Source: Methanobacteriota archaeon (GTDB lineage Archaea; Halobacteriota; Methanosarcinia; Methanosarcinales; Methanosarcinaceae). From it: DNA of 50,324 nucleotides. Below the pieces are notes generated by a model that was not told where the DNA came from, searched no databases, and saw only the letters and a list, made by a program, of their open reading frames with translations. Made by a program: the position numbers and the translations under genes. Of this stretch, positions 1 through 50,324 are shown one piece after another. The stretch covers positions 2,933 through 53,256 of the forward strand of contig JAENYU010000028.1 of NCBI GenBank assembly GCA_016841625.1, given 5' to 3'. Positions within the stretch are counted from its first letter, which is position 1. The number at the start of each line of letters is the position of its first letter.

Positions 1-75
1 GCTAGAGTTATCGAAGCTAGAGTTATCGAAGCTAGAGTTATCGAAGCTAGAGTTATCGAAGCTAGAGTTACTGAA
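1..75. repeat. 15-bp tandem repeat, five copies
   Basis: Four identical copies of gctagagttatcgaa are followed by one with two changes (61-75) and a decayed sixth unit (76-90). The array is cut by the left edge of the window. It lies about 70 bp upstream of the polymerase start. Each unit contains a TAG, so it is not coding in that frame. Origin by slippage is inferred. Confidence 0.95.
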
Positions 76-142
76 GTTAAAGTGGTTAAACGATTGAAAA
101 TAAGATACATTTGCTGTTCTTCTGGAAAAGAGGCTGCTTCCC

Positions 143-3100
143 ATGGGTGAAACAATCGCAAGCGAAGAAATGCATGAGTATTTCAATGAGCTTGAGGCCA
201 GGCTCCAAGAGGCCATTGAGATTGCAAACAGAGCCCGGGCCAGGGGAGGAGACCCTAAACCCGAGGTTGAAATTCCCCTTGCCAAAGACCTGGCTGACAG
301 GGTGGAAAACCTGATCGGAGTGCCCGGGGTTGCGGCAAAGCTCCGGGAACTTGAAACAGAGATGTCCAGGGAAGAAGTTGCCCTTGAGATCGGAAAACAG
401 GTTGCTGAAGGGGTTGTAGGGGATTTTCCCAATAAAAAGGATGCTGTGGAAGCTGCAATCCGGGTCTCGATGGCAACCCTGACCGAAGGGGTGGTAGCAG
501 CCCCCATTGAAGGTATCGATAAGGTAGAACTCGGGAAAAACGACGATGGTTCCGAGTATATCCAGATCTTTTACTCGGGTCCCATCCGGAGTGCGGGCGG
601 GACAGCCCAGGCCCTTTCGGTGCTTGTGGGGGACTACGTGCGGCGCGGGATAGGGGTTGACAGGTATAAGCCCAGGCCCGAAGAGGTGGAACGCTATGTG
701 GAAGAAATCCTGATCTACAAGCGGGTCGCAAGTCTCCAGTACACTCCGTCGGAAGAAGAGATCCGGATGATTGTCCAGAACTGTCCGGTCTGCATTGACG
801 GAGACCCCACCGAAGAGGCCGAGGTGGAAGGGCACAGGAACCTTGAGAGGATAGGGACCAACCGCGTAAGGGGTGGGATGTGCCTGGTGCTGGCCGAAGG
901 CCTTGCCCTGAAAGCCCCGAAGGTCAAGAAGCACGTAAACAAACTGAAGATGGACGGCTGGGACTGGCTGGATACGCTGATAGGGGGTGCAAAAAGCGGC
1001 GAGGACGAGCAGGCGGACGAAAAACCCGTTATCAAACCCAAGGACAAGTATATCCGGGATCTGATTGCAGGTAGGCCGGTCTTTTCTCACCCCTCCCGTC
1101 CCGGAGGTTTCAGGCTGCGTTATGGCAGGTCGAGGAACACTTCTTTTGCCGCAGCCGGAATCAACCCAGCTACCATGGTCCTGCTTGATGACTTTGTCAG
1201 CAACGGGACCCAGCTTAAGGTCGAACGCCCTGGAAAAGCCGCAGCAATGTCTGCCGTGGACTCCATCGAAGGCCCGACGGTCCGCCTTCGCTCGGGGGAC
1301 CTGATCCGCATAGATAATATGGAGGAAGCTTATGCTCTGCGCCCCAAGGTCGAGACGCTTGTGGACATCGGGGAAATCCTGATCAATTACGGGGACTTCC
1401 TGGAGAATAACCACCTTCTCATGCCTTCACCTTATGTTTTCGAGTGGTGGCACTACGATTATGAAGCGAACTGCCCTGAAAAAATCCCTGAAAATGAACT
1501 GAAAAACCCCTCTGCAACCCTGGCGCTGCGGCTTGCGGAAGAATTCAACGTCCCCCTGCACCCGAAGTTCACCTATCTCTGGCATGACATCTCGCGGCGG
1601 GAATTCGAGGCTCTCCGGAACTTTGTTGTCCTAAAAGGGAATTATTCAGCTGATGAGGATATATTGAAGCTTCCCCTGGATGAGGCATGGGATGAAGGTA
1701 TCAAACCCGTGCTTGAAAAACTCCTTGTGCTCCACAGGGTGGCAGCTGGAAATATCCTGGTAGGAGAAGCCCTTCCGTTTATTTTCTGCCTGGGGCTTGA
1801 CCCTGCCCTGAATGAAAAAGCTTCCATGCCCGACACGGACGATATGGTGGAAGCCGTAAACAGCCTTAGCGGTTTTAAGGTTTATCCCAGGGCTCCTTCA
1901 AGGATCGGGGCGCGGATGGGGAGGCCCGAAAAGTCGAACCTGCGCAAAATGTCCCCGGCAGCCCAGGTCCTCTTCCCGCTGGGCAATACGGGAGGAAATA
2001 CCCGGAACCTGGTTGCATCGGCTGATTACATGACCTCAATGAACGGGAAGATAGGAGAAATAGAGGTCGAAATGGGGATTCGGGAATGCCCTGTCTGCAG
2101 GAAGGAGGCGCATTTCTGGCGCTGTGACTGCGGGGAATATACCCTGCCCAGGCTTTTTTGCCCGCGCTGCAAGATTGATGTGCGGGGCGCGAAGACCTGT
2201 CCCAAGTGCGGAAGAAAGTCAAGTTCCGTTGCAAATGTGAAACTGGATTTTCGCAGCCTGTACAAACGGGCTTTTGAGAATCTCGGGGAACGGGAAAAGC
2301 AGGATATGATCAAAGGGGTAAAAAGGCTCATGAACGGGCAGATGACCCCGGAGCCTCTGGAAAAGGGAATCTTGCGGGCAAAACATGGGGTTTTTACTTT
2401 CAAGGACGGGACCATCCGCTACGATATGTCCGATATCCCCCTGACCCATATCCGGGCCGATGAACTCGGGATTACGGCGGCCAAACTCCGGGAACTCGGG
2501 TACAGGGAAGATATTTACGGGAAACCTCTTGAAAGGGAAGACCAGTTGGTTTGCCTGAAGGTCCAGGACCTGGTAATCTCCTACAACGGGGGTGAGTACC
2601 TTCTGCGCATAGCTCAGTATGTAGACGAACTCCTCGTGAAGTATTATAATATAGAGCCTTACTACAACGCAGAAACTATCTACGACCTGGTAGGGGCCCT
2701 TTTGATGGGGCTTGCCCCCCACACTTCGGCAGGGGTGCTCGGAAGGCTGATCGGGTTTACGAAGGCTTCGGTAGGGTATGCTCATCCGTTTTTTCATGCT
2801 TCGAAGCGGCGGAACTGCGACGGGGACGAGGACTGCGTGATGCTGCTTATGGATGGGATCCTGAACTTCTCCCGTTCCTATCTCCCTGATAAGAGGGGTG
2901 GGAAAATGGACGCTCCTCTTGTGCTCACCACGCGGATCGACCCCAAGGAAGTGGATAAGGAAGCCCATAACATCGATGTCCTTGCTCGCTATCCCCTGGA
3001 GTTTTACAGGGCCACGGAAGAGATCAAAAACCCGACGGAGCTCGAAAACCTGATGGACCTGGTAAGCGGCCGGCTGGGAACCCCGGAGCAGTATGAGCAT

Positions 3101-3583
3101 TTCATGTTCACCCACGATACCACGGATATTGCAGCAGGGCCCCTAAACTCTTCTTACAAGACCCTGGGGAGCATGATTGAAAAAATGGAAGCCCAACTTT
3201 CCCTGGCTGAAAGGATAAGGGCGGTTGATGCTCCTGATGTTGCTGAAAGAGTGCTGAAGTCCCATTTCCTTCCGGACCTTATCGGAAACCTGCGTTCCTT
3301 TTCCCGCCAGAAGATGCGCTGCATCAAATGCGGGGAAAAGTTCAGGCGGCCTCCCCTCTCCGGGGCCTGTCCCAAGTGCGGAGGGAACGTTATCCTGACA
3401 GTGCATGAAGGGTCAGTCAGGAAGTATCTGGAAGTCTCGAAGGAAGTGGCGGAAAAGTACGGGGTTTCGGCCTATACCCGGCAGAGGATCGAACTCCTTG
3501 ATCATGATATAGACTCCCTTTTCGAAAACCATAAAATAAAACAGATGGGACTTTCGGATTTCATGTCCGGACCCGAACGTTGA
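143..3583 (+). CDS. polC: DNA polymerase D large subunit DP2 (polymerase II large subunit)
   Basis: Catalytic subunit of the archaeal family D replicative DNA polymerase; it works with the small DP1 subunit (3'-5' exonuclease), which is not in this window. The 1146-aa length is normal for euryarchaeal DP2, with no intein. The catalytic loop NCDGDED lies at about residues 891-897, giving the aspartates of the double-psi barrel active site (D893, D895). A run of Cys pairs from about C649 to residue 690 forms zinc-binding knuckles, and a further CxxC pair set starts at about C1060. The ATG at 143 follows a weak purine-rich site (agagg near 128) and fits the family N-terminus. A convergent gene lies 519 bp downstream. 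The minus strand is open for 442 codons under the 5' third, which I treat as a codon-bias shadow. Confidence 0.97.
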
Positions 3584-4102
3584 AGAAAAGAGCCCGGAAC
3601 GTGAATTGACCAGGGAACATGAATTGAATAAAGAACCTGGAGTAATCCTTGATTGGATTGAACCTGTAGTGGGTTGAATAAGAAATGGGATGTCCGGGAA
3701 AAAATGTATTCAGTTCATTTCTGCCCTTTCATTTTGTGAAATAGGACAAAACAGTCTGAATGTTAGAATAAAAAATGTTTGCGGATAACTCTTTTTAATT
3801 ATTTCATGTGATCCGATTCGCTTTTCCCAAAATAGCTCTTTCATTTATCCGGATTCTTCCTGAAAGCAGGAAATTTTTTCTATACAATAATGTATGCTTT
3901 CTTACACACTTAATTTGAAATTCTATCTGATTTGCATTATTTATATATGATCCGTTGGGGTTTTTGTATTTTCTACTTTATTTTTATTATTTTTGTGTTT
4001 TTGTTATAAGCCTGGTTTTTGAATCCTGTTCCGATTGAGCTTGAAAAAGCAAAGCTCCCGGGAAAAGAAAGGTCCGGAAATGAAATTTCAGGGGGGATGG
4101 TT
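3584..4102. other. AT-rich intergenic region between convergent genes
   Basis: This separates the 3' ends of polC and mmp10. The first 90 bp hold loose repeats of gaattga-type words after the polC stop. The remainder is AT-rich with T runs. I see no ORF with a ribosome site, no RNA gene and no strong hairpin. Confidence 0.5.
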
Positions 4103-5338
4103 TTATTCCACAGGCATCCCCAGGGAGTTGATTTGCTCGATCAGTTCCGTGAAATTCTCAATTTCCAGCTTCAGGACATCTTCCCGGTTCATTCCTATGG
4201 ACATTTCCCCGTCTACGGAAAGGCAATCGGGACCTCTCCGAACAATCCTGTCTCCACCGTCCCGGTTCAGGGCTTCCTTTACTTCCCTGTCATGGACAAA
4301 AGCTCTTCCGGGTATGAAAGCGGTTTCCTTCACTTCCGAGAGGTCCAGGTTTTCGAAGTCTTCGATGGTAATAAGGCAGCCAACGTCTTTTTCCAGGGGT
4401 ACGATGTTAACCGTTCCTCCCAGGGAGTCAAAGATTTCCCTGAGCCTGGGGGCTGCTACCCGGCTGGTAATAATAGTGGCACTTCTGGTAACCGGAGGCA
4501 GCTTTTCAAGGGCTTCCGGCACATTCCGGATGGCAAAGGGAGAGCCGATTAAGGGGTCTTCCAGGGGAGTCCCGGTGATCCGGATGGAAGGGTGCTTTGC
4601 CGCGGAACTGCGGACAAGTTCGGTAAATTCGGGAACGGTATGAGGAGTTATTCCCGGCAGGATCGGGGCGTTGTTCAGGATCAGCCCGTTTTCCCTGCTG
4701 TTTGCAAAACGCATCAGGATGGCTCCTTTTGCCCCCATGCTTTCCAGGTCCGAAAGAGTGTTTTCAAGGACTTCTCCGTCGTTTACTCCGGGGATCAGTA
4801 CAATTGCCCCGTAGACCTCGCAATGGGTGCAGAAATCTTTGAGGACCTGAAGAGAGGCTTCAGGCTCCGGGTCTTTCATATATTCGCCTCTAAGAGCGGG
4901 GTCCGTTGCAAAAACTGTAAAGCTTACTTCTTTTACCCCGTGGTCGATGTAGAAGAGGGCGTCGTCAGGCTTGCTGAAACCTTTGCCGCTGGTATATCCG
5001 AGGTGGATCGGTGTTTTGAATTGGGAAAGGAAAGCTACCAGGTTTTTCAGCTCAGGATAACAGCTCACATCGCCTCCCCCGCTGATGGTGAACTTTTTTA
5101 CCTCCTCATTTATGAAACAGAGTTTCTGGGAGGTATCTTCCAGCACCATCTGGAGGGGTTTGAAGCCCGAATATGCTTCTTTTACACTACGGGTGCAGTA
5201 ATCACACCCTTTCTTAAAAGGCAGACAGTGTTTGCATCCCAGGGGCGGAACTTCTTTTACTTTTTTGAAATAACAGTATTTACAAAAGCCCCTGCAGCCA
5301 ACTCCAGGGTTCCCGCCTACGTCGACAACAACTTCCAT
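4103..5338 (-). CDS. mmp10: Methanogenesis marker protein 10: radical SAM/cobalamin methyltransferase for the McrA arginine
   Basis: This B12-dependent radical SAM enzyme installs 5-(S)-methylarginine in the alpha subunit of methyl-coenzyme M reductase. The 411-aa product has the cluster motif CX3CX2C at C15, C19 and C22, followed by a second Cys set at C35, C38, C45 and C48, which matches the extra metal site known in this family. The SAM-binding glycine stretch ISGGGD follows. It is divergent from mcrB across 427 bp, next to its own substrate operon, where the target is Arg285 of McrA. That pairing and the N-terminal motif make the call secure; target specificity is family knowledge, not visible here. 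Confidence 0.93.
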
Positions 5339-5765
5339 ATTAAACTTTCGTATTCGAAGGGATATTACTAAATCTTTATGGTATTGTCCTGTTTGAGGGG
5401 AATAACTTACTAAAAAAAATAATTAAGAAATCTAATATTTTGACTATTAAAATTTATAAAGTATTTCTCCAGCTCTCGAAGAGTTTTTAAGAGTGTTGAA
5501 ACGGTCGTTATCTATTGATGCTGTTTTTTTATATAATACAATAAAAATAGTATTTCTCTATATAATAAGCAATTTAAAAAAGTTAACGGATGACCTTTTT
5601 TGAGAACACAAAAGATTTAAGTACCTTCTAAGCGAATGAAAGTTCATTGGGAAAGTGGACACTTAAAAACGAAGCGGTACTTGATCTGTAAGAGTGAAAT
5701 TAACACTCTCGTGGAATGTGACCAGTCCCAAAAATGATTTTTAATACATAAGGAGGAAATTAAAC
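5339..5765 (+). promoter_or_regulatory. mcr promoter and leader region, shared with divergent mmp10
   Basis: AT-rich DNA carries TATA-like boxes at about 5526-5537 (tttatataatac) and 5612-5623 (gatttaagtacc). The probable leader has a 12-bp dyad AAGTG-GA-CACTT (5653-5664) and a hairpin AGAGTG/CACTCT (5691-5709). A strong ribosome site, aaggagga at 5750-5757, is placed 8 bp before the GTG of mcrB. Which TATA box is used cannot be decided from sequence. Confidence 0.6.
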
Positions 5766-7070
5766 GTGTCTGACACAGTAGACATCTACGACGACAGAGG
5801 AAAACTGCTTGAGAGCAATGTCGACATTAAGTCTCTTGCTCCAACCAGAAATGCAGCAATTCAAAAAATCATCATGGACACCAAGAGGTCCGTTGCAGTA
5901 AACCTCGGAGGAATCCAGAACGCCCTTGCAACAGGCAAGATGGGTGGAAAGGGGCGCCAGATCCTTGGGCGCGGACTCAACTACGATCTCGTAGGCAACG
6001 CCGATGCAATTGCAGCAAAGGTTAAGGAATTAGTGCAGGTCGACGAAGGCGACGACACCAACGTAGGTGTCCTCAACGGCGGAAAGAACCTGCTTATCCA
6101 GGCCCCAACGGCAAGGATCCTTTCCGGTGCAGACTACATGTCCGCAACCACCGTTGGTGCAGCAGCAGTCACCCAGACCGTCATGGACATGTGCAATGTT
6201 GACATGTATGACGCTCCTATCGTCAAGTCCGCAATCTGGGGTAGCTACCCACAGACCATGGACCTCATGGGTGGAAACGTTGCAGGTATCCTCAACATCC
6301 CCCAGAACAACGAAGGTCTTGGATTCTCCCTGAGAAACATCATGGCAAACCACGTTGCAGCCATCACCAGCAGGTCAGCAATGAACTCTGCAGCCCTCTC
6401 CTCAATCTACGAGCAGGCGGGTATCTTTGAGATGGGTGGAGCAGTCGGTATGTTCGAGAGGCACCAGCTCCTCGGTCTTGCATGCCAGGGTCTTAACGCC
6501 AACAATGTAGTCTACGACACCGTAAAGGAAAACGGTAAGGACGGTACAATCGGTACTGTACTCCAGTCCATCGTCGGAAGAGCAATCGAAGACGGCGTAA
6601 TCTCCGTTGACAAGACCGCACCTTCCGGATACAACTTCTACAAGGCAAACGACGTCCCAATGTGGAACGCATACGCAGCAGCCGGTACCCTTGCAGCCAC
6701 TCTCGTGAACTGTGGTGCAGCTCGTGCAGCTCAGGGCGTATCCTCCACACTCCTGTACTTCAACGACATGATTGAGAAAGAGACAGGTCTCCCAGGCTGT
6801 GACTACGGTAAGGTACAGGGTGTCGCTGTCGGGTTCTCCTTCTTCAGTCACTCCATCTACGGCGGCGGTGGCCCCGGTGTCTTCAACGGTAACCACGTTG
6901 TAACCAGACACTCCAGAGGCTTTGCAATTCCGTGTGTATGTGCTGCAGTAGCCCTCGATGCAGGTACTCAGATGTTCACAATCGAAGCAACATCCGGCCT
7001 CATCGGAAACGTGTTCGGAACTATCGAGGAATTCAGCAGTCCGATCAAGGCAGTAGCAGGAGCGCTCTAA
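5766..7070 (+). CDS. mcrB: Methyl-coenzyme M reductase beta subunit
   Basis: Beta subunit of the (alpha-beta-gamma)2 nickel F430 enzyme that reduces methyl-coenzyme M with coenzyme B to methane, the last step of methanogenesis. The 434-aa length is the family norm and the sequence is collinear with known McrB throughout, including the Gly-rich [13 protein letters not shown] stretch near the active-site channel. The start is GTG at 5766, supported by aaggagga 8 bp upstream. First gene of mcrBDCGA; mcrD begins 25 bp after its stop. Codon use is strongly biased, as expected for one of the most abundant proteins in the cell. Confidence 0.98.
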
Positions 7071-7095
7071 ACAAACGATGTCAATAGGTCTAACG

Positions 7096-7593
7096 ATGTC
7101 AGACTCTGCTTCAAACACGGAAAATACTGTTCAGATCGAAATCTTTCCCAGGAGAATCCTTTCCCCTGAAACAGCTCAGAAACTTATGGGTGAGTTGTAC
7201 AAGGTTGAAGGGGTTATCCGCGTTATGGTCCAGGGCCAGAGGCTGCCTGAAAGGGTGACAGCCGGGCCAGGGACCGGGGAAAAGGTGGAACATCCTCTTA
7301 GAAAGCCTATCCAGATTGGAAATCAGGTTATTGACCTGAAGGTCAGTGTAGGCAGGATCCGGATGGAACTTTCAAATTCCGAAGCTAAGGAAAAGGTTCG
7401 GGAAGTATGTGAAAAGGTAATTCCGTTCCCCTTTGAATTCAGGGAAGGATTTTTCCTGAGGAGAAAGGCAACGGTAACTGACTACGTCAAACTTGGTCCT
7501 GATGCAGACCCCCTTATGCTTGGCATGGTGGATCCTAAAGCCAGGCCCGAAGACCGGATTGTCTTCATCGAAACGGAAGAAGAAGAAGAGTGA
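7096..7593 (+). CDS. mcrD: Methyl-coenzyme M reductase operon protein D
   Basis: Small accessory protein encoded inside mcr operons. It associates with the reductase but is not part of the purified active complex, and a role in assembly or activation is proposed. I take the ATG at 7096 (MSDSASNTEN), which matches the family N-terminus; an in-frame ATG at 7078 would add six residues. The 165-aa product ends in an acidic Glu run. Codon bias is visibly weaker than in mcrB, mcrG and mcrA, in keeping with lower expression from the same transcript. Confidence 0.95.
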   Translation: MSDSASNTENTVQIEIFPRRILSPETAQKLMGELYKVEGVIRVMVQGQRLPERVTAGPGTGEKVEHPLRKPIQIGNQVIDLKVSVGRIRMELSNSEAKEKVREVCEKVIPFPFEFREGFFLRRKATVTDYVKLGPDADPLMLGMVDPKARPEDRIVFIETEEEEE

Positions 7594-7600
7594 AATTGAT

Positions 7601-8221
7601 ATGATGATCGATCGGGAAACGCAGGTGGTGGACTGCCGGTGCGGCATGGGACTCGGTAAAGGTGGAGGACTCGCCCAGCGAGGAACTCTCTCTGAAGCCG
7701 GACGTGCCGACGTAGTTGCCATTGCGATGAGTCCCGGACAGAGGCATATCACAAAACCGGTCTGTGAGATTACATATGGAATGCGGAAGGAAAATATCCA
7801 GGTCAGTGTGCTTGTGCTCTATTCGGGTACGGGAATCCCGGAATCAGGCTTGAGGACGGGGTCCTTTGTAATGAACCCGGTAGAAGTGGCACAGGTTGAA
7901 ATGCACAAACTCGCAGTCATCCACCTTGGAAACATCAGGGACCATGTGGTTAGGAAGGCCAGGGAAATCCTGAGTCAGGCAAATATCCCGGCAATAGTTG
8001 TTAGCCAGATCCCGGTAGATTTCGAAGATTTTGCAGAAGCAGGGGTAAAGACAAGATTGGTGATGCCAAGGGACGAAAATATCCAGACAAAAGGAATTGT
8101 GATGGATATGGTAAGTGGAGTAACACGTGGAGACTCCTGCCCCAGGGATAAGCTAAATTTGATCGTTAAATACGTGAAGACAACATTAGACCAATTAGAA
8201 GATCATAAAGGAGTTGCATGA
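7601..8221 (+). CDS. mcrC: Methyl-coenzyme M reductase operon protein C
   Basis: McrC is a component of the ATP-dependent complex that reductively activates F430-Ni in methyl-coenzyme M reductase. The product is about 206 aa and carries the family Cys motif VDCRCGMGLGKGGG near the N-terminus, with further conserved Cys in KPVCEITYG and RGDSCPRD. The start is ATG 7601 or the adjacent ATG 7604; the frame stays open further upstream, but that part overlaps mcrD and does not match the family. Its stop overlaps the ribosome-site region of mcrG, one base before the mcrG ATG, suggesting translational coupling. Confidence 0.95.
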   Translation: MMIDRETQVVDCRCGMGLGKGGGLAQRGTLSEAGRADVVAIAMSPGQRHITKPVCEITYGMRKENIQVSVLVLYSGTGIPESGLRTGSFVMNPVEVAQVEMHKLAVIHLGNIRDHVVRKAREILSQANIPAIVVSQIPVDFEDFAEAGVKTRLVMPRDENIQTKGIVMDMVSGVTRGDSCPRDKLNLIVKYVKTTLDQLEDHKGVA

Positions 8222-8222
8222 G

Positions 8223-8969
8223 ATGGCATACGAAGCACAGTTTTATCCAGGCGCGACCTCAGTTGGCGCTAACAGAAGAAAACATATGTCCGGAGACCTT
8301 GAGAAACTCAGGGAAATTTCCGACGAAGACTTAACCGCAGTTCTCGGACACCGTGCCCCAGGTAGTGACTACCCAAGCACCCACCCACCACTCGCAGAGA
8401 TGGGCGAGCCCGCATGCTCGGTCCGCGAGGCTGTAGCAGCAACACCCGGTGCAGCAGCAGGAGACAGGGTCAGATACGTTCAGTTCGCTGACTCCATGTA
8501 CAACGCTCCAGCTACCCCATACTTCAGATCATACTTCGCAGCAATCAACTTCAGAGGTGTGGACCCAGGTACCCTTTCCGGTCGTCAGATCGTCGAAGCT
8601 CGTGAGAGGGACATGGAAGCTTGCGCAAAGGTTCAGATGGAAACCGAAATGAGCTGCCCAGCACTTTCCGGTATGCGCGGTGCAACAGTGCACGGCCACT
8701 CCGTCCGTCTCCAGGAAGATGGCGTCATGTTCGACATGCTCGACAGGAGAAGACTCGAAAGCGGCACCGTCGTCATGGACAAGGACCAGGTTGCAATCCC
8801 ACTCGACAGGAAGGTAGACCTCGGCAAGCCTATGTCCGAAGAGGAAGCCGCAAAGAGGACTACCATCTACCGTGTAGACAATGTGTCCTTCAGAGACGAT
8901 GCCGAAGTCGTCGAATGGGTACAGAGAGTATTCGACCAGAGGACTTCATTCGGATTCCAACCCAAGTGA
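8223..8969 (+). CDS. mcrG: Methyl-coenzyme M reductase gamma subunit
   Basis: Gamma subunit of the methane-forming reductase. 248 aa, starting [10 protein letters not shown] at ATG 8223, with aaaggag at 8207-8212 upstream; an in-frame TTG at 8214 is not needed. The sequence is collinear with known McrG and contains the conserved [18 protein letters not shown] region. The mcrC stop ends 1 bp before the start codon, and mcrA starts 10 bp after the mcrG stop. Codon use is of the highly expressed type. Confidence 0.98.
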
Positions 8970-8979
8970 GGTGAACAAG

Positions 8980-10692
8980 ATGGCAGCAGACATTTTCGCA
9001 AAATTCAAAAAATCAATGGAAGTCAAGTTCGCAACCGAATACGGTACAAACCAGCAGTCTGGCGGAGACATCACCGGCAAGACTGAGAAGTTCCTGAGAC
9101 TCGGCCCTACACAGAACGCCAGAAAGATCGACATGATCAAGACAGGTCAGGAACTCGCCGAGAAGAGGGGTGTTGCATTCTACAACCCCGCAATGCACAT
9201 GGGTGCACCGCTCGGACAGCGCGCAATCACTCCGTATGTCATATCCGGCACTGACATCGTTGCAGAGCCCGATGACCTCCACTACGTCAACAACGCTGCA
9301 ATGCAGCAGATGTGGGACGACATCAGGAGAACCTGTATTGTCGGTCTGGACATGGCACACGAGACCCTCGAGAAGAGGCTGGGTAAGGAAGTCACTCCTG
9401 AAACCATCAACCACTATCTCGAAGTTCTGAACCACGCAATGCCTGGTGCAGCAGTGATTCAGGAAATGATGGTTGAGACTCACCCCGGTCTTGTCGACGA
9501 TTGTTTCGTCAAGGTCTTCACCGGTGACGACGACCTCGCAGACGAAATCGACAAGCAGTTCCTTGTCAACATCAACGATCAGTTCTCTGAAGAACAGGCA
9601 GCACAGATCAAGGCCTCCATCGGCAAGACTACCTGGCAGGCAATCCACATCCCGACAATCGTCTCCAGGACGACTGACGGTGCCCAGACCTCCAGGTGGG
9701 CAGCCATGCAGATCGGTATGTCCTTCATCTCCGCATACTCAATGTGTGCCGGTGAAGCAGCCGTCGCTGACCTTTCCTTCTCCGCAAAGCACGCATCCCT
9801 TGTCTCCATGGGTGAAATGCTCCCCGCAAGGCGTGCACGTGGTCCTAACGAGCCCGGTGGACTTTCCTTCGGTCACCTCTCTGACATCGTCCAGACCAGC
9901 CGTGTAAGCCAGGACCCCGCAAAGGTTGCTCTTGAAGTAGTCGGTGCAGGATGCATGCTTTACGACCAGATCTGGCTCGGATCCTACATGTCCGGTGGTG
10001 TCGGTTTCACCCAGTATGCAACCGCTGCATACACTGATGACATCCTCGACAACAACGTGTACTACAACGTTGACTACATCAACGACAAGTACGACGGTGC
10101 TGCAAACATCGGTACTGACAACAAGGTCAAGGCAAGCCTCGACGTTGTCAAGGACATCGCAACAGAGTCCACAATCTACGGTATCGAGACCTACGAGAAG
10201 TTCCCGACTGCCCTTGAAGACCACTTCGGTGGATCCCAGAGAGCAACCGTGCTCGCAGCAGCAGCTGGTGTCTCAACTGCACTCGCAACCGCAAACGCCA
10301 ACGCCGGTCTCTCCGGATGGTACCTCTCCATGTACCTGCACAAGGAAGCATGGGGCCGTCTCGGCTTCTTCGGATACGACCTGCAGGACCAGTGTGGTGC
10401 AACCAACGTTCTCTCCTATCAGAGTGACGAAGGTCTGGCAGACGAACTCCGTGGTCCCAACTACCCCAACTATGCAATGAACGTCGGTCACCAGGGTGGA
10501 TACGCAGGTATCGCTCAGGCAGCTCACGCAGGTCGCGGAGACGCATTCACCGTCAACCCGCTGATCAAGGTTTGCTTCGCTGACGACCTCATGCCCTTCG
10601 ACTTCACCGCACCCAGAAAGGAATTCGGACGCGGCGCAATCAGGGAATTCGTGCCTGCTGGTGAGAGAGCTCTCATCATCCCGGCAAAGTAA
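8980..10692 (+). CDS. mcrA: Methyl-coenzyme M reductase alpha subunit
   Basis: Catalytic alpha subunit. 570 aa from ATG 8980 ([10 protein letters not shown]), preceded by gaggtg at 8969-8974; the frame is open upstream to 8881 but that part overlaps mcrG. Key residues are visible: axial nickel ligand Q161 (VIQEMM), N-methyl-His site H271 (SAKHAS), 5-methyl-Arg site R285 (ARRARG), and the GYDLQDQC motif with thioglycine G465, D470 and S-methyl-Cys C472. It is therefore an ordinary methanogenic McrA, not an alkyl-CoM type as far as these motifs tell. Last gene of the operon, followed by a terminator 26 bp after its stop. The Mmp10 enzyme that methylates R285 is encoded next to the operon. Confidence 0.99.
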
Positions 10693-10717
10693 ATTCATTA
10701 AAGGATTAAGTACCGTG

Positions 10718-10753
10718 AGTAGGCCTTTTTGGCCTACTTTGTCCTCTTTTTTT
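10718..10753 (+). terminator. mcr operon terminator
   Basis: A perfect 8-bp stem, agtaggcc/ggcctact, with a TTTTT loop (10718-10738) is followed by a T-rich tail ending in seven T (10747-10753). It is 25 bp past the mcrA stop and is the best terminator-like structure in the window. Confidence 0.88.
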
Positions 10754-11263
10754 CCCGGGTTTTTTGGTTTTCCTGAGTTTTAGTCGTTTTTTTGCACTTT
10801 TTTCTGCATTTTAAGTGAAGCAGTTTCTTGCACCGGACCGGGTCCATTTAAGGTTCAGGTATTTTCCACTGCTTTTTGGCTGTGAATTTCTCTGAAACAT
10901 ATGAAAAAAAGTGATCCCAACTTAACTATTTTTCAAACTCAGTTTTGATGCCTGCTTTATTCTATTCGAAGGAGATTTCGTTATGCACAGTTTTTTAAAA
11001 TATGTACAATGTCCTCTGTATATGCTTCTATTTCCCTTTTGATTCTTCAGATTATTTATTGTTGTCGGAGCTAATTCCAGGGATGACCGCATATTCTAAA
11101 TAGAACATCTTACATAATTGTTGGTTAAGTTTCAAAAAATTTATCTGGTTGTGGGGGGGAATCCAACAATCGGAAAATGAATGCTGATAGCAGGCAAATA
11201 TGATATTTGCTTCCAGTCTTACATGACTGATTTATTGGGATTGTTTGGAAAGTGGTGTTTTAA
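10754..11263. other. Intergenic region with upstream control DNA of the pilin cluster
   Basis: AT-rich region of about 510 bp between the mcr terminator and the first pilin gene. No ORF with a ribosome site was seen. The pilin promoter box at 11097-11117 is the only clear element. Confidence 0.5.
11097..11117 (+). promoter_or_regulatory. Pilin-cluster promoter box, copy 1
   Basis: TAAATA followed by GA, then ACATCTT, A, CATAA. It is one of four copies of a 21-bp box with invariant TAAATA, AC, TCTT and CATAA. ACCG lies 7 nt upstream, as it does in copies 2 and 4. TAAATA probably acts as the TATA element. The gene start is 146 bp downstream. Confidence 0.7.
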
Positions 11264-12241
11264 GTGGATGATTCGCGAAACATTTTTAAAAATTTTGCTG
11301 GTGTTTCAGAGGTGCTCTCTCAGGTGCTGATGATATGTATTATGATTACCGGGATCACGACGGTGGCTTTATTTGTTTTTTCTCAGGATAATCCTGATTA
11401 TGGGCCGCATGTTGACGTGCAACAGCGGGTTGATGGGGCTTCGGACGTCCTCTACCTGAAGCACAGCGGGGGAGAGGCACTCTCTGCCGGGAGCCTGATG
11501 CTCATTGTCAGCGTCGATGGAGACAAAAATGTATTATCAGACGCTGAAATTTATGAATCTCTGGGGAAAAGTTGCTGGGAAGCCGGGGATGTAATTGCAA
11601 TTGACATGTATGAGAAATGGGGGGTTCGCCTGGAAAGCGAAGACTGTGTTGACGTATTCCTGGTCGATCAAAAGTCGAAAAAATTAATCCAGAAGGCAGA
11701 GTTGCCTATGGAGGGTATGTGTAAACCATTGCTGAAACTGGGCATGTGGCATTTTTTTACCACTGTAGAAGGCAATGACAGCGCCGGGCTCAATCTCACG
11801 GACCTGCAGGACTGCGGGCTGGATGTTGAATTTTCTCCTGCTGCTCTCGGGGACAGCTTCGAAGACATAGCTCTGGAGAAGGATAATACGGATTACTTTG
11901 CCAACAATTCTTTCCATCATAATCTAAAAGATGATCCCCTTGACCTGACTTTTGGCTTTGAGGAGGCGGGTTATAAAGGACTTGAACCTCCCCTTTACAA
12001 TGCGACCATTTTGATGATTTATTGCCTGCAGAGTGATCCGGGTGAAGCAGAGCTTGAAATTGCAGGTGAGGACATGCCGACATTTGTTAATGATAACAGC
12101 GGGACTAAAAACTGGTATATATACAATAAAACTGTCTCTGTAAATATAACCAGTATTTCCGAATTGAAGTTCAACTTTCATTTTGAAGGAGTCGGCGAAA
12201 AAACTATAGATATTGATTATCTGGCCGTATACCTGAGCTGA
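11264..12241 (+). CDS. Type IV pilin-like protein with long C-terminal extension (pilin P1)
   Basis: Secreted, probably surface-exposed. 325 aa from GTG 11264. The N-terminus matches archaeal type IV pilins: a 13-residue leader ending in FAG, then VSEVLSQVLM and a hydrophobic helix to about residue 40, with predicted cleavage just before VSEV. A domain of about 100 aa shared with four other proteins here follows (SDVLYLKHSGGE...WEAGDVIAI). The last 170 residues are unique and end in IDIDYLAVYLS, a DY motif also closing the long pilins at 17.0 and 19.1 kb. NxS/T sequons are frequent. First gene of the cluster, preceded by a promoter box. Function in adhesion is inferred; no assembly genes lie nearby. 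Confidence 0.8.
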   Translation: MDDSRNIFKNFAGVSEVLSQVLMICIMITGITTVALFVFSQDNPDYGPHVDVQQRVDGASDVLYLKHSGGEALSAGSLMLIVSVDGDKNVLSDAEIYESLGKSCWEAGDVIAIDMYEKWGVRLESEDCVDVFLVDQKSKKLIQKAELPMEGMCKPLLKLGMWHFFTTVEGNDSAGLNLTDLQDCGLDVEFSPAALGDSFEDIALEKDNTDYFANNSFHHNLKDDPLDLTFGFEEAGYKGLEPPLYNATILMIYCLQSDPGEAELEIAGEDMPTFVNDNSGTKNWYIYNKTVSVNITSISELKFNFHFEGVGEKTIDIDYLAVYLS

Positions 12242-12322
12242 AGAAAAAGGGGTCACCTGTGCTCCGGGTGAAGAACTTGCATGAGGCTTAATTCTGCAAT
12301 TGGTTCAAGAGGAGGCATTTGT

Positions 12323-12778
12323 TTGTATAAATTACGCAAATTCATCAAAAATTGCGATGGGGTTTCGGAAGTCATTGGGGAGGTCCTCCTGGTCGGAATA
12401 GTAGTTATTTTTTTCAGTGTGACAAGCATATTTGTGTTTTCCAGTGATAAGCCCGTTGATTCCCCGAATGCTGATCTGCAGATATGGGTTAACGAGACGT
12501 CAGATACCGTATACATCAAGCACAGGGGCGGAGAGCCCTTTCGTACAGGTGAAGTAAAAGTCGTGATACTAATCAATGGAACTGAAAATGTGTTTACTCC
12601 GGAAAATATTTCTGCAAAACTGGGAGCTGATGAAAGCTGGGAGATGGGGGATGTCGTTGAAATTGGCATACAGGATGAGCTGGGAATCCCCATTGAGAGT
12701 GGAAACCAGGTAGAGTTATTCCTGGTTCATATTCCTTCAAAGCAGATGCTCCAGAGAACGTCCTTCACCGTCTCCTGA
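12323..12778 (+). CDS. Short type IV pilin-like protein (pilin P2)
   Basis: About 151 aa from TTG 12323, placed 7 bp after gaggagg (12309-12315); ATG 12281 in the same frame would add 14 residues but has no good ribosome site. The TTG start gives a 13-residue leader (ending CDG) before VSEVIGEVLL, the same length as in the four sister pilins. The mature part has one N-terminal hydrophobic helix and the shared domain (SDTVYIKHRGGE, WEMGDVVEI) and no extension. It lies 81 bp after P1 and probably shares its transcript. With the 307-aa protein that follows it forms a cassette repeated at 14.9-16.4 kb. Confidence 0.78.
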   Translation: MYKLRKFIKNCDGVSEVIGEVLLVGIVVIFFSVTSIFVFSSDKPVDSPNADLQIWVNETSDTVYIKHRGGEPFRTGEVKVVILINGTENVFTPENISAKLGADESWEMGDVVEIGIQDELGIPIESGNQVELFLVHIPSKQMLQRTSFTVS

Positions 12779-12979
12779 AATGCCGGAAGCCGCTGAAGTC
12801 TTATACTGCTTCAAATACTCAATCAAAAATGTTATAATGTAGGGTAATAATTGTATTACTGTCATATTTCGGGGGCAGGGCAGAAAGGATTGAAATTGTT
12901 CACTCTGTCCACCGATTACCTCGCCTTTCGACTTCGCTATATAATCTCCGATGATGGCTAAAGTGTGAGAGAGAATGTT

Positions 12980-13903
12980 ATGAGTCTGAAATTCTTTAAA
13001 CCAAGGTCTTCATTTCTCAGGTCGGATTCCGCAGTCTCAGTAGCCGTTGCAACTGCGCTTCTGCTCGGTATCGTGGTTGTTTTCATCACAAACATTCAGG
13101 TCTACCACGTCCCCCAGTGGAAAGAGGATGCGGAGTATGCCCACATGTCCGAGGTCTTTGAGGATATGTGCAGGCTAAAGTGCAATATGGACCTCATCTC
13201 TACGTGCAAGGAAGTCAGCCCGGATAGCCAGATTATCCTTAGCTCTCCGCTCCGGATGGGTGGGGGGGACCTTCCTATAGTCAACCGTATGAAATCGGGG
13301 GGTACGCTTACTTTTAATAGTGAAAGTTGCAGGCTGTCTGCAACGATTACCTACAATAATTCCACAAGCGAGTGCGTCTCTACTCCGTGTGGGACGCTTT
13401 CCTACGGGGCGGTCAATTCCCGTTATATAGACCAGATTCACTGTTATGAAAACGGGGCCCTGCTCATTGCTCAGGGGGACAAGTCCCTTATGAAACTTTC
13501 CCCTTCGATAACTCTCGAAAGGGTGCCTAATGAATATGTAAGCCTTTATGTAAATGCTTTCACCCTGGAAGACGGCAACTGGGTTATGTCGAGCAACAGT
13601 GTTGAGGACATAAGGTTGGTTTCCGAGCCAGGATCCCGAACACACGTCTACGATATCACCGGGTTTCCTGAAAGTATTTACAATATCACTTCGGCATCCA
13701 TGACAGTCTTTACGGAGTATCCGGACGCCTGGGAAAATTATTTTTTCGGTCTGGCTGAAGATTCACATCTCCAAAGTGCAGATTACAATTTAACCTCAAA
13801 CAGTTCTGCGGTGGTGTTCACCCTTCATCCGGCAGATGAGGATGAGGACCTGCAGGTAAAGATCTACAAGTCCGTGGTAACTGTTGGGGTAATGACGAAC
13901 TGA
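12980..13903 (+). CDS. Pilin-like secreted protein, cassette partner (L1)
   Basis: 307 aa. The ATG at 12980 gives an 18-residue leader, basic and ending RSDSA, before VSVAVATALLLGIVVVF; the paralogue at 15520 has exactly the same leader length, which supports this start over GTG 12965. One N-terminal hydrophobic helix is followed by VPQWKEDAEYAHM and a large extracellular region with at least five NxS/T sequons and conserved blocks RMGGG, MKSGGTLTFN and YIDQ-YENGALLIAQ. It looks like a second class of archaeal pilin-like protein. No enzymatic motif is seen. It follows pilin P2 by 201 bp. Confidence 0.75.
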   Translation: MSLKFFKPRSSFLRSDSAVSVAVATALLLGIVVVFITNIQVYHVPQWKEDAEYAHMSEVFEDMCRLKCNMDLISTCKEVSPDSQIILSSPLRMGGGDLPIVNRMKSGGTLTFNSESCRLSATITYNNSTSECVSTPCGTLSYGAVNSRYIDQIHCYENGALLIAQGDKSLMKLSPSITLERVPNEYVSLYVNAFTLEDGNWVMSSNSVEDIRLVSEPGSRTHVYDITGFPESIYNITSASMTVFTEYPDAWENYFFGLAEDSHLQSADYNLTSNSSAVVFTLHPADEDEDLQVKIYKSVVTVGVMTN

Positions 13904-14891
13904 GAGGGGCTTGATGACCGGCTTCCTCCTTTCAAAATGTCTTGATTTCAGTGCCGGAATTTCCATTGTGGAGAGAGAGAACCGGCATGTCCGGAATGGG
14001 AGCTTGTCACTTTCAGGTATTTTTCTCCTTTGAATGTTTCCCCGGTATCTCTGTTCGGGTCATGTCCGTGAGTCATTGATCATGATTGAGAAAACAGACA
14101 CATTCAGCTTATTTAGGCATATTTATAGAAAGTTCTTCTGCAACCGGTTTTCAATGACTGACCCCACGACCTCTGTTCGCAGCAGCCGGTAAATGCAAGT
14201 AGAGGTTATTCTTATTTCAGAATCTTTAAAAAAGTATATTTTATAGTTATATTCTTAAATCTAAAGCTTTTTGTATCTTCATTTTATTATATGTCTCTTT
14301 TAATACCCTTTACATACTTTTAAACCAATAATATACTTTTTCAACCGAATTAGCTAAATATGACTTCTTCCATAAATGATGGTTGACTCTCGTAAATAAT
14401 TTGAATCAGGCTTTTCAGGAGATGGGGGTATGTCCTTGAAGCCCGGGTATTGGGAAGTTAGTACTGAGGCTCCGGGAGCTAAAGTCACGTAATTGCTACT
14501 ATGTAATCGCTACTATGTGATCGCTACTGAAACTAACCCTTTTCCTTTTGCAGGAGACTGTAAAGGCTGAAATATGTGTATTTTTCAGGGGGTACTTCCC
14601 AAAAAGAATGGGTTGCATACTGAAATTTTCTTCAATGCGGGCTGTGAAACTTACGTTGCAAATATAATTGAAAATATCATTGCAAATATGGTTCATAAGG
14701 CTGGGAAACTCCTGAAATATCAAAGGAAACCGTACAGATACGAATTTGAGGACTCCAGGGACGAGTTCATAGTGCAGGACAGACCGTTAAAAAATCCGGA
14801 AACAAGGATAGCTACCTATCAGACTACGGGCTTTTATTGAGCCTTACTCTGAAGGGAAATGGTATTTGTCCTGAAGTGGGGGGTGTTTATT
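13904..14891. other. Long spacer between the two pilin cassettes
   Basis: Nearly 1 kb. It holds a promoter box (14355-14375), a threefold repeat of about 14 bp (gtaatcgctactat type, about 14489-14530) and a region near 14560-14610 whose GGGGGTA-CTT-CAAAAA words resemble the start region of pilin P5. An 88-codon frame (14574-14840) is open but has weak start signals and no recognised homology. It may be the remains of another pilin leader. Confidence 0.45.
14355..14375 (+). promoter_or_regulatory. Pilin-cluster promoter box, copy 2
   Basis: TAAATA, TG, ACTTCTT, C, CATAA, with ACCG 7 nt upstream. It agrees with copies 1, 3 and 4 at every invariant column. It is 517 bp upstream of the P3 start, implying a long leader or an unrecognised small gene between. 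Confidence 0.68.
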
Positions 14892-15356
14892 CTGCGAGAT
14901 TTGCGGATGTTTATTAATAATTGTAATGGGGTTTCGGAGGTCATAGGGGAGGTGCTCATGTTGAGCATAGTTATTATCCTTTTCAGTTCGGTGGGTTCGT
15001 GCCTCTTTTCTCTGGAAGGGCCTGAAGAGTTCCCTCATGCTGAAATGCATGGGTGGATGGAGATGTCTTCAGATACTCTTTATCTAAAGCACAAAAGTGG
15101 AGAAACTCTCAATGTCAATGAACTGGAAATCGTGCTCAATGTCAACGATCAGAGATTCCCGTTTTCATCTGAAAATATTTCTTCAAAATTGGACGGTAAG
15201 AACTACTGGGAGATCGGAGACGTCATTACAATTGAAATAGGGAGCGAATGTGGGGTTACCATTCAACAGGGAGACCGTGTGAGTCTGTACCTGATTCATG
15301 TCCCTACCAGCAAAGTGGTCCAGAAAATGTATGTTACGGCTTTTGAATCTCCTTAA
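14892..15356 (+). CDS. Short type IV pilin-like protein (pilin P3)
   Basis: Paralogue of P2: a leader ending CNG, then VSEVIGEVLMLSIVIILF, the shared domain (SDTLYLKHKSGE, WEIGDVITIEI) and no extension. The start is unusual. Alignment with the four sister leaders places it at CTG 14892, 8 bp after a run of six or seven G (14877-14883). In-frame ATG 14859 and GTG 14883 would give longer leaders, and ATG 14907 a very short one. The product is about 154 aa from CTG. It is followed by the L2 gene after 163 bp, the same order as P2-L1. Confidence 0.72.
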   Translation: MRDLRMFINNCNGVSEVIGEVLMLSIVIILFSSVGSCLFSLEGPEEFPHAEMHGWMEMSSDTLYLKHKSGETLNVNELEIVLNVNDQRFPFSSENISSKLDGKNYWEIGDVITIEIGSECGVTIQQGDRVSLYLIHVPTSKVVQKMYVTAFESP

Positions 15357-15519
15357 GGTAAGGATAAGGACGAAGGTGGAAGGTTAAACGAGTATGTTTT
15401 TGAACGTTATTCACTTCTGGCCAGACTCCGGAGCAGGGACATTAAGAAAAAGTGAAGTTTTTTCGAATCTGATTCTCCGGTCCTGTCAGAATTAATTTAG
15501 GAAAGGAAAAGGATCAATT

Positions 15520-16443
15520 ATGTGCTGGAAGAATATTAAATCAGGTTCAACTTTTATCAGGTCGGATTCTGCAGTCTCAACAGTTGTTGCAGTTGCTCTT
15601 TTGCTGGGAATCCTGGCAATTGTTCTCACGAACTTCAGGGTCCATTTTGTTCCCCAATGGCAGGAAGATGCTGAGTCTGCCCACATGATGGAGGTATGTG
15701 AAGACATGTCCAGGTTGAAGGCTAATATGGACTTCCTCTCTACAGGCCTGGCCATTAACCCGGATTTAAGTGCTGCCCTGAACACCCCTATCCGAATGGG
15801 AGGAGGAGAAGTTTCCGTGTTCAACCGGATGAGGTCGGGAGGTACTCTTACCATGAATCCGGCAGGTTCCCGGATGTCCGCTGTTGTTACGTACAATAAT
15901 TCCACAACTGCGCCCATACCGGGCAATGGTTCCCTCCCCTGTGGAGCGATTTCTTACCGTTCCAATAACTACCGCTATATAGATCAGCTGTACTCTTATG
16001 AAAACGGTGCTCTGATTATTGCCCAAAAAAACCGCTCTTTAATGAGGCTTCCTCCCGCCATTTTCCTTGAACCGGAACCGTATGATTTCCTTTGCCTCTC
16101 AGTGAGTGCTATTTGTCTGGAAGGGGACGGGGAGGCCCTTTCGAGTAGCGGGGTTGAGGATCTAAGGCTGAAATCCGAGTCCAAATCCAGCCTTTATGAT
16201 AGCACCGGGCTTGAAAGTATCCTCAACATCACCTCTATATCCCTGACTATCTTCACGGACTATCCGGAAGCCTGGGAAAACTATCTGAATAACACGGCTG
16301 ACGAGGAAATGCTTCATTGGGGTACGGATTATAACCTGTCTTCAAACAGCTCTGAGGTGACCTTCAACCTTCATCCTGTAGATAAGGACCTGAGAGTGAA
16401 GGTCTACAAATCCGACATAAAGGTTGATCTTATGAAGAGGTGA
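15520..16443 (+). CDS. Pilin-like secreted protein, cassette partner (L2)
   Basis: 307 aa, clear paralogue of L1 (12980-13903) along its whole length: an 18-residue leader ending RSDSA, VSTVVAVALLLGILAIV, VPQWQEDAESAHM, RMGGGEVSVFNRM, SGGTLTMN, YIDQ-YENGALIIAQ and LTIFTDYPEAWENY. Many NxS/T sequons. ATG 15520 follows ggaaagg at about 15500-15506. Extracellular and anchored or assembled through its N-terminal helix by analogy to type IV pilins; role unknown. Confidence 0.75.
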   Translation: MCWKNIKSGSTFIRSDSAVSTVVAVALLLGILAIVLTNFRVHFVPQWQEDAESAHMMEVCEDMSRLKANMDFLSTGLAINPDLSAALNTPIRMGGGEVSVFNRMRSGGTLTMNPAGSRMSAVVTYNNSTTAPIPGNGSLPCGAISYRSNNYRYIDQLYSYENGALIIAQKNRSLMRLPPAIFLEPEPYDFLCLSVSAICLEGDGEALSSSGVEDLRLKSESKSSLYDSTGLESILNITSISLTIFTDYPEAWENYLNNTADEEMLHWGTDYNLSSNSSEVTFNLHPVDKDLRVKVYKSDIKVDLMKR

Positions 16444-16597
16444 AAGGGACTTGAGGGACTTGCCAATCCCTCTCTTAATTTTTGATTTCAGCTCCTTTCG
16501 CAGATTCCCGGAAACGGTATGAGACCGAAACTGTGGTCCTGCCAGCAATGGGACTTTTTAATTTAAATGTACAAATATGCTTCAATGGAAAAAATTT

Positions 16598-16618
16598 TAA
16601 ATACAACTTCTTTCATAA
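16598..16618 (+). promoter_or_regulatory. Pilin-cluster promoter box, copy 3
   Basis: TAAATA, CA, ACTTCTT, T, CATAA. It matches the other three copies at all invariant positions but lacks the upstream ACCG. It lies directly before the 85-bp duplication, 410 bp upstream of the P4 start. Confidence 0.66.
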
Positions 16619-16627
16619 GTACATACT

Positions 16628-16797
16628 AACTTTACAATTATTTGGCAATCTACAGCTTTTGAGAGGCGGGGGTCTCATTTAAGCTACATTGTCGGTAAAA
16701 CTTGCACTGGCTAACTTTACAAGTAGTTGGCAATTTCTGGCTTTTGAGAGGTAAAGGTCTCATTTAAGCTGCATTGTCGGTGAAACTTGCACTGGCT
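16628..16797. repeat. Tandem duplication of 85 bp
   Basis: Copy 1 is 16628-16712 and copy 2 is 16713-16797, abutting exactly and equal in length, with about ten mismatches. Each begins aactttacaa and ends cttgcactggct and contains ttttgagagg and ggtctcatttaagct. It lies in the probable leader of pilin P4. Confidence 0.92.
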
Positions 16798-17028
16798 AGT
16801 GGATCTTTCTGGTTAACTACCCCTCCCTAAAGCCTTCGCCTAACGGCTCAGGGTTTTGAGGACGGGGTTTGTCTAACAAGCCCTGGTTGACCGGATAACC
16901 GATTCAGGAGCAAAAGAAAGTCAGTAAACGATATGAAGCTTTATCTCTTCAGTTTAATTTCAACATCCCGGTGGTGGGGATTCCTGCTCATGCAGGCCTG
17001 ATAGATGTATATTTGGTGGGGGAATTTG

Positions 17029-17988
17029 TTGTACAAATTTGATAAAACTAAGCGGAGCTGTGCTGCGGTTTCGAGCGTCATGGGGGAAGTCCTCCTTACA
17101 GGCATAGCGGTCATAATGTTCAGTATGCTTGCAACTATGGTCTTTTCACTGGATGGGCCTGTTGATAGCCCCCATGTTGCGGTGGAGACATGGGCTCGTG
17201 CCCCAACCGATACTATATCCATAAGGCACTGCGGAGGAGATGTTATTGATACCGATGAGCTGAAAATTATAGTTTCCATTGAGGGGTCCAGCTACGTATA
17301 TTCCCAGGCGGATTTATCGGAATGCCTTAATAATAGCTTCTGGGAACTGGGTGATGTCATTACAATCAATACGAATGATAAATGGAGTGTCTCTCTTACA
17401 AAAGGGAGTCCTGTGTACATGTACCTGGTTGACACGGATTCAAAGCAGGTGTTCAGGCGGGTGACAGTCATTCCGGGTGGAGGAGGTTCCGGGGGCTGGT
17501 TGACTCCGGCGTGGGTGATTGATGATGATCTCGATGGTGACAATTCAAATTTTACCGATATACTGGCAGAAGGGGATGAGTGTTACACCCAATATTCAGT
17601 GGCGAAAAGAAATAAAACCGATCCCTATTCATGTGATACCAATGAAGAGTTTCTTTTTGACATAAATATGGCAGACTATGACTACAGGCTTGATGAACAG
17701 GTTACCAATGTTAAGCTTAAGCTCGTGTACAAGCCCCATGACAACTCGTTTCTCGTTATCAGATTAAATGTCTTTGACTCGTATCCTTCTCCAGGGGTAT
17801 GGTATTGTGAAAACGGGAATCTGACTGATAGTAATGATTGGAATACTTATGTGACTGACCTGTCCGACCGCATAAATACCGCTGAAGATGTGGAAGGACT
17901 CAGGGTCAGGCTTGAAGCTGTCGGAAACGCCGCAGATGCGGCCGTCAAAGAGATAAATGTAGATTATATAGCTGTAAGTTTTGAGTGA
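17029..17988 (+). CDS. Type IV pilin-like protein with long C-terminal extension (pilin P4)
   Basis: About 319 aa from TTG 17029, 6 bp after a run of G (ggtggggga); ATG 17005 in frame would add eight residues. The TTG start gives a 13-residue leader ending CAA before VSSVMGEVLLTGIAVIMF. The shared pilin domain (TDTISIRHCGGD, WELGDVITINTNDKW) is followed by a Gly-rich hinge (PGGGGSGG) and an extension of about 170 aa ending EINVDYIAVSFE, similar to the ends of P1 and P5. It is probably a monocistronic unit. The extension could be a tip or binding domain; this is inferred from position only. Confidence 0.78.
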   Translation: MYKFDKTKRSCAAVSSVMGEVLLTGIAVIMFSMLATMVFSLDGPVDSPHVAVETWARAPTDTISIRHCGGDVIDTDELKIIVSIEGSSYVYSQADLSECLNNSFWELGDVITINTNDKWSVSLTKGSPVYMYLVDTDSKQVFRRVTVIPGGGGSGGWLTPAWVIDDDLDGDNSNFTDILAEGDECYTQYSVAKRNKTDPYSCDTNEEFLFDINMADYDYRLDEQVTNVKLKLVYKPHDNSFLVIRLNVFDSYPSPGVWYCENGNLTDSNDWNTYVTDLSDRINTAEDVEGLRVRLEAVGNAADAAVKEINVDYIAVSFE

Positions 17989-18123
17989 ATCCCCAATTTT
18001 GAGGGGAGGGAAACGGCTGTTTGCAGGGGAGGTGCCCGGCCCGAATGGACGGAACTGGAGCCGGGTATGACTTTGCCTTTCTGCTTTGAACGGCGGTATG
18101 AAATGGATTTAAGATCGAGGTGT

Positions 18124-18191
18124 TTTCACCTTTTTTCGTGGGTAAGATCAGTTTTAACTTGCCTTTCAAAGCCATGTCTATTTTTGCGAGG
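18124..18191. repeat. Dispersed direct repeat, copy A
   Basis: It shares tttcacc, cgtgggtaagat, caaagc and catgtct-tttttg in order with the stretch at 18786-18845. The two copies flank the MITE-like element at 18482-18690, 660 bp apart. Moderately diverged. Confidence 0.7.
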
Positions 18192-18481
18192 GTTAACTTT
18201 ACAAAAAAACGAACAGCCAAATTCAAAAATCAGTCCGGCACATACATGGCATTTTCACGCCTGCCGCAAAGGGCTTCTTATGGAAGATGCAGGACCTAAA
18301 AAGAGGAAAAACAAGATCATGCAGCCGCCTGGAAAAATCTCCACTTTTTGCCGGCAGCTCCCCGTTAGTAAGATCCTATAATATTAACCATTGATCTAAA
18401 TGTTAGAACAACTCTCTAAGAAATTAGATATGAAATAACATTTCATTTTAAAAATAATATATACGTGGAGCCCCTAGTATA

Positions 18482-18690
18482 ACTTGCGTTCTCATCTCTT
18501 TAACACCCTCCAGCAAACACCTACACCACGAAAATCATTCCAAAATAAAGAGATAAGAAAGAGGAACTCACACCCCCCCGTGAGCCAGATACCTCAATAA
18601 CTCTTCCCAAACAAAGGAAAATATTTCCGTTCGGACCCCCCACAAAATCCGATTGGAATTTCCATCTTTTTTTAGATGGGAACGCAAACT
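18482..18690. mobile_element. MITE-like inverted-repeat element A
   Basis: Terminal inverted repeats ttgcgttctcatct (18484-18497) and agatgggaacgcaa (18674-18687) match at 13 of 14 positions. The interior of about 175 bp has a C-run and no coding frame. The same termini bound a shorter element at 20625-20735. No transposase is present, so mobility is inferred. Confidence 0.55.
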
Positions 18691-18785
18691 TTTCCTCCAA
18701 AAACGAAACAATTCTCACTTAGTCTCAATCAATAAAACATCCTTACTTTTTATTTTTTTTCGGTTCAAGTTAAGGAATTTGGGCA

Positions 18786-18845
18786 TTTCACCATTTCTCG
18801 TGGGTAAGATAAGTTTCAATTCAAAGCATGTCTGTTTTTGTGAAG
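18786..18845. repeat. Dispersed direct repeat, copy B
   Basis: Partner of 18124-18191, with tttcacc, ctcgtgggtaagat, caaagc and atgtctgtttttg in the same order. It lies just right of element A. Confidence 0.7.
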
Positions 18846-18953
18846 CTTAAACACAAAACCATATGATGCGCCTGTTTTTTTAAGGGTTAAACACACAAAA
18901 ACGAGGAGCCATTTATTTTTTTAAGCCTATTATAAATTTTCTACCGAAGTTAT

Positions 18954-18974
18954 TAAATACCACTTCTTGCATAA
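18954..18974 (+). promoter_or_regulatory. Pilin-cluster promoter box, copy 4
   Basis: TAAATA, CC, ACTTCTT, G, CATAA, with ACCG 7 nt upstream. It matches copies 1-3 at all invariant columns and lies 152 bp before the TTG start of pilin P5. Confidence 0.7.
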
Positions 18975-19126
18975 TTAAGTATTGTAATCTTAGATCAATC
19001 GTATAATCTTTGAGCAGTCATGTAATCTTAGCAAAATTAGTCATTGTTATCTTAGCAAATAATTTAACTCAGGCTTTGTGGGGGGACTTCAAAGCCTGAA
19101 AACTATGTATTTGGGGGGTATTTTAC

Positions 19127-20143
19127 TTGCAAAAATTTGAACAAATCAAAAGAAATCAGGCAGCGGTTTTGTCTATTCAAGAGCTGATCTTTCTTTCAGG
19201 GCTTGCTGTTTTCGCTTTCATTTCGACGAGTGCAATTTTGGTTTTCCTCGTTTTTCCTGCCGTTGCTCCTCATGTCTCGGTTGAGGAAGAGGTAGACGTA
19301 TTTTCCGACACAATTTACCTGCGGCACTGTGGGGGGGAACCCGTTGATGCCAAAGAGCTGGAAATCGATGTCAGCATAAATGGGAAAAGCTATGTGTATT
19401 CTTCAGCCGACGTTTCCGAAAACCTGGGGGGAAAAGATAAGTGGGAGCTTTCGGACGTCATTGAAATCAATACGAACGATAAATGGGGCTTTAGCATTGC
19501 AAACGATGAAGATGTGGTTGTGAAATTGATAGACCTTGATTCAAGGACGCTATTGCCTAAAATAAGGGTTTACGATGAGAGCACTGCTTCTTCAGAAACT
19601 GATGTTCGGGAATACTTCTTCAGCAATTATGCAGGCAACTGCTATGATGGGAGTTCCTGGAGTTCCGGGGTTGTTCTGGACCTCAATGCGCTGAAGGACT
19701 ATGATGAAACTAACTGGGTTTTCCCTGAAGGGGATTGTTTTGAACGCCTGGACTCATACGGCGGGATGAATGAAATCATGGTACAGGGCAGTGATTTGAA
19801 TTCCGATCACCAGGGTTTTAGTATAACCTTTGGTTCCGATGAATTTGAAAACTTTGTTTATGCTGCCAGGGTCCGGATGATCTTCTACGTTGAAGATTTC
19901 GACCCCGACCAGGGAAAAGGAATGAAAGTCCGCATGTCGGTGGCAGGAAGGACGCACGAGTCAACGCTAACTGAAGGAGGCTGGTATGCCTATCAGCACA
20001 CCTTTTCTCCGATCTGTGTAAATGACCCTTCCGAAATTGAGTTCACTTTCTGCGATGAAAGCGTTGACAGTGAAGGTCACAAACTTACGCTTGATTACTT
20101 GTGCACATCCCTGACCGAAATTCCAGCCCCAAATACCCGGTGA
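19127..20143 (+). CDS. Type IV pilin-like protein with long C-terminal extension (pilin P5)
   Basis: 338 aa from TTG 19127, 8 bp after tggggggt. The 13-residue leader (MQKFEQIKRNQAA) precedes VLSIQELIFLSGLAVFAF, the most diverged pilin helix of the five. The shared domain is clear (SDTIYLRHCGGEP, WELSDVIEINTNDKWGF). The extension of about 190 aa is acidic, contains Cys residues and ends LTLDYLCTSLTEIP, the DY motif of P1 and P4. MITE-like elements lie on both sides of the gene. A surface role is inferred from the N-terminus. Confidence 0.76.
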   Translation: MQKFEQIKRNQAAVLSIQELIFLSGLAVFAFISTSAILVFLVFPAVAPHVSVEEEVDVFSDTIYLRHCGGEPVDAKELEIDVSINGKSYVYSSADVSENLGGKDKWELSDVIEINTNDKWGFSIANDEDVVVKLIDLDSRTLLPKIRVYDESTASSETDVREYFFSNYAGNCYDGSSWSSGVVLDLNALKDYDETNWVFPEGDCFERLDSYGGMNEIMVQGSDLNSDHQGFSITFGSDEFENFVYAARVRMIFYVEDFDPDQGKGMKVRMSVAGRTHESTLTEGGWYAYQHTFSPICVNDPSEIEFTFCDESVDSEGHKLTLDYLCTSLTEIPAPNTR

Positions 20144-20230
20144 ACTCTCAAAGCTTCTATCTCAAAGCTTTTCTCAAAGCTTTTACTTCAAGCTTCTGAA
20201 AAGGGGTATTCGTTTGAATACCCTGCCCCT

Positions 20231-20395
20231 TTAAAACAAAGTTCCCCATACAGAATCGATAATTGCCTGAGCAAGTTTATGGTTTTTCTTCATGCCCTGA
20301 ATGTTCAGAGATTCCACAGCAGCGGTTTGGTTTTCGCTCAAAAGAATCTTTGATTCTTTGTGCTGGAAATCGTTTCTCTGGGACGCGAATTTCGA
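20231..20395 (-). pseudogene. TnpB (IS200/IS605 OrfB) remnant
   Basis: Reading the minus strand from about 20395 down to a TAA at 20231-20233 gives about 54 codons that match the middle of TnpB-type proteins: QRNDFQHKES, then SENQTAAVESLNI, QGMKKNHKLAQAI and IDSVWGTLF. These correspond to the RKDFLHK, VEDLNVKGM-KNHKLA and DASW blocks of the family. The frame is closed by stops upstream, and both the N-terminal half and the C-terminal zinc finger are missing, so it is a dead fragment. Confidence 0.82.
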
Positions 20396-20624
20396 ACACC
20401 GAAACTAAAATCGATTCCCTGTTCCAACTTCAAATCAATATATGTTCTTAAGAAATGTTGCAGAAATAGGGCAATTTACCATGATTCATCTCTTAACCGA
20501 AGACGCATGGAGAGGCCGTATACCGCAATTTTTTATGGCTGTTGGCATCTATTGATATCGAAAAATCAAAAAAATTCCCGGTTAAAAATTCCATTCCGGT
20601 AAGGAATGTAAAAAAACGAATACT

Positions 20625-20735
20625 ATTTGCGTTCTCATCCAGTCATCTGATAGCTCCGAACAGAATCTAATGGGTGGGGGGGTATTGGTATAGAAGAGTT
20701 TCGGAACCACTCGTGATTTGGATGAGACGCAAGTA
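20625..20735. mobile_element. MITE-like inverted-repeat element B
   Basis: The termini ttgcgttctcatcc (20627-20640) and ggatgagacgcaa (20720-20732) are inverted repeats differing by one base deletion. The same terminal sequence bounds element A at 18482-18690. The interior of about 80 bp carries a run of seven G, the counterpart of the C-run in element A. Non-coding. Confidence 0.55.
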
Positions 20736-20963
20736 TATCTTAGCAATAATACCATGTCACTTCTTCTATTTAATATTTTTTAATCTATATGTAACATATA
20801 ACGCTATTTAATCATTGTTGTTTTATGTCATTCATATAATCTTATTGAATTCAACTACCTCCATCTATCAGCCTTAGGCTGTCGAGGAAGGGGGTCTCTC
20901 CGCCTGCGGAGATAAAGAAAAAAGAGGGTTGCAGTTAAGGTCTGCAGATTGCTGGTTCGCTAT

Positions 20964-22253
20964 TTATTCTTCCGAAAGTTTCTTAATTTCAGCTCCGAGT
21001 TCGCCCATGTCCTTGAAAAAGTCAGGGTATGAGACCGAAATTGATTCGGTGGTGTCGATGGTGGTGTTTCCTGCTACCATTCCTGCGACGGAGAGGGCCA
21101 TGACGATCCTGTGGTCGTGCCAGCCGTGGAGGTCGGCACCTTTGAGTTTTCCGCCGGTGATGGTCAGGCTGTCTTTTTCTTCTTTTACTTCAACCCCGAG
21201 CTTGGGGAGTTCCATGGCAAGGGCGTGCAGCCTGTCCGTTTCCTTGTAACGGACGTGTTCGGCATTTTCGATTTTTGTCGTGCCTTCTGCAACGGCTGCC
21301 AGGACTGCGACCGTGGGTACAAGGTCCGGGGTCGCTCCGGCATCGAAAGTGATGGCTTGCAGGGGTTTTCCTCCCTTGACGGTTACCACGCCGGTTTCCA
21401 TGTCCCAGTGGATGTCTGCACCCATCCTTTCCAGGGTTTTGATGATGACCAGATCTCCCTGTTTCGAGGGGAAGAGGTTTTTGACCGTGACTTCGGAATC
21501 CGTGGCTGCAGCTGCTGCCAGCAGGTAGGACGCCGAGGAGAAGTCTCCGGGGACGGTGTATTCCTTGAGGGCGTACTTCTGCTTTCCCGGGATGATGAAC
21601 TTGGTCCTGTTGTTGTTATCCAGGTGGATTTCGGCTCCTGCAAGTTCGAGCATTTCCAGGGTTACGTCCACATAGGGTTTTGACTTCAGTCCCCCGACGA
21701 TCGCAAGGGTGGTGCTGGTCTTTGCAAGCGGGCAGGCGATCAGGAGGGCGGAGATAAACTGGGAGCTGATGGAACCGTCGATTTGCACGATTGCCCCTTC
21801 AAGCTCGCCTTCTACTATGAGAGGTGCCCTTTCGTTTTTCCTTGTGGAGCAGGCTCTGACCCCTAGCTTGTTCAGGACTTCCAGCAGGGGGCCGTTTGGC
21901 CGGGTCCGTAGGGAGGCATCTCCCGTGAGCACGGTTATCCCGTCGGTCAGAGCTGCGACTGCGGTCATGAGGCGCAGGGTGGTGCCTGAGTTTGCAACAT
22001 CGATTACGTTGTCCGGGACCTGGGGTTTTCCTTCCACTCCCCGGATCCGGAGGTCTTCTCCCTTCTTTTCGATGCTAGCTCCCAGCATCTCGCAGGCCCG
22101 GACAGTTGCCAGGGTGTCGGCGGAGAGCAGGGGGCGGTGGATGCAGGATTCTTTGGAGAGGGCTCCGAGGGTGATGGCCCTGTGGGTGTAGCTTTTAGAG
22201 GGCGGGGCAAAGACTTCCCCGTGAACTGATGATTCACCGATAGAAACGCGCAT
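20964..22253 (-). CDS. aroA: 3-phosphoshikimate 1-carboxyvinyltransferase (EPSP synthase)
   Basis: Sixth step of the shikimate pathway: phosphoenolpyruvate plus shikimate-3-phosphate gives EPSP, towards chorismate and aromatic amino acids. 429 aa, full length. Family motifs are all present in order: PPSKSYTHR near the N-terminus, NSGTTLRLM, RPNGPLL, DGSISSQF, GDFSSASY, VRYKETDR and HGWHDHRIVMA. The start is the ATG at 22253. Three 11-bp repeats (ttgtgaaatac type, 22277-22309) lie just upstream of it. No other shikimate gene is nearby; the thymidylate synthase gene upstream is on the same strand, 139 bp away. Confidence 0.97.
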   Translation of the reverse strand: MRVSIGESSVHGEVFAPPSKSYTHRAITLGALSKESCIHRPLLSADTLATVRACEMLGASIEKKGEDLRIRGVEGKPQVPDNVIDVANSGTTLRLMTAVAALTDGITVLTGDASLRTRPNGPLLEVLNKLGVRACSTRKNERAPLIVEGELEGAIVQIDGSISSQFISALLIACPLAKTSTTLAIVGGLKSKPYVDVTLEMLELAGAEIHLDNNNRTKFIIPGKQKYALKEYTVPGDFSSASYLLAAAAATDSEVTVKNLFPSKQGDLVIIKTLERMGADIHWDMETGVVTVKGGKPLQAITFDAGATPDLVPTVAVLAAVAEGTTKIENAEHVRYKETDRLHALAMELPKLGVEVKEEKDSLTITGGKLKGADLHGWHDHRIVMALSVAGMVAGNTTIDTTESISVSYPDFFKDMGELGAEIKKLSEE

Positions 22254-22392
22254 GTATAATCAGGACTCCTTTATAATTGTGAAATACTTGTGAAATACTT
22301 GTGAAATTTATTTTCTGGTTTTTCAGGAATTTTTCGAGCTTTCCGGCTCTAAGGATTCCGGTTTTCCATCCCTGTCTTTCATCCCGGGTTTT

Positions 22393-23046
22393 TCAGCAAA
22401 CGCCTTTTACGATGTTTTCCACCATGTCCCAGTCGTGGTCGTAGACATGGGCCGAGATGCTGACCGTGGTGATCTTCCCGGGTTCGACACCGATCCTTTC
22501 TGCGACGTACTCGAGCAGCTTTGAGAGCCCGTAGAGGTTTGCGGGGTAGGCTCCCCCGAAGTCGTGGCTCCTGAAAAGCGTTGTCAGGTGCACTTTCCCA
22601 TCCCTTATTTTGAAGTCGTCAAGCATCATGCAGGGGACCTCGTTCACTTTCGTGTCCACCGTGGGGATCCAGGTGACGGCGGTAGCCCTCCGCGAGGTCG
22701 GGCTTTCCTTTAGCTTTTCGATCACGTACTCGATCTGGTCTACTTCTTCGTTCCAGTTCCTGAGCCGCTGCCCGTATGTGTACTCGAAGTCCTGTACGTT
22801 TTCACCCGAGATCAGCTGTTTTGCGTACTCTTCAAGCCTCTCCTCGTTCCAGGCGGTATCCGCAGGGATCCGGTCGGTGTAGGGGTCCTCAATTACTACC
22901 ATTAAGTCCATGAACTCCCTGATCTGGCTCCCCCGCTCGTCGGTAATTACCTGCCCGTGGTTCCAGATGATATTAAGCCCGCGGTACCATGCATCAGAGA
23001 TGTTTTTTGCCCTGATGATCCTGCCAATCTCAAGTTTTTCTTCCAT
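22393..23046 (-). CDS. thyA: Archaeal (methanogen-type) thymidylate synthase
   Basis: Methylates dUMP to dTMP. 217 aa, shorter than bacterial ThyA (about 264 aa), as is usual for the methanogen form, which is thought to use a methanopterin-type C1 carrier instead of folate. The nucleophile lies in NEVPCMM (C139), preceded by PTSRRATAV, which supplies the phosphate-binding arginines; HDFGGAYPANLYGLSKLL follows. A ggggaa ribosome site precedes the ATG, and a TATA-like tttataaat lies near 23100-23112 on the minus strand. The active-site motif makes the call firm; the cofactor is family knowledge. Confidence 0.92.
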   Translation of the reverse strand: MEEKLEIGRIIRAKNISDAWYRGLNIIWNHGQVITDERGSQIREFMDLMVVIEDPYTDRIPADTAWNEERLEEYAKQLISGENVQDFEYTYGQRLRNWNEEVDQIEYVIEKLKESPTSRRATAVTWIPTVDTKVNEVPCMMLDDFKIRDGKVHLTTLFRSHDFGGAYPANLYGLSKLLEYVAERIGVEPGKITTVSISAHVYDHDWDMVENIVKGVC

Positions 23047-23564
23047 TGAAAATTCCCCAATTTCATTTCTGGGTAAAGTGTGAATGAATGGTATAATAAT
23101 AGTTTATTTATAAAAATCCTTCTTTAAATTTGGTACCCTGAAATGTTTGCCGAACTATTGCATAATATGGCATAATAATGGATGAATCGCATATATTGCT
23201 TTGTCGAACCTTTTCGATTCTCAATCTTTTTTTTCAGTCTGTTGTTTTTCTGCTTTATTTATTATGTTTTTGTTTATCGTTTTGCCTTTTTATCTTTATC
23301 TGTCATTTTCTTTTATAAGTGTTTTTTCTCAGATTTGCATTTTCCCGCATGATCTGTGCTAGCATATAGCACGATCTGCTTATAATAATAACGGTACATG
23401 CCTTTCAGTCCCGGGAAGAACAGGGAACGAAAAAGTGGAAAAAAAAGAAGGAAAAAAGAAGGAAAGAAAAAAAGGAAAAAAAGGAAAAGAAGAAAAGAAG
23501 GGGAGAAAGAAGAAAAGAAGGGGAGAAAAAAGAAAAGTTTGTTTTATGTGCCAGGCAGGCTTTT
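23047..23564. other. Intergenic region with a 101-nt homopurine tract
   Basis: Between two minus-strand genes. The half next to thyA is AT-rich and holds its promoter. The half next to htpX is an unbroken purine run on the plus strand (23437-23537), listed separately. A plus-strand frame at 23398-23718 is only the lysine-rich reading of this run. Confidence 0.6.
23437..23537. repeat. Homopurine-homopyrimidine tract, 101 bp
   Basis: Every base on the plus strand from 23437 to 23537 is A or G, made of gaaaa, ggaaa and ggggag-type words. On the minus strand it is a pyrimidine tract starting 27 bp after the htpX stop and could serve as a T-rich terminator, or form triplex DNA. Confidence 0.9.
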
Positions 23565-24428
23565 TCAGAACCTCATAGCCCTGAGTCTTTTGACCCGTTC
23601 ATCGGTTACGGGGTGGGTCCTGAAGAGGGACTGGAGTGCCCCGCCCTTGAGGGGGTTTACGATAAACATGTGGGCTGTGTTTTCTTTTGCCGGAATGTCC
23701 CTGATGCTCGGCTTGTAGTGGGTGTTTCCGTATTCGAGTTTTTCCAGGGCATCGGCAAGGGCCCAGGGTTTTTTACACATCCGTGCGCCTTCGTAATCCG
23801 CTGCAAACTCCCTTGACCTTGAGATTGCAAGCTGGATCACGGTTGCTGCAAGTGGGGCCACCACGGCCATCACGATAAAGCCGATAATGTTTCCCCCGCC
23901 GTCGTCGTCCCTGCCGCCAAAGCCGCCGAAGATTGCAGCCCAGCGGGCCCAGGTGGCGAGCATGGTAATAACACCTGCAAGCGTTGCAGCTATGGCGCTG
24001 ATCAGGGTGTCCCTGTTCTTTACGTGGGCAAGCTCGTGGGCAAGCACCCCTTCGATCTCTTCAAATGAGAGCAAATTGAGAATCCCGGTCGTAACAGCCA
24101 CAGCCGCATGCTTCGGGTCCCTGCCCGTTGCAAAAGCGTTTGGCATCCCGGACTCAACGATATAAACCTTGGGCTTCGGAAGTCTTCCCTTCATAACGAG
24201 CCCGTCCACAATCTTGTGCAGGTTCGGAGCCTCCGAAGGGGAAACTTCCTTTGCCTTGTACATCTTGAGCACGATCTTGTCACTATACCAGTAACTCCCA
24301 AAGTTCATGACAACCGCAAACATAAACGCGATTATCATTCCGCCCGTGCCTCCTAATTCGCCTCCGACAATGACCAGGAGCCCTGTAAGAGAAGCAAGCA
24401 GAATAGTGGTTTTAAACATGTTCTTCAT
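23565..24428 (-). CDS. htpX: HtpX-like membrane zinc metalloprotease
   Basis: Integral membrane protease of the M48 family that degrades damaged membrane proteins. 287 aa. Hydrophobic segments lie near residues 7-22, 28-44, 144-160 and 181-201. The zinc site is HELAH at H131-E132-H135, and the third ligand is E207 in [12 protein letters not shown] Gly/Asp-rich loop ([13 protein letters not shown]) separates helices 3 and 4. The C-terminus has the usual [13 protein letters not shown] and [12 protein letters not shown]. It stands alone on its strand; the tract of pyrimidines that follows may end its transcript. Confidence 0.94.
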
Positions 24429-24714
24429 GATTTATCACACGACGTCCTCCCAGGCTAAAGTCTGGGTTTTCAGTCTTTTGAATAAAGGGTTTTTATTGTA
24501 TGCTTTTAGATTTTTATAGTTGATGTAGTTTTTGAATATGTTTTGGTTTGATTTCAAACTGTATTATAGGGGTTTAAGGTATATATTATTTATTGAAAGA
24601 CATTTTTTAGAAAGGGTGTGCCCATGTATGTAATTTATCACTTTCTTTGGAATGGTAAAAAAATCAAAAAAGTGAAATACCATTAAGTTCAATGTTTATG
24701 AAAGACTTTCATCT

Positions 24715-25209
24715 GTGAGGCAAATGCATACTATAAATGATTTTCCAAAAAAGGATGAATTCCCAGCAGACTTACAAAAGTTCTATTTTGAAGAACCAAA
24801 GCCATTTAATGAATTCAATGAAGATTTTGGTCTAGTATGCTTATTAGTTGGGGAAGAAGAAATCAATAACCAAAGAGATGGCATATTTTCCAGGTATGAA
24901 GGAAAGAGACCTGATCAAGTACATTATTCTATTGGAATAGGTCTTGTTGAAGAGAAAAGTACTAACTATGGGAAAAGTCGAATAGAAAATCAGTTTTCAG
25001 AATTCAAAAAATATTTTGAGCAAAAGTATGGGGGCAATAAATTTTGTAAGGTTAAGTACTTCATATTATATGCTCCAGTATTATCTGAAAAACTGAAAAA
25101 AGAACTAAGTATTAACAAAAATAATCACAGATTGGTTCATGCTAATAAAAAAAGTAAACAGTTCAATATAAATAATGTGCCAGTTTATTTTATGAAGAAA
25201 AACAGGTAA
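24715..25209 (+). CDS. Unknown protein, possible PD-(D/E)XK nuclease fold; first gene of an AT-rich pair
   Basis: 164 aa from GTG 24715 (ATG 24724 is also possible); no family recognised. Seen: P66-D67, then 11 residues, then E79-E80-K81 in a hydrophobic context (SIGIGLVEEKS), then Q93 in a helix-like stretch and a strand KYFILYAPV. That order resembles a PD-(D/E)XK nuclease core, but this is inference from one sequence. Base composition is clearly more AT-rich than the flanking metabolic genes, suggesting transfer. The partner gene starts 4 bp after its stop, so the two form an operon. Confidence 0.6.
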   Translation: MRQMHTINDFPKKDEFPADLQKFYFEEPKPFNEFNEDFGLVCLLVGEEEINNQRDGIFSRYEGKRPDQVHYSIGIGLVEEKSTNYGKSRIENQFSEFKKYFEQKYGGNKFCKVKYFILYAPVLSEKLKKELSINKNNHRLVHANKKSKQFNINNVPVYFMKKNR

Positions 25210-25213
25210 TAGG

Positions 25214-26035
25214 ATGCTCTCGATAAAATTTAGAGATAGAAAGCGAGTAACTGTAAAAGAAAAAATAGGAGTTATTAACGCTATCTTTGATATTATTGAT
25301 GTCGAGAAAAGAAATAAAATCTTTTATTCAGATTATACTTTTAGCGAAGTAGAGGAATCACATTATATAAATTGGTTAGACGATCTACTTGAAAATAATA
25401 CTCTAGACAAGTTGGACAATGATTTTTTCATAACTGTAACTGCCGAAACACCTTATGGGCCGATTCGTGTAGAAATAAATCCTTCCATAGCAAGGAAAAA
25501 CGTGTTTAATTGTTCCCACATAGACATCAGCTTAGAGAACGACTTTCTTTTATACGATGTTTTGAAGGAAGGTAAAAAAATAGAGTCATTAAGAAATTAT
25601 TTTGATCGGGAAAAAAGGGAAATAGTTAGTGAGTTCTATTTCTTTGATCTAAGTAGAAGTCCCAATTGCTATTCTGACATCCGAAACAGACTTTTCTCAA
25701 AAGTATATGATGAATTTGAATTTTCAAACCTGTTATTAAAAGATTATGAGAGGCTTGATGATAAACTAAAAGAAAAAACTGTTAAAGCTATTGGTTTTAA
25801 TTTTACGAGTCGGATTTTCCAAGAAGAACACCAACCTTTCATTCAGGGCTTGATATATGAGAATAATTTAAATGTAACCTGTGCTGCAGGTAGCCTCACA
25901 TTTAATGGAAGTGATGTTTCGAAGTTCATTGATTTACTTACTGCAAAACTAAATGAGTACATCGATCGTATTATGGAAAAGAACATCTATAAAACCGAGT
26001 TTAACAACGTTTTTAAAAGTAAAAATAGAAGGTAG
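25214..26035 (+). CDS. Unknown protein; second gene of the AT-rich pair
   Basis: 273 aa, no recognised family or membrane segment. Charged and Lys/Glu-rich, with a middle region ENDFLLYDVLKEGKK and a C-terminal part (GLIYENNLNVTCAAGSLTF) that looks beta-rich. It starts 4 bp after the 164-aa gene and shares its low GC, so both probably arrived and act together. It is placed beside the RloA/RloB-like pair, which makes a defence role possible but unproven. Confidence 0.6.
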   Translation: MLSIKFRDRKRVTVKEKIGVINAIFDIIDVEKRNKIFYSDYTFSEVEESHYINWLDDLLENNTLDKLDNDFFITVTAETPYGPIRVEINPSIARKNVFNCSHIDISLENDFLLYDVLKEGKKIESLRNYFDREKREIVSEFYFFDLSRSPNCYSDIRNRLFSKVYDEFEFSNLLLKDYERLDDKLKEKTVKAIGFNFTSRIFQEEHQPFIQGLIYENNLNVTCAAGSLTFNGSDVSKFIDLLTAKLNEYIDRIMEKNIYKTEFNNVFKSKNRR

Positions 26036-26125
26036 GTCAGTTTCTTTTTTATTATATCTTTAATTCTTCCTCCTTAATGGCCCTTGATAATCATTCGGAA
26101 ATGGGGTGATATGTGAGGAATGATC

Positions 26126-26686
26126 TCATTCCCTCACTTCATACTTCACCCTCACCACCCCACCCTCATACCTTTCCGTCCCCACCAGCTTCAACCCAAT
26201 CTCCTTCCCGATCCGGTCAAACAGTGGAATCCCGCCCCCCAGAATAACCGGAATCACAAAAATAATCAAATCCTGCACAAGGTCCTGCTCAAGAAAGACC
26301 CTGATAATCTGTGAGCCACCGACGAGCCAGATATCCTCCTCCGTATTTTCCTTGAGCTGGCGCACGAATTTCCCGATGTCCCCTGAGACGAACTCGACGT
26401 TCTTTTCGCGGGGGAGGGGCCCCCTCCTCTCTTTTCCGGGTTTGCGGGTGAAAACATAGGTCTTTTTGTCTCCGTAGGGCCAGGTGCCGAAGCCCAGGAC
26501 CTGTTCGTAGGTCTTCCTGCCCATGAGGACTGTGCCGATCGAGGCGTAGAATTCGGAATAGCCGTAGTCGGTATCGGAGTTTTGCCCGGGGTCGGGGAGC
26601 CAGTCTATACTTCCGTCGGAGCGGGCTATGTAGCCGTCGAGGCTGCAGGCGATGTAGAGCTTTATTCGGGGCACTGTTTCTTGCAT
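26126..26686 (-). CDS. RibD C-terminal / dihydrofolate reductase family protein
   Basis: 186 aa. NADPH-dependent reductase fold shared by dihydrofolate reductase and the RibD C-terminal domain. Motifs: KLYIACSLDGYIAR at the N-terminus, VLMGRKTYEQV, and IWLVGGSQIIRVFLEQDLVQDL with the nucleotide-binding GG near residue 123. VIPVILGGGIPLF is typical of the stand-alone YyaP/YwjB-like group. The true substrate of this group is uncertain. GC-rich compared with the neighbouring pair to its left. Confidence 0.88.
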   Translation of the reverse strand: MQETVPRIKLYIACSLDGYIARSDGSIDWLPDPGQNSDTDYGYSEFYASIGTVLMGRKTYEQVLGFGTWPYGDKKTYVFTRKPGKERRGPLPREKNVEFVSGDIGKFVRQLKENTEEDIWLVGGSQIIRVFLEQDLVQDLIIFVIPVILGGGIPLFDRIGKEIGLKLVGTERYEGGVVRVKYEVRE

Positions 26687-26997
26687 TGTTTCTTTTCCCT
26701 TTTTAGTGATTATTACCTGATTTTATGTGATTTGCTTCTTATTTATTGTTTCATTTCAGGTTTTGTATGGTTCAGGCCGCTAGTAAACGAGCGGGACAGG
26801 ACAGACGGGATACGGTATTCACGCAGTTTGGGACTTATCCCCTCAAAAATCGAGCAATCCTTTTTTTGATTTTGAATGTTTCTAATATGCAATATCCTGG
26901 TTAAATTCCTCAATTTTGTGTCTAAAATGCTAAAAAATGTAAAATTTCTGCAAAATTATCAATTAAATTTATTAATCTGGACCTCCTATCTAATACT
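26687..26997. other. Spacer with hairpin repeat and RloA-like gene promoter
   Basis: Holds one copy of a dispersed hairpin repeat (26772-26835, see 34160) and, at the right end, a TATA-like atttatta at 26967-26974. This is about 28 bp before the ATG at 26998, so the transcript may be leaderless. A ggacctcctat word near 26980-26990 resembles a half-site of the palindromes at 29.06-29.21 kb. Confidence 0.5.
26772..26835. repeat. Dispersed hairpin repeat, copy 1
   Basis: tcaggccgct, a loop, agcgg, then gaca...gacggg and tattcacgcag in order, as at 34160-34222. The CCGCT/AGCGG stem is kept while the loop differs between copies. Non-coding. Confidence 0.7.
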
Positions 26998-28344
26998 ATG
27001 CTACTGGAATTCTCCGTTGAAAACTTTCTCTCCTTCAAAGACAGGGTTAGCCTCAGCCTTGACTCCAGTGCGAGCAAGAAGCTTCCCTGCAACCTCATAG
27101 AGGTCTCGGAAAAGGAGTGGTTGCTCAAGTCGGCTGTGGTTTACGGGGCAAATGCTTCCGGGAAGTCTAACCTTGTGAAGGCTCTCTTTTTCATGCGGAA
27201 CATGGTTGCGCATTCGCATAACTTCAATATTGACACGAGGATTCCCGTTACGCCTTTCAGGCTGAGTGGGGAGTGCCGGGAAAAGCCTTCCCGCTTCGAA
27301 CTCAAATTTGTTCATGAGGGGGTCAGGTACAGGTATGGTTTTTCCTGCGACAGAGAGCGGGTCATTGATGAGTACCTTTTCGAAAGGCCGGGGAAAAGGG
27401 AAAGGAGCGTCTTTACGCGGAAGAACAGCTCTGATAAAGACGGTTCTGAAAAAGGCAGCCTGGACTTTCACTTCCCCGTGGACAAAAAGCAGCAGGAGCT
27501 TATCAGTTCCCAGACCATAGAAAACACCCTCTACCTCTCACGGGCCACCCAGCTCGGGTATGAAAAAACCAGGCCTGTCTATGAGTTCTTTACCGGGAGC
27601 TTGCAGGTCAGCCTAATTCCTGGCTGGAAAAACTATACCCTTGAGCGGATGTACGCGGATGAAGCGTTCAAAGCAAGGATTGTTGAGGTGCTGAAAAAGG
27701 CTGACTTCGGAGGGATAGAGGAGATCACTGTCAAAAAGGAAAAAAGTCCTTCTCCAGGACCTGAATTCGTGTTCGAGCACTCCCCGACGGATTCTTTCAA
27801 AAGCTCCGGTCCTGCTGGCAGTCCTGTTGGCAGTTCTGCCGGTGGTTCTGTCGGTAGATCTGCTGTTGGCTCTGGGGAGACTTATGGTGGGGCTTATGGG
27901 GACTCTTACGAAGTAAGGACCATGCATAGGACAGAAAGCGGGGATACCGTATATTTTGACCTGAGCGAGGAATCCGAAGGTACCCAAAAAACTCTCATGC
28001 TCCTGGGGCCTCTTTTTGATGTCATGGACACGGGCGGGGTCCTCTTCATAGATGAACTTGAATCGAGCCTCCACCCGGAAATCACCCGGCTCCTGATCCG
28101 GCTCTTCAACAGCAAAAAGAACAGCAGGGCACAGCTGGTCTTCACCACCCATGACACGAACCTCCTTGACAACGAACTCTTCAGGCGGGACCAGATCTAC
28201 TTCTGTACGAAGGAGCCAAACAGGTATACAAAGCTTGCTTCCCTGCTCGACTTCGACATCAGGCAGGAGATTGATTTTGAGCGGGCTTACCTGACCGGCA
28301 GGGTCGGGGGGGTGCCGATCGTGGATGAAACGCTGCTTTATTGA
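26998..28344 (+). CDS. RloA-like AAA ATPase of a two-gene defence-type system
   Basis: 448 aa, ABC/SMC-like ATPase of the AAA_15 type found with RloB-like partners. Walker A is GANASGKS (50-57), an ABC-like signature is SEESEGTQK (about 323-331), Walker B is GVLFIDELE (347-355) and the switch histidine is in TTHD (383-386). Between about residues 262 and 306 there is a Ser/Gly-rich low-complexity insert built of degenerate GS-type repeats, which I would not expect in the family. The TOPRIM-like partner follows after 77 bp. Related pairs (AbiL, RloAB, PARIS) act against phage; that role here is inferred from the pairing. Confidence 0.85.
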   Translation: MLLEFSVENFLSFKDRVSLSLDSSASKKLPCNLIEVSEKEWLLKSAVVYGANASGKSNLVKALFFMRNMVAHSHNFNIDTRIPVTPFRLSGECREKPSRFELKFVHEGVRYRYGFSCDRERVIDEYLFERPGKRERSVFTRKNSSDKDGSEKGSLDFHFPVDKKQQELISSQTIENTLYLSRATQLGYEKTRPVYEFFTGSLQVSLIPGWKNYTLERMYADEAFKARIVEVLKKADFGGIEEITVKKEKSPSPGPEFVFEHSPTDSFKSSGPAGSPVGSSAGGSVGRSAVGSGETYGGAYGDSYEVRTMHRTESGDTVYFDLSEESEGTQKTLMLLGPLFDVMDTGGVLFIDELESSLHPEITRLLIRLFNSKKNSRAQLVFTTHDTNLLDNELFRRDQIYFCTKEPNRYTKLASLLDFDIRQEIDFERAYLTGRVGGVPIVDETLLY

Positions 28345-28421
28345 TAGTGCTTTATTGACAATAATTTGCTGGATTTATTCACTGAAAATTATTTATTGAT
28401 GGGGCAAGGGAAGGATAGATT

Positions 28422-29018
28422 ATGGTCAGGAGGAAAGGGAAAAAGCCTATAACAACCGCCTGGATCTTCTGTGAAGGCGAAAAAACGGAGTCTTACTACT
28501 TTAGCAAATTGAGGGCAGAGGAAAGGCTTGAAAGGTTGAGGATCAAGGTGCATTCTTCTGAAAATAAGGATCCTGTTGGCCTTGTGAATTACTCCGTCGA
28601 ATTCAAAAAACACAGAAGAGATTACCTGTCCGGTGATTTGATCTTCTGCGTTTTTGACAGGGATCAGAATTCAAACGCGGCACTTGCAAAAGCAAAGAAA
28701 ATTGCAGAGGAAAACGGCCTCTCCCTGATTTTCTCGAACCCCTGTTTTGAATACTGGATACTTTCGCATTTCGAATACTATCCGCAGGCGATAGAGCCGG
28801 ATCTGCTCAAAAGAAAACTGGATCGAAGCCTGGGGGAATACAGAAAAAACGACCCCCTGATCTACACAAAAACAAGGGGCATGATTGATGATGCAGTAAG
28901 CAATTCCAAACAAGTCCGTGAAAAGCACCTGGAATACGGTATGGAAATCCTGAGCAGGGAGAGCAATCCTTCTACCCTGGTTTTTGACTTGATAGAAAAA
29001 GTTAATGATTTCAGGTAG
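28422..29018 (+). CDS. RloB-like protein (TOPRIM-type)
   Basis: 198 aa. A TOPRIM-like core is visible: WIFCEGEKTE with E19, then LIFCVFDRDQ with D79 and D81. The family hallmark NPCFEYWILSHFEY (106-119) follows. The C-terminal half is helical and Lys-rich. gggaaggatag precedes the ATG at 28422. It is downstream of the ATPase on the same strand and presumably cotranscribed. By analogy with PARIS and AbiL it would be the toxic nuclease arm released or controlled by the ATPase. No antitoxin or immunity gene is evident. Confidence 0.83.
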   Translation: MVRRKGKKPITTAWIFCEGEKTESYYFSKLRAEERLERLRIKVHSSENKDPVGLVNYSVEFKKHRRDYLSGDLIFCVFDRDQNSNAALAKAKKIAEENGLSLIFSNPCFEYWILSHFEYYPQAIEPDLLKRKLDRSLGEYRKNDPLIYTKTRGMIDDAVSNSKQVREKHLEYGMEILSRESNPSTLVFDLIEKVNDFR

Positions 29019-29054
29019 TGGCCTATTTTTTCTAGGAGGCAAATATTGCCCAAA

Positions 29055-29212
29055 TTGTCCCTATACGGGGGGACAAATAACCACTAAATAGGTTTCTTGT
29101 ACAAGACCAGAAATTGCCTAAATTGATCTCCTATGCAGGATCGAATTTTAATTAAATTGGTCCCCTATAAAAGACCAAATTTTAAGTAAAATGGTCTCCT
29201 ATAGAGGACCAT
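29055..29212 (+). promoter_or_regulatory. Array of five palindromes at an exact 34-bp spacing (operator-like)
   Basis: Dyad centres fall at 29065.5, 29099.5, 29133.5, 29167.5 and 29201.5. Arms: TTGTCC/GGACAA, GGT/ACC around cttgtacaag, GATC/GATC, TTGGTC/GACCAA and GGTC/GACC; the spacers are also alike (aaattttaa-taaat). A weaker sixth unit may sit near 29021-29040. The loop of unit 4 is a TATA-like tataaaa (29167-29172), and unit 5 overlaps the ATG of the next gene at 29211. The layout suggests a multi-site operator over a core promoter. Confidence 0.8.
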
Positions 29213-30491
29213 GCAAAAAAAGGAGCTTTTCAAATACCTTATAAAAGAGTTCCACGAAAAACAGCTCCCTGAACTCTACCTTCGCTCTCTTGAAATCCCG
29301 GAGACCCGGAAGATCGTAAGCCTCATTGGGGCCAGGCGGATTGGCAAGACCAGCTATTTTTACCAGGTCATAAAAAAGCTGGAAAAAAGTGTGGGCCGGG
29401 AGCGTATCCTTTACATAAACTTCGAGGATGAGAGGATTCTTCCCCTTGACGTTAAGGATCTGAACGATACTCTCGAAGCGTATTATGAACTGTATCCCGA
29501 AAATTTGGGCAATACGGTTTACCTCTTCTTTGATGAGATCCAGAACATTGAGGGCTGGGAGGTCTTTGTAAGAAGGATGTACGACAGGGGGGATCTCAGG
29601 CTTTTCCTTACGGGCTCGAGTTCGAAGATGCTCTCAAAAGAGCTTGCAACGAGTCTCCGGGGGCGAACCCTTGCGTTTTATCTTTATCCCCTGGACTTTC
29701 GGGAGTACCTTGCTTTCAGGGGGGTCGAACCTGTGAAAGACTTCGAGTATTCGAAACAGCGCTTCGAACTCAAGAAACTGTTTGAGGAGTACCTTTACGA
29801 AGGTGGTTTTCCCGAAGTTGTGCTCGAAGCCCCCGAAATCAGGCAAAAAATTTTGCAGGATTACTTTGAGATGATCATCTACAGAGACCTTGTGGAGCGC
29901 TTCTCCATACGAAACACGGGGCTTCTAAAAAACCTTACAAAATACCTGATCACAAATATAGGGAACCCTTTTAGCACAAACTCGTACTATAAAAGCATAA
30001 AACAGGAGCAAGCAGTCTCGAAAGCAACCCTTCTCGAATATGTTTCTCACCTGGAAGACATCAACCTTGTCTATTTCCTCCCCCTCTTTAGCTATTCGTT
30101 GAAAAAGCAGACCCTGAACCCTAAAAAGGTCTACTGCATAGACAATGGACTTCGGAATGCCGTATCCTTCACTTTCTCAAAAGACGAAGGCAGGCTTGCC
30201 GAAAACCTGGTCTTCCTCGAACTCATGCGCCGGGAAAAAGAAGTCTATTACTGGAAAACCCGGGGAGAAGTGGATTTCGTGGTTAAAGAAAAGGACAACT
30301 CCCTTTCAGCCATAAACGTCTCCTACACCGACAGTATCGAAGAAAGGGAAACCAGGGCGCTGGAAGAATTTTCCGAATCTGAAGAATTTGGGCCTCAAGT
30401 GAAAGACATGATCCTGCTAACAAGGGACACTGAAAAAAAGGAAAATGGGATAAGGTACATCCCGTTGTGGAAGTGGATGCTCGATAACTGA
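29211..30491 (+). CDS. AAA_14 / DUF4143 family ATPase
   Basis: 426 aa. The N-terminal P-loop domain has Walker A GARRIGKT (40-47) and Walker B VYLFFDEIQ (103-111), with the sensor LFLTGSSSKML following. The C-terminal DUF4143 region has a nuclease-like core, YYWKTRGEVDFVV, then AINVSY, reminiscent of a PD-(D/E)XK fold with E and D but no clear lysine. Such ATPases are common in archaea and their function is unknown. The start at ATG 29211 overlaps the last palindrome of the array, and no clear ribosome site precedes it. It sits between the RloAB-like pair and the Cys-rich membrane genes, on the same strand. Confidence 0.88.
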   Translation: MQKKELFKYLIKEFHEKQLPELYLRSLEIPETRKIVSLIGARRIGKTSYFYQVIKKLEKSVGRERILYINFEDERILPLDVKDLNDTLEAYYELYPENLGNTVYLFFDEIQNIEGWEVFVRRMYDRGDLRLFLTGSSSKMLSKELATSLRGRTLAFYLYPLDFREYLAFRGVEPVKDFEYSKQRFELKKLFEEYLYEGGFPEVVLEAPEIRQKILQDYFEMIIYRDLVERFSIRNTGLLKNLTKYLITNIGNPFSTNSYYKSIKQEQAVSKATLLEYVSHLEDINLVYFLPLFSYSLKKQTLNPKKVYCIDNGLRNAVSFTFSKDEGRLAENLVFLELMRREKEVYYWKTRGEVDFVVKEKDNSLSAINVSYTDSIEERETRALEEFSESEEFGPQVKDMILLTRDTEKKENGIRYIPLWKWMLDN

Positions 30492-30532
30492 ATCACAAGC
30501 TTTATACCTCTCCTCTCGCCAAAAATTCTCCC

Positions 30533-31054
30533 ATGTCTCCCTCAAACCCCCGAATCCCCCTCAAGGTGGAGCACTCCACAAAAGACCGCCTTTACTGGAA
30601 CTTCTTCAACATGATTCCTTTTCTCATCGGTTCCATAGCAATTGCAAGGGATTCGTTCAAATGGGTGGCAGTTTACATCGGTATAGCCCTCTTTTTCTTC
30701 CTGGTTATCGAATACCGTTTTGCCTGCACCCACTGCCTGTACTATATCCGGAGCAAAGGCTGCGTAAAATGCATGATGCTTCACGGGATGCCAAAACTCT
30801 TCAAAGCCAGGCCCGGGCCCCACAGCCCGTTTGAAAAGGCAGTTACTACAATTGGGGCTCTTCCCATGTTTCTTTTTCCGGTCTACTGGCTGGTAAGGGA
30901 CCCTTTGCTGCTCGGTGCCTATGGCGTTTCCTGGACTCTTTTCTTTTTGACGGCAAGGAGGTACGAGTGCATCCGCTGCATCAATTTCGAGTGCCCTATG
31001 AACAGGGTTCCGGCTGAGGTCAGGAAGGAGTTTGAGGAAAAAGAGGGCTTTTAA
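30533..31054 (+). CDS. Cys-rich four-helix membrane protein, twin 1
   Basis: 173 aa, no family recognised. Hydrophobic segments near residues 23-39, 43-62, 103-121 and 125-141. Cys sets follow helix 2 (C65, C68, C77, C80 in CTHC...CVKC) and helix 4 (C146, C149, C154). With the N-terminus inside, both sets would lie on the cytoplasmic face and could bind one metal or Fe-S centre. A TATA-like tttatacc (30501-30508) is about 28 bp before the ATG, so the message may be leaderless. A paralogue follows after 75 bp. The last 17 residues are identical in the two. Confidence 0.75.
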   Translation: MSPSNPRIPLKVEHSTKDRLYWNFFNMIPFLIGSIAIARDSFKWVAVYIGIALFFFLVIEYRFACTHCLYYIRSKGCVKCMMLHGMPKLFKARPGPHSPFEKAVTTIGALPMFLFPVYWLVRDPLLLGAYGVSWTLFFLTARRYECIRCINFECPMNRVPAEVRKEFEEKEGF

Positions 31055-31129
31055 GAAAGAAGGGCTTGTAGAAGAGAGGGCTTGTAGAAGAGAAGGCTTT
31101 TAAGAAAGAGAAGGCGTAAGGTTCCTTTT

Positions 31130-31669
31130 TTGCCGGAGAATGCTTTTATGTTAAACCCTGATTCAAATATCCCCCTAAAAACAGAACACGAATTTAAGGA
31201 CTTCCTTTACTGGAACTTCATAACCCTGGTCCTGTTATTTCCGGCAGCACTTGCAATCGGTATGAGTTCAACAGGGTGGTTGCTTGTCTACATTTTCCTG
31301 GTTTTTTTCCACTTCTATATCCTTGAGCAGCGTTTCTTCTGCACTCACTGTCCTTACTATGCCAGAGGCGGGAAATGTGTGAAGTGCATGATGAACTGGG
31401 GCTGTCCGAAATATTTCAAGCCGAGGCCGTGTCCCCCGAGCAGATTTGATATTGCGATAACGGCTCTTGGTTTCATTGTTGTTATTTTCTTCCCGCTTCC
31501 CTGGCTTTTGAAAGAGCCGTTCCTGCTGGGCGCTTACTCAGTTGCAATTGCGTTTTTCCTGCTGACCGTGAGGCGGTATGAGTGTGTACGCTGTGTTTAT
31601 TTCGGCTGCCCTTTTAACAGGGTTCCGGCTGAGGTCAGGAAGGAGTTTGAGGAAAAAGAGGGCTTTTAA
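31130..31669 (+). CDS. Cys-rich four-helix membrane protein, twin 2
   Basis: 179 aa, paralogue of the preceding gene with the same four-helix plan and Cys sets: C71, C74, C83 and C86 after helix 2, C152, C155 and C160 after helix 4, plus extra C92 and C101. The start taken is TTG 31130; in-frame ATG 31148 (MLNPDSNIPLK) aligns better with the N-terminus of twin 1 and is likely the true start. The final 50-55 bp of coding DNA are identical to twin 1, pointing to recent gene conversion. Metal binding is inferred. Function unknown. Confidence 0.75.
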   Translation: MPENAFMLNPDSNIPLKTEHEFKDFLYWNFITLVLLFPAALAIGMSSTGWLLVYIFLVFFHFYILEQRFFCTHCPYYARGGKCVKCMMNWGCPKYFKPRPCPPSRFDIAITALGFIVVIFFPLPWLLKEPFLLGAYSVAIAFFLLTVRRYECVRCVYFGCPFNRVPAEVRKEFEEKEGF

Positions 31670-31701
31670 GGCAGAGGGGGCTTTTAAGGTAGCTTTTTTT
31701 G

Positions 31702-31797
31702 ATGGGGAATACTCCGATGTCAACCCCGGATTCTCCGTTCCTATTTAAGGCAGAACGTGAGTATATCTCATCTGTACGAAAGTTATTTATTGTATAA
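31702..31797 (+). pseudogene. Truncated third copy of the Cys-rich membrane gene
   Basis: 31 codons, ending at TAA 31795-31797. The first 20 (MGNTPMSTPDSPFLFKAERE) align with the N-termini of the twins (NPDSNIPLKTEHEF type). The similarity then stops before the first membrane helix and the frame runs into unrelated sequence. It has the same order and orientation as the twins. Confidence 0.65.
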
Positions 31798-31866
31798 GAA
31801 GGTAATACTATTCCTTAATACCTCTATATAATACATCTGCAAAACCACAACAAGGAGACCTAAAAT

Positions 31867-32001
31867 ATGAAAAAAGAAATGAAAAATACTTCTCCTAAAC
31901 CCGTTTTGCATGGGTTTTTGTTGAGTAATGGCAGTTTTGTAACTCCCGCAGAAATGGAATTTCTAAATAGTTTTGTGGGTGCTCAGACAGCAGAAAACTA
32001 G
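31867..32001 (+). CDS. Small protein of 44 aa
   Basis: Not recognised. It has an unusually good set of signals: TATA-like tatataat at 31825-31832, aaggagacc at 31852-31860, then ATG 31867 and TAG 31999-32001. The product starts MKKEMKNTSPKPVLHG and ends NSFVGAQTAEN; basic N-terminus, no membrane helix. The length and shape would fit a small regulator or a precursor peptide, but there is no modifying enzyme next to it. Confidence 0.5.
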   Translation: MKKEMKNTSPKPVLHGFLLSNGSFVTPAEMEFLNSFVGAQTAEN

Positions 32002-32228
32002 AACCCAAGAACATAAAACTCCCAAAAAAAACATATAAAATGGGAATTAAAAAACGAAAACGTAACAGACACTCCTTTGATCCTCCTAAAAAAACGACAT
32101 ATCCTCCAACCTCCAAAAAACTTCAAAAATTAGGGATTAAATTTGTCATCAGTTCCGGAATCCGAGCGAAAATTAAAAAGATGCCATCGAAGATTCGTCA
32201 CCAAAACCATGGAAAACGGAAATGGATT

Positions 32229-32252
32229 GGATAATTCACAAAATAATTATCC
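32229..32252. terminator. Hairpin between convergent units
   Basis: 8-bp stem ggataatt/aattatcc with an 8-nt loop, 34 bp past the end of the methyltransferase gene on the minus strand. It may end transcription from either side; there is no long T tail. Confidence 0.4.
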
Positions 32253-32285
32253 AGTCCCCCAATCCACAATTTTTGTGCCCATTTT

Positions 32286-32834
32286 TCATTCAATTTCCTC
32301 CTTTTTTATTTTTTTCTCGAAACTGTACGTCTTTTTTCCTTTTTCTTTCAGCCGGAAAAGCCCGCCTTTTGTAATCCCTGCCACGATTTCTTCTTCTTCC
32401 AGGTGTTGGTCACTGAATGAAAGGGTGCCGTCCGGTTTCAGGACGCGGTGAAGTTCTTTCAGGATTTTGTCAGGCTCACTCAGGGAGTGGTAGGTGTCGT
32501 AGAAGAGAACAAGGTCCAGGCTTGAGGCCGGGAGGTCGGTATCGCAGTCTGAAAGGATGGTTTCAACGTTTTTCAGGTTCTTTTTAAATGCCAGGTCCTT
32601 GACCATCTCTATTGCGTGAAGATGGATGTCCAGGGCATAGACTTTCCCCGAACTTTCTGCAAGTTCGGCCGCTGCCGGGACATACCCGCCCGAACCGCAG
32701 CCGTAGTCCAGAATCCTGAAGCCCGGTTCTATCCTAACCTCTTCCAGGACCTTCCACCGGGGCTTGATAAGGTCCCGAAACCTGAACATGAGGGCCATAG
32801 CGTGGAAGTGAAGATCAGACATCGGTTCGTCCAT
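32286..32834 (-). CDS. Class I SAM-dependent methyltransferase
   Basis: 182 aa. The Rossmann-type SAM site is clear: motif I ILDYGCGSGGY near residue 41, acidic residue in VYALDIH, then ILSDCDTDLP and LVLFYDTYHSL. It belongs to the UbiE/Methyltransf_11-like group; the substrate cannot be told. The C-terminus is Lys/Glu-rich. The ATG at 32834 is taken as start. It stands alone on the minus strand with no informative neighbours. Confidence 0.85.
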   Translation of the reverse strand: MDEPMSDLHFHAMALMFRFRDLIKPRWKVLEEVRIEPGFRILDYGCGSGGYVPAAAELAESSGKVYALDIHLHAIEMVKDLAFKKNLKNVETILSDCDTDLPASSLDLVLFYDTYHSLSEPDKILKELHRVLKPDGTLSFSDQHLEEEEIVAGITKGGLFRLKEKGKKTYSFEKKIKKEEIE

Positions 32835-33106
32835 AATATTCCCCCTGCCGATTTGTGTAAATCAATTTGTTATTTTTCAGTTTGTGTTTTCTCTATTACT
32901 ATTATTTGAATTTTGTAAGCCTTATATTTTATCCGCAAAATCCGGTTTATTAGATGGTGAAAGCCAGAAAGGCCAAATGCTCCAGTGTTGGGATGAAAGG
33001 TTTTTCCCGGAAATGCAAGGGATCACAAAGCTTTAATCAAATTGAGATCTAAGCAGATGCTTAGAGTACATTAGTAAAATTTTATTTCTGACTCCGGTGG
33101 TCCCCA

Positions 33107-33937
33107 ATGAAAATTGCCTGCATCCAGATGGACATCTCCCTTTGCTCCAAAGAGAAAAACCTTGAGCGCGCCCTCTCCCTGGCAGGAGAAGCAGTCTCGA
33201 AAGACGCCGAAATGATCGTCTTCCCGGAAGTTTTCTCAACCGGGTTTTGTTATGACCGCATAGGGGAGGTCGCTGAAACCGTTTCCGGTCCCACTCTAGA
33301 AGCTCTCCTTGCTTTTTCAAAAGAACACGACTGCATTCTTGCAGGCTCAATTATAGAGAAGATAGAAAGAGAGGAAAAAGAACCGGGGTTGATCGAAAGG
33401 GAAGAAGGCAGGAAAGAAAAGCAGGTTCCATCCCAGTACAACCTTGGTTTCTGCATCGAATCCGGAAAGCTGGCCGGAACCCATCGGAAAACCCAACTCT
33501 ACGGTCCGGAAAAAGAACATTTTGCACCCGGAGACCGGATCGCTCCTATCCGGCTGGAAAAACACGGCCTTACCATCGGGCTCATCGTCTGCAACGAACT
33601 CCGCTACCCGGAAGTTGCCCGGAAACTTGCCCTTGAGGGGGCGGACATCCTGGTCTCGTCTGCTGAAATCCCTGATTTTTTCGGGTACCCCTGGCGGATA
33701 ATCTCCCTTGCCAGGGCGCTCGAAAACCAGCTCCCGCACGTCGCCTGCACCCGGGTAGGAAAAGACCTTTATTCGACTTACCCTGGCGGCTCTTTTATCG
33801 CGGATGCCCGGGGGCGCATGCTGGCAGAAGCCGGAAAAGAGGAGTGTGTCCTCGTAGGGGAAATTGACCTGGAAAAGGCAAAAGAAACCAGGGAAACTAC
33901 ATCCATTTTCGGAGACCTGAGACCGGAATTGTACTGA
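33107..33937 (+). CDS. Carbon-nitrogen hydrolase (nitrilase superfamily)
   Basis: 276 aa amidase-type hydrolase. The Glu-Lys-Cys triad is visible: E41 in VFPEVF, K128 in THRKTQLYGPEKE and C162 in LIVCNELRYPEVAR. The C-terminal part has YPGGSFIADARG, typical of omega-amidase-like members. A highly charged segment of about 25 residues (84-108, Glu/Lys/Arg) lies between beta-strands and looks like a lineage-specific insertion. ATG 33107; no strong ribosome site. The substrate is unknown. A 32-aa membrane peptide may follow it. Confidence 0.9.
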   Translation: MKIACIQMDISLCSKEKNLERALSLAGEAVSKDAEMIVFPEVFSTGFCYDRIGEVAETVSGPTLEALLAFSKEHDCILAGSIIEKIEREEKEPGLIEREEGRKEKQVPSQYNLGFCIESGKLAGTHRKTQLYGPEKEHFAPGDRIAPIRLEKHGLTIGLIVCNELRYPEVARKLALEGADILVSSAEIPDFFGYPWRIISLARALENQLPHVACTRVGKDLYSTYPGGSFIADARGRMLAEAGKEECVLVGEIDLEKAKETRETTSIFGDLRPELY

Positions 33938-33994
33938 CATTTTAGTAAAAAGTTCAAAGATCGAGTCAAAAAGGCGGCTGGAAGCTTGAAGAAG

Positions 33995-34093
33995 ATGTGT
34001 GCGGTGCAAAAAAAGGTTTATTCCGGGGTTGTTCTGGGATTTATTTCCTTCTTGCTCGTGACGGTGGCGGTTTTGAGGTATCTTTTCGATTGA
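33995..34093 (+). CDS. Small single-helix membrane peptide, 32 aa (tentative)
   Basis: MCAVQKKVYSGVV, then a hydrophobic run and a short RYLFD tail: a basic start and one membrane helix. It lies 57 bp after the nitrilase-family gene, with only a weak purine-rich site (ggaag/gaag) upstream. It resembles in plan the 34- and 32-aa peptides at 47.1-47.5 kb. Confidence 0.35.
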   Translation: MCAVQKKVYSGVVLGFISFLLVTVAVLRYLFD

Positions 34094-34391
34094 ACTTTTC
34101 TTCTGAAATCGGGTTTTGGAGCCCTATCTTGTTTTAATTTTTAATTTTTTATTTCGGGGTCAGGCCGCTTCGCTTCGCGAGCGGGGACAATAACGACGGG
34201 TATGAGGCTATTCACGCAGCTCTGGCTAGCTATCTTTCAGTGTAGACCTCTGACTGCCGAAAAAAGAGTCCTATAGAGAAAATCGAAAATTCGAAAAATG
34301 GGTTCTGGTAAAAAAGAAAAAGTGTAGAGAAGGTTAACCCTGTCCGAGGCTAACCTTTCAGTTTTCAGTATTCGGGACTAAGGCCGGTTTT
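34094..34391. other. Spacer with hairpin repeat
   Basis: Holds the second copy of the dispersed hairpin repeat (34160-34222). The rest is AT-rich; I see no gene. Confidence 0.5.
34160..34222. repeat. Dispersed hairpin repeat, copy 2
   Basis: tcaggccgct, tcgcttcgcg, agcgg, then ggacaa...gacggg and ctattcacgcag. It shares about 60 bp of collinear similarity with 26772-26835. The stem CCGCT/AGCGG is preserved and the loop differs. Confidence 0.7.
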
Positions 34392-35879
34392 TTATCCTTT
34401 CAGTTCCTTTACAAGCATCTCGCGGGCGGTCTTTGCGTCGGCGGTGCCCTTGGTCTTTTTCATGACCTGTCCGACCAGGAAGTTCAGGGACTTTTCTGCA
34501 CCTCCGAGGTAGTCCTGGACTGCGGCTTCGTTTTCGGCGATTGCTTCTGAGACGGCTTTTGTGACAAGGTCGTCTTCGGCTTTGAAGAGGCCTTTTTCCT
34601 CGATGATCTGCAGAGGGGTCTTTTCTTCCTCGCCGTCCAGGATGCTGCGGACGACTTCCACTGCAGCTCTGTCGCTGATCTTGCCGTCCGCAAAGAGGGA
34701 GATAAGTTTTACCATGTCGGCGACCCTGACAGAGTTCGTGATGCTGTGGTCCTTGTCGTTGATGCAGCCGATGGTGCTACCGTCGTATGAGGAAATGACC
34801 AGGTCCCGGTAGTTAAATTCTCCCAGGAGGACGTCGGCGGTCCAGGTGGCTGCCTGTTTGGGGTCTGTGCCTTCTTTGCAGACACCTTCGTAGAAGTCGG
34901 CGAGCATGATTTTGGAGGTCAGGGACTTTGCGTGCATGTCCGTTATGCCGTACTGCTCAATGAAGCGGGAGCGTTTGGCGTCTGGCAGTTCGGGGAAAGT
35001 CTCTTTGATCCTCGGGATCCAGTCGGACACTTTCATCGGCATGAGGTCAGGTTCCCTGAAGTAACGGTAGTCCTCTGCTTCTTCCTTTGTCCTCATTCCT
35101 ATGGTCACACCCCGGGCTTCGTCGAAGTGGCGGGTCTCCTGTGTGATCTTGCCTCCGCGGCGGATCACGTTCTTCTGGCGCATGATCTCGTAGAGGAGGG
35201 CCTTTTCCACACCTTTGTGGGAAGAGATGTTCTTGACCTCAACACGGGTGCCTCCGTAGACCGAGACGTTTGCGTCCACCCTCATGGCTCCTTCCAGGTT
35301 TCCGTCGAAGACGTCCAGGTACTCGAGGATGTTCCGGAACTTGTCCAGGAACCTCCGTCCTTCTTTGGGGGTCCTCATGTCCGGGGCTGTAACGGTTTCA
35401 ATCAGGGGCATCCCGGACCTGTTGTAGTCGATCAGTACCCCTTTGGACTTTTCGATGCTCCCTATATGGACCAGCTTTCCGGGGTCTTCTTCCATGTGGG
35501 CTCTCCAGATGCCGACCGTGTGCTCTCCGTCTTCGCCTTCAATGACCACTTTCCCTTTGCTGACGATCGGGTAGTCGTACTGGGTAACCTGGAAACCCTT
35601 GGGAAGGTCAGGGTAGAAATAGTTCTTCCTGTGGAACTGGGTCTCTTCGGCAATTTCCCCTTCAAGGGCCAGCCCCACCTTGATTGCGGCTTCCACGGTT
35701 TTTTTGTTCAGGACCGGAAGGGCTCCGGGCAGGCCCAGGCAGATCGGGCAGGTATGGGTGTTCGGGGCTGAGTCATGGTATTTTGACGAACAGCCGCAAA
35801 ACATCTTGGTATTGAGCTTGTTTAGCTGGACGTGGATTTCAAGTCCTATTTTCACGCCGTCAGGGTTCTCGTAGACCAT
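34392..35879 (-). CDS. gatB: Aspartyl/glutamyl-tRNA amidotransferase subunit B
   Basis: tRNA-binding kinase-like subunit of GatCAB, which converts Glu-tRNA(Gln) and/or Asp-tRNA(Asn) to the amidated forms. 495 aa. The Zn-binding region CGCSSKYHDSAPNTHTCPIC starts near residue 28, and the GatB signature LIDYNRSGMPLIE follows. The C-terminal YqeY-like domain ends the protein. The ATG at 35877-35879 abuts the gatA stop codon, so the two genes are directly joined and probably coupled. Third gene of gatC-gatA-gatB. Confidence 0.97.
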   Translation of the reverse strand: MVYENPDGVKIGLEIHVQLNKLNTKMFCGCSSKYHDSAPNTHTCPICLGLPGALPVLNKKTVEAAIKVGLALEGEIAEETQFHRKNYFYPDLPKGFQVTQYDYPIVSKGKVVIEGEDGEHTVGIWRAHMEEDPGKLVHIGSIEKSKGVLIDYNRSGMPLIETVTAPDMRTPKEGRRFLDKFRNILEYLDVFDGNLEGAMRVDANVSVYGGTRVEVKNISSHKGVEKALLYEIMRQKNVIRRGGKITQETRHFDEARGVTIGMRTKEEAEDYRYFREPDLMPMKVSDWIPRIKETFPELPDAKRSRFIEQYGITDMHAKSLTSKIMLADFYEGVCKEGTDPKQAATWTADVLLGEFNYRDLVISSYDGSTIGCINDKDHSITNSVRVADMVKLISLFADGKISDRAAVEVVRSILDGEEEKTPLQIIEEKGLFKAEDDLVTKAVSEAIAENEAAVQDYLGGAEKSLNFLVGQVMKKTKGTADAKTAREMLVKELKG

Positions 35880-37313
35880 TTATGCCACCTCCGGAGGTCT
35901 TCTGGTATGATGATCGGTATTCTGTTCAAAGGCGTAGGCAGCCCGAAGTACGGTAGCTTCGTCAAAGGGCTTTCCAATGACCTGGAGTCCGATTGGCAGC
36001 CCGTCGGTAAAGCCACAGGGCACGGATAAGGACGGGACGCCTGCAAGGTTGATGGGACAGGTGTTGACGTCCGAAAGGTAAAGGGTGAGTGGGTCTTCGA
36101 TCTTCTCCCCAATCTTAAACGCGGGGTTCGGCATAGTCGGAGCCATCAGGACGTCAGCCTTTGAGAGTGCCCTGTCAAAGTCCTGCTTTACCAGGGTCCT
36201 AACCTTCAGGGCTTTAAGGTAGTACTTGTCGTGGTACCCTGCGGAAAGGGCATAGGTCCCAAGGAAAATCCTGCGCTTTGCCTCGACTCCGAAGCCTTCA
36301 GCCCTGGTTTTCGAAATCATGGAATGCCAGTTTTCTCCCTTATCCCGGTACCCGTAGCGGGTCCCGTCAAAGCGGGCAAGGTTGGAGGACGCTTCGCTCA
36401 TAGCTATGATGTAGTAAGAGGCAAGGGCGTAGGGGATGTTCGGCATCGAGACTTCTTCCCAGGAGGCTCCAAGGTCTTCGCAGCGGTGGATCGAGTCCCA
36501 GACCGCTTTTTCAACGGCAGGGTCGATGCCTTCGCCGAAGAACTCTTTCGGGACCCCGATTTTCAGCCCTTTGATGTCATCTTTCAGGGCTTCCTGGTAT
36601 GCGATCTTCCTGTCGATTGAAGTGGAGTCCCTCCTGTCGTATCCTCCGATCACGTCCATCAGGACTGCGATATCGCTTACGTTGTTGGCAAGGGGACCCA
36701 CCTGTTCCAGGGAGTTTGCGTAGGCAACCACCCCGTACCTGGAAACTGACCCGTACGTGGGTTTCAGCCCCACTATCCCACAGAAAGCTGCAGGGCAGCG
36801 CACCGAGCCTCCTGTGTCCGACCCGAGGGCAAAAGGAGCTTCTCCGCCTGCAACGACTGCGGCGCTTCCTCCCGAAGATCCGCCGGGCACCCTTTCCGGG
36901 TCCCAGGGGTTCAGGCTGGGCCCGTAGCAGCTGGTTTCCGTGGAAGAGCCCATGGCAAACTCGTCCATGTTCGTCTTCCCAAGGATAACGGCTCCGGCTG
37001 CCTGGAGTTTCTCGATCACATGGGCGTTGAAGGGGGGAACGTACCCTTCAAGGATCTTCGAGGAGCAGGTGTTCGGGAGACCGGTCACGGAAATGTTGTC
37101 CTTGATCGCGATTGGCACGCCTGCCAGGGGACCGTCATGCCCTTTGGAATCGATTTCCTTTGCCTGTTCAACTGCCTTTTCCGAGACCGTGACGTAGCCG
37201 TTGAGTTTGCTCTTCCCGATGGTTTCGAGGTAGCGGGCGGTGACTTCTTCGGCTGAATTGTTCCGAATCTGCTCCCTGACCTGAGCAACACTCATCCATT
37301 TTGCTTCTGACAT
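35880..37313 (-). CDS. gatA: Aspartyl/glutamyl-tRNA amidotransferase subunit A
   Basis: Amidase-signature subunit that releases ammonia from glutamine for tRNA amidation. 477 aa, full length. The Ser-cisSer-Lys triad is K71 (AIKDNI), S146 (GGSSGGSAA) and S170 (GSDTGGSVR), with the spacing of characterised GatA proteins. It lies between gatC and gatB, 9 bp after gatC. An operon of all three subunits together is typical of bacteria and occurs in Methanosarcina beside the archaeal GatDE system. Confidence 0.97.
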
Positions 37314-37322
37314 TTTTTTCCC

Positions 37323-37604
37323 TCACACGATCTTCGGACTCTTGAAAGCCCCGTCCTGTTTGTGTTCGGTGTTTGCAAGCACATCTTCCTGCGGGAGGGA
37401 TTCCTCGACCACGTCTTCCCTGAACACGTTGAAGATCTCGGCCACGTGGTAGGTGGGGGCCACATCTTCGGTCGGCAGTTCGTCTAGCTGTCCGAAATAA
37501 TCCAGTACTGAGTTAAGTTTTTCCATATATTCGACGGTTTCCTGCTCGCTAATCTCAATACGGGCAAGCCAGCCGATGTGTTCTACATCTTCTTTTGTGA
37601 TCAT
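37323..37604 (-). CDS. gatC: Aspartyl/glutamyl-tRNA amidotransferase subunit C
   Basis: Small stabilising subunit of GatCAB, 93 aa: VEHIGWLARIEISEQE at the N-terminus, LNSVLDYFGQLDELPTEDV in the middle and the DGAFKSPKIV tail typical of GatC. gagg lies 7 bp before the ATG, and an atatatatttat TATA-like box lies near 37675-37688 on the minus strand, about 75 bp upstream. First gene of the operon. Confidence 0.95.
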   Translation of the reverse strand: MITKEDVEHIGWLARIEISEQETVEYMEKLNSVLDYFGQLDELPTEDVAPTYHVAEIFNVFREDVVEESLPQEDVLANTEHKQDGAFKSPKIV

Positions 37605-37753
37605 GAAATTTCCTCAAAAAAGAATGATCTGAATAAAAGGATATTGACTCTGCTTACTAAAAACAGGTCATGAAATAAATATATATTCTTCTACCGAGTT
37701 GCGCCTTCCGAATTCCGCTTCGGCATCAGAAAAATCTTTGGTTTTTCTTTTAG

Positions 37754-37927
37754 TTGCGATGCGAGAGTGTCGGAAAAGTCGGAAGTTTACACCTAAATTC
37801 ACACAGTACCGAGAAATCCAATCAAAAAATATGGGTCATGCGGCCTTTTGAAATTTATTGCCAATGCTTAAATGTGCCAAAATTTTGGCAATTATCGACT
37901 TTTCCTACGCTCTTGATGTAATCGCAA
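37754..37927. mobile_element. MITE-like imperfect inverted-repeat element
   Basis: Outer arms ttgcgat (37754-37760) and atcgcaa (37921-37927) and inner arms ggaaaagtcg (37772-37781) and cgacttttcc (37896-37905) are inverted repeats. A 14-bp perfect palindrome, gccaaaattttggc, lies at 37876-37889. Non-coding, about 174 bp. Mobility is inferred. Confidence 0.5.
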
Positions 37928-38462
37928 CAGTACGGGATCTTTTTCGGTCGTTTCGCTCCCTCAAGAGGACTTAAAAAAAATCTGTCGAATTTTACTTCGC
38001 TTAGTTTTTCTCTTTGTCAAGCGGACTGATGTATGTTGTGTGCTTCATCTATGAATATGTCGGTTTGGGCTTATGTGTCCCCGGGAAACTGCAGGGCAGA
38101 AAAGCAGGCATGCGGCGTTAACAGTGTAAATGCGGCTGAAATTGAAAGAATGTAAGTAAAAGAATGTGGAGCGTCACGGAGGAAATTTTGGCTTTGTTCC
38201 TTTCAAGCCCGGCAATTCCGGCAATTCAGCCTCTCCCATATACAAAAACCGGATCGTAAGGCTTTAATGGGCATTTTTGGAAACATTATTATATACTCCG
38301 GTTAATACCCTCCTCCATACTTCGAATAAATTGTGTTCTTGTTCAATTTCCTTGCTTGCACCCCTTGCAGGTGTCCCAACAGGACATCTTACGTTTAAAG
38401 AATATTTTAAAGCATAGTTCGTAATTACGTTCTTAATAACGTTTCATAACAGTAATACGCTT

Positions 38463-38534
38463 GTAAGTGCGTTTGTAAGTACGTTTGTAAGCACGTTTGT
38501 AATTACGCTTGTAAGTACGCTTGTAAGTACGTTT
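38463..38534. repeat. 12-bp tandem repeat, six copies
   Basis: Units of gtaagtacgttt type run in exact 12-bp steps from 38463 to 38534, with decayed units on both sides (about 38418-38555). It ends about 60 bp before the mmp14 start. Confidence 0.92.
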
Positions 38535-38594
38535 CATAAATACAGTTCGTAAACTACATCTCATTAAATGCAGATTAATCAAGAAGGAATAAAA

Positions 38595-40028
38595 ATGGCT
38601 CTGAAACCCAGAATTGCGGAATCTCCCCCGGTTCGTTTACTTGACCTGAAGTCAAAGCCTTTCTTCATCGTGGCTTCCCTGGAAGTCGGAAATACCACCA
38701 CGAAATGTATCCTGACCGCCACCAATATGGACACCGGCAGGACCCATATTATCAACAAGGTCGTGAAAATGACCAGGGATGTCCGGGGACCTAAACCCGG
38801 GGAAGTGGTTTTCGGAAGGACGCTTACGGGTGTGGAACTTACCCGGGAATCAATTTCGGAAATAGTGCGCAATACCCTGGTCGAGTCCATGGAAATTGCC
38901 AACCTGGATATCAAGACCGACCTGAACTTCGTGGTCCGGTCTACGGGTGTGGTTGCGGGTTTTGACTCTCCCGATGAGGTGGGGGAGTTTATCAGGGCTC
39001 TTGCAGACGGCTGCCTCATAGCTGGCGTTCCGCCGAAAAACATGACTCCTCCCATGTCCATCTCCAATATCCCGAAAAAGTTCCAGAAATTCAGCAAGCT
39101 GGAAAAAGTGGTCTTTGATGGTGCCGTTGCCGGAGTCGTGCCCCCTATCGGCTCCACAGGGGTCGAAATAGTTGCTAATGAAATGGAAGGGGAACTTGCA
39201 ATGGCAGGGATCAAGGAAGCTGCCAAGTTAACGGACGTGGATTTCAGGAATCCGGGCATCTCCATTGACTTCGGGACTACCCTGGACGGAAGGATCACGA
39301 GTCCTGAACTGCCCTACGCAAAGACCATCGGAAACTTCTGTGGGTTTGCAGGGGCAATCCCTGACGCCATAATCCGGGGCTCAAGAGTGGTGGACTATAA
39401 AATGGGAACTGCACTTGATGTCCTGAAAGACGAAAAGTCTCCCTCCTTCCTGACCCTGAAAATGAAAGCCAAAGTGATAGAGGAGTACGCAAAGAGGATT
39501 CACGAACTTATCATTATAGAAAAAGTCCCGGAACATAGAACACGTTACGGAAGTGTACCCGTGAGTTCCGAAGGGGCTAAAGAAGTGGGGGTCGTGCTCA
39601 TTGGCTGCGATGTCGGAGAAAACGGGTCCGATATGGGGAAACTGAGCGCAATCGGTATGGAAATCTGCAAGAAATACGGGGTCTCGGTCATCTCGGCTGT
39701 CATTGACGAGGTTATGGCAGGTGTCGTTTGCAGGCTGGTTAAAGTTGCAAAAGATGAAGGTCTGGTCTTTGAGGACAGCACCATCGGGATCACAGGCAGG
39801 GCTGGAATCACCGGGAACAAGCCAAAAATAATCCTTAAGTGCCTGGACGAAATGGACATTGCTCCGAAAATCGATGAGCGCGTGGTCTTCGTAGACGACG
39901 GGCTTGCCCGGGGTGCGGCTGTCATGGCCCGCTGCATGAACTCCCTTGGCACGCCCCAGCACCCGCTCGGAGGCAGGCACGGCGGAAAGTGTATCCTCGC
40001 CCAGAGGATAAAACTGCAAAACAAGTAA
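38595..40028 (+). CDS. mmp14: Putative methanogenesis marker protein 14
   Basis: 477 aa from ATG 38595 (MALKPRIAES), with aaggaat 8 bp upstream; an in-frame ATG at 38568 lacks such a site. Found almost only in methanogens. The sequence SLEVGNTTTKCILTATN near the N-terminus and SIDFGTTLDGRI in the middle look like the phosphate loops of the ASKHA (actin-like) fold, as in activases of corrinoid proteins, so an ATP-dependent activator role is possible but unproven. The 3' end of the gene is amplified as a 15-bp tandem repeat that carries the stop codon. Confidence 0.85.
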   Translation: MALKPRIAESPPVRLLDLKSKPFFIVASLEVGNTTTKCILTATNMDTGRTHIINKVVKMTRDVRGPKPGEVVFGRTLTGVELTRESISEIVRNTLVESMEIANLDIKTDLNFVVRSTGVVAGFDSPDEVGEFIRALADGCLIAGVPPKNMTPPMSISNIPKKFQKFSKLEKVVFDGAVAGVVPPIGSTGVEIVANEMEGELAMAGIKEAAKLTDVDFRNPGISIDFGTTLDGRITSPELPYAKTIGNFCGFAGAIPDAIIRGSRVVDYKMGTALDVLKDEKSPSFLTLKMKAKVIEEYAKRIHELIIIEKVPEHRTRYGSVPVSSEGAKEVGVVLIGCDVGENGSDMGKLSAIGMEICKKYGVSVISAVIDEVMAGVVCRLVKVAKDEGLVFEDSTIGITGRAGITGNKPKIILKCLDEMDIAPKIDERVVFVDDGLARGAAVMARCMNSLGTPQHPLGGRHGGKCILAQRIKLQNK

Positions 40029-40161
40029 CTGCAAAACAAGTAACTGCAAAACAAGTAACTGCAAAACAAGTAACTGCAAAACAAATAACCACAAAACAAA
40101 TAACCACAAAACAAATAACCACAAAACAAGTAACTGCAAAACAAATAACCACAAAACAAAT
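40012..40161. repeat. 15-bp tandem repeat copying the mmp14 gene end, ten copies
   Basis: Ten units of aactgcaaaacaagt or its variant aaccacaaaacaaat in exact 15-bp steps, with a partial eleventh. The first unit is the last codons of mmp14 (LQNK), and the TAA stop lies at the join with the second. The variants alternate in blocks, showing expansion after divergence. Confidence 0.96.
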
Positions 40162-40220
40162 AACCACTAATAATTTTCGAAATTTTTAAAAAAAGAATTG
40201 AAATGAAGAGGGCTGGAAAA

Positions 40221-40547
40221 TTAACCTCCTGCCCCTCCTCCTCCGGCTTTTCCAACGTCGAAGGCCGCCATTGTTTCCATTTCCTTCTTAATCCTTTTTT
40301 CCATCTCTTCGGCGGTCAATTCCCTTTCTTCTTTCTTTTCTTTGAGTTTGGACGCGTCCGCAGGCTCCAGGGTTTCATCCCTGTACCAGAGCTTGGTCGC
40401 CTCGAGCAGTACCCAGACTCCCTGTTCATCCTTTTTGATCTCGCTTACGCGGCTTATAGTGTCAGCGTTGATGTATTTGACAACGTCCCCAACGTTGATG
40501 GGTTTATTGTTCCGACCAACAGCCGTCACGACTTCAGCTTCAGCCAT
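40221..40547 (-). CDS. DUF2098-type methanogen protein
   Basis: 108 aa from ATG 40545-40547 (MAEAEVVTAVGRNNK), with gaggtg 6 bp upstream; the frame is open for 17 more codons upstream without signals. The core INVGDVVKYINADTISRVSEIKK followed by GVWVLLEATKLWYRDETLEP matches the small beta-barrel-like family DUF2098, known mainly from methanogens and of unknown role. A charged helical tail (KEKKEERELTAEEMEKRIKK) and a Gly-rich end follow. It is on the same strand as mptA, whose 3' end lies 230 bp upstream of it. Confidence 0.8.
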   Translation of the reverse strand: MAEAEVVTAVGRNNKPINVGDVVKYINADTISRVSEIKKDEQGVWVLLEATKLWYRDETLEPADASKLKEKKEERELTAEEMEKRIKKEMETMAAFDVGKAGGGGAGG

Positions 40548-40777
40548 GCTTTCACCTCGGGGGCTTCCAGAGAATGATTTGTTTTCCCGGCTCTGCAAGT
40601 CCTTTGTTTCTCAAGATTAGCTGCTTATTAGGTTATTCCAGCCCTCTAATAAACTTTGTGTGGCGGGCTTCCGGGAAGGATTTTCCCCGGACCGTTTCCT
40701 GCAAAAGCCTTTTTCAGGGAGTGGCGTTTGCCTCTCCCGGGCTTACCGGGCTTAGAAAAAAAGTTGAAAGAAAGAGT

Positions 40778-41752
40778 TTAATTGTTGTTGATCTCTGTCT
40801 TGAGTTCTCCCATCAGGGCAACCCTTTCGGCAAAGGCATTGTGCCTGTGGATACTTTCCTCATTGATCTGCTTGATGGTGATCACTGCGTCGTCGGGCAG
40901 ATCCGAAAACTCTTTTACGATGTTGTCGGCCATGGTCCGTACACAGTCTTCCACGAATTTCGGGTTTTTGTGGGCGGTTTCCACAACGGCCTTTTCATCG
41001 GCGCGTTTCAGGACTTCATAGACGCTGGAACTCATGGAGCGCTCGATGATGTTGATGATGCTTTCCAGGGAAACGTCAAAATCATGCGCAACCTTGATCG
41101 AGATAATGCCCCTACCGCGCTGGTTGTGAGTGGCCATCGGAACCCTTTCCAGGAACTTGATGATAGTCTCTTCTTCAACGCCGAGGTCGGCAAGTTCGTT
41201 TGCGGCCTTGTCTCTCATGATTTCCTGGGCGCAGGGGCAGGCGGTCATTCCTACTACTTCGGCCCCTATGAGCTTCTTTACGTCAAAGTAAGCTTCCTCT
41301 CCGTTGCCTCTCACAGCCGAAGCTTCGGCAAAAATGTTCACGACTTCCTGGCATTTCATGCCTGTGGCTGGGGAAGAACGCCTGATCATGTATTCGCTTG
41401 TCATCCTGACTTCTGCCTGGTTGGCATATTCATGGCGGCCTAAAAGGTTGTGTGCGATATCGCTGCAGAGTTTCTCGATCTCGTACACAGGCATACTGAG
41501 TATATTTTCCAGTACCTCTTCTATGGCTTCGAAATTTCGTGAGAGGTTAGCTCCCTTCCGGTCAGAAGGCAGGTCAACAAAAACGTCAAAGGTTGAAATC
41601 AATACGATGGGACGTTTGTCTTTTCTTTTGATTTCAATGAGTTTTTTTACGTTTGTAACCCCGACCCTGGTGAGGTTGATTGGCACGCTCGGTTTGCTGG
41701 CCTGGACGTCGGGGAGGTTGAAAATACAGTTTTCCATGTTAACCATATCCAT
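40778..41752 (-). CDS. mptA: GTP cyclohydrolase MptA (GTP cyclohydrolase IV)
   Basis: First step of tetrahydromethanopterin/sarcinapterin synthesis: GTP to 7,8-dihydro-D-neopterin 2',3'-cyclic phosphate, Fe(II)-dependent. 324 aa, of the FolE2/COG1469 type. Conserved features: [18 protein letters not shown] at the start, [19 protein letters not shown], and the metal-binding cysteine region [16 protein letters not shown], then THNQRG. ATG 41752 is the first start; ATG 41737 ([10 protein letters not shown]) is also possible. A TATA-like atataaaat lies near 41816-41824 on the minus strand. Confidence 0.95.
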
Positions 41753-42180
41753 AAAAAGATGAATGTTTGATTTTATGCGGATAAATTTGATTGGTACGAA
41801 TTTGCAATCTTAAAATTTTATATGCATTTGCAAAATATAGCGACCATTAGGAGTTATAGCATGTAAAGTTTATGCTTTCTATTTTTCAGCCCTTTTTCAA
41901 AAGTACAATAAAACATTTTTTTTCAAAATGCTAAAACGTTTTTTTCCAAAATGCTAATAGCCGCTTCCTGAAACCATATTTGGGTATATTTCCAACAAGC
42001 CATAAATATTTAAATATTTCCCATACAGAGCACAATATAGAAAAATTTAGTTTATATAGAGTTCATGGATTTGGGTAAATTTACCCCAAAACACTAACTA
42101 TAGCCAACTTCTTGAAGAAAGATTTTATATACTTTAAAACTTAATCAGTGTCTAGCAATACAATTTGCGAGGTGACCTTT
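41753..42180. other. Divergent promoter region of mptA and MC1
   Basis: AT-rich. It holds TATA-like boxes for both genes, a small stem agcat/atgct near 41858-41876 and a roughly 20-bp direct repeat (tttttcaaaatgctaa type, about 41916-41934 and 41938-41957). The MC1 TATA-like tttatata is at about 42124-42131. No gene seen. Confidence 0.55.
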
Positions 42181-42465
42181 ATGTCCAACACAAGAAATTT
42201 TGTTTTACGAGACGAAGCAGGCAATGAGCACGGAGTATTCACCGGAAAACAGCCTCGGCAGGCTGCTCTCAAGGCTGCGAACCGTGGCGCCGGCACAAAG
42301 AAGAAGCCGGAAATCATCCGCCTCAGGGAACGCGGGACAAAGAAGGTGCACGTTTTCAAGGCATGGAAGGATGACGTCGAAGCCCCCAAGAACAGGCCTG
42401 ACTGGATGCCCGAGAAAATTAGCAAGCCCTTTGTCAAAAAAGAAAGAATTGAAAAGCTCGAGTAA
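42181..42465 (+). CDS. Chromosomal protein MC1
   Basis: Abundant monomeric DNA-bending nucleoid protein of Methanosarcina, 94 codons from ATG 42181 (MSNTRNFVLRDEAGN), 93 aa after Met removal. gaggtgacc is 7-8 bp upstream. The sequence agrees almost residue for residue with known MC1: EHGVFTGKQPRQAALKAA, GTKKVHVFKAWK and the tail WMPEKISKPFVKKERIEKLE. An in-frame upstream start at 42148 is not needed. A terminator hairpin follows 16 bp after the stop. Confidence 0.97.
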   Translation: MSNTRNFVLRDEAGNEHGVFTGKQPRQAALKAANRGAGTKKKPEIIRLRERGTKKVHVFKAWKDDVEAPKNRPDWMPEKISKPFVKKERIEKLE

Positions 42466-42481
42466 ATTTCATTTGTCACAG

Positions 42482-42516
42482 CCCCTGTAAATAGGGGTTA
42501 TTTCTTTTTCTTTCCG
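42482..42516 (+). terminator. Terminator after the MC1 gene
   Basis: Stem cccct/aggg g with a 6-nt loop (42482-42497) is followed by ttatttctttttcttt. It is 16 bp past the stop of a highly expressed gene. Confidence 0.75.
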
Positions 42517-42827
42517 CTAGTTAAATATAGATTTTCCTGGATGGGCCTTTATATTTCAAAACTTTCCGGGATCGTTTATTTCAGACACCTTTAAAGAGAA
42601 TTTCCTTCTTTAAATGAAGTTCTGTTCTCTAAAGGAAATTCCGCTCTTTTAAAGAAGTTTCGTTTTCTAAAGGAAATTCTTCCTTTTCTCAGATTCCTTA
42701 TTCTCTATCTTTTTTGAGCGCCCGGAGGATCTCTATGGTTTTTCGAGCCTCATGTTTTTCAATATTCCGGGGTTTTGCGGTCTCTTTCAACGATAAGTTT
42801 AATAGCAGAACTTCTGAATCCTAGGTC
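42517..42827. other. Spacer upstream of argB
   Basis: Carries an inverted pair gaatttcctt (about 42598-42607) and aaggaaattc (about 42631-42640), with the second arm repeated directly near 42669-42678. A TATA-like agtttaat near 42796-42803 is about 28 bp before the argB ATG, so argB may be leaderless. Confidence 0.5.
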
Positions 42828-43724
42828 ATGTCACTGAAGCGAGAGAACGTGCTTATCGAGGCCCTGCCTTACATGCAGGAGTTCTATGACTCGGTCATGG
42901 TTATCAAGGTTGGCGGAAATGCCATGGTCAATGTCCAGGTAATGGAAGACATCATCAAGAACATCGTGCTCCTGCGCTTTGTGGGGATCAAGCCGGTGAT
43001 CGTGCACGGAGGTGGCCCTGAGATCACGGAAAAGATGACGCGCATGGGGAAGAAAGCCGAATTCGTTGAAGGGCTCCGCATAACGGATGACGAGACCCTG
43101 GAAATTGCCCGTATGGTCCTGGTGGGCAACATCAACACTAAAATGGTTTCCCTTATCGAGAAGTCAGGGGGCAAAGGTATCGGGTTAACGGGTCATGACG
43201 GGAGACTGATTCTCGCCCGCAAGAAAGCCGCTCAGAAGATAATGGTCGAAGGCGTGGAAACAGAGGTCGACATCGGCTGGGTGGGAGAAAGCGAGGTCAT
43301 CAATCCCGAAATCCTCCAGATTGTCCTTGAAAAGGGCTATATCCCCGTAATCTCCCCGATTGCTGTGGACGTGGCAGGCAACGCCCTGAACATCAACGCC
43401 GATACTGTTGCAGGAGATATTGCCGCAGCCCTCAGTGCCAAAAAGCTCATCCTCATGACCGATGTCTCCGGGCTCCTCAGGGACATGAACGATCCCAAAA
43501 GCCGCATCTCCCGCATCACGCTGGATGATGTCGATCCCCTTATCAGGGAAGGGGTCATCCGGGGAGGAATGATTCCTAAAATCAAAGGCGCGGCTGTAGC
43601 CGTGAAAAGCGGAGTCGAGAGGGCTCATATCATAAACGGTAGCGTCTCCCATTCCATGCTTCTTGAACTCTTCACCGACGGTGGAGTCGGGACAATGATC
43701 TATGGGCCCGGCTTTGAGCCGTAA
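42828..43724 (+). CDS. argB: Acetylglutamate kinase
   Basis: Second step of arginine synthesis: phosphorylates N-acetylglutamate. 298 aa, amino-acid kinase fold. Motifs: VIKVGGNAM near residue 25, VIVHGGGPEITEKM near 58, LEIARMVLVGNINTKMV, NINADTVAGDIAAAL and LILMTDVSGLL. The EVIRGGM-type stretch GVIRGGMIPKIKGA matches the family C-terminal lobe. Full length, single gene; no other arg genes are near. Confidence 0.97.
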   Translation: MSLKRENVLIEALPYMQEFYDSVMVIKVGGNAMVNVQVMEDIIKNIVLLRFVGIKPVIVHGGGPEITEKMTRMGKKAEFVEGLRITDDETLEIARMVLVGNINTKMVSLIEKSGGKGIGLTGHDGRLILARKKAAQKIMVEGVETEVDIGWVGESEVINPEILQIVLEKGYIPVISPIAVDVAGNALNINADTVAGDIAAALSAKKLILMTDVSGLLRDMNDPKSRISRITLDDVDPLIREGVIRGGMIPKIKGAAVAVKSGVERAHIINGSVSHSMLLELFTDGGVGTMIYGPGFEP

Positions 43725-43796
43725 GAAAATAAAAAAAGGACTATTAGAGAGAATCAAGAAATCTTCTCTCAGCCGAGTTGCGGCTCGGCAGTGCGC

Positions 43797-43830
43797 GGTC
43801 CGTTTCGCTCGCTTTGCTCGCTCAAGCGGA
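43797..43830. repeat. Hairpin repeat of REP type
   Basis: gtccgttt and aagcggac form a 7-of-8 stem around cgctcgctttgctcgctc. Related words occur near 37949-37975 and 38021-38035. It lies between the convergent 3' ends of argB and the RaSEA gene. Confidence 0.55.
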
Positions 43831-43860
43831 CTAATTATTCGTTTTGTTGAACTCCGAGTT

Positions 43861-44901
43861 TCATTCTAGAATAGGCGTCCCGTATGTGAAGTCCTCAATT
43901 TCTAGCACTTTTTTCCAGAGCTCTTTGCATTCGCACTCGATTTTTTCAAGGACTGCGGGGTTCTGGGTCAGGGAGAAGTCCTTGATGGTGTCTGCGACGT
44001 CCCTGCTGCATATTTTGCAGTTGTGGGGGCCGCGTTTTGAGCCTGCGCCGACGGGGTCGGACATGAGGGGGAGGTCAGGGTGGGCTGCTTTTGCCTGCTT
44101 CAGGATTTCAATGATGCTCCAGAGCCAGGGGGGGCGGTACTGGCCTTTTTCCCAGAGGGACTCTACCAGGGTTCCTTTCTGGACGTTACAGAGGTTGATG
44201 GAGATGGTGTTTGCATAGGGGGCAGCGTCGTCAATGGAGCGGATTATGTCTTCCATGGCCTGTTTTTCGGAGAGGAAGAGGGGTTTTAGCATGAGGTAGG
44301 CTTTTACGGTTACGCCGTTCTTTTTTGCTATTTCCGCGGCGCGGGTGAAGTCCTTGAAAGTGAAGCCTTTATTGATGGAATCCTTCCGGATTTTGTCGGA
44401 ACTGGTCTCAAGGCCGAAGGCGAGTTCGAAGGGTTTTTTGCCCAGGATTTCCAGGCAGGCTTCGATGTTCTCTTCGCTAACATAGTTAGGGCGGGTCTCC
44501 ACAAGCACCTTGCTTACGCGAGGGTCGGCTGCAAGGGTCTCCAGAATGGTATCTCTGGCCTCAACGAGGACTTCCTGCTCGTCCAGGAAACTGCCGGATG
44601 TGAAGATCTTGACCATAAACTCCGGGAACTCTTCGGCTTTTCGCATCGCTTTTGCAAGCTGGGACTTGTAGTCATCCAGGGTCGGGGGCTCACTTGCGCA
44701 GTCGTAGACGTAGCCGCACATGGTGCACCCGCCGGCTTTTCCCCAGCGGCAGCCTGCACTTTTGAAGATGACCGTGAGGGTCTTTGTCTCTACCCCGTTT
44801 ACGAGGTCGGTTCCGGTCCAGCTCGCTGCCGGCACGTTTGTGGGGGAGGGCCTGACCTTTATCCGCTGCCGGATATCGAGTACTGCTTTATTCAGGGACA
44901 T
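43861..44901 (-). CDS. Archaeosine biosynthesis radical SAM protein RaSEA
   Basis: 346 aa. RaSEA works with ArcS to convert the preQ0-lysine adduct at position 15 of archaeal tRNA to archaeosine. The radical SAM cysteines lie in GCRWGKAGGCTMCGY near residues 51-65; the spacing before the last two Cys is longer than in the common CX3CX2C. VKIFTSGSFLDEQE and LAFGLETSSDKIR fit the SAM-binding barrel. A C-terminal Cys set (CKICSRD, CECKE) is present. Family assignment rests on the cluster region; the partner ArcS is not in the window. Confidence 0.88.
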   Translation of the reverse strand: MSLNKAVLDIRQRIKVRPSPTNVPAASWTGTDLVNGVETKTLTVIFKSAGCRWGKAGGCTMCGYVYDCASEPPTLDDYKSQLAKAMRKAEEFPEFMVKIFTSGSFLDEQEVLVEARDTILETLAADPRVSKVLVETRPNYVSEENIEACLEILGKKPFELAFGLETSSDKIRKDSINKGFTFKDFTRAAEIAKKNGVTVKAYLMLKPLFLSEKQAMEDIIRSIDDAAPYANTISINLCNVQKGTLVESLWEKGQYRPPWLWSIIEILKQAKAAHPDLPLMSDPVGAGSKRGPHNCKICSRDVADTIKDFSLTQNPAVLEKIECECKELWKKVLEIEDFTYGTPILE

Positions 44902-45027
44902 GGTTGTGAAAACTCGCTTTAAAGTCGGTTTTGTTAAATGCTTTTCAAAAAAAAAGGAAAAATTGTTTGAAGCCTTTTTTCGGCTTCTCGCTCTACTTTG
45001 CTCTGTTTCGCTCTGCCCTTTCCCGCT

Positions 45028-45942
45028 TCACTCGAACTCTATGGTCGCGGGCGGCTTGGGTGTGATGTCGTAGACCACCCTGACAACGCTCGGGATCTCG
45101 GAGGTGATCCTGGACTGGATGTGCTTGAGGACGTCCCAGGGGAGTTCCAGCGCTTCTGCGGTCATCCCGTCCCGGGACCCGACAGCCCTGACAGCTACGA
45201 TCCAGCCGTAGGCTCTGATGTCGCCCTTGACCCCGGTCCCTTTGCCGATCAATGCGGCATAGGTCTGCCAGGGACAGAACCGGTCCAGGAGTTCCTCTTC
45301 GACAATGGCGTTTGCCTCACGGGTTGCCTCTACCTTCTCTTCGGTAACTTCTCCGAGCACGCGCACAGCCAGCCCCGGGCCCGGGAAAGGCATCCTCTCG
45401 CAGATCTCCTCGGGCATCTCAAGCGCCCAGGCAACTTCCCTGACCTCGTCCTTGTAAAGGTCGTCAACAGGCTCCACGATCTTCTTGAAATCAACTGCCG
45501 AAGGCAGCCCTCCCACGTTGTGGTGGGACTTGATCCCGCCCTCGGACTCGATCCTGTCCGGGTAGATTGTACCCTGGATCAGGTACTCGGCCTGCAGCCC
45601 CTTTGCTTCTTCTTCGAAGACCCGGATGAAGGTCTCCCCGATGGCTTTCCTCTTCTCTTCAGGGTCGGTAATTCCTTTAAGGGCTCCCAGGAACCTGTCT
45701 TTTGCATATACTATGTGCAGGTTCATGTGGGAAAAGATGTGTGCGATCCTTTCGGTCTCCCCTTTCCTCATGAGCCCGGTATCAATATAGATCGGATGCA
45801 GCTTCTCCCCGATCGCCCTGTAAGCCAGCTCCGCACAGACCGAGCTGTCCACACCGCCGGAAAGGGCAATTATCGCCTTCCCGTCGATTTCGTTTTTGAT
45901 CCTATCAATTGCCTTTGGAATGAATTTCTCGGGTTTTACCAT
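45028..45942 (-). CDS. guaAB: GMP synthase subunit B (ATP pyrophosphatase)
   Basis: 304 aa. Synthetase subunit of the two-subunit archaeal GMP synthase: XMP plus ATP and ammonia to GMP. The PP-loop SGGVDSS lies near residue 29. [24 protein letters not shown] and the C-terminal dimerisation motif [14 protein letters not shown] are all present. aaggag is 7 bp before the ATG at 45942. The glutaminase subunit is not adjacent. Loose repeats of ctttgaatt type lie just upstream (45948-46020). Confidence 0.96.
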
Positions 45943-46542
45943 CGAAATGCTCCTTTGAATGGTACTTTGATTCCTTTGAATTGGTTACTTTGAATTAGAC
46001 TTCGAATTGAGTTCCGTTGAATAATAACTGAGATTGGTGAAAGATAATAGAATTATTAGGATTTGATTATATTTTAGTGGGATATATGTGTCAGTGCATG
46101 GGGTTTTTGATATTTAAAGGTATCATACACAGATTAATGGTTCTTAATTTTATATCCTTACTCTCCAGTAACTTACTGCGCGGTAAGATTTTTTTCCGGT
46201 AGCTTAGGGCATAATTAAGTTGAAGCCGTTCCTGTTTGAAATTCCCGGAATCTTTTCTATTTTAAGGCCTTCTTTTCGTGCTCAGAGAAAATTGCGGATA
46301 AAAATTGTTCTGGTGGAAAAGACCGTTATTGCGGAAAAAAACCGTTATGTATAGCTGGGACGTAATATACTGATACCGGTTCTTTGGAAGAAGCTGTGGA
46401 TGTAAAAAGGATCGTTAAATGTTGGATTTTTAAAGAATCTCACAGCCCGTTCTTTGGAAGATGAGGTGGAGGTCAAAAAGAACGGTTAAATGCGGATTTT
46501 CTATTAAAATTACGGACCCTGTTTTACTGGAGTGGAGAAGGG
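45943..46542. other. Spacer with a 70-bp-period direct repeat
   Basis: Upstream of the GMP synthase gene and of a small coiled-coil gene. It holds the ctttgaatt repeats near guaAB and a direct repeat at 46379-46437 / 46449-46509 (gttctttggaag ... gttaaatg ... ggatttt), whose copies start exactly 70 bp apart. No other structure seen. Confidence 0.6.
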
Positions 46543-46665
46543 ATGAACCAGGAGATTTATGAAATAATGGAGAAACTTGATAAAATTTCGGACTCGATGG
46601 AAAGTATCGCCGAATCTCAGAAGAAAATTACCGATTTGCTGGAATCCCTGGTAAAGGAAAAATAA
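46543..46665 (+). CDS. Small coiled-coil protein, 40 aa
   Basis: Begins MNQEIYEIMEKLDKI and ends LLESLVKEK. Heptad-like spacing of Ile/Met/Leu over almost its whole length suggests a short coiled coil or amphipathic helix. ATG 46543 follows ggagaaggg. It is preceded by the 70-bp direct repeat, whose second copy ends about 33 bp before the start. Function unknown; could be a regulator or subunit of a larger complex. Confidence 0.55.
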   Translation: MNQEIYEIMEKLDKISDSMESIAESQKKITDLLESLVKEK

Positions 46666-47102
46666 GTTCCGGAACCGAGTTAAAAGCCTGAATGGTTTTT
46701 CAGTGGTCCGGGTTAAAACCTTAGTGCTTGAAATGGGAGTAATTTGTTTTTGAGATAAAGCAAAAGAGGCTAAATATAAAAACAGGTTTCTCCCAAAAAT
46801 TCAATATGAACCCCCTCATTTCCTCTGGAAAAGTTGTTTCAGTTTTCCCGTAAAGACCTCTTTTTCTTTCGGAAAAATTAGTTTTGAAAGTTTTGTTCTC
46901 TTTCTTGATACTTTTTCTTGTTTTCGCATATGAAGGCATTTAATACTCTCCTCTGCCTCTTCTGCTTCTTTCTGTCATAATCCGCTTTATTTCAAACTTG
47001 CAGTGGATGTAGGGGGGTTTTCAAAATTAACCCTGTTTCTGAAAATTAATTCTTATATTTTTAAATCTATACCCCCCGAACTAAGATAGGGGGGTTTTGG
47101 GG
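46666..47102. other. AT-rich spacer with G-run hairpin
   Basis: Contains a stem acccccc/ggggggt (47071-47077 and 47089-47095, 11-nt loop) just before the 34-aa gene, and an earlier taggggggtttt word at 47008-47019. A TATA-like ttatattttt lies at about 47052-47061. No gene with signals seen in 46666-47050. Confidence 0.5.
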
Positions 47103-47207
47103 ATGTTGGTAGATTCTTCGAAATGGTTGTATTTATGGATGGTTGTCGTGGCATTGTTACTCGGTAGTATGGGCCTGGTTTTCGTTTTCATTCTTTCCAA
47201 TGGTTAA
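47103..47207 (+). CDS. Small single-helix membrane protein, 34 aa
   Basis: MLVDSSKWLYLW, then VVVALLLGSMGLVFVFIL and a short SNG tail. One membrane helix, no charge after it. ATG 47103 follows a run of six G (47089-47094) with 8 bp spacing, the same kind of G-rich site seen before the pilin genes; that run is also the 3' arm of a hairpin. A similar small peptide lies 194 bp downstream. Confidence 0.5.
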   Translation: MLVDSSKWLYLWMVVVALLLGSMGLVFVFILSNG

Positions 47208-47401
47208 ATCTGTGAAATGGGTTGAATGTTTCCGGAATTTTCGCCGGGCATTGGAGTTGAGAATCGAATCTCAGTTTTTCAGGGCTTTTTTCTTTTTCAG
47301 AGAAGGGAGCTTCCGAATCATTTCGGTTCTCGAAAACTTATTTTTACTCATGTTCCACGGGCTATTCCGTGGTTTATTCCGCGGGTTTGAAGTAGAAAAG
47401 G

Positions 47402-47500
47402 ATGGTTTCGGACATTTCTGTTGAATTGAAGTTCTGGCTTGCAGTTGTTGGATTTTTGCTGCTGGATCTATTGTTTGTCTTTGTGCTCATTGTGAAATGA
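47402..47500 (+). CDS. Small single-helix membrane protein, 32 aa (tentative)
   Basis: MVSDISVELKFW, then LAVVGFLLLDLLFVFVLIV and K. Same plan and size as the 34-aa product at 47103: a polar start with Asp and Lys, Trp at the membrane boundary, one helix. The purine run before the ATG (gaaaagg) is very close, so initiation is uncertain. The two may be paralogues or partners. Confidence 0.4.
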   Translation: MVSDISVELKFWLAVVGFLLLDLLFVFVLIVK

Positions 47501-47844
47501 CCAAATACTTACTACCTGAACCCCCCCCGCGCCTGAACAAGCCTTCAGGATACTGTTTTTTACTTTTTTATATGATATTGCTTTTTAGTATCCCCGCTAT
47601 ACTTTTATGTGGAGATGTGCGGGGCTCCGGGTAACAAGAAGCTTTCACAGACCTGTTTTGCAGGTCGATTTTACAGATCGGGATGAAGATAATGTAGATA
47701 GTAGAGGGTTTGTGGAGAAGGCTTTTGATAGCTTTTGACAGCTTTTGAAAGCTTTTAAAGGCTTTTAAAGGCTTTTAAATGCTTTTTGAAGGGTTGTAAA
47801 GGTCCTGTGGATTTTGAGAGGGGGTTGGACGTTTGGAGGATGAA
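47501..47844 (+). promoter_or_regulatory. Upstream region of the cotransporter gene with phased repeats
   Basis: Includes a run of eight C (47522-47529) and an array of seven 10-bp units (47721-47790) of gcttttgata/gcttttaaag type, ending 54 bp before the start. T-tracts repeat once per helical turn, which should curve the DNA, and three of the units contain TATA-like ttttaaa. Confidence 0.6.
47721..47790. repeat. 10-bp phased T-tract repeat, seven copies
   Basis: Seven consecutive units begin with gctttt at 47721, 47731, 47741, 47751, 47761, 47771 and 47781. No phase slips until the last unit, which has one extra T. Confidence 0.95.
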
Positions 47845-50067
47845 ATGCTGGAAGCCGGGGAGGGTGCAATGAGCCTCCAGGAACAGGCGGAGGAGCAAAA
47901 GACAGGGGTCAGGCGCTTTGGGACATTCGATGGCGTCTTTGTTCCCACCTTGCTTACCATCCTGGGGGTGATCATGTACCTGCGGGAAGGCTGGGTTGTG
48001 GGAAACGCAGGGCTTCTCGGGGCCTGGCTGATCATCCTGATTGCTTTTAGTATTACTGCTTTCACAGGGCTTTCTCTTGCTTCGGTTACCACCAACATCC
48101 GCATAGGAGCCGGAGGAGCTTTTTCTATCATCTCCCAGTCCCTGGGGCTTGAAGTTGGGGGAAGCATCGGAATTCCCCTCTATCTTTCCCAGGCCCTGGC
48201 CGTTGCCATGTACATCTTCGGGTTCCGAGCGGGCTGGCTTTGGATCTTTCCGGAGCACCCTGCTCTTTTAGTTGACCTGGCAGTCTTTGCCCTGCTTTTC
48301 GTTATTGCCTATATCAGTGCCAGCCTCGCTTTTCGGATCCAGTACTTTATCCTTGCCGTGATCGCAGGATCCCTTTTATCCGTTTTCTGGGGAGGGCTTG
48401 GCTCCCCGCAGGAACCCATACAGTGGTGGGGCAGCTTCCCGGGCTCCCCGGAAAACGGGTTTTCAGGAATCGGGTTTTGGGGAGTGTTTGCTGTATTTTT
48501 CCCTGCCGCCACCGGGATAATGGCAGGGGCTAATATGTCAGGGGAACTCAAAAATCCCAGGAAAAGCATTCCCATTGGCACCCTGGGGGCCATAGGCGTA
48601 AGCCTCTGCATCTACCTTCTCCTGGCTTACTGGTTTGCCCGTTCTGCCAGTCCCGATGAGCTTGTCAGCAACTATACCCTGATAATCGAAAAAGCGGTTT
48701 ACGGTCCAATTGTGCTCGCAGGGCTCCTTGGAGCCACTTTCTCTTCTGCCCTCACCTCCATCGTGGGTGCGCCGAGAATCTTGCAGGCCCTCGGAGAGCA
48801 TGGGATCCTGCCGAAAAGTGAATGGTTATCCAAAAAAACAGACCGGGGGGAACCCAGAAATGCCATGGTCTTTACAGGGGCCATAGTCCTCGGAGCCCTG
48901 ATGCTCCGGACCCTGAACACAGTAGCTCCCCTGATAGCTATGTTTTTCCTAATCAGCTATGCCATGATCAACCTGGTGGTCTTTATCGAACAGAGCCTGG
49001 GACTTGTGAGTTTCCGGCCCCTTTTCAAAATTCCCAGGGCAGTATCCTTCATGGGGGTCGCAGGCTGTCTTTTTACCATGTTCATCGTAAACCCCGGCAT
49101 CAGTTTCCTTGCAGTGGTCCTGGTGCTTTTGATCCACAGCTACCTTATCCGCAAGCACCTGAAAGCCCCCTTCGGAGACGTTCGAAGCGGGCTTTTCGTG
49201 GCTCTGGCCGAGTGGGCGGCAAAAAAGGCAAACTTCCTTGCTCCCTCCAATGAAAGGGCCTGGAAAGCCAACCTCCTGGTGCCTGTGGAAGATCCCCGGG
49301 AACTTCGAGGGACTTTTGATTTCCTCAGGAATATTGCGTATCCCAAGGGCTCGATCAAACTTCTGGGCCTGACAGGGAAAGTGGAAGAAGATGCCCTTCT
49401 CTCCCGGCTTCCTCAAATGAGCCAGAGCTTCCAGGAAGAAGGGATTTTCGCGTCCTGGACTCTTATAGAGAGCGTGGGATTCGGAAAAAACCTGATTGCA
49501 GGCATTGAAGCACTGACAGGTTCTTTTTTCCGTCCCGGAATTCTTTTTTTAAGGCTTCCCGAATCCCGGGACCGGGATGCTGAAATTCGGGAAATCATAA
49601 GGAATGCGTCCCTGCACAGGATGGGGGTGCTCCTCTTCTCAAAACACCCGAAATCAGGGTTTGGAAGGAGGAATTCCATCAACCTCTGGGTCGAAGACAG
49701 GGGACCTGCCTGGGAAATTGGCACGGATCTTGGAAACCTGGACCTTGCCCTGCTTGTCGCATATAAGCTTAAACGCAACTGGAAAGCTTCCCTTAGCTTT
49801 ACGGCTCTGGTAGACTCCCCTTCCCGGACCCGTGCTGCCAGGGATTTCCTGTATTCCCTTGCCGACCTTGCCCGGATCCCGAACGTAGCTGTGCGGGTGC
49901 TGCACGAAAGCCTGGATGAAATCTCCGGAATCCCCTCCTCCCCTTCCCTGCACGTCTTCTGCATGTCCCTGGACCCTGACCTTGACCTTGCCCGGGCCTT
50001 AACGGAAAAAACCGGTTCTTCCTGCCTTTTTGCCCTGGATTCGGGAGAAGAAAATGCTCTAGCCTGA
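47845..50067 (+). CDS. Cation-chloride cotransporter (SLC12/CCC family)
   Basis: 740 aa from ATG 47845, 5 bp after ggagg; TTG 47833 in frame would add four residues. Membrane transporter of the APC fold moving Cl- with Na+ and/or K+, of the family whose archaeal member in M. acetivorans has been studied. The CCC signature GVFVPTLLTILGVIMYLREG and GWVVGNAGLLGAW opens the transmembrane region, which has about 12 helices up to residue 435. A cytoplasmic C-terminal regulatory domain of about 290 aa with two alpha/beta repeats follows (NLLVPVEDPRELRG). Role in volume or salt balance is likely; ion specificity is not visible. Confidence 0.93.
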   Translation: MLEAGEGAMSLQEQAEEQKTGVRRFGTFDGVFVPTLLTILGVIMYLREGWVVGNAGLLGAWLIILIAFSITAFTGLSLASVTTNIRIGAGGAFSIISQSLGLEVGGSIGIPLYLSQALAVAMYIFGFRAGWLWIFPEHPALLVDLAVFALLFVIAYISASLAFRIQYFILAVIAGSLLSVFWGGLGSPQEPIQWWGSFPGSPENGFSGIGFWGVFAVFFPAATGIMAGANMSGELKNPRKSIPIGTLGAIGVSLCIYLLLAYWFARSASPDELVSNYTLIIEKAVYGPIVLAGLLGATFSSALTSIVGAPRILQALGEHGILPKSEWLSKKTDRGEPRNAMVFTGAIVLGALMLRTLNTVAPLIAMFFLISYAMINLVVFIEQSLGLVSFRPLFKIPRAVSFMGVAGCLFTMFIVNPGISFLAVVLVLLIHSYLIRKHLKAPFGDVRSGLFVALAEWAAKKANFLAPSNERAWKANLLVPVEDPRELRGTFDFLRNIAYPKGSIKLLGLTGKVEEDALLSRLPQMSQSFQEEGIFASWTLIESVGFGKNLIAGIEALTGSFFRPGILFLRLPESRDRDAEIREIIRNASLHRMGVLLFSKHPKSGFGRRNSINLWVEDRGPAWEIGTDLGNLDLALLVAYKLKRNWKASLSFTALVDSPSRTRAARDFLYSLADLARIPNVAVRVLHESLDEISGIPSSPSLHVFCMSLDPDLDLARALTEKTGSSCLFALDSGEENALA

Positions 50068-50108
50068 AACCTTTTGCCCTAAACCTTTTTTTTGTACTCT
50101 TACTTGCC

Positions 50109-50161
50109 AGTAACTTCCCCTTCAGTAACTTCCCCTTCAGTAACTTCCCCTTCAGTAACTT
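50109..50161. repeat. 15-bp tandem repeat, 3.5 copies
   Basis: agtaacttccccttc repeated at 50109, 50124 and 50139, with a half copy to 50161. Third 15-bp array in the window. Confidence 0.95.
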
Positions 50162-50255
50162 GTCGGGCAGGAGGTTCCTTTGAATCGATGTTTTCGGATT
50201 CATTTTTGATTTTTTTTCCTGGGAAAGGATGGTTTTCCACAAACCTCACACACCC

Positions 50256-50324
50256 CACAAACTTCACAAACTTCACAAACTTCACAAACTTCACAAACTT
50301 CACAAACTTCACAAACTTCACAAA
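50256..50324. repeat. 9-bp tandem repeat at the window edge
   Basis: cacaaactt repeated in exact 9-bp steps from 50256, at least 7.6 copies, cut by the end of the window. Confidence 0.95.

Follow-up and report, generated by a model that had tools for sequence, protein, structure and literature searches.

A regularly spaced array of five palindromes leads up to the start codon of a gene for an AAA_14-DUF4143 ATPase in the 50,324-nucleotide stretch of Methanosarcinaceae DNA analysed here (the window). The same geometry, with dyads placed 32-34 bp apart over the predicted core promoter, recurs in many phyla in front of AAA_14 genes, where the dyads are spelled differently. We consider it rather probable that the array is a cis-encoded operator, cooperatively bound by the encoded ATPase itself in a circuit of autorepression.

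The palindromic array

The dyads are centred at 29065.5, 29099.5, 29133.5, 29167.5 and 29201.5, i.e. exactly 34 bp apart, and the array as a whole covers 29056-29211 (Table 1). Units 1-5 pair at 7, 5, 6, 8 and 9 of 12, respectively, where the window averages 3.0 (sd 1.5), and the resulting five-dyad sum of 35 is the highest at period 34 and the joint highest across periods 20-60 in the whole 50-kb window. None of 5000 shuffles of the 176-bp region equalled this sum (P about 2e-4), and Tandem Repeats Finder, which is independent of the dyad scoring, reported a period of 34 at 29119-29211. The locus consensus is TGGTCT NN TATA NN AGACCA, with a spacer of 14 bp. Units 1, 4 and 5 are strong dyads and unit 3 is moderate, while unit 2 is weak, being a poor palindrome by itself that owes its place in the array to its register. 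The array is real, and the decisive support for it is comparative: the five dyads locked at 34-bp spacing that the earlier note had described are confirmed by the pairing scores, the shuffles and recurrence in 11 other genomes. Elsewhere in the window (40012-40164) there is a 15-bp tandem repeat, AACTGCAAAACAAAT, with ten copies matching at 93%.

Table 1. Features of the array and the adjoining gene, in window coordinates
Feature	Position	Strand	Basis or remark
Dyad unit 1, TGTCCCTATACGGGGGGACA	29056..29075		Outer arm pairs 6/6
Dyad unit 2, AGGTTTCTTGTACAAGACCA	29090..29109		Weak dyad, 13/16 to consensus, 34-bp register kept
Dyad unit 3, TGATCTCCTATGCAGGATCG	29124..29143		Dyad and register scoring
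Dyad unit 4, TGGTCCCCTATAAAAGACCA	29158..29177		15/16 to consensus TGGTCTNNTATANNAGACCA
AT-rich spacer AATTTTAAGTAAAA separating unit 4 from unit 5, inferred site of the TATA box	29178..29191	+	Best TATA matches of archaeal relatives cluster there
Dyad unit 5, TGGTCTCCTATAGAGGACCA	29192..29211		Ends on the A of the ATG
AAA_14-DUF4143 ATPase (PDC-S01), putative array binder	29211..30491	+	Pfam, PADLOC, AlphaFold2

Conservation at the orthologous locus

BLAST and pattern searches of 112 genomes of the Methanosarcinaceae recovered the array in 11 other genomes from two genera, at one syntenic place in each, with 1-4 recognisable units. The 34-bp step is kept in every genome with two or more legible units. 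The comparison upstream of orthologues that had been called for thus shows both dyads and spacing to be conserved in relatives, the opposite of the outcome that would have counted against the array. The gene order at the locus is HtpX, a DHFR-like gene, RloAB (variably present), the array, AAA_14 (variably present) and two CxxC genes. AAA_14 is complete at the locus in four genomes (G000, G083, G094 and G099), with its ATG always where the last dyad ends, and survives in G074 as a remnant missing its first 141-149 residues. The latter sequence (L083, 7747-8700) displays an intact array and the first codons of AAA_14, followed by a deletion extending to about residue 142-150 and then by stops in the remainder.

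The array is not always accompanied by the gene: seven genomes (G001, G002, G003, G080, G081, G084 and G097) lack AAA_14 at the locus and retain the array, which in them lies directly upstream of the first CxxC gene. No orthologue was found in trans in these seven genomes, the copies elsewhere being paralogues of at most 49% identity. In array copies with no intact gene downstream, conservation is 0.96 in the arms versus 0.61 in the spacers, values biased upward by the selection of units on similarity. In G001 a transposase-bearing element (gene at 6412-8049) splits the array (L078, 6254-6313 and 8246-8299); the units to the left of the element have decayed, and the two on its right, beside the CxxC gene, are perfect. 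The main loose end is therefore an array with conserved dyad arms that outlives the ATPase gene in seven related genomes. These orphan arrays may be recent relics, may have been homogenised by gene conversion, may be bound by another factor, or may have been co-opted for the CxxC gene.

The neighbouring genes have distributions of their own. The RloAB-like pair (window 26998-29018), which matches the PADLOC profiles AbiLi (3.5e-92) and AbiLii (5e-25), is found at the locus only in the four genomes of genus g1 and is absent there from the g13 genomes; it is a candidate for a second defence insertion in the same gap. This AbiL-like pair was rejected as the partner of the array, given that several genomes have the array without RloAB. 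The window region 30533-31669 encodes two tandem, related, small CxxC-rich proteins, probably of the membrane, the first of which (30533) has no match in Pfam, NCBIfam or PADLOC.

Constant geometry and private letters

The genome containing the window has seven DUF4143 genes above the Pfam cut-off. At least six paralogue groups of the Methanosarcinaceae keep a step of 32-34 bp with palindromes unrelated to one another, such as CATTATAATG (33 bp), TCGTCTATACACGA (32 bp), TTACCGATATAAATGATAA (33 bp), TATGCTAATCAGGATTAGCATA (33 bp) and CTCATTCTAAATGAG (33 bp); three further groups have one dyad at most. Genome-wide pattern searches with three motifs, that of the window and those of two paralogue groups, gave essentially no match away from the home locus of each. 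The more alike two proteins are, the more alike are their operators (Mantel P 0.004); the winged helix adds no significant prediction of the operator letters to that given by the AAA domain (partial Mantel P 0.054).

The wider survey drew on 84,980 species genomes and took from them 80 relatives of the protein, 77 of which had enough upstream DNA; their contigs include ANME-2, DPANN, Thermoplasmatales, Chlorobiaceae, Geobacter, Aquificota, Sulfurimonas and Bacteroidota. The best dyad pair in each region was scored on the likeness of its four half-sites at spacings of 24-46 bp, with 243 regions upstream of other genes on the same contigs serving as controls. This score was chosen over plain dyad counting without letter agreement, which is weaker (34% versus 7% at high score). 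The median score was 36.2 in the 77 AAA_14 upstream regions versus 25.7 in controls (P 8e-22), units 4 and 5 of the window array scoring 57, and the best spacing fell at 32-34 bp in 61 of 77 as against 33 of 243 (P 1e-26). After dereplication to one protein per 60%-identity cluster, 26 of 38 remained at this spacing (P 6e-12). A remoter set from DUF4143 genes and viral contigs, limited by uncertain start codons, is weaker but still enriched (15/46, P 0.003). The dyads themselves differ widely in their letters: Aquificota have TTTCCTT...AAGGAAA, Geobacter has TTTTCCTT...AAGGAAAA, and contigs that carry the label Chryseobacterium have TTTCGT...ACGAAA. Other DUF4143 genes of the phylum (L254 and L255) are preceded by palindromes whose steps differ (the best score being at 46 bp), from which it appears that the spacing may differ by subfamily.

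Position of the dyads on the core promoter

Promoter positions were taken from consensus matches aligned on the downstream dyad. The two gene-proximal dyads bracket the predicted core promoter, with the TATA or -10 element in the spacer, the -35 element in the upstream dyad and the start region in the downstream dyad. Specifically, bacterial TATAAT matches peak 9-16 bp upstream of the downstream dyad, which is within the spacer (for example in Geobacter sp.), TTGACA matches include a peak inside the upstream dyad, and archaeal TATA matches peak in the spacer. The centre of the downstream dyad falls near +2 at many bacterial loci, making the start codon part of the putative operator. This placement of dyads over predicted promoter elements and start codon suggests the layout of a repressor operator.

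Two details of the original description bear on this layout. The contact of the start codon with unit 5 is borne out, and the TATA-like box, which had been assigned to the inside of unit 4, is to be relocated to the spacer between the last two dyads, the position seen in the family (here 29178-29191). This places the predicted TATA box downstream of four of the five window units. The proposal of cooperative operator DNA over the AAA_14 promoter appears to be supported, at the level of sequence, by the conserved dyads and spacing, the multi-phylum geometry and the promoter elements between the dyads.

Domain architecture of the ATPase

The encoded protein is a clear member of PDC-S01 by its domains and profile: it matches Pfam AAA_14 (PF13173; 6e-37, 126.9 bits, cut-off 27) and DUF4143 (PF13635; 1e-24, 87.6 bits, cut-off 28.1), and the PADLOC PDC-S01 profile PDLC04787 (8.8e-115). 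Its orthologue in Methanosarcina sp. DH2 shares 83% identity with it. The AlphaFold2 model (pLDDT 92) contains an AAA+ domain at about 1-205, a helical linker, a winged helix at about 233-310 and a putatively PD-(D/E)XK-like domain at about 312-426. We read the second of these domains as a winged helix from the order of its predicted helices (236-248, 256-263 and 271-283) and strands. The C-terminal region (312-426) adopts an alpha/beta fold in the model, with E331 and D355 invariant, and as modelled would fit the PD-(D/E)XK fold reported for PDC-S01 (PMC12988326). A sequence search of the PDB with the ATPase returned no match; the best PDB matches from Foldseek were DNA-bound Orc1/Cdc6 proteins, which combine an AAA+ domain with a winged helix.

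PDC-S01, a candidate defence system, is reported to combine an ATPase with PD-(D/E)XK and to rank fourth in frequency among the defences of prokaryotes; one survey counted 9986 copies in archaea and 29494 in bacteria, and validation of most PDC systems is pending (PMC12988326). In Thermus, the AAA_14, DUF4143 gene TT_P0211 was up 6.6-fold in plasmid-bearing, Argonaute-positive cells (PMC4406477), a rise that hints at inducibility.

A potential mechanism of autoregulation and its alternatives

Under the autorepression that we favour, each 20-bp dyad would be the site for a single dimer of a winged-helix protein, for which the encoded ATPase is the likeliest candidate, and the constant step of 32-34 bp (about 3.1-3.2 helical turns) would allow neighbouring dimers to touch and hence to bind cooperatively. 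Filling of the two gene-proximal dyads would cover the core promoter and start region and turn the gene off, with the extra upstream units (2-5 in the Methanosarcinaceae) adding cooperativity. As the letters change between paralogues at a constant geometry, each ATPase would possess a private address and would not silence its sisters; release might follow from an altered nucleotide or ligand state of the ATPase, e.g. upon phage or plasmid entry. The identity of the binding protein, repression, cooperativity and the inducing signal are all points that we infer. Autoregulation is the most economical reading because only the ATPase gene travels with each private operator and its product has a predicted DNA-binding fold. 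Several observations count against this picture: 34 bp is a non-integral number of helical turns, the partial Mantel test does not single out the winged helix, and three paralogue groups have at most one dyad. Certainty is further lowered by the persistence of the orphan arrays, which simple autoregulation does not explain.

Those orphan arrays, with their conserved arms directly upstream of the CxxC gene, speak for a separate trans-acting transcription factor that would regulate AAA_14 and, in genomes lacking it, either the CxxC gene (30533) or the DHFR-like gene. We regard such a factor as unlikely: none is evident beside the window gene, the motifs searched are essentially without further genomic sites, and the architecture follows AAA_14 genes across phyla. 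Moreover, the distinct dyad of each paralogue group would call for many private factors, i.e. one unlinked repressor per paralogue, which makes autoregulation the more economical solution. The same variable presence of the gene beside a lasting array is also compatible with the dyads being a substrate as well as an operator, onto which the ATPase would load so that its PD-(D/E)XK-like end or a partner could act there in copy control, self-recognition or cassette mobility. The PD-(D/E)XK fusion reported for the family, the alpha/beta C-terminal domain of the model and the Orc1/Cdc6-like architecture agree with this; the precise location of the dyads on the predicted core promoter and the lack of a dyad copy beyond the end of the gene (30491-30533) do not, and we consider it distinctly improbable.

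A structured RNA leader, in which the dyads would be transcript hairpins, had been offered as the alternative to an operator. As RNA, 167 nt of the region fold at -46.6 kcal/mol (z -4.0), but any palindromic DNA array folds well as RNA, and hairpins do not need a fixed step of 32-34 bp. The relocated TATA box also makes a leader less likely, since TATA/-10 signals in the last spacer put most units ahead of the predicted start; overall we hold it to be very unlikely. Mismatches in the arms (G-U as against A-C) occurred in numbers too small to tell an RNA function from a DNA function. The neighbouring spacers are partly alike, suggesting that the units probably arose by duplication, and this much would also be expected of a chance or slippage-derived minisatellite devoid of binding function. 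A minisatellite of that kind is scarcely credible when the arms are more conserved than the spacers and the same geometry recurs elsewhere in unrelated letters, with strong enrichment over controls. A CRISPR array was rejected, as the stretches between dyads are partly alike both within and between genomes.

Returning to autoregulation, its extension to the whole family is a tentative and somewhat doubtful proposition. PDC-S01 ATPases could be self-addressed switches, acting as cooperative, nucleotide-gated repressors on private arrays, with phage or plasmid DNA derepressing the gene and freeing an active nuclease-like ATPase, and with new specificities emerging through co-evolution of winged helix and operator at a fixed 32-34 bp.

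Relationship to known systems

In the literature, which was covered in part, we found no published description of a promoter operator or autoregulation for PDC-S01 (AAA_14-DUF4143), and nothing on its action or binding target. A putative family-wide operator of fixed geometry with paralogue-specific letters is a first candidate DNA target for PDC-S01. Its layout offers a handle on the regulation and inducer of these systems, and dozens of natural ATPase-operator pairs are available for working out specificity.

Two known systems invite comparison. The ATPase shares with Orc1/Cdc6 bound to origin recognition boxes the combination of AAA+ and winged helix and the putative use of repeated sites. 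However, full-length TM-scores are only about 0.3 at 11-13% identity, the ATPase has an extra C-terminal domain, and the array sites are at its own gene's promoter; with Pfam assigning AAA_14 and DUF4143, it was not placed in Orc1/Cdc6, the likeness being one of fold alone. The second system is that of the WYL-domain regulators (PMC9122601), in which inverted repeats likewise overlie a promoter, that of a gene associated with defence. As portrayed there, these regulators are dedicated repressors of defence islands, whereas the putative repressor in the present case is the ATPase itself; here, in addition, the spacing is locked at 32-34 bp and the letters diverge between paralogues.
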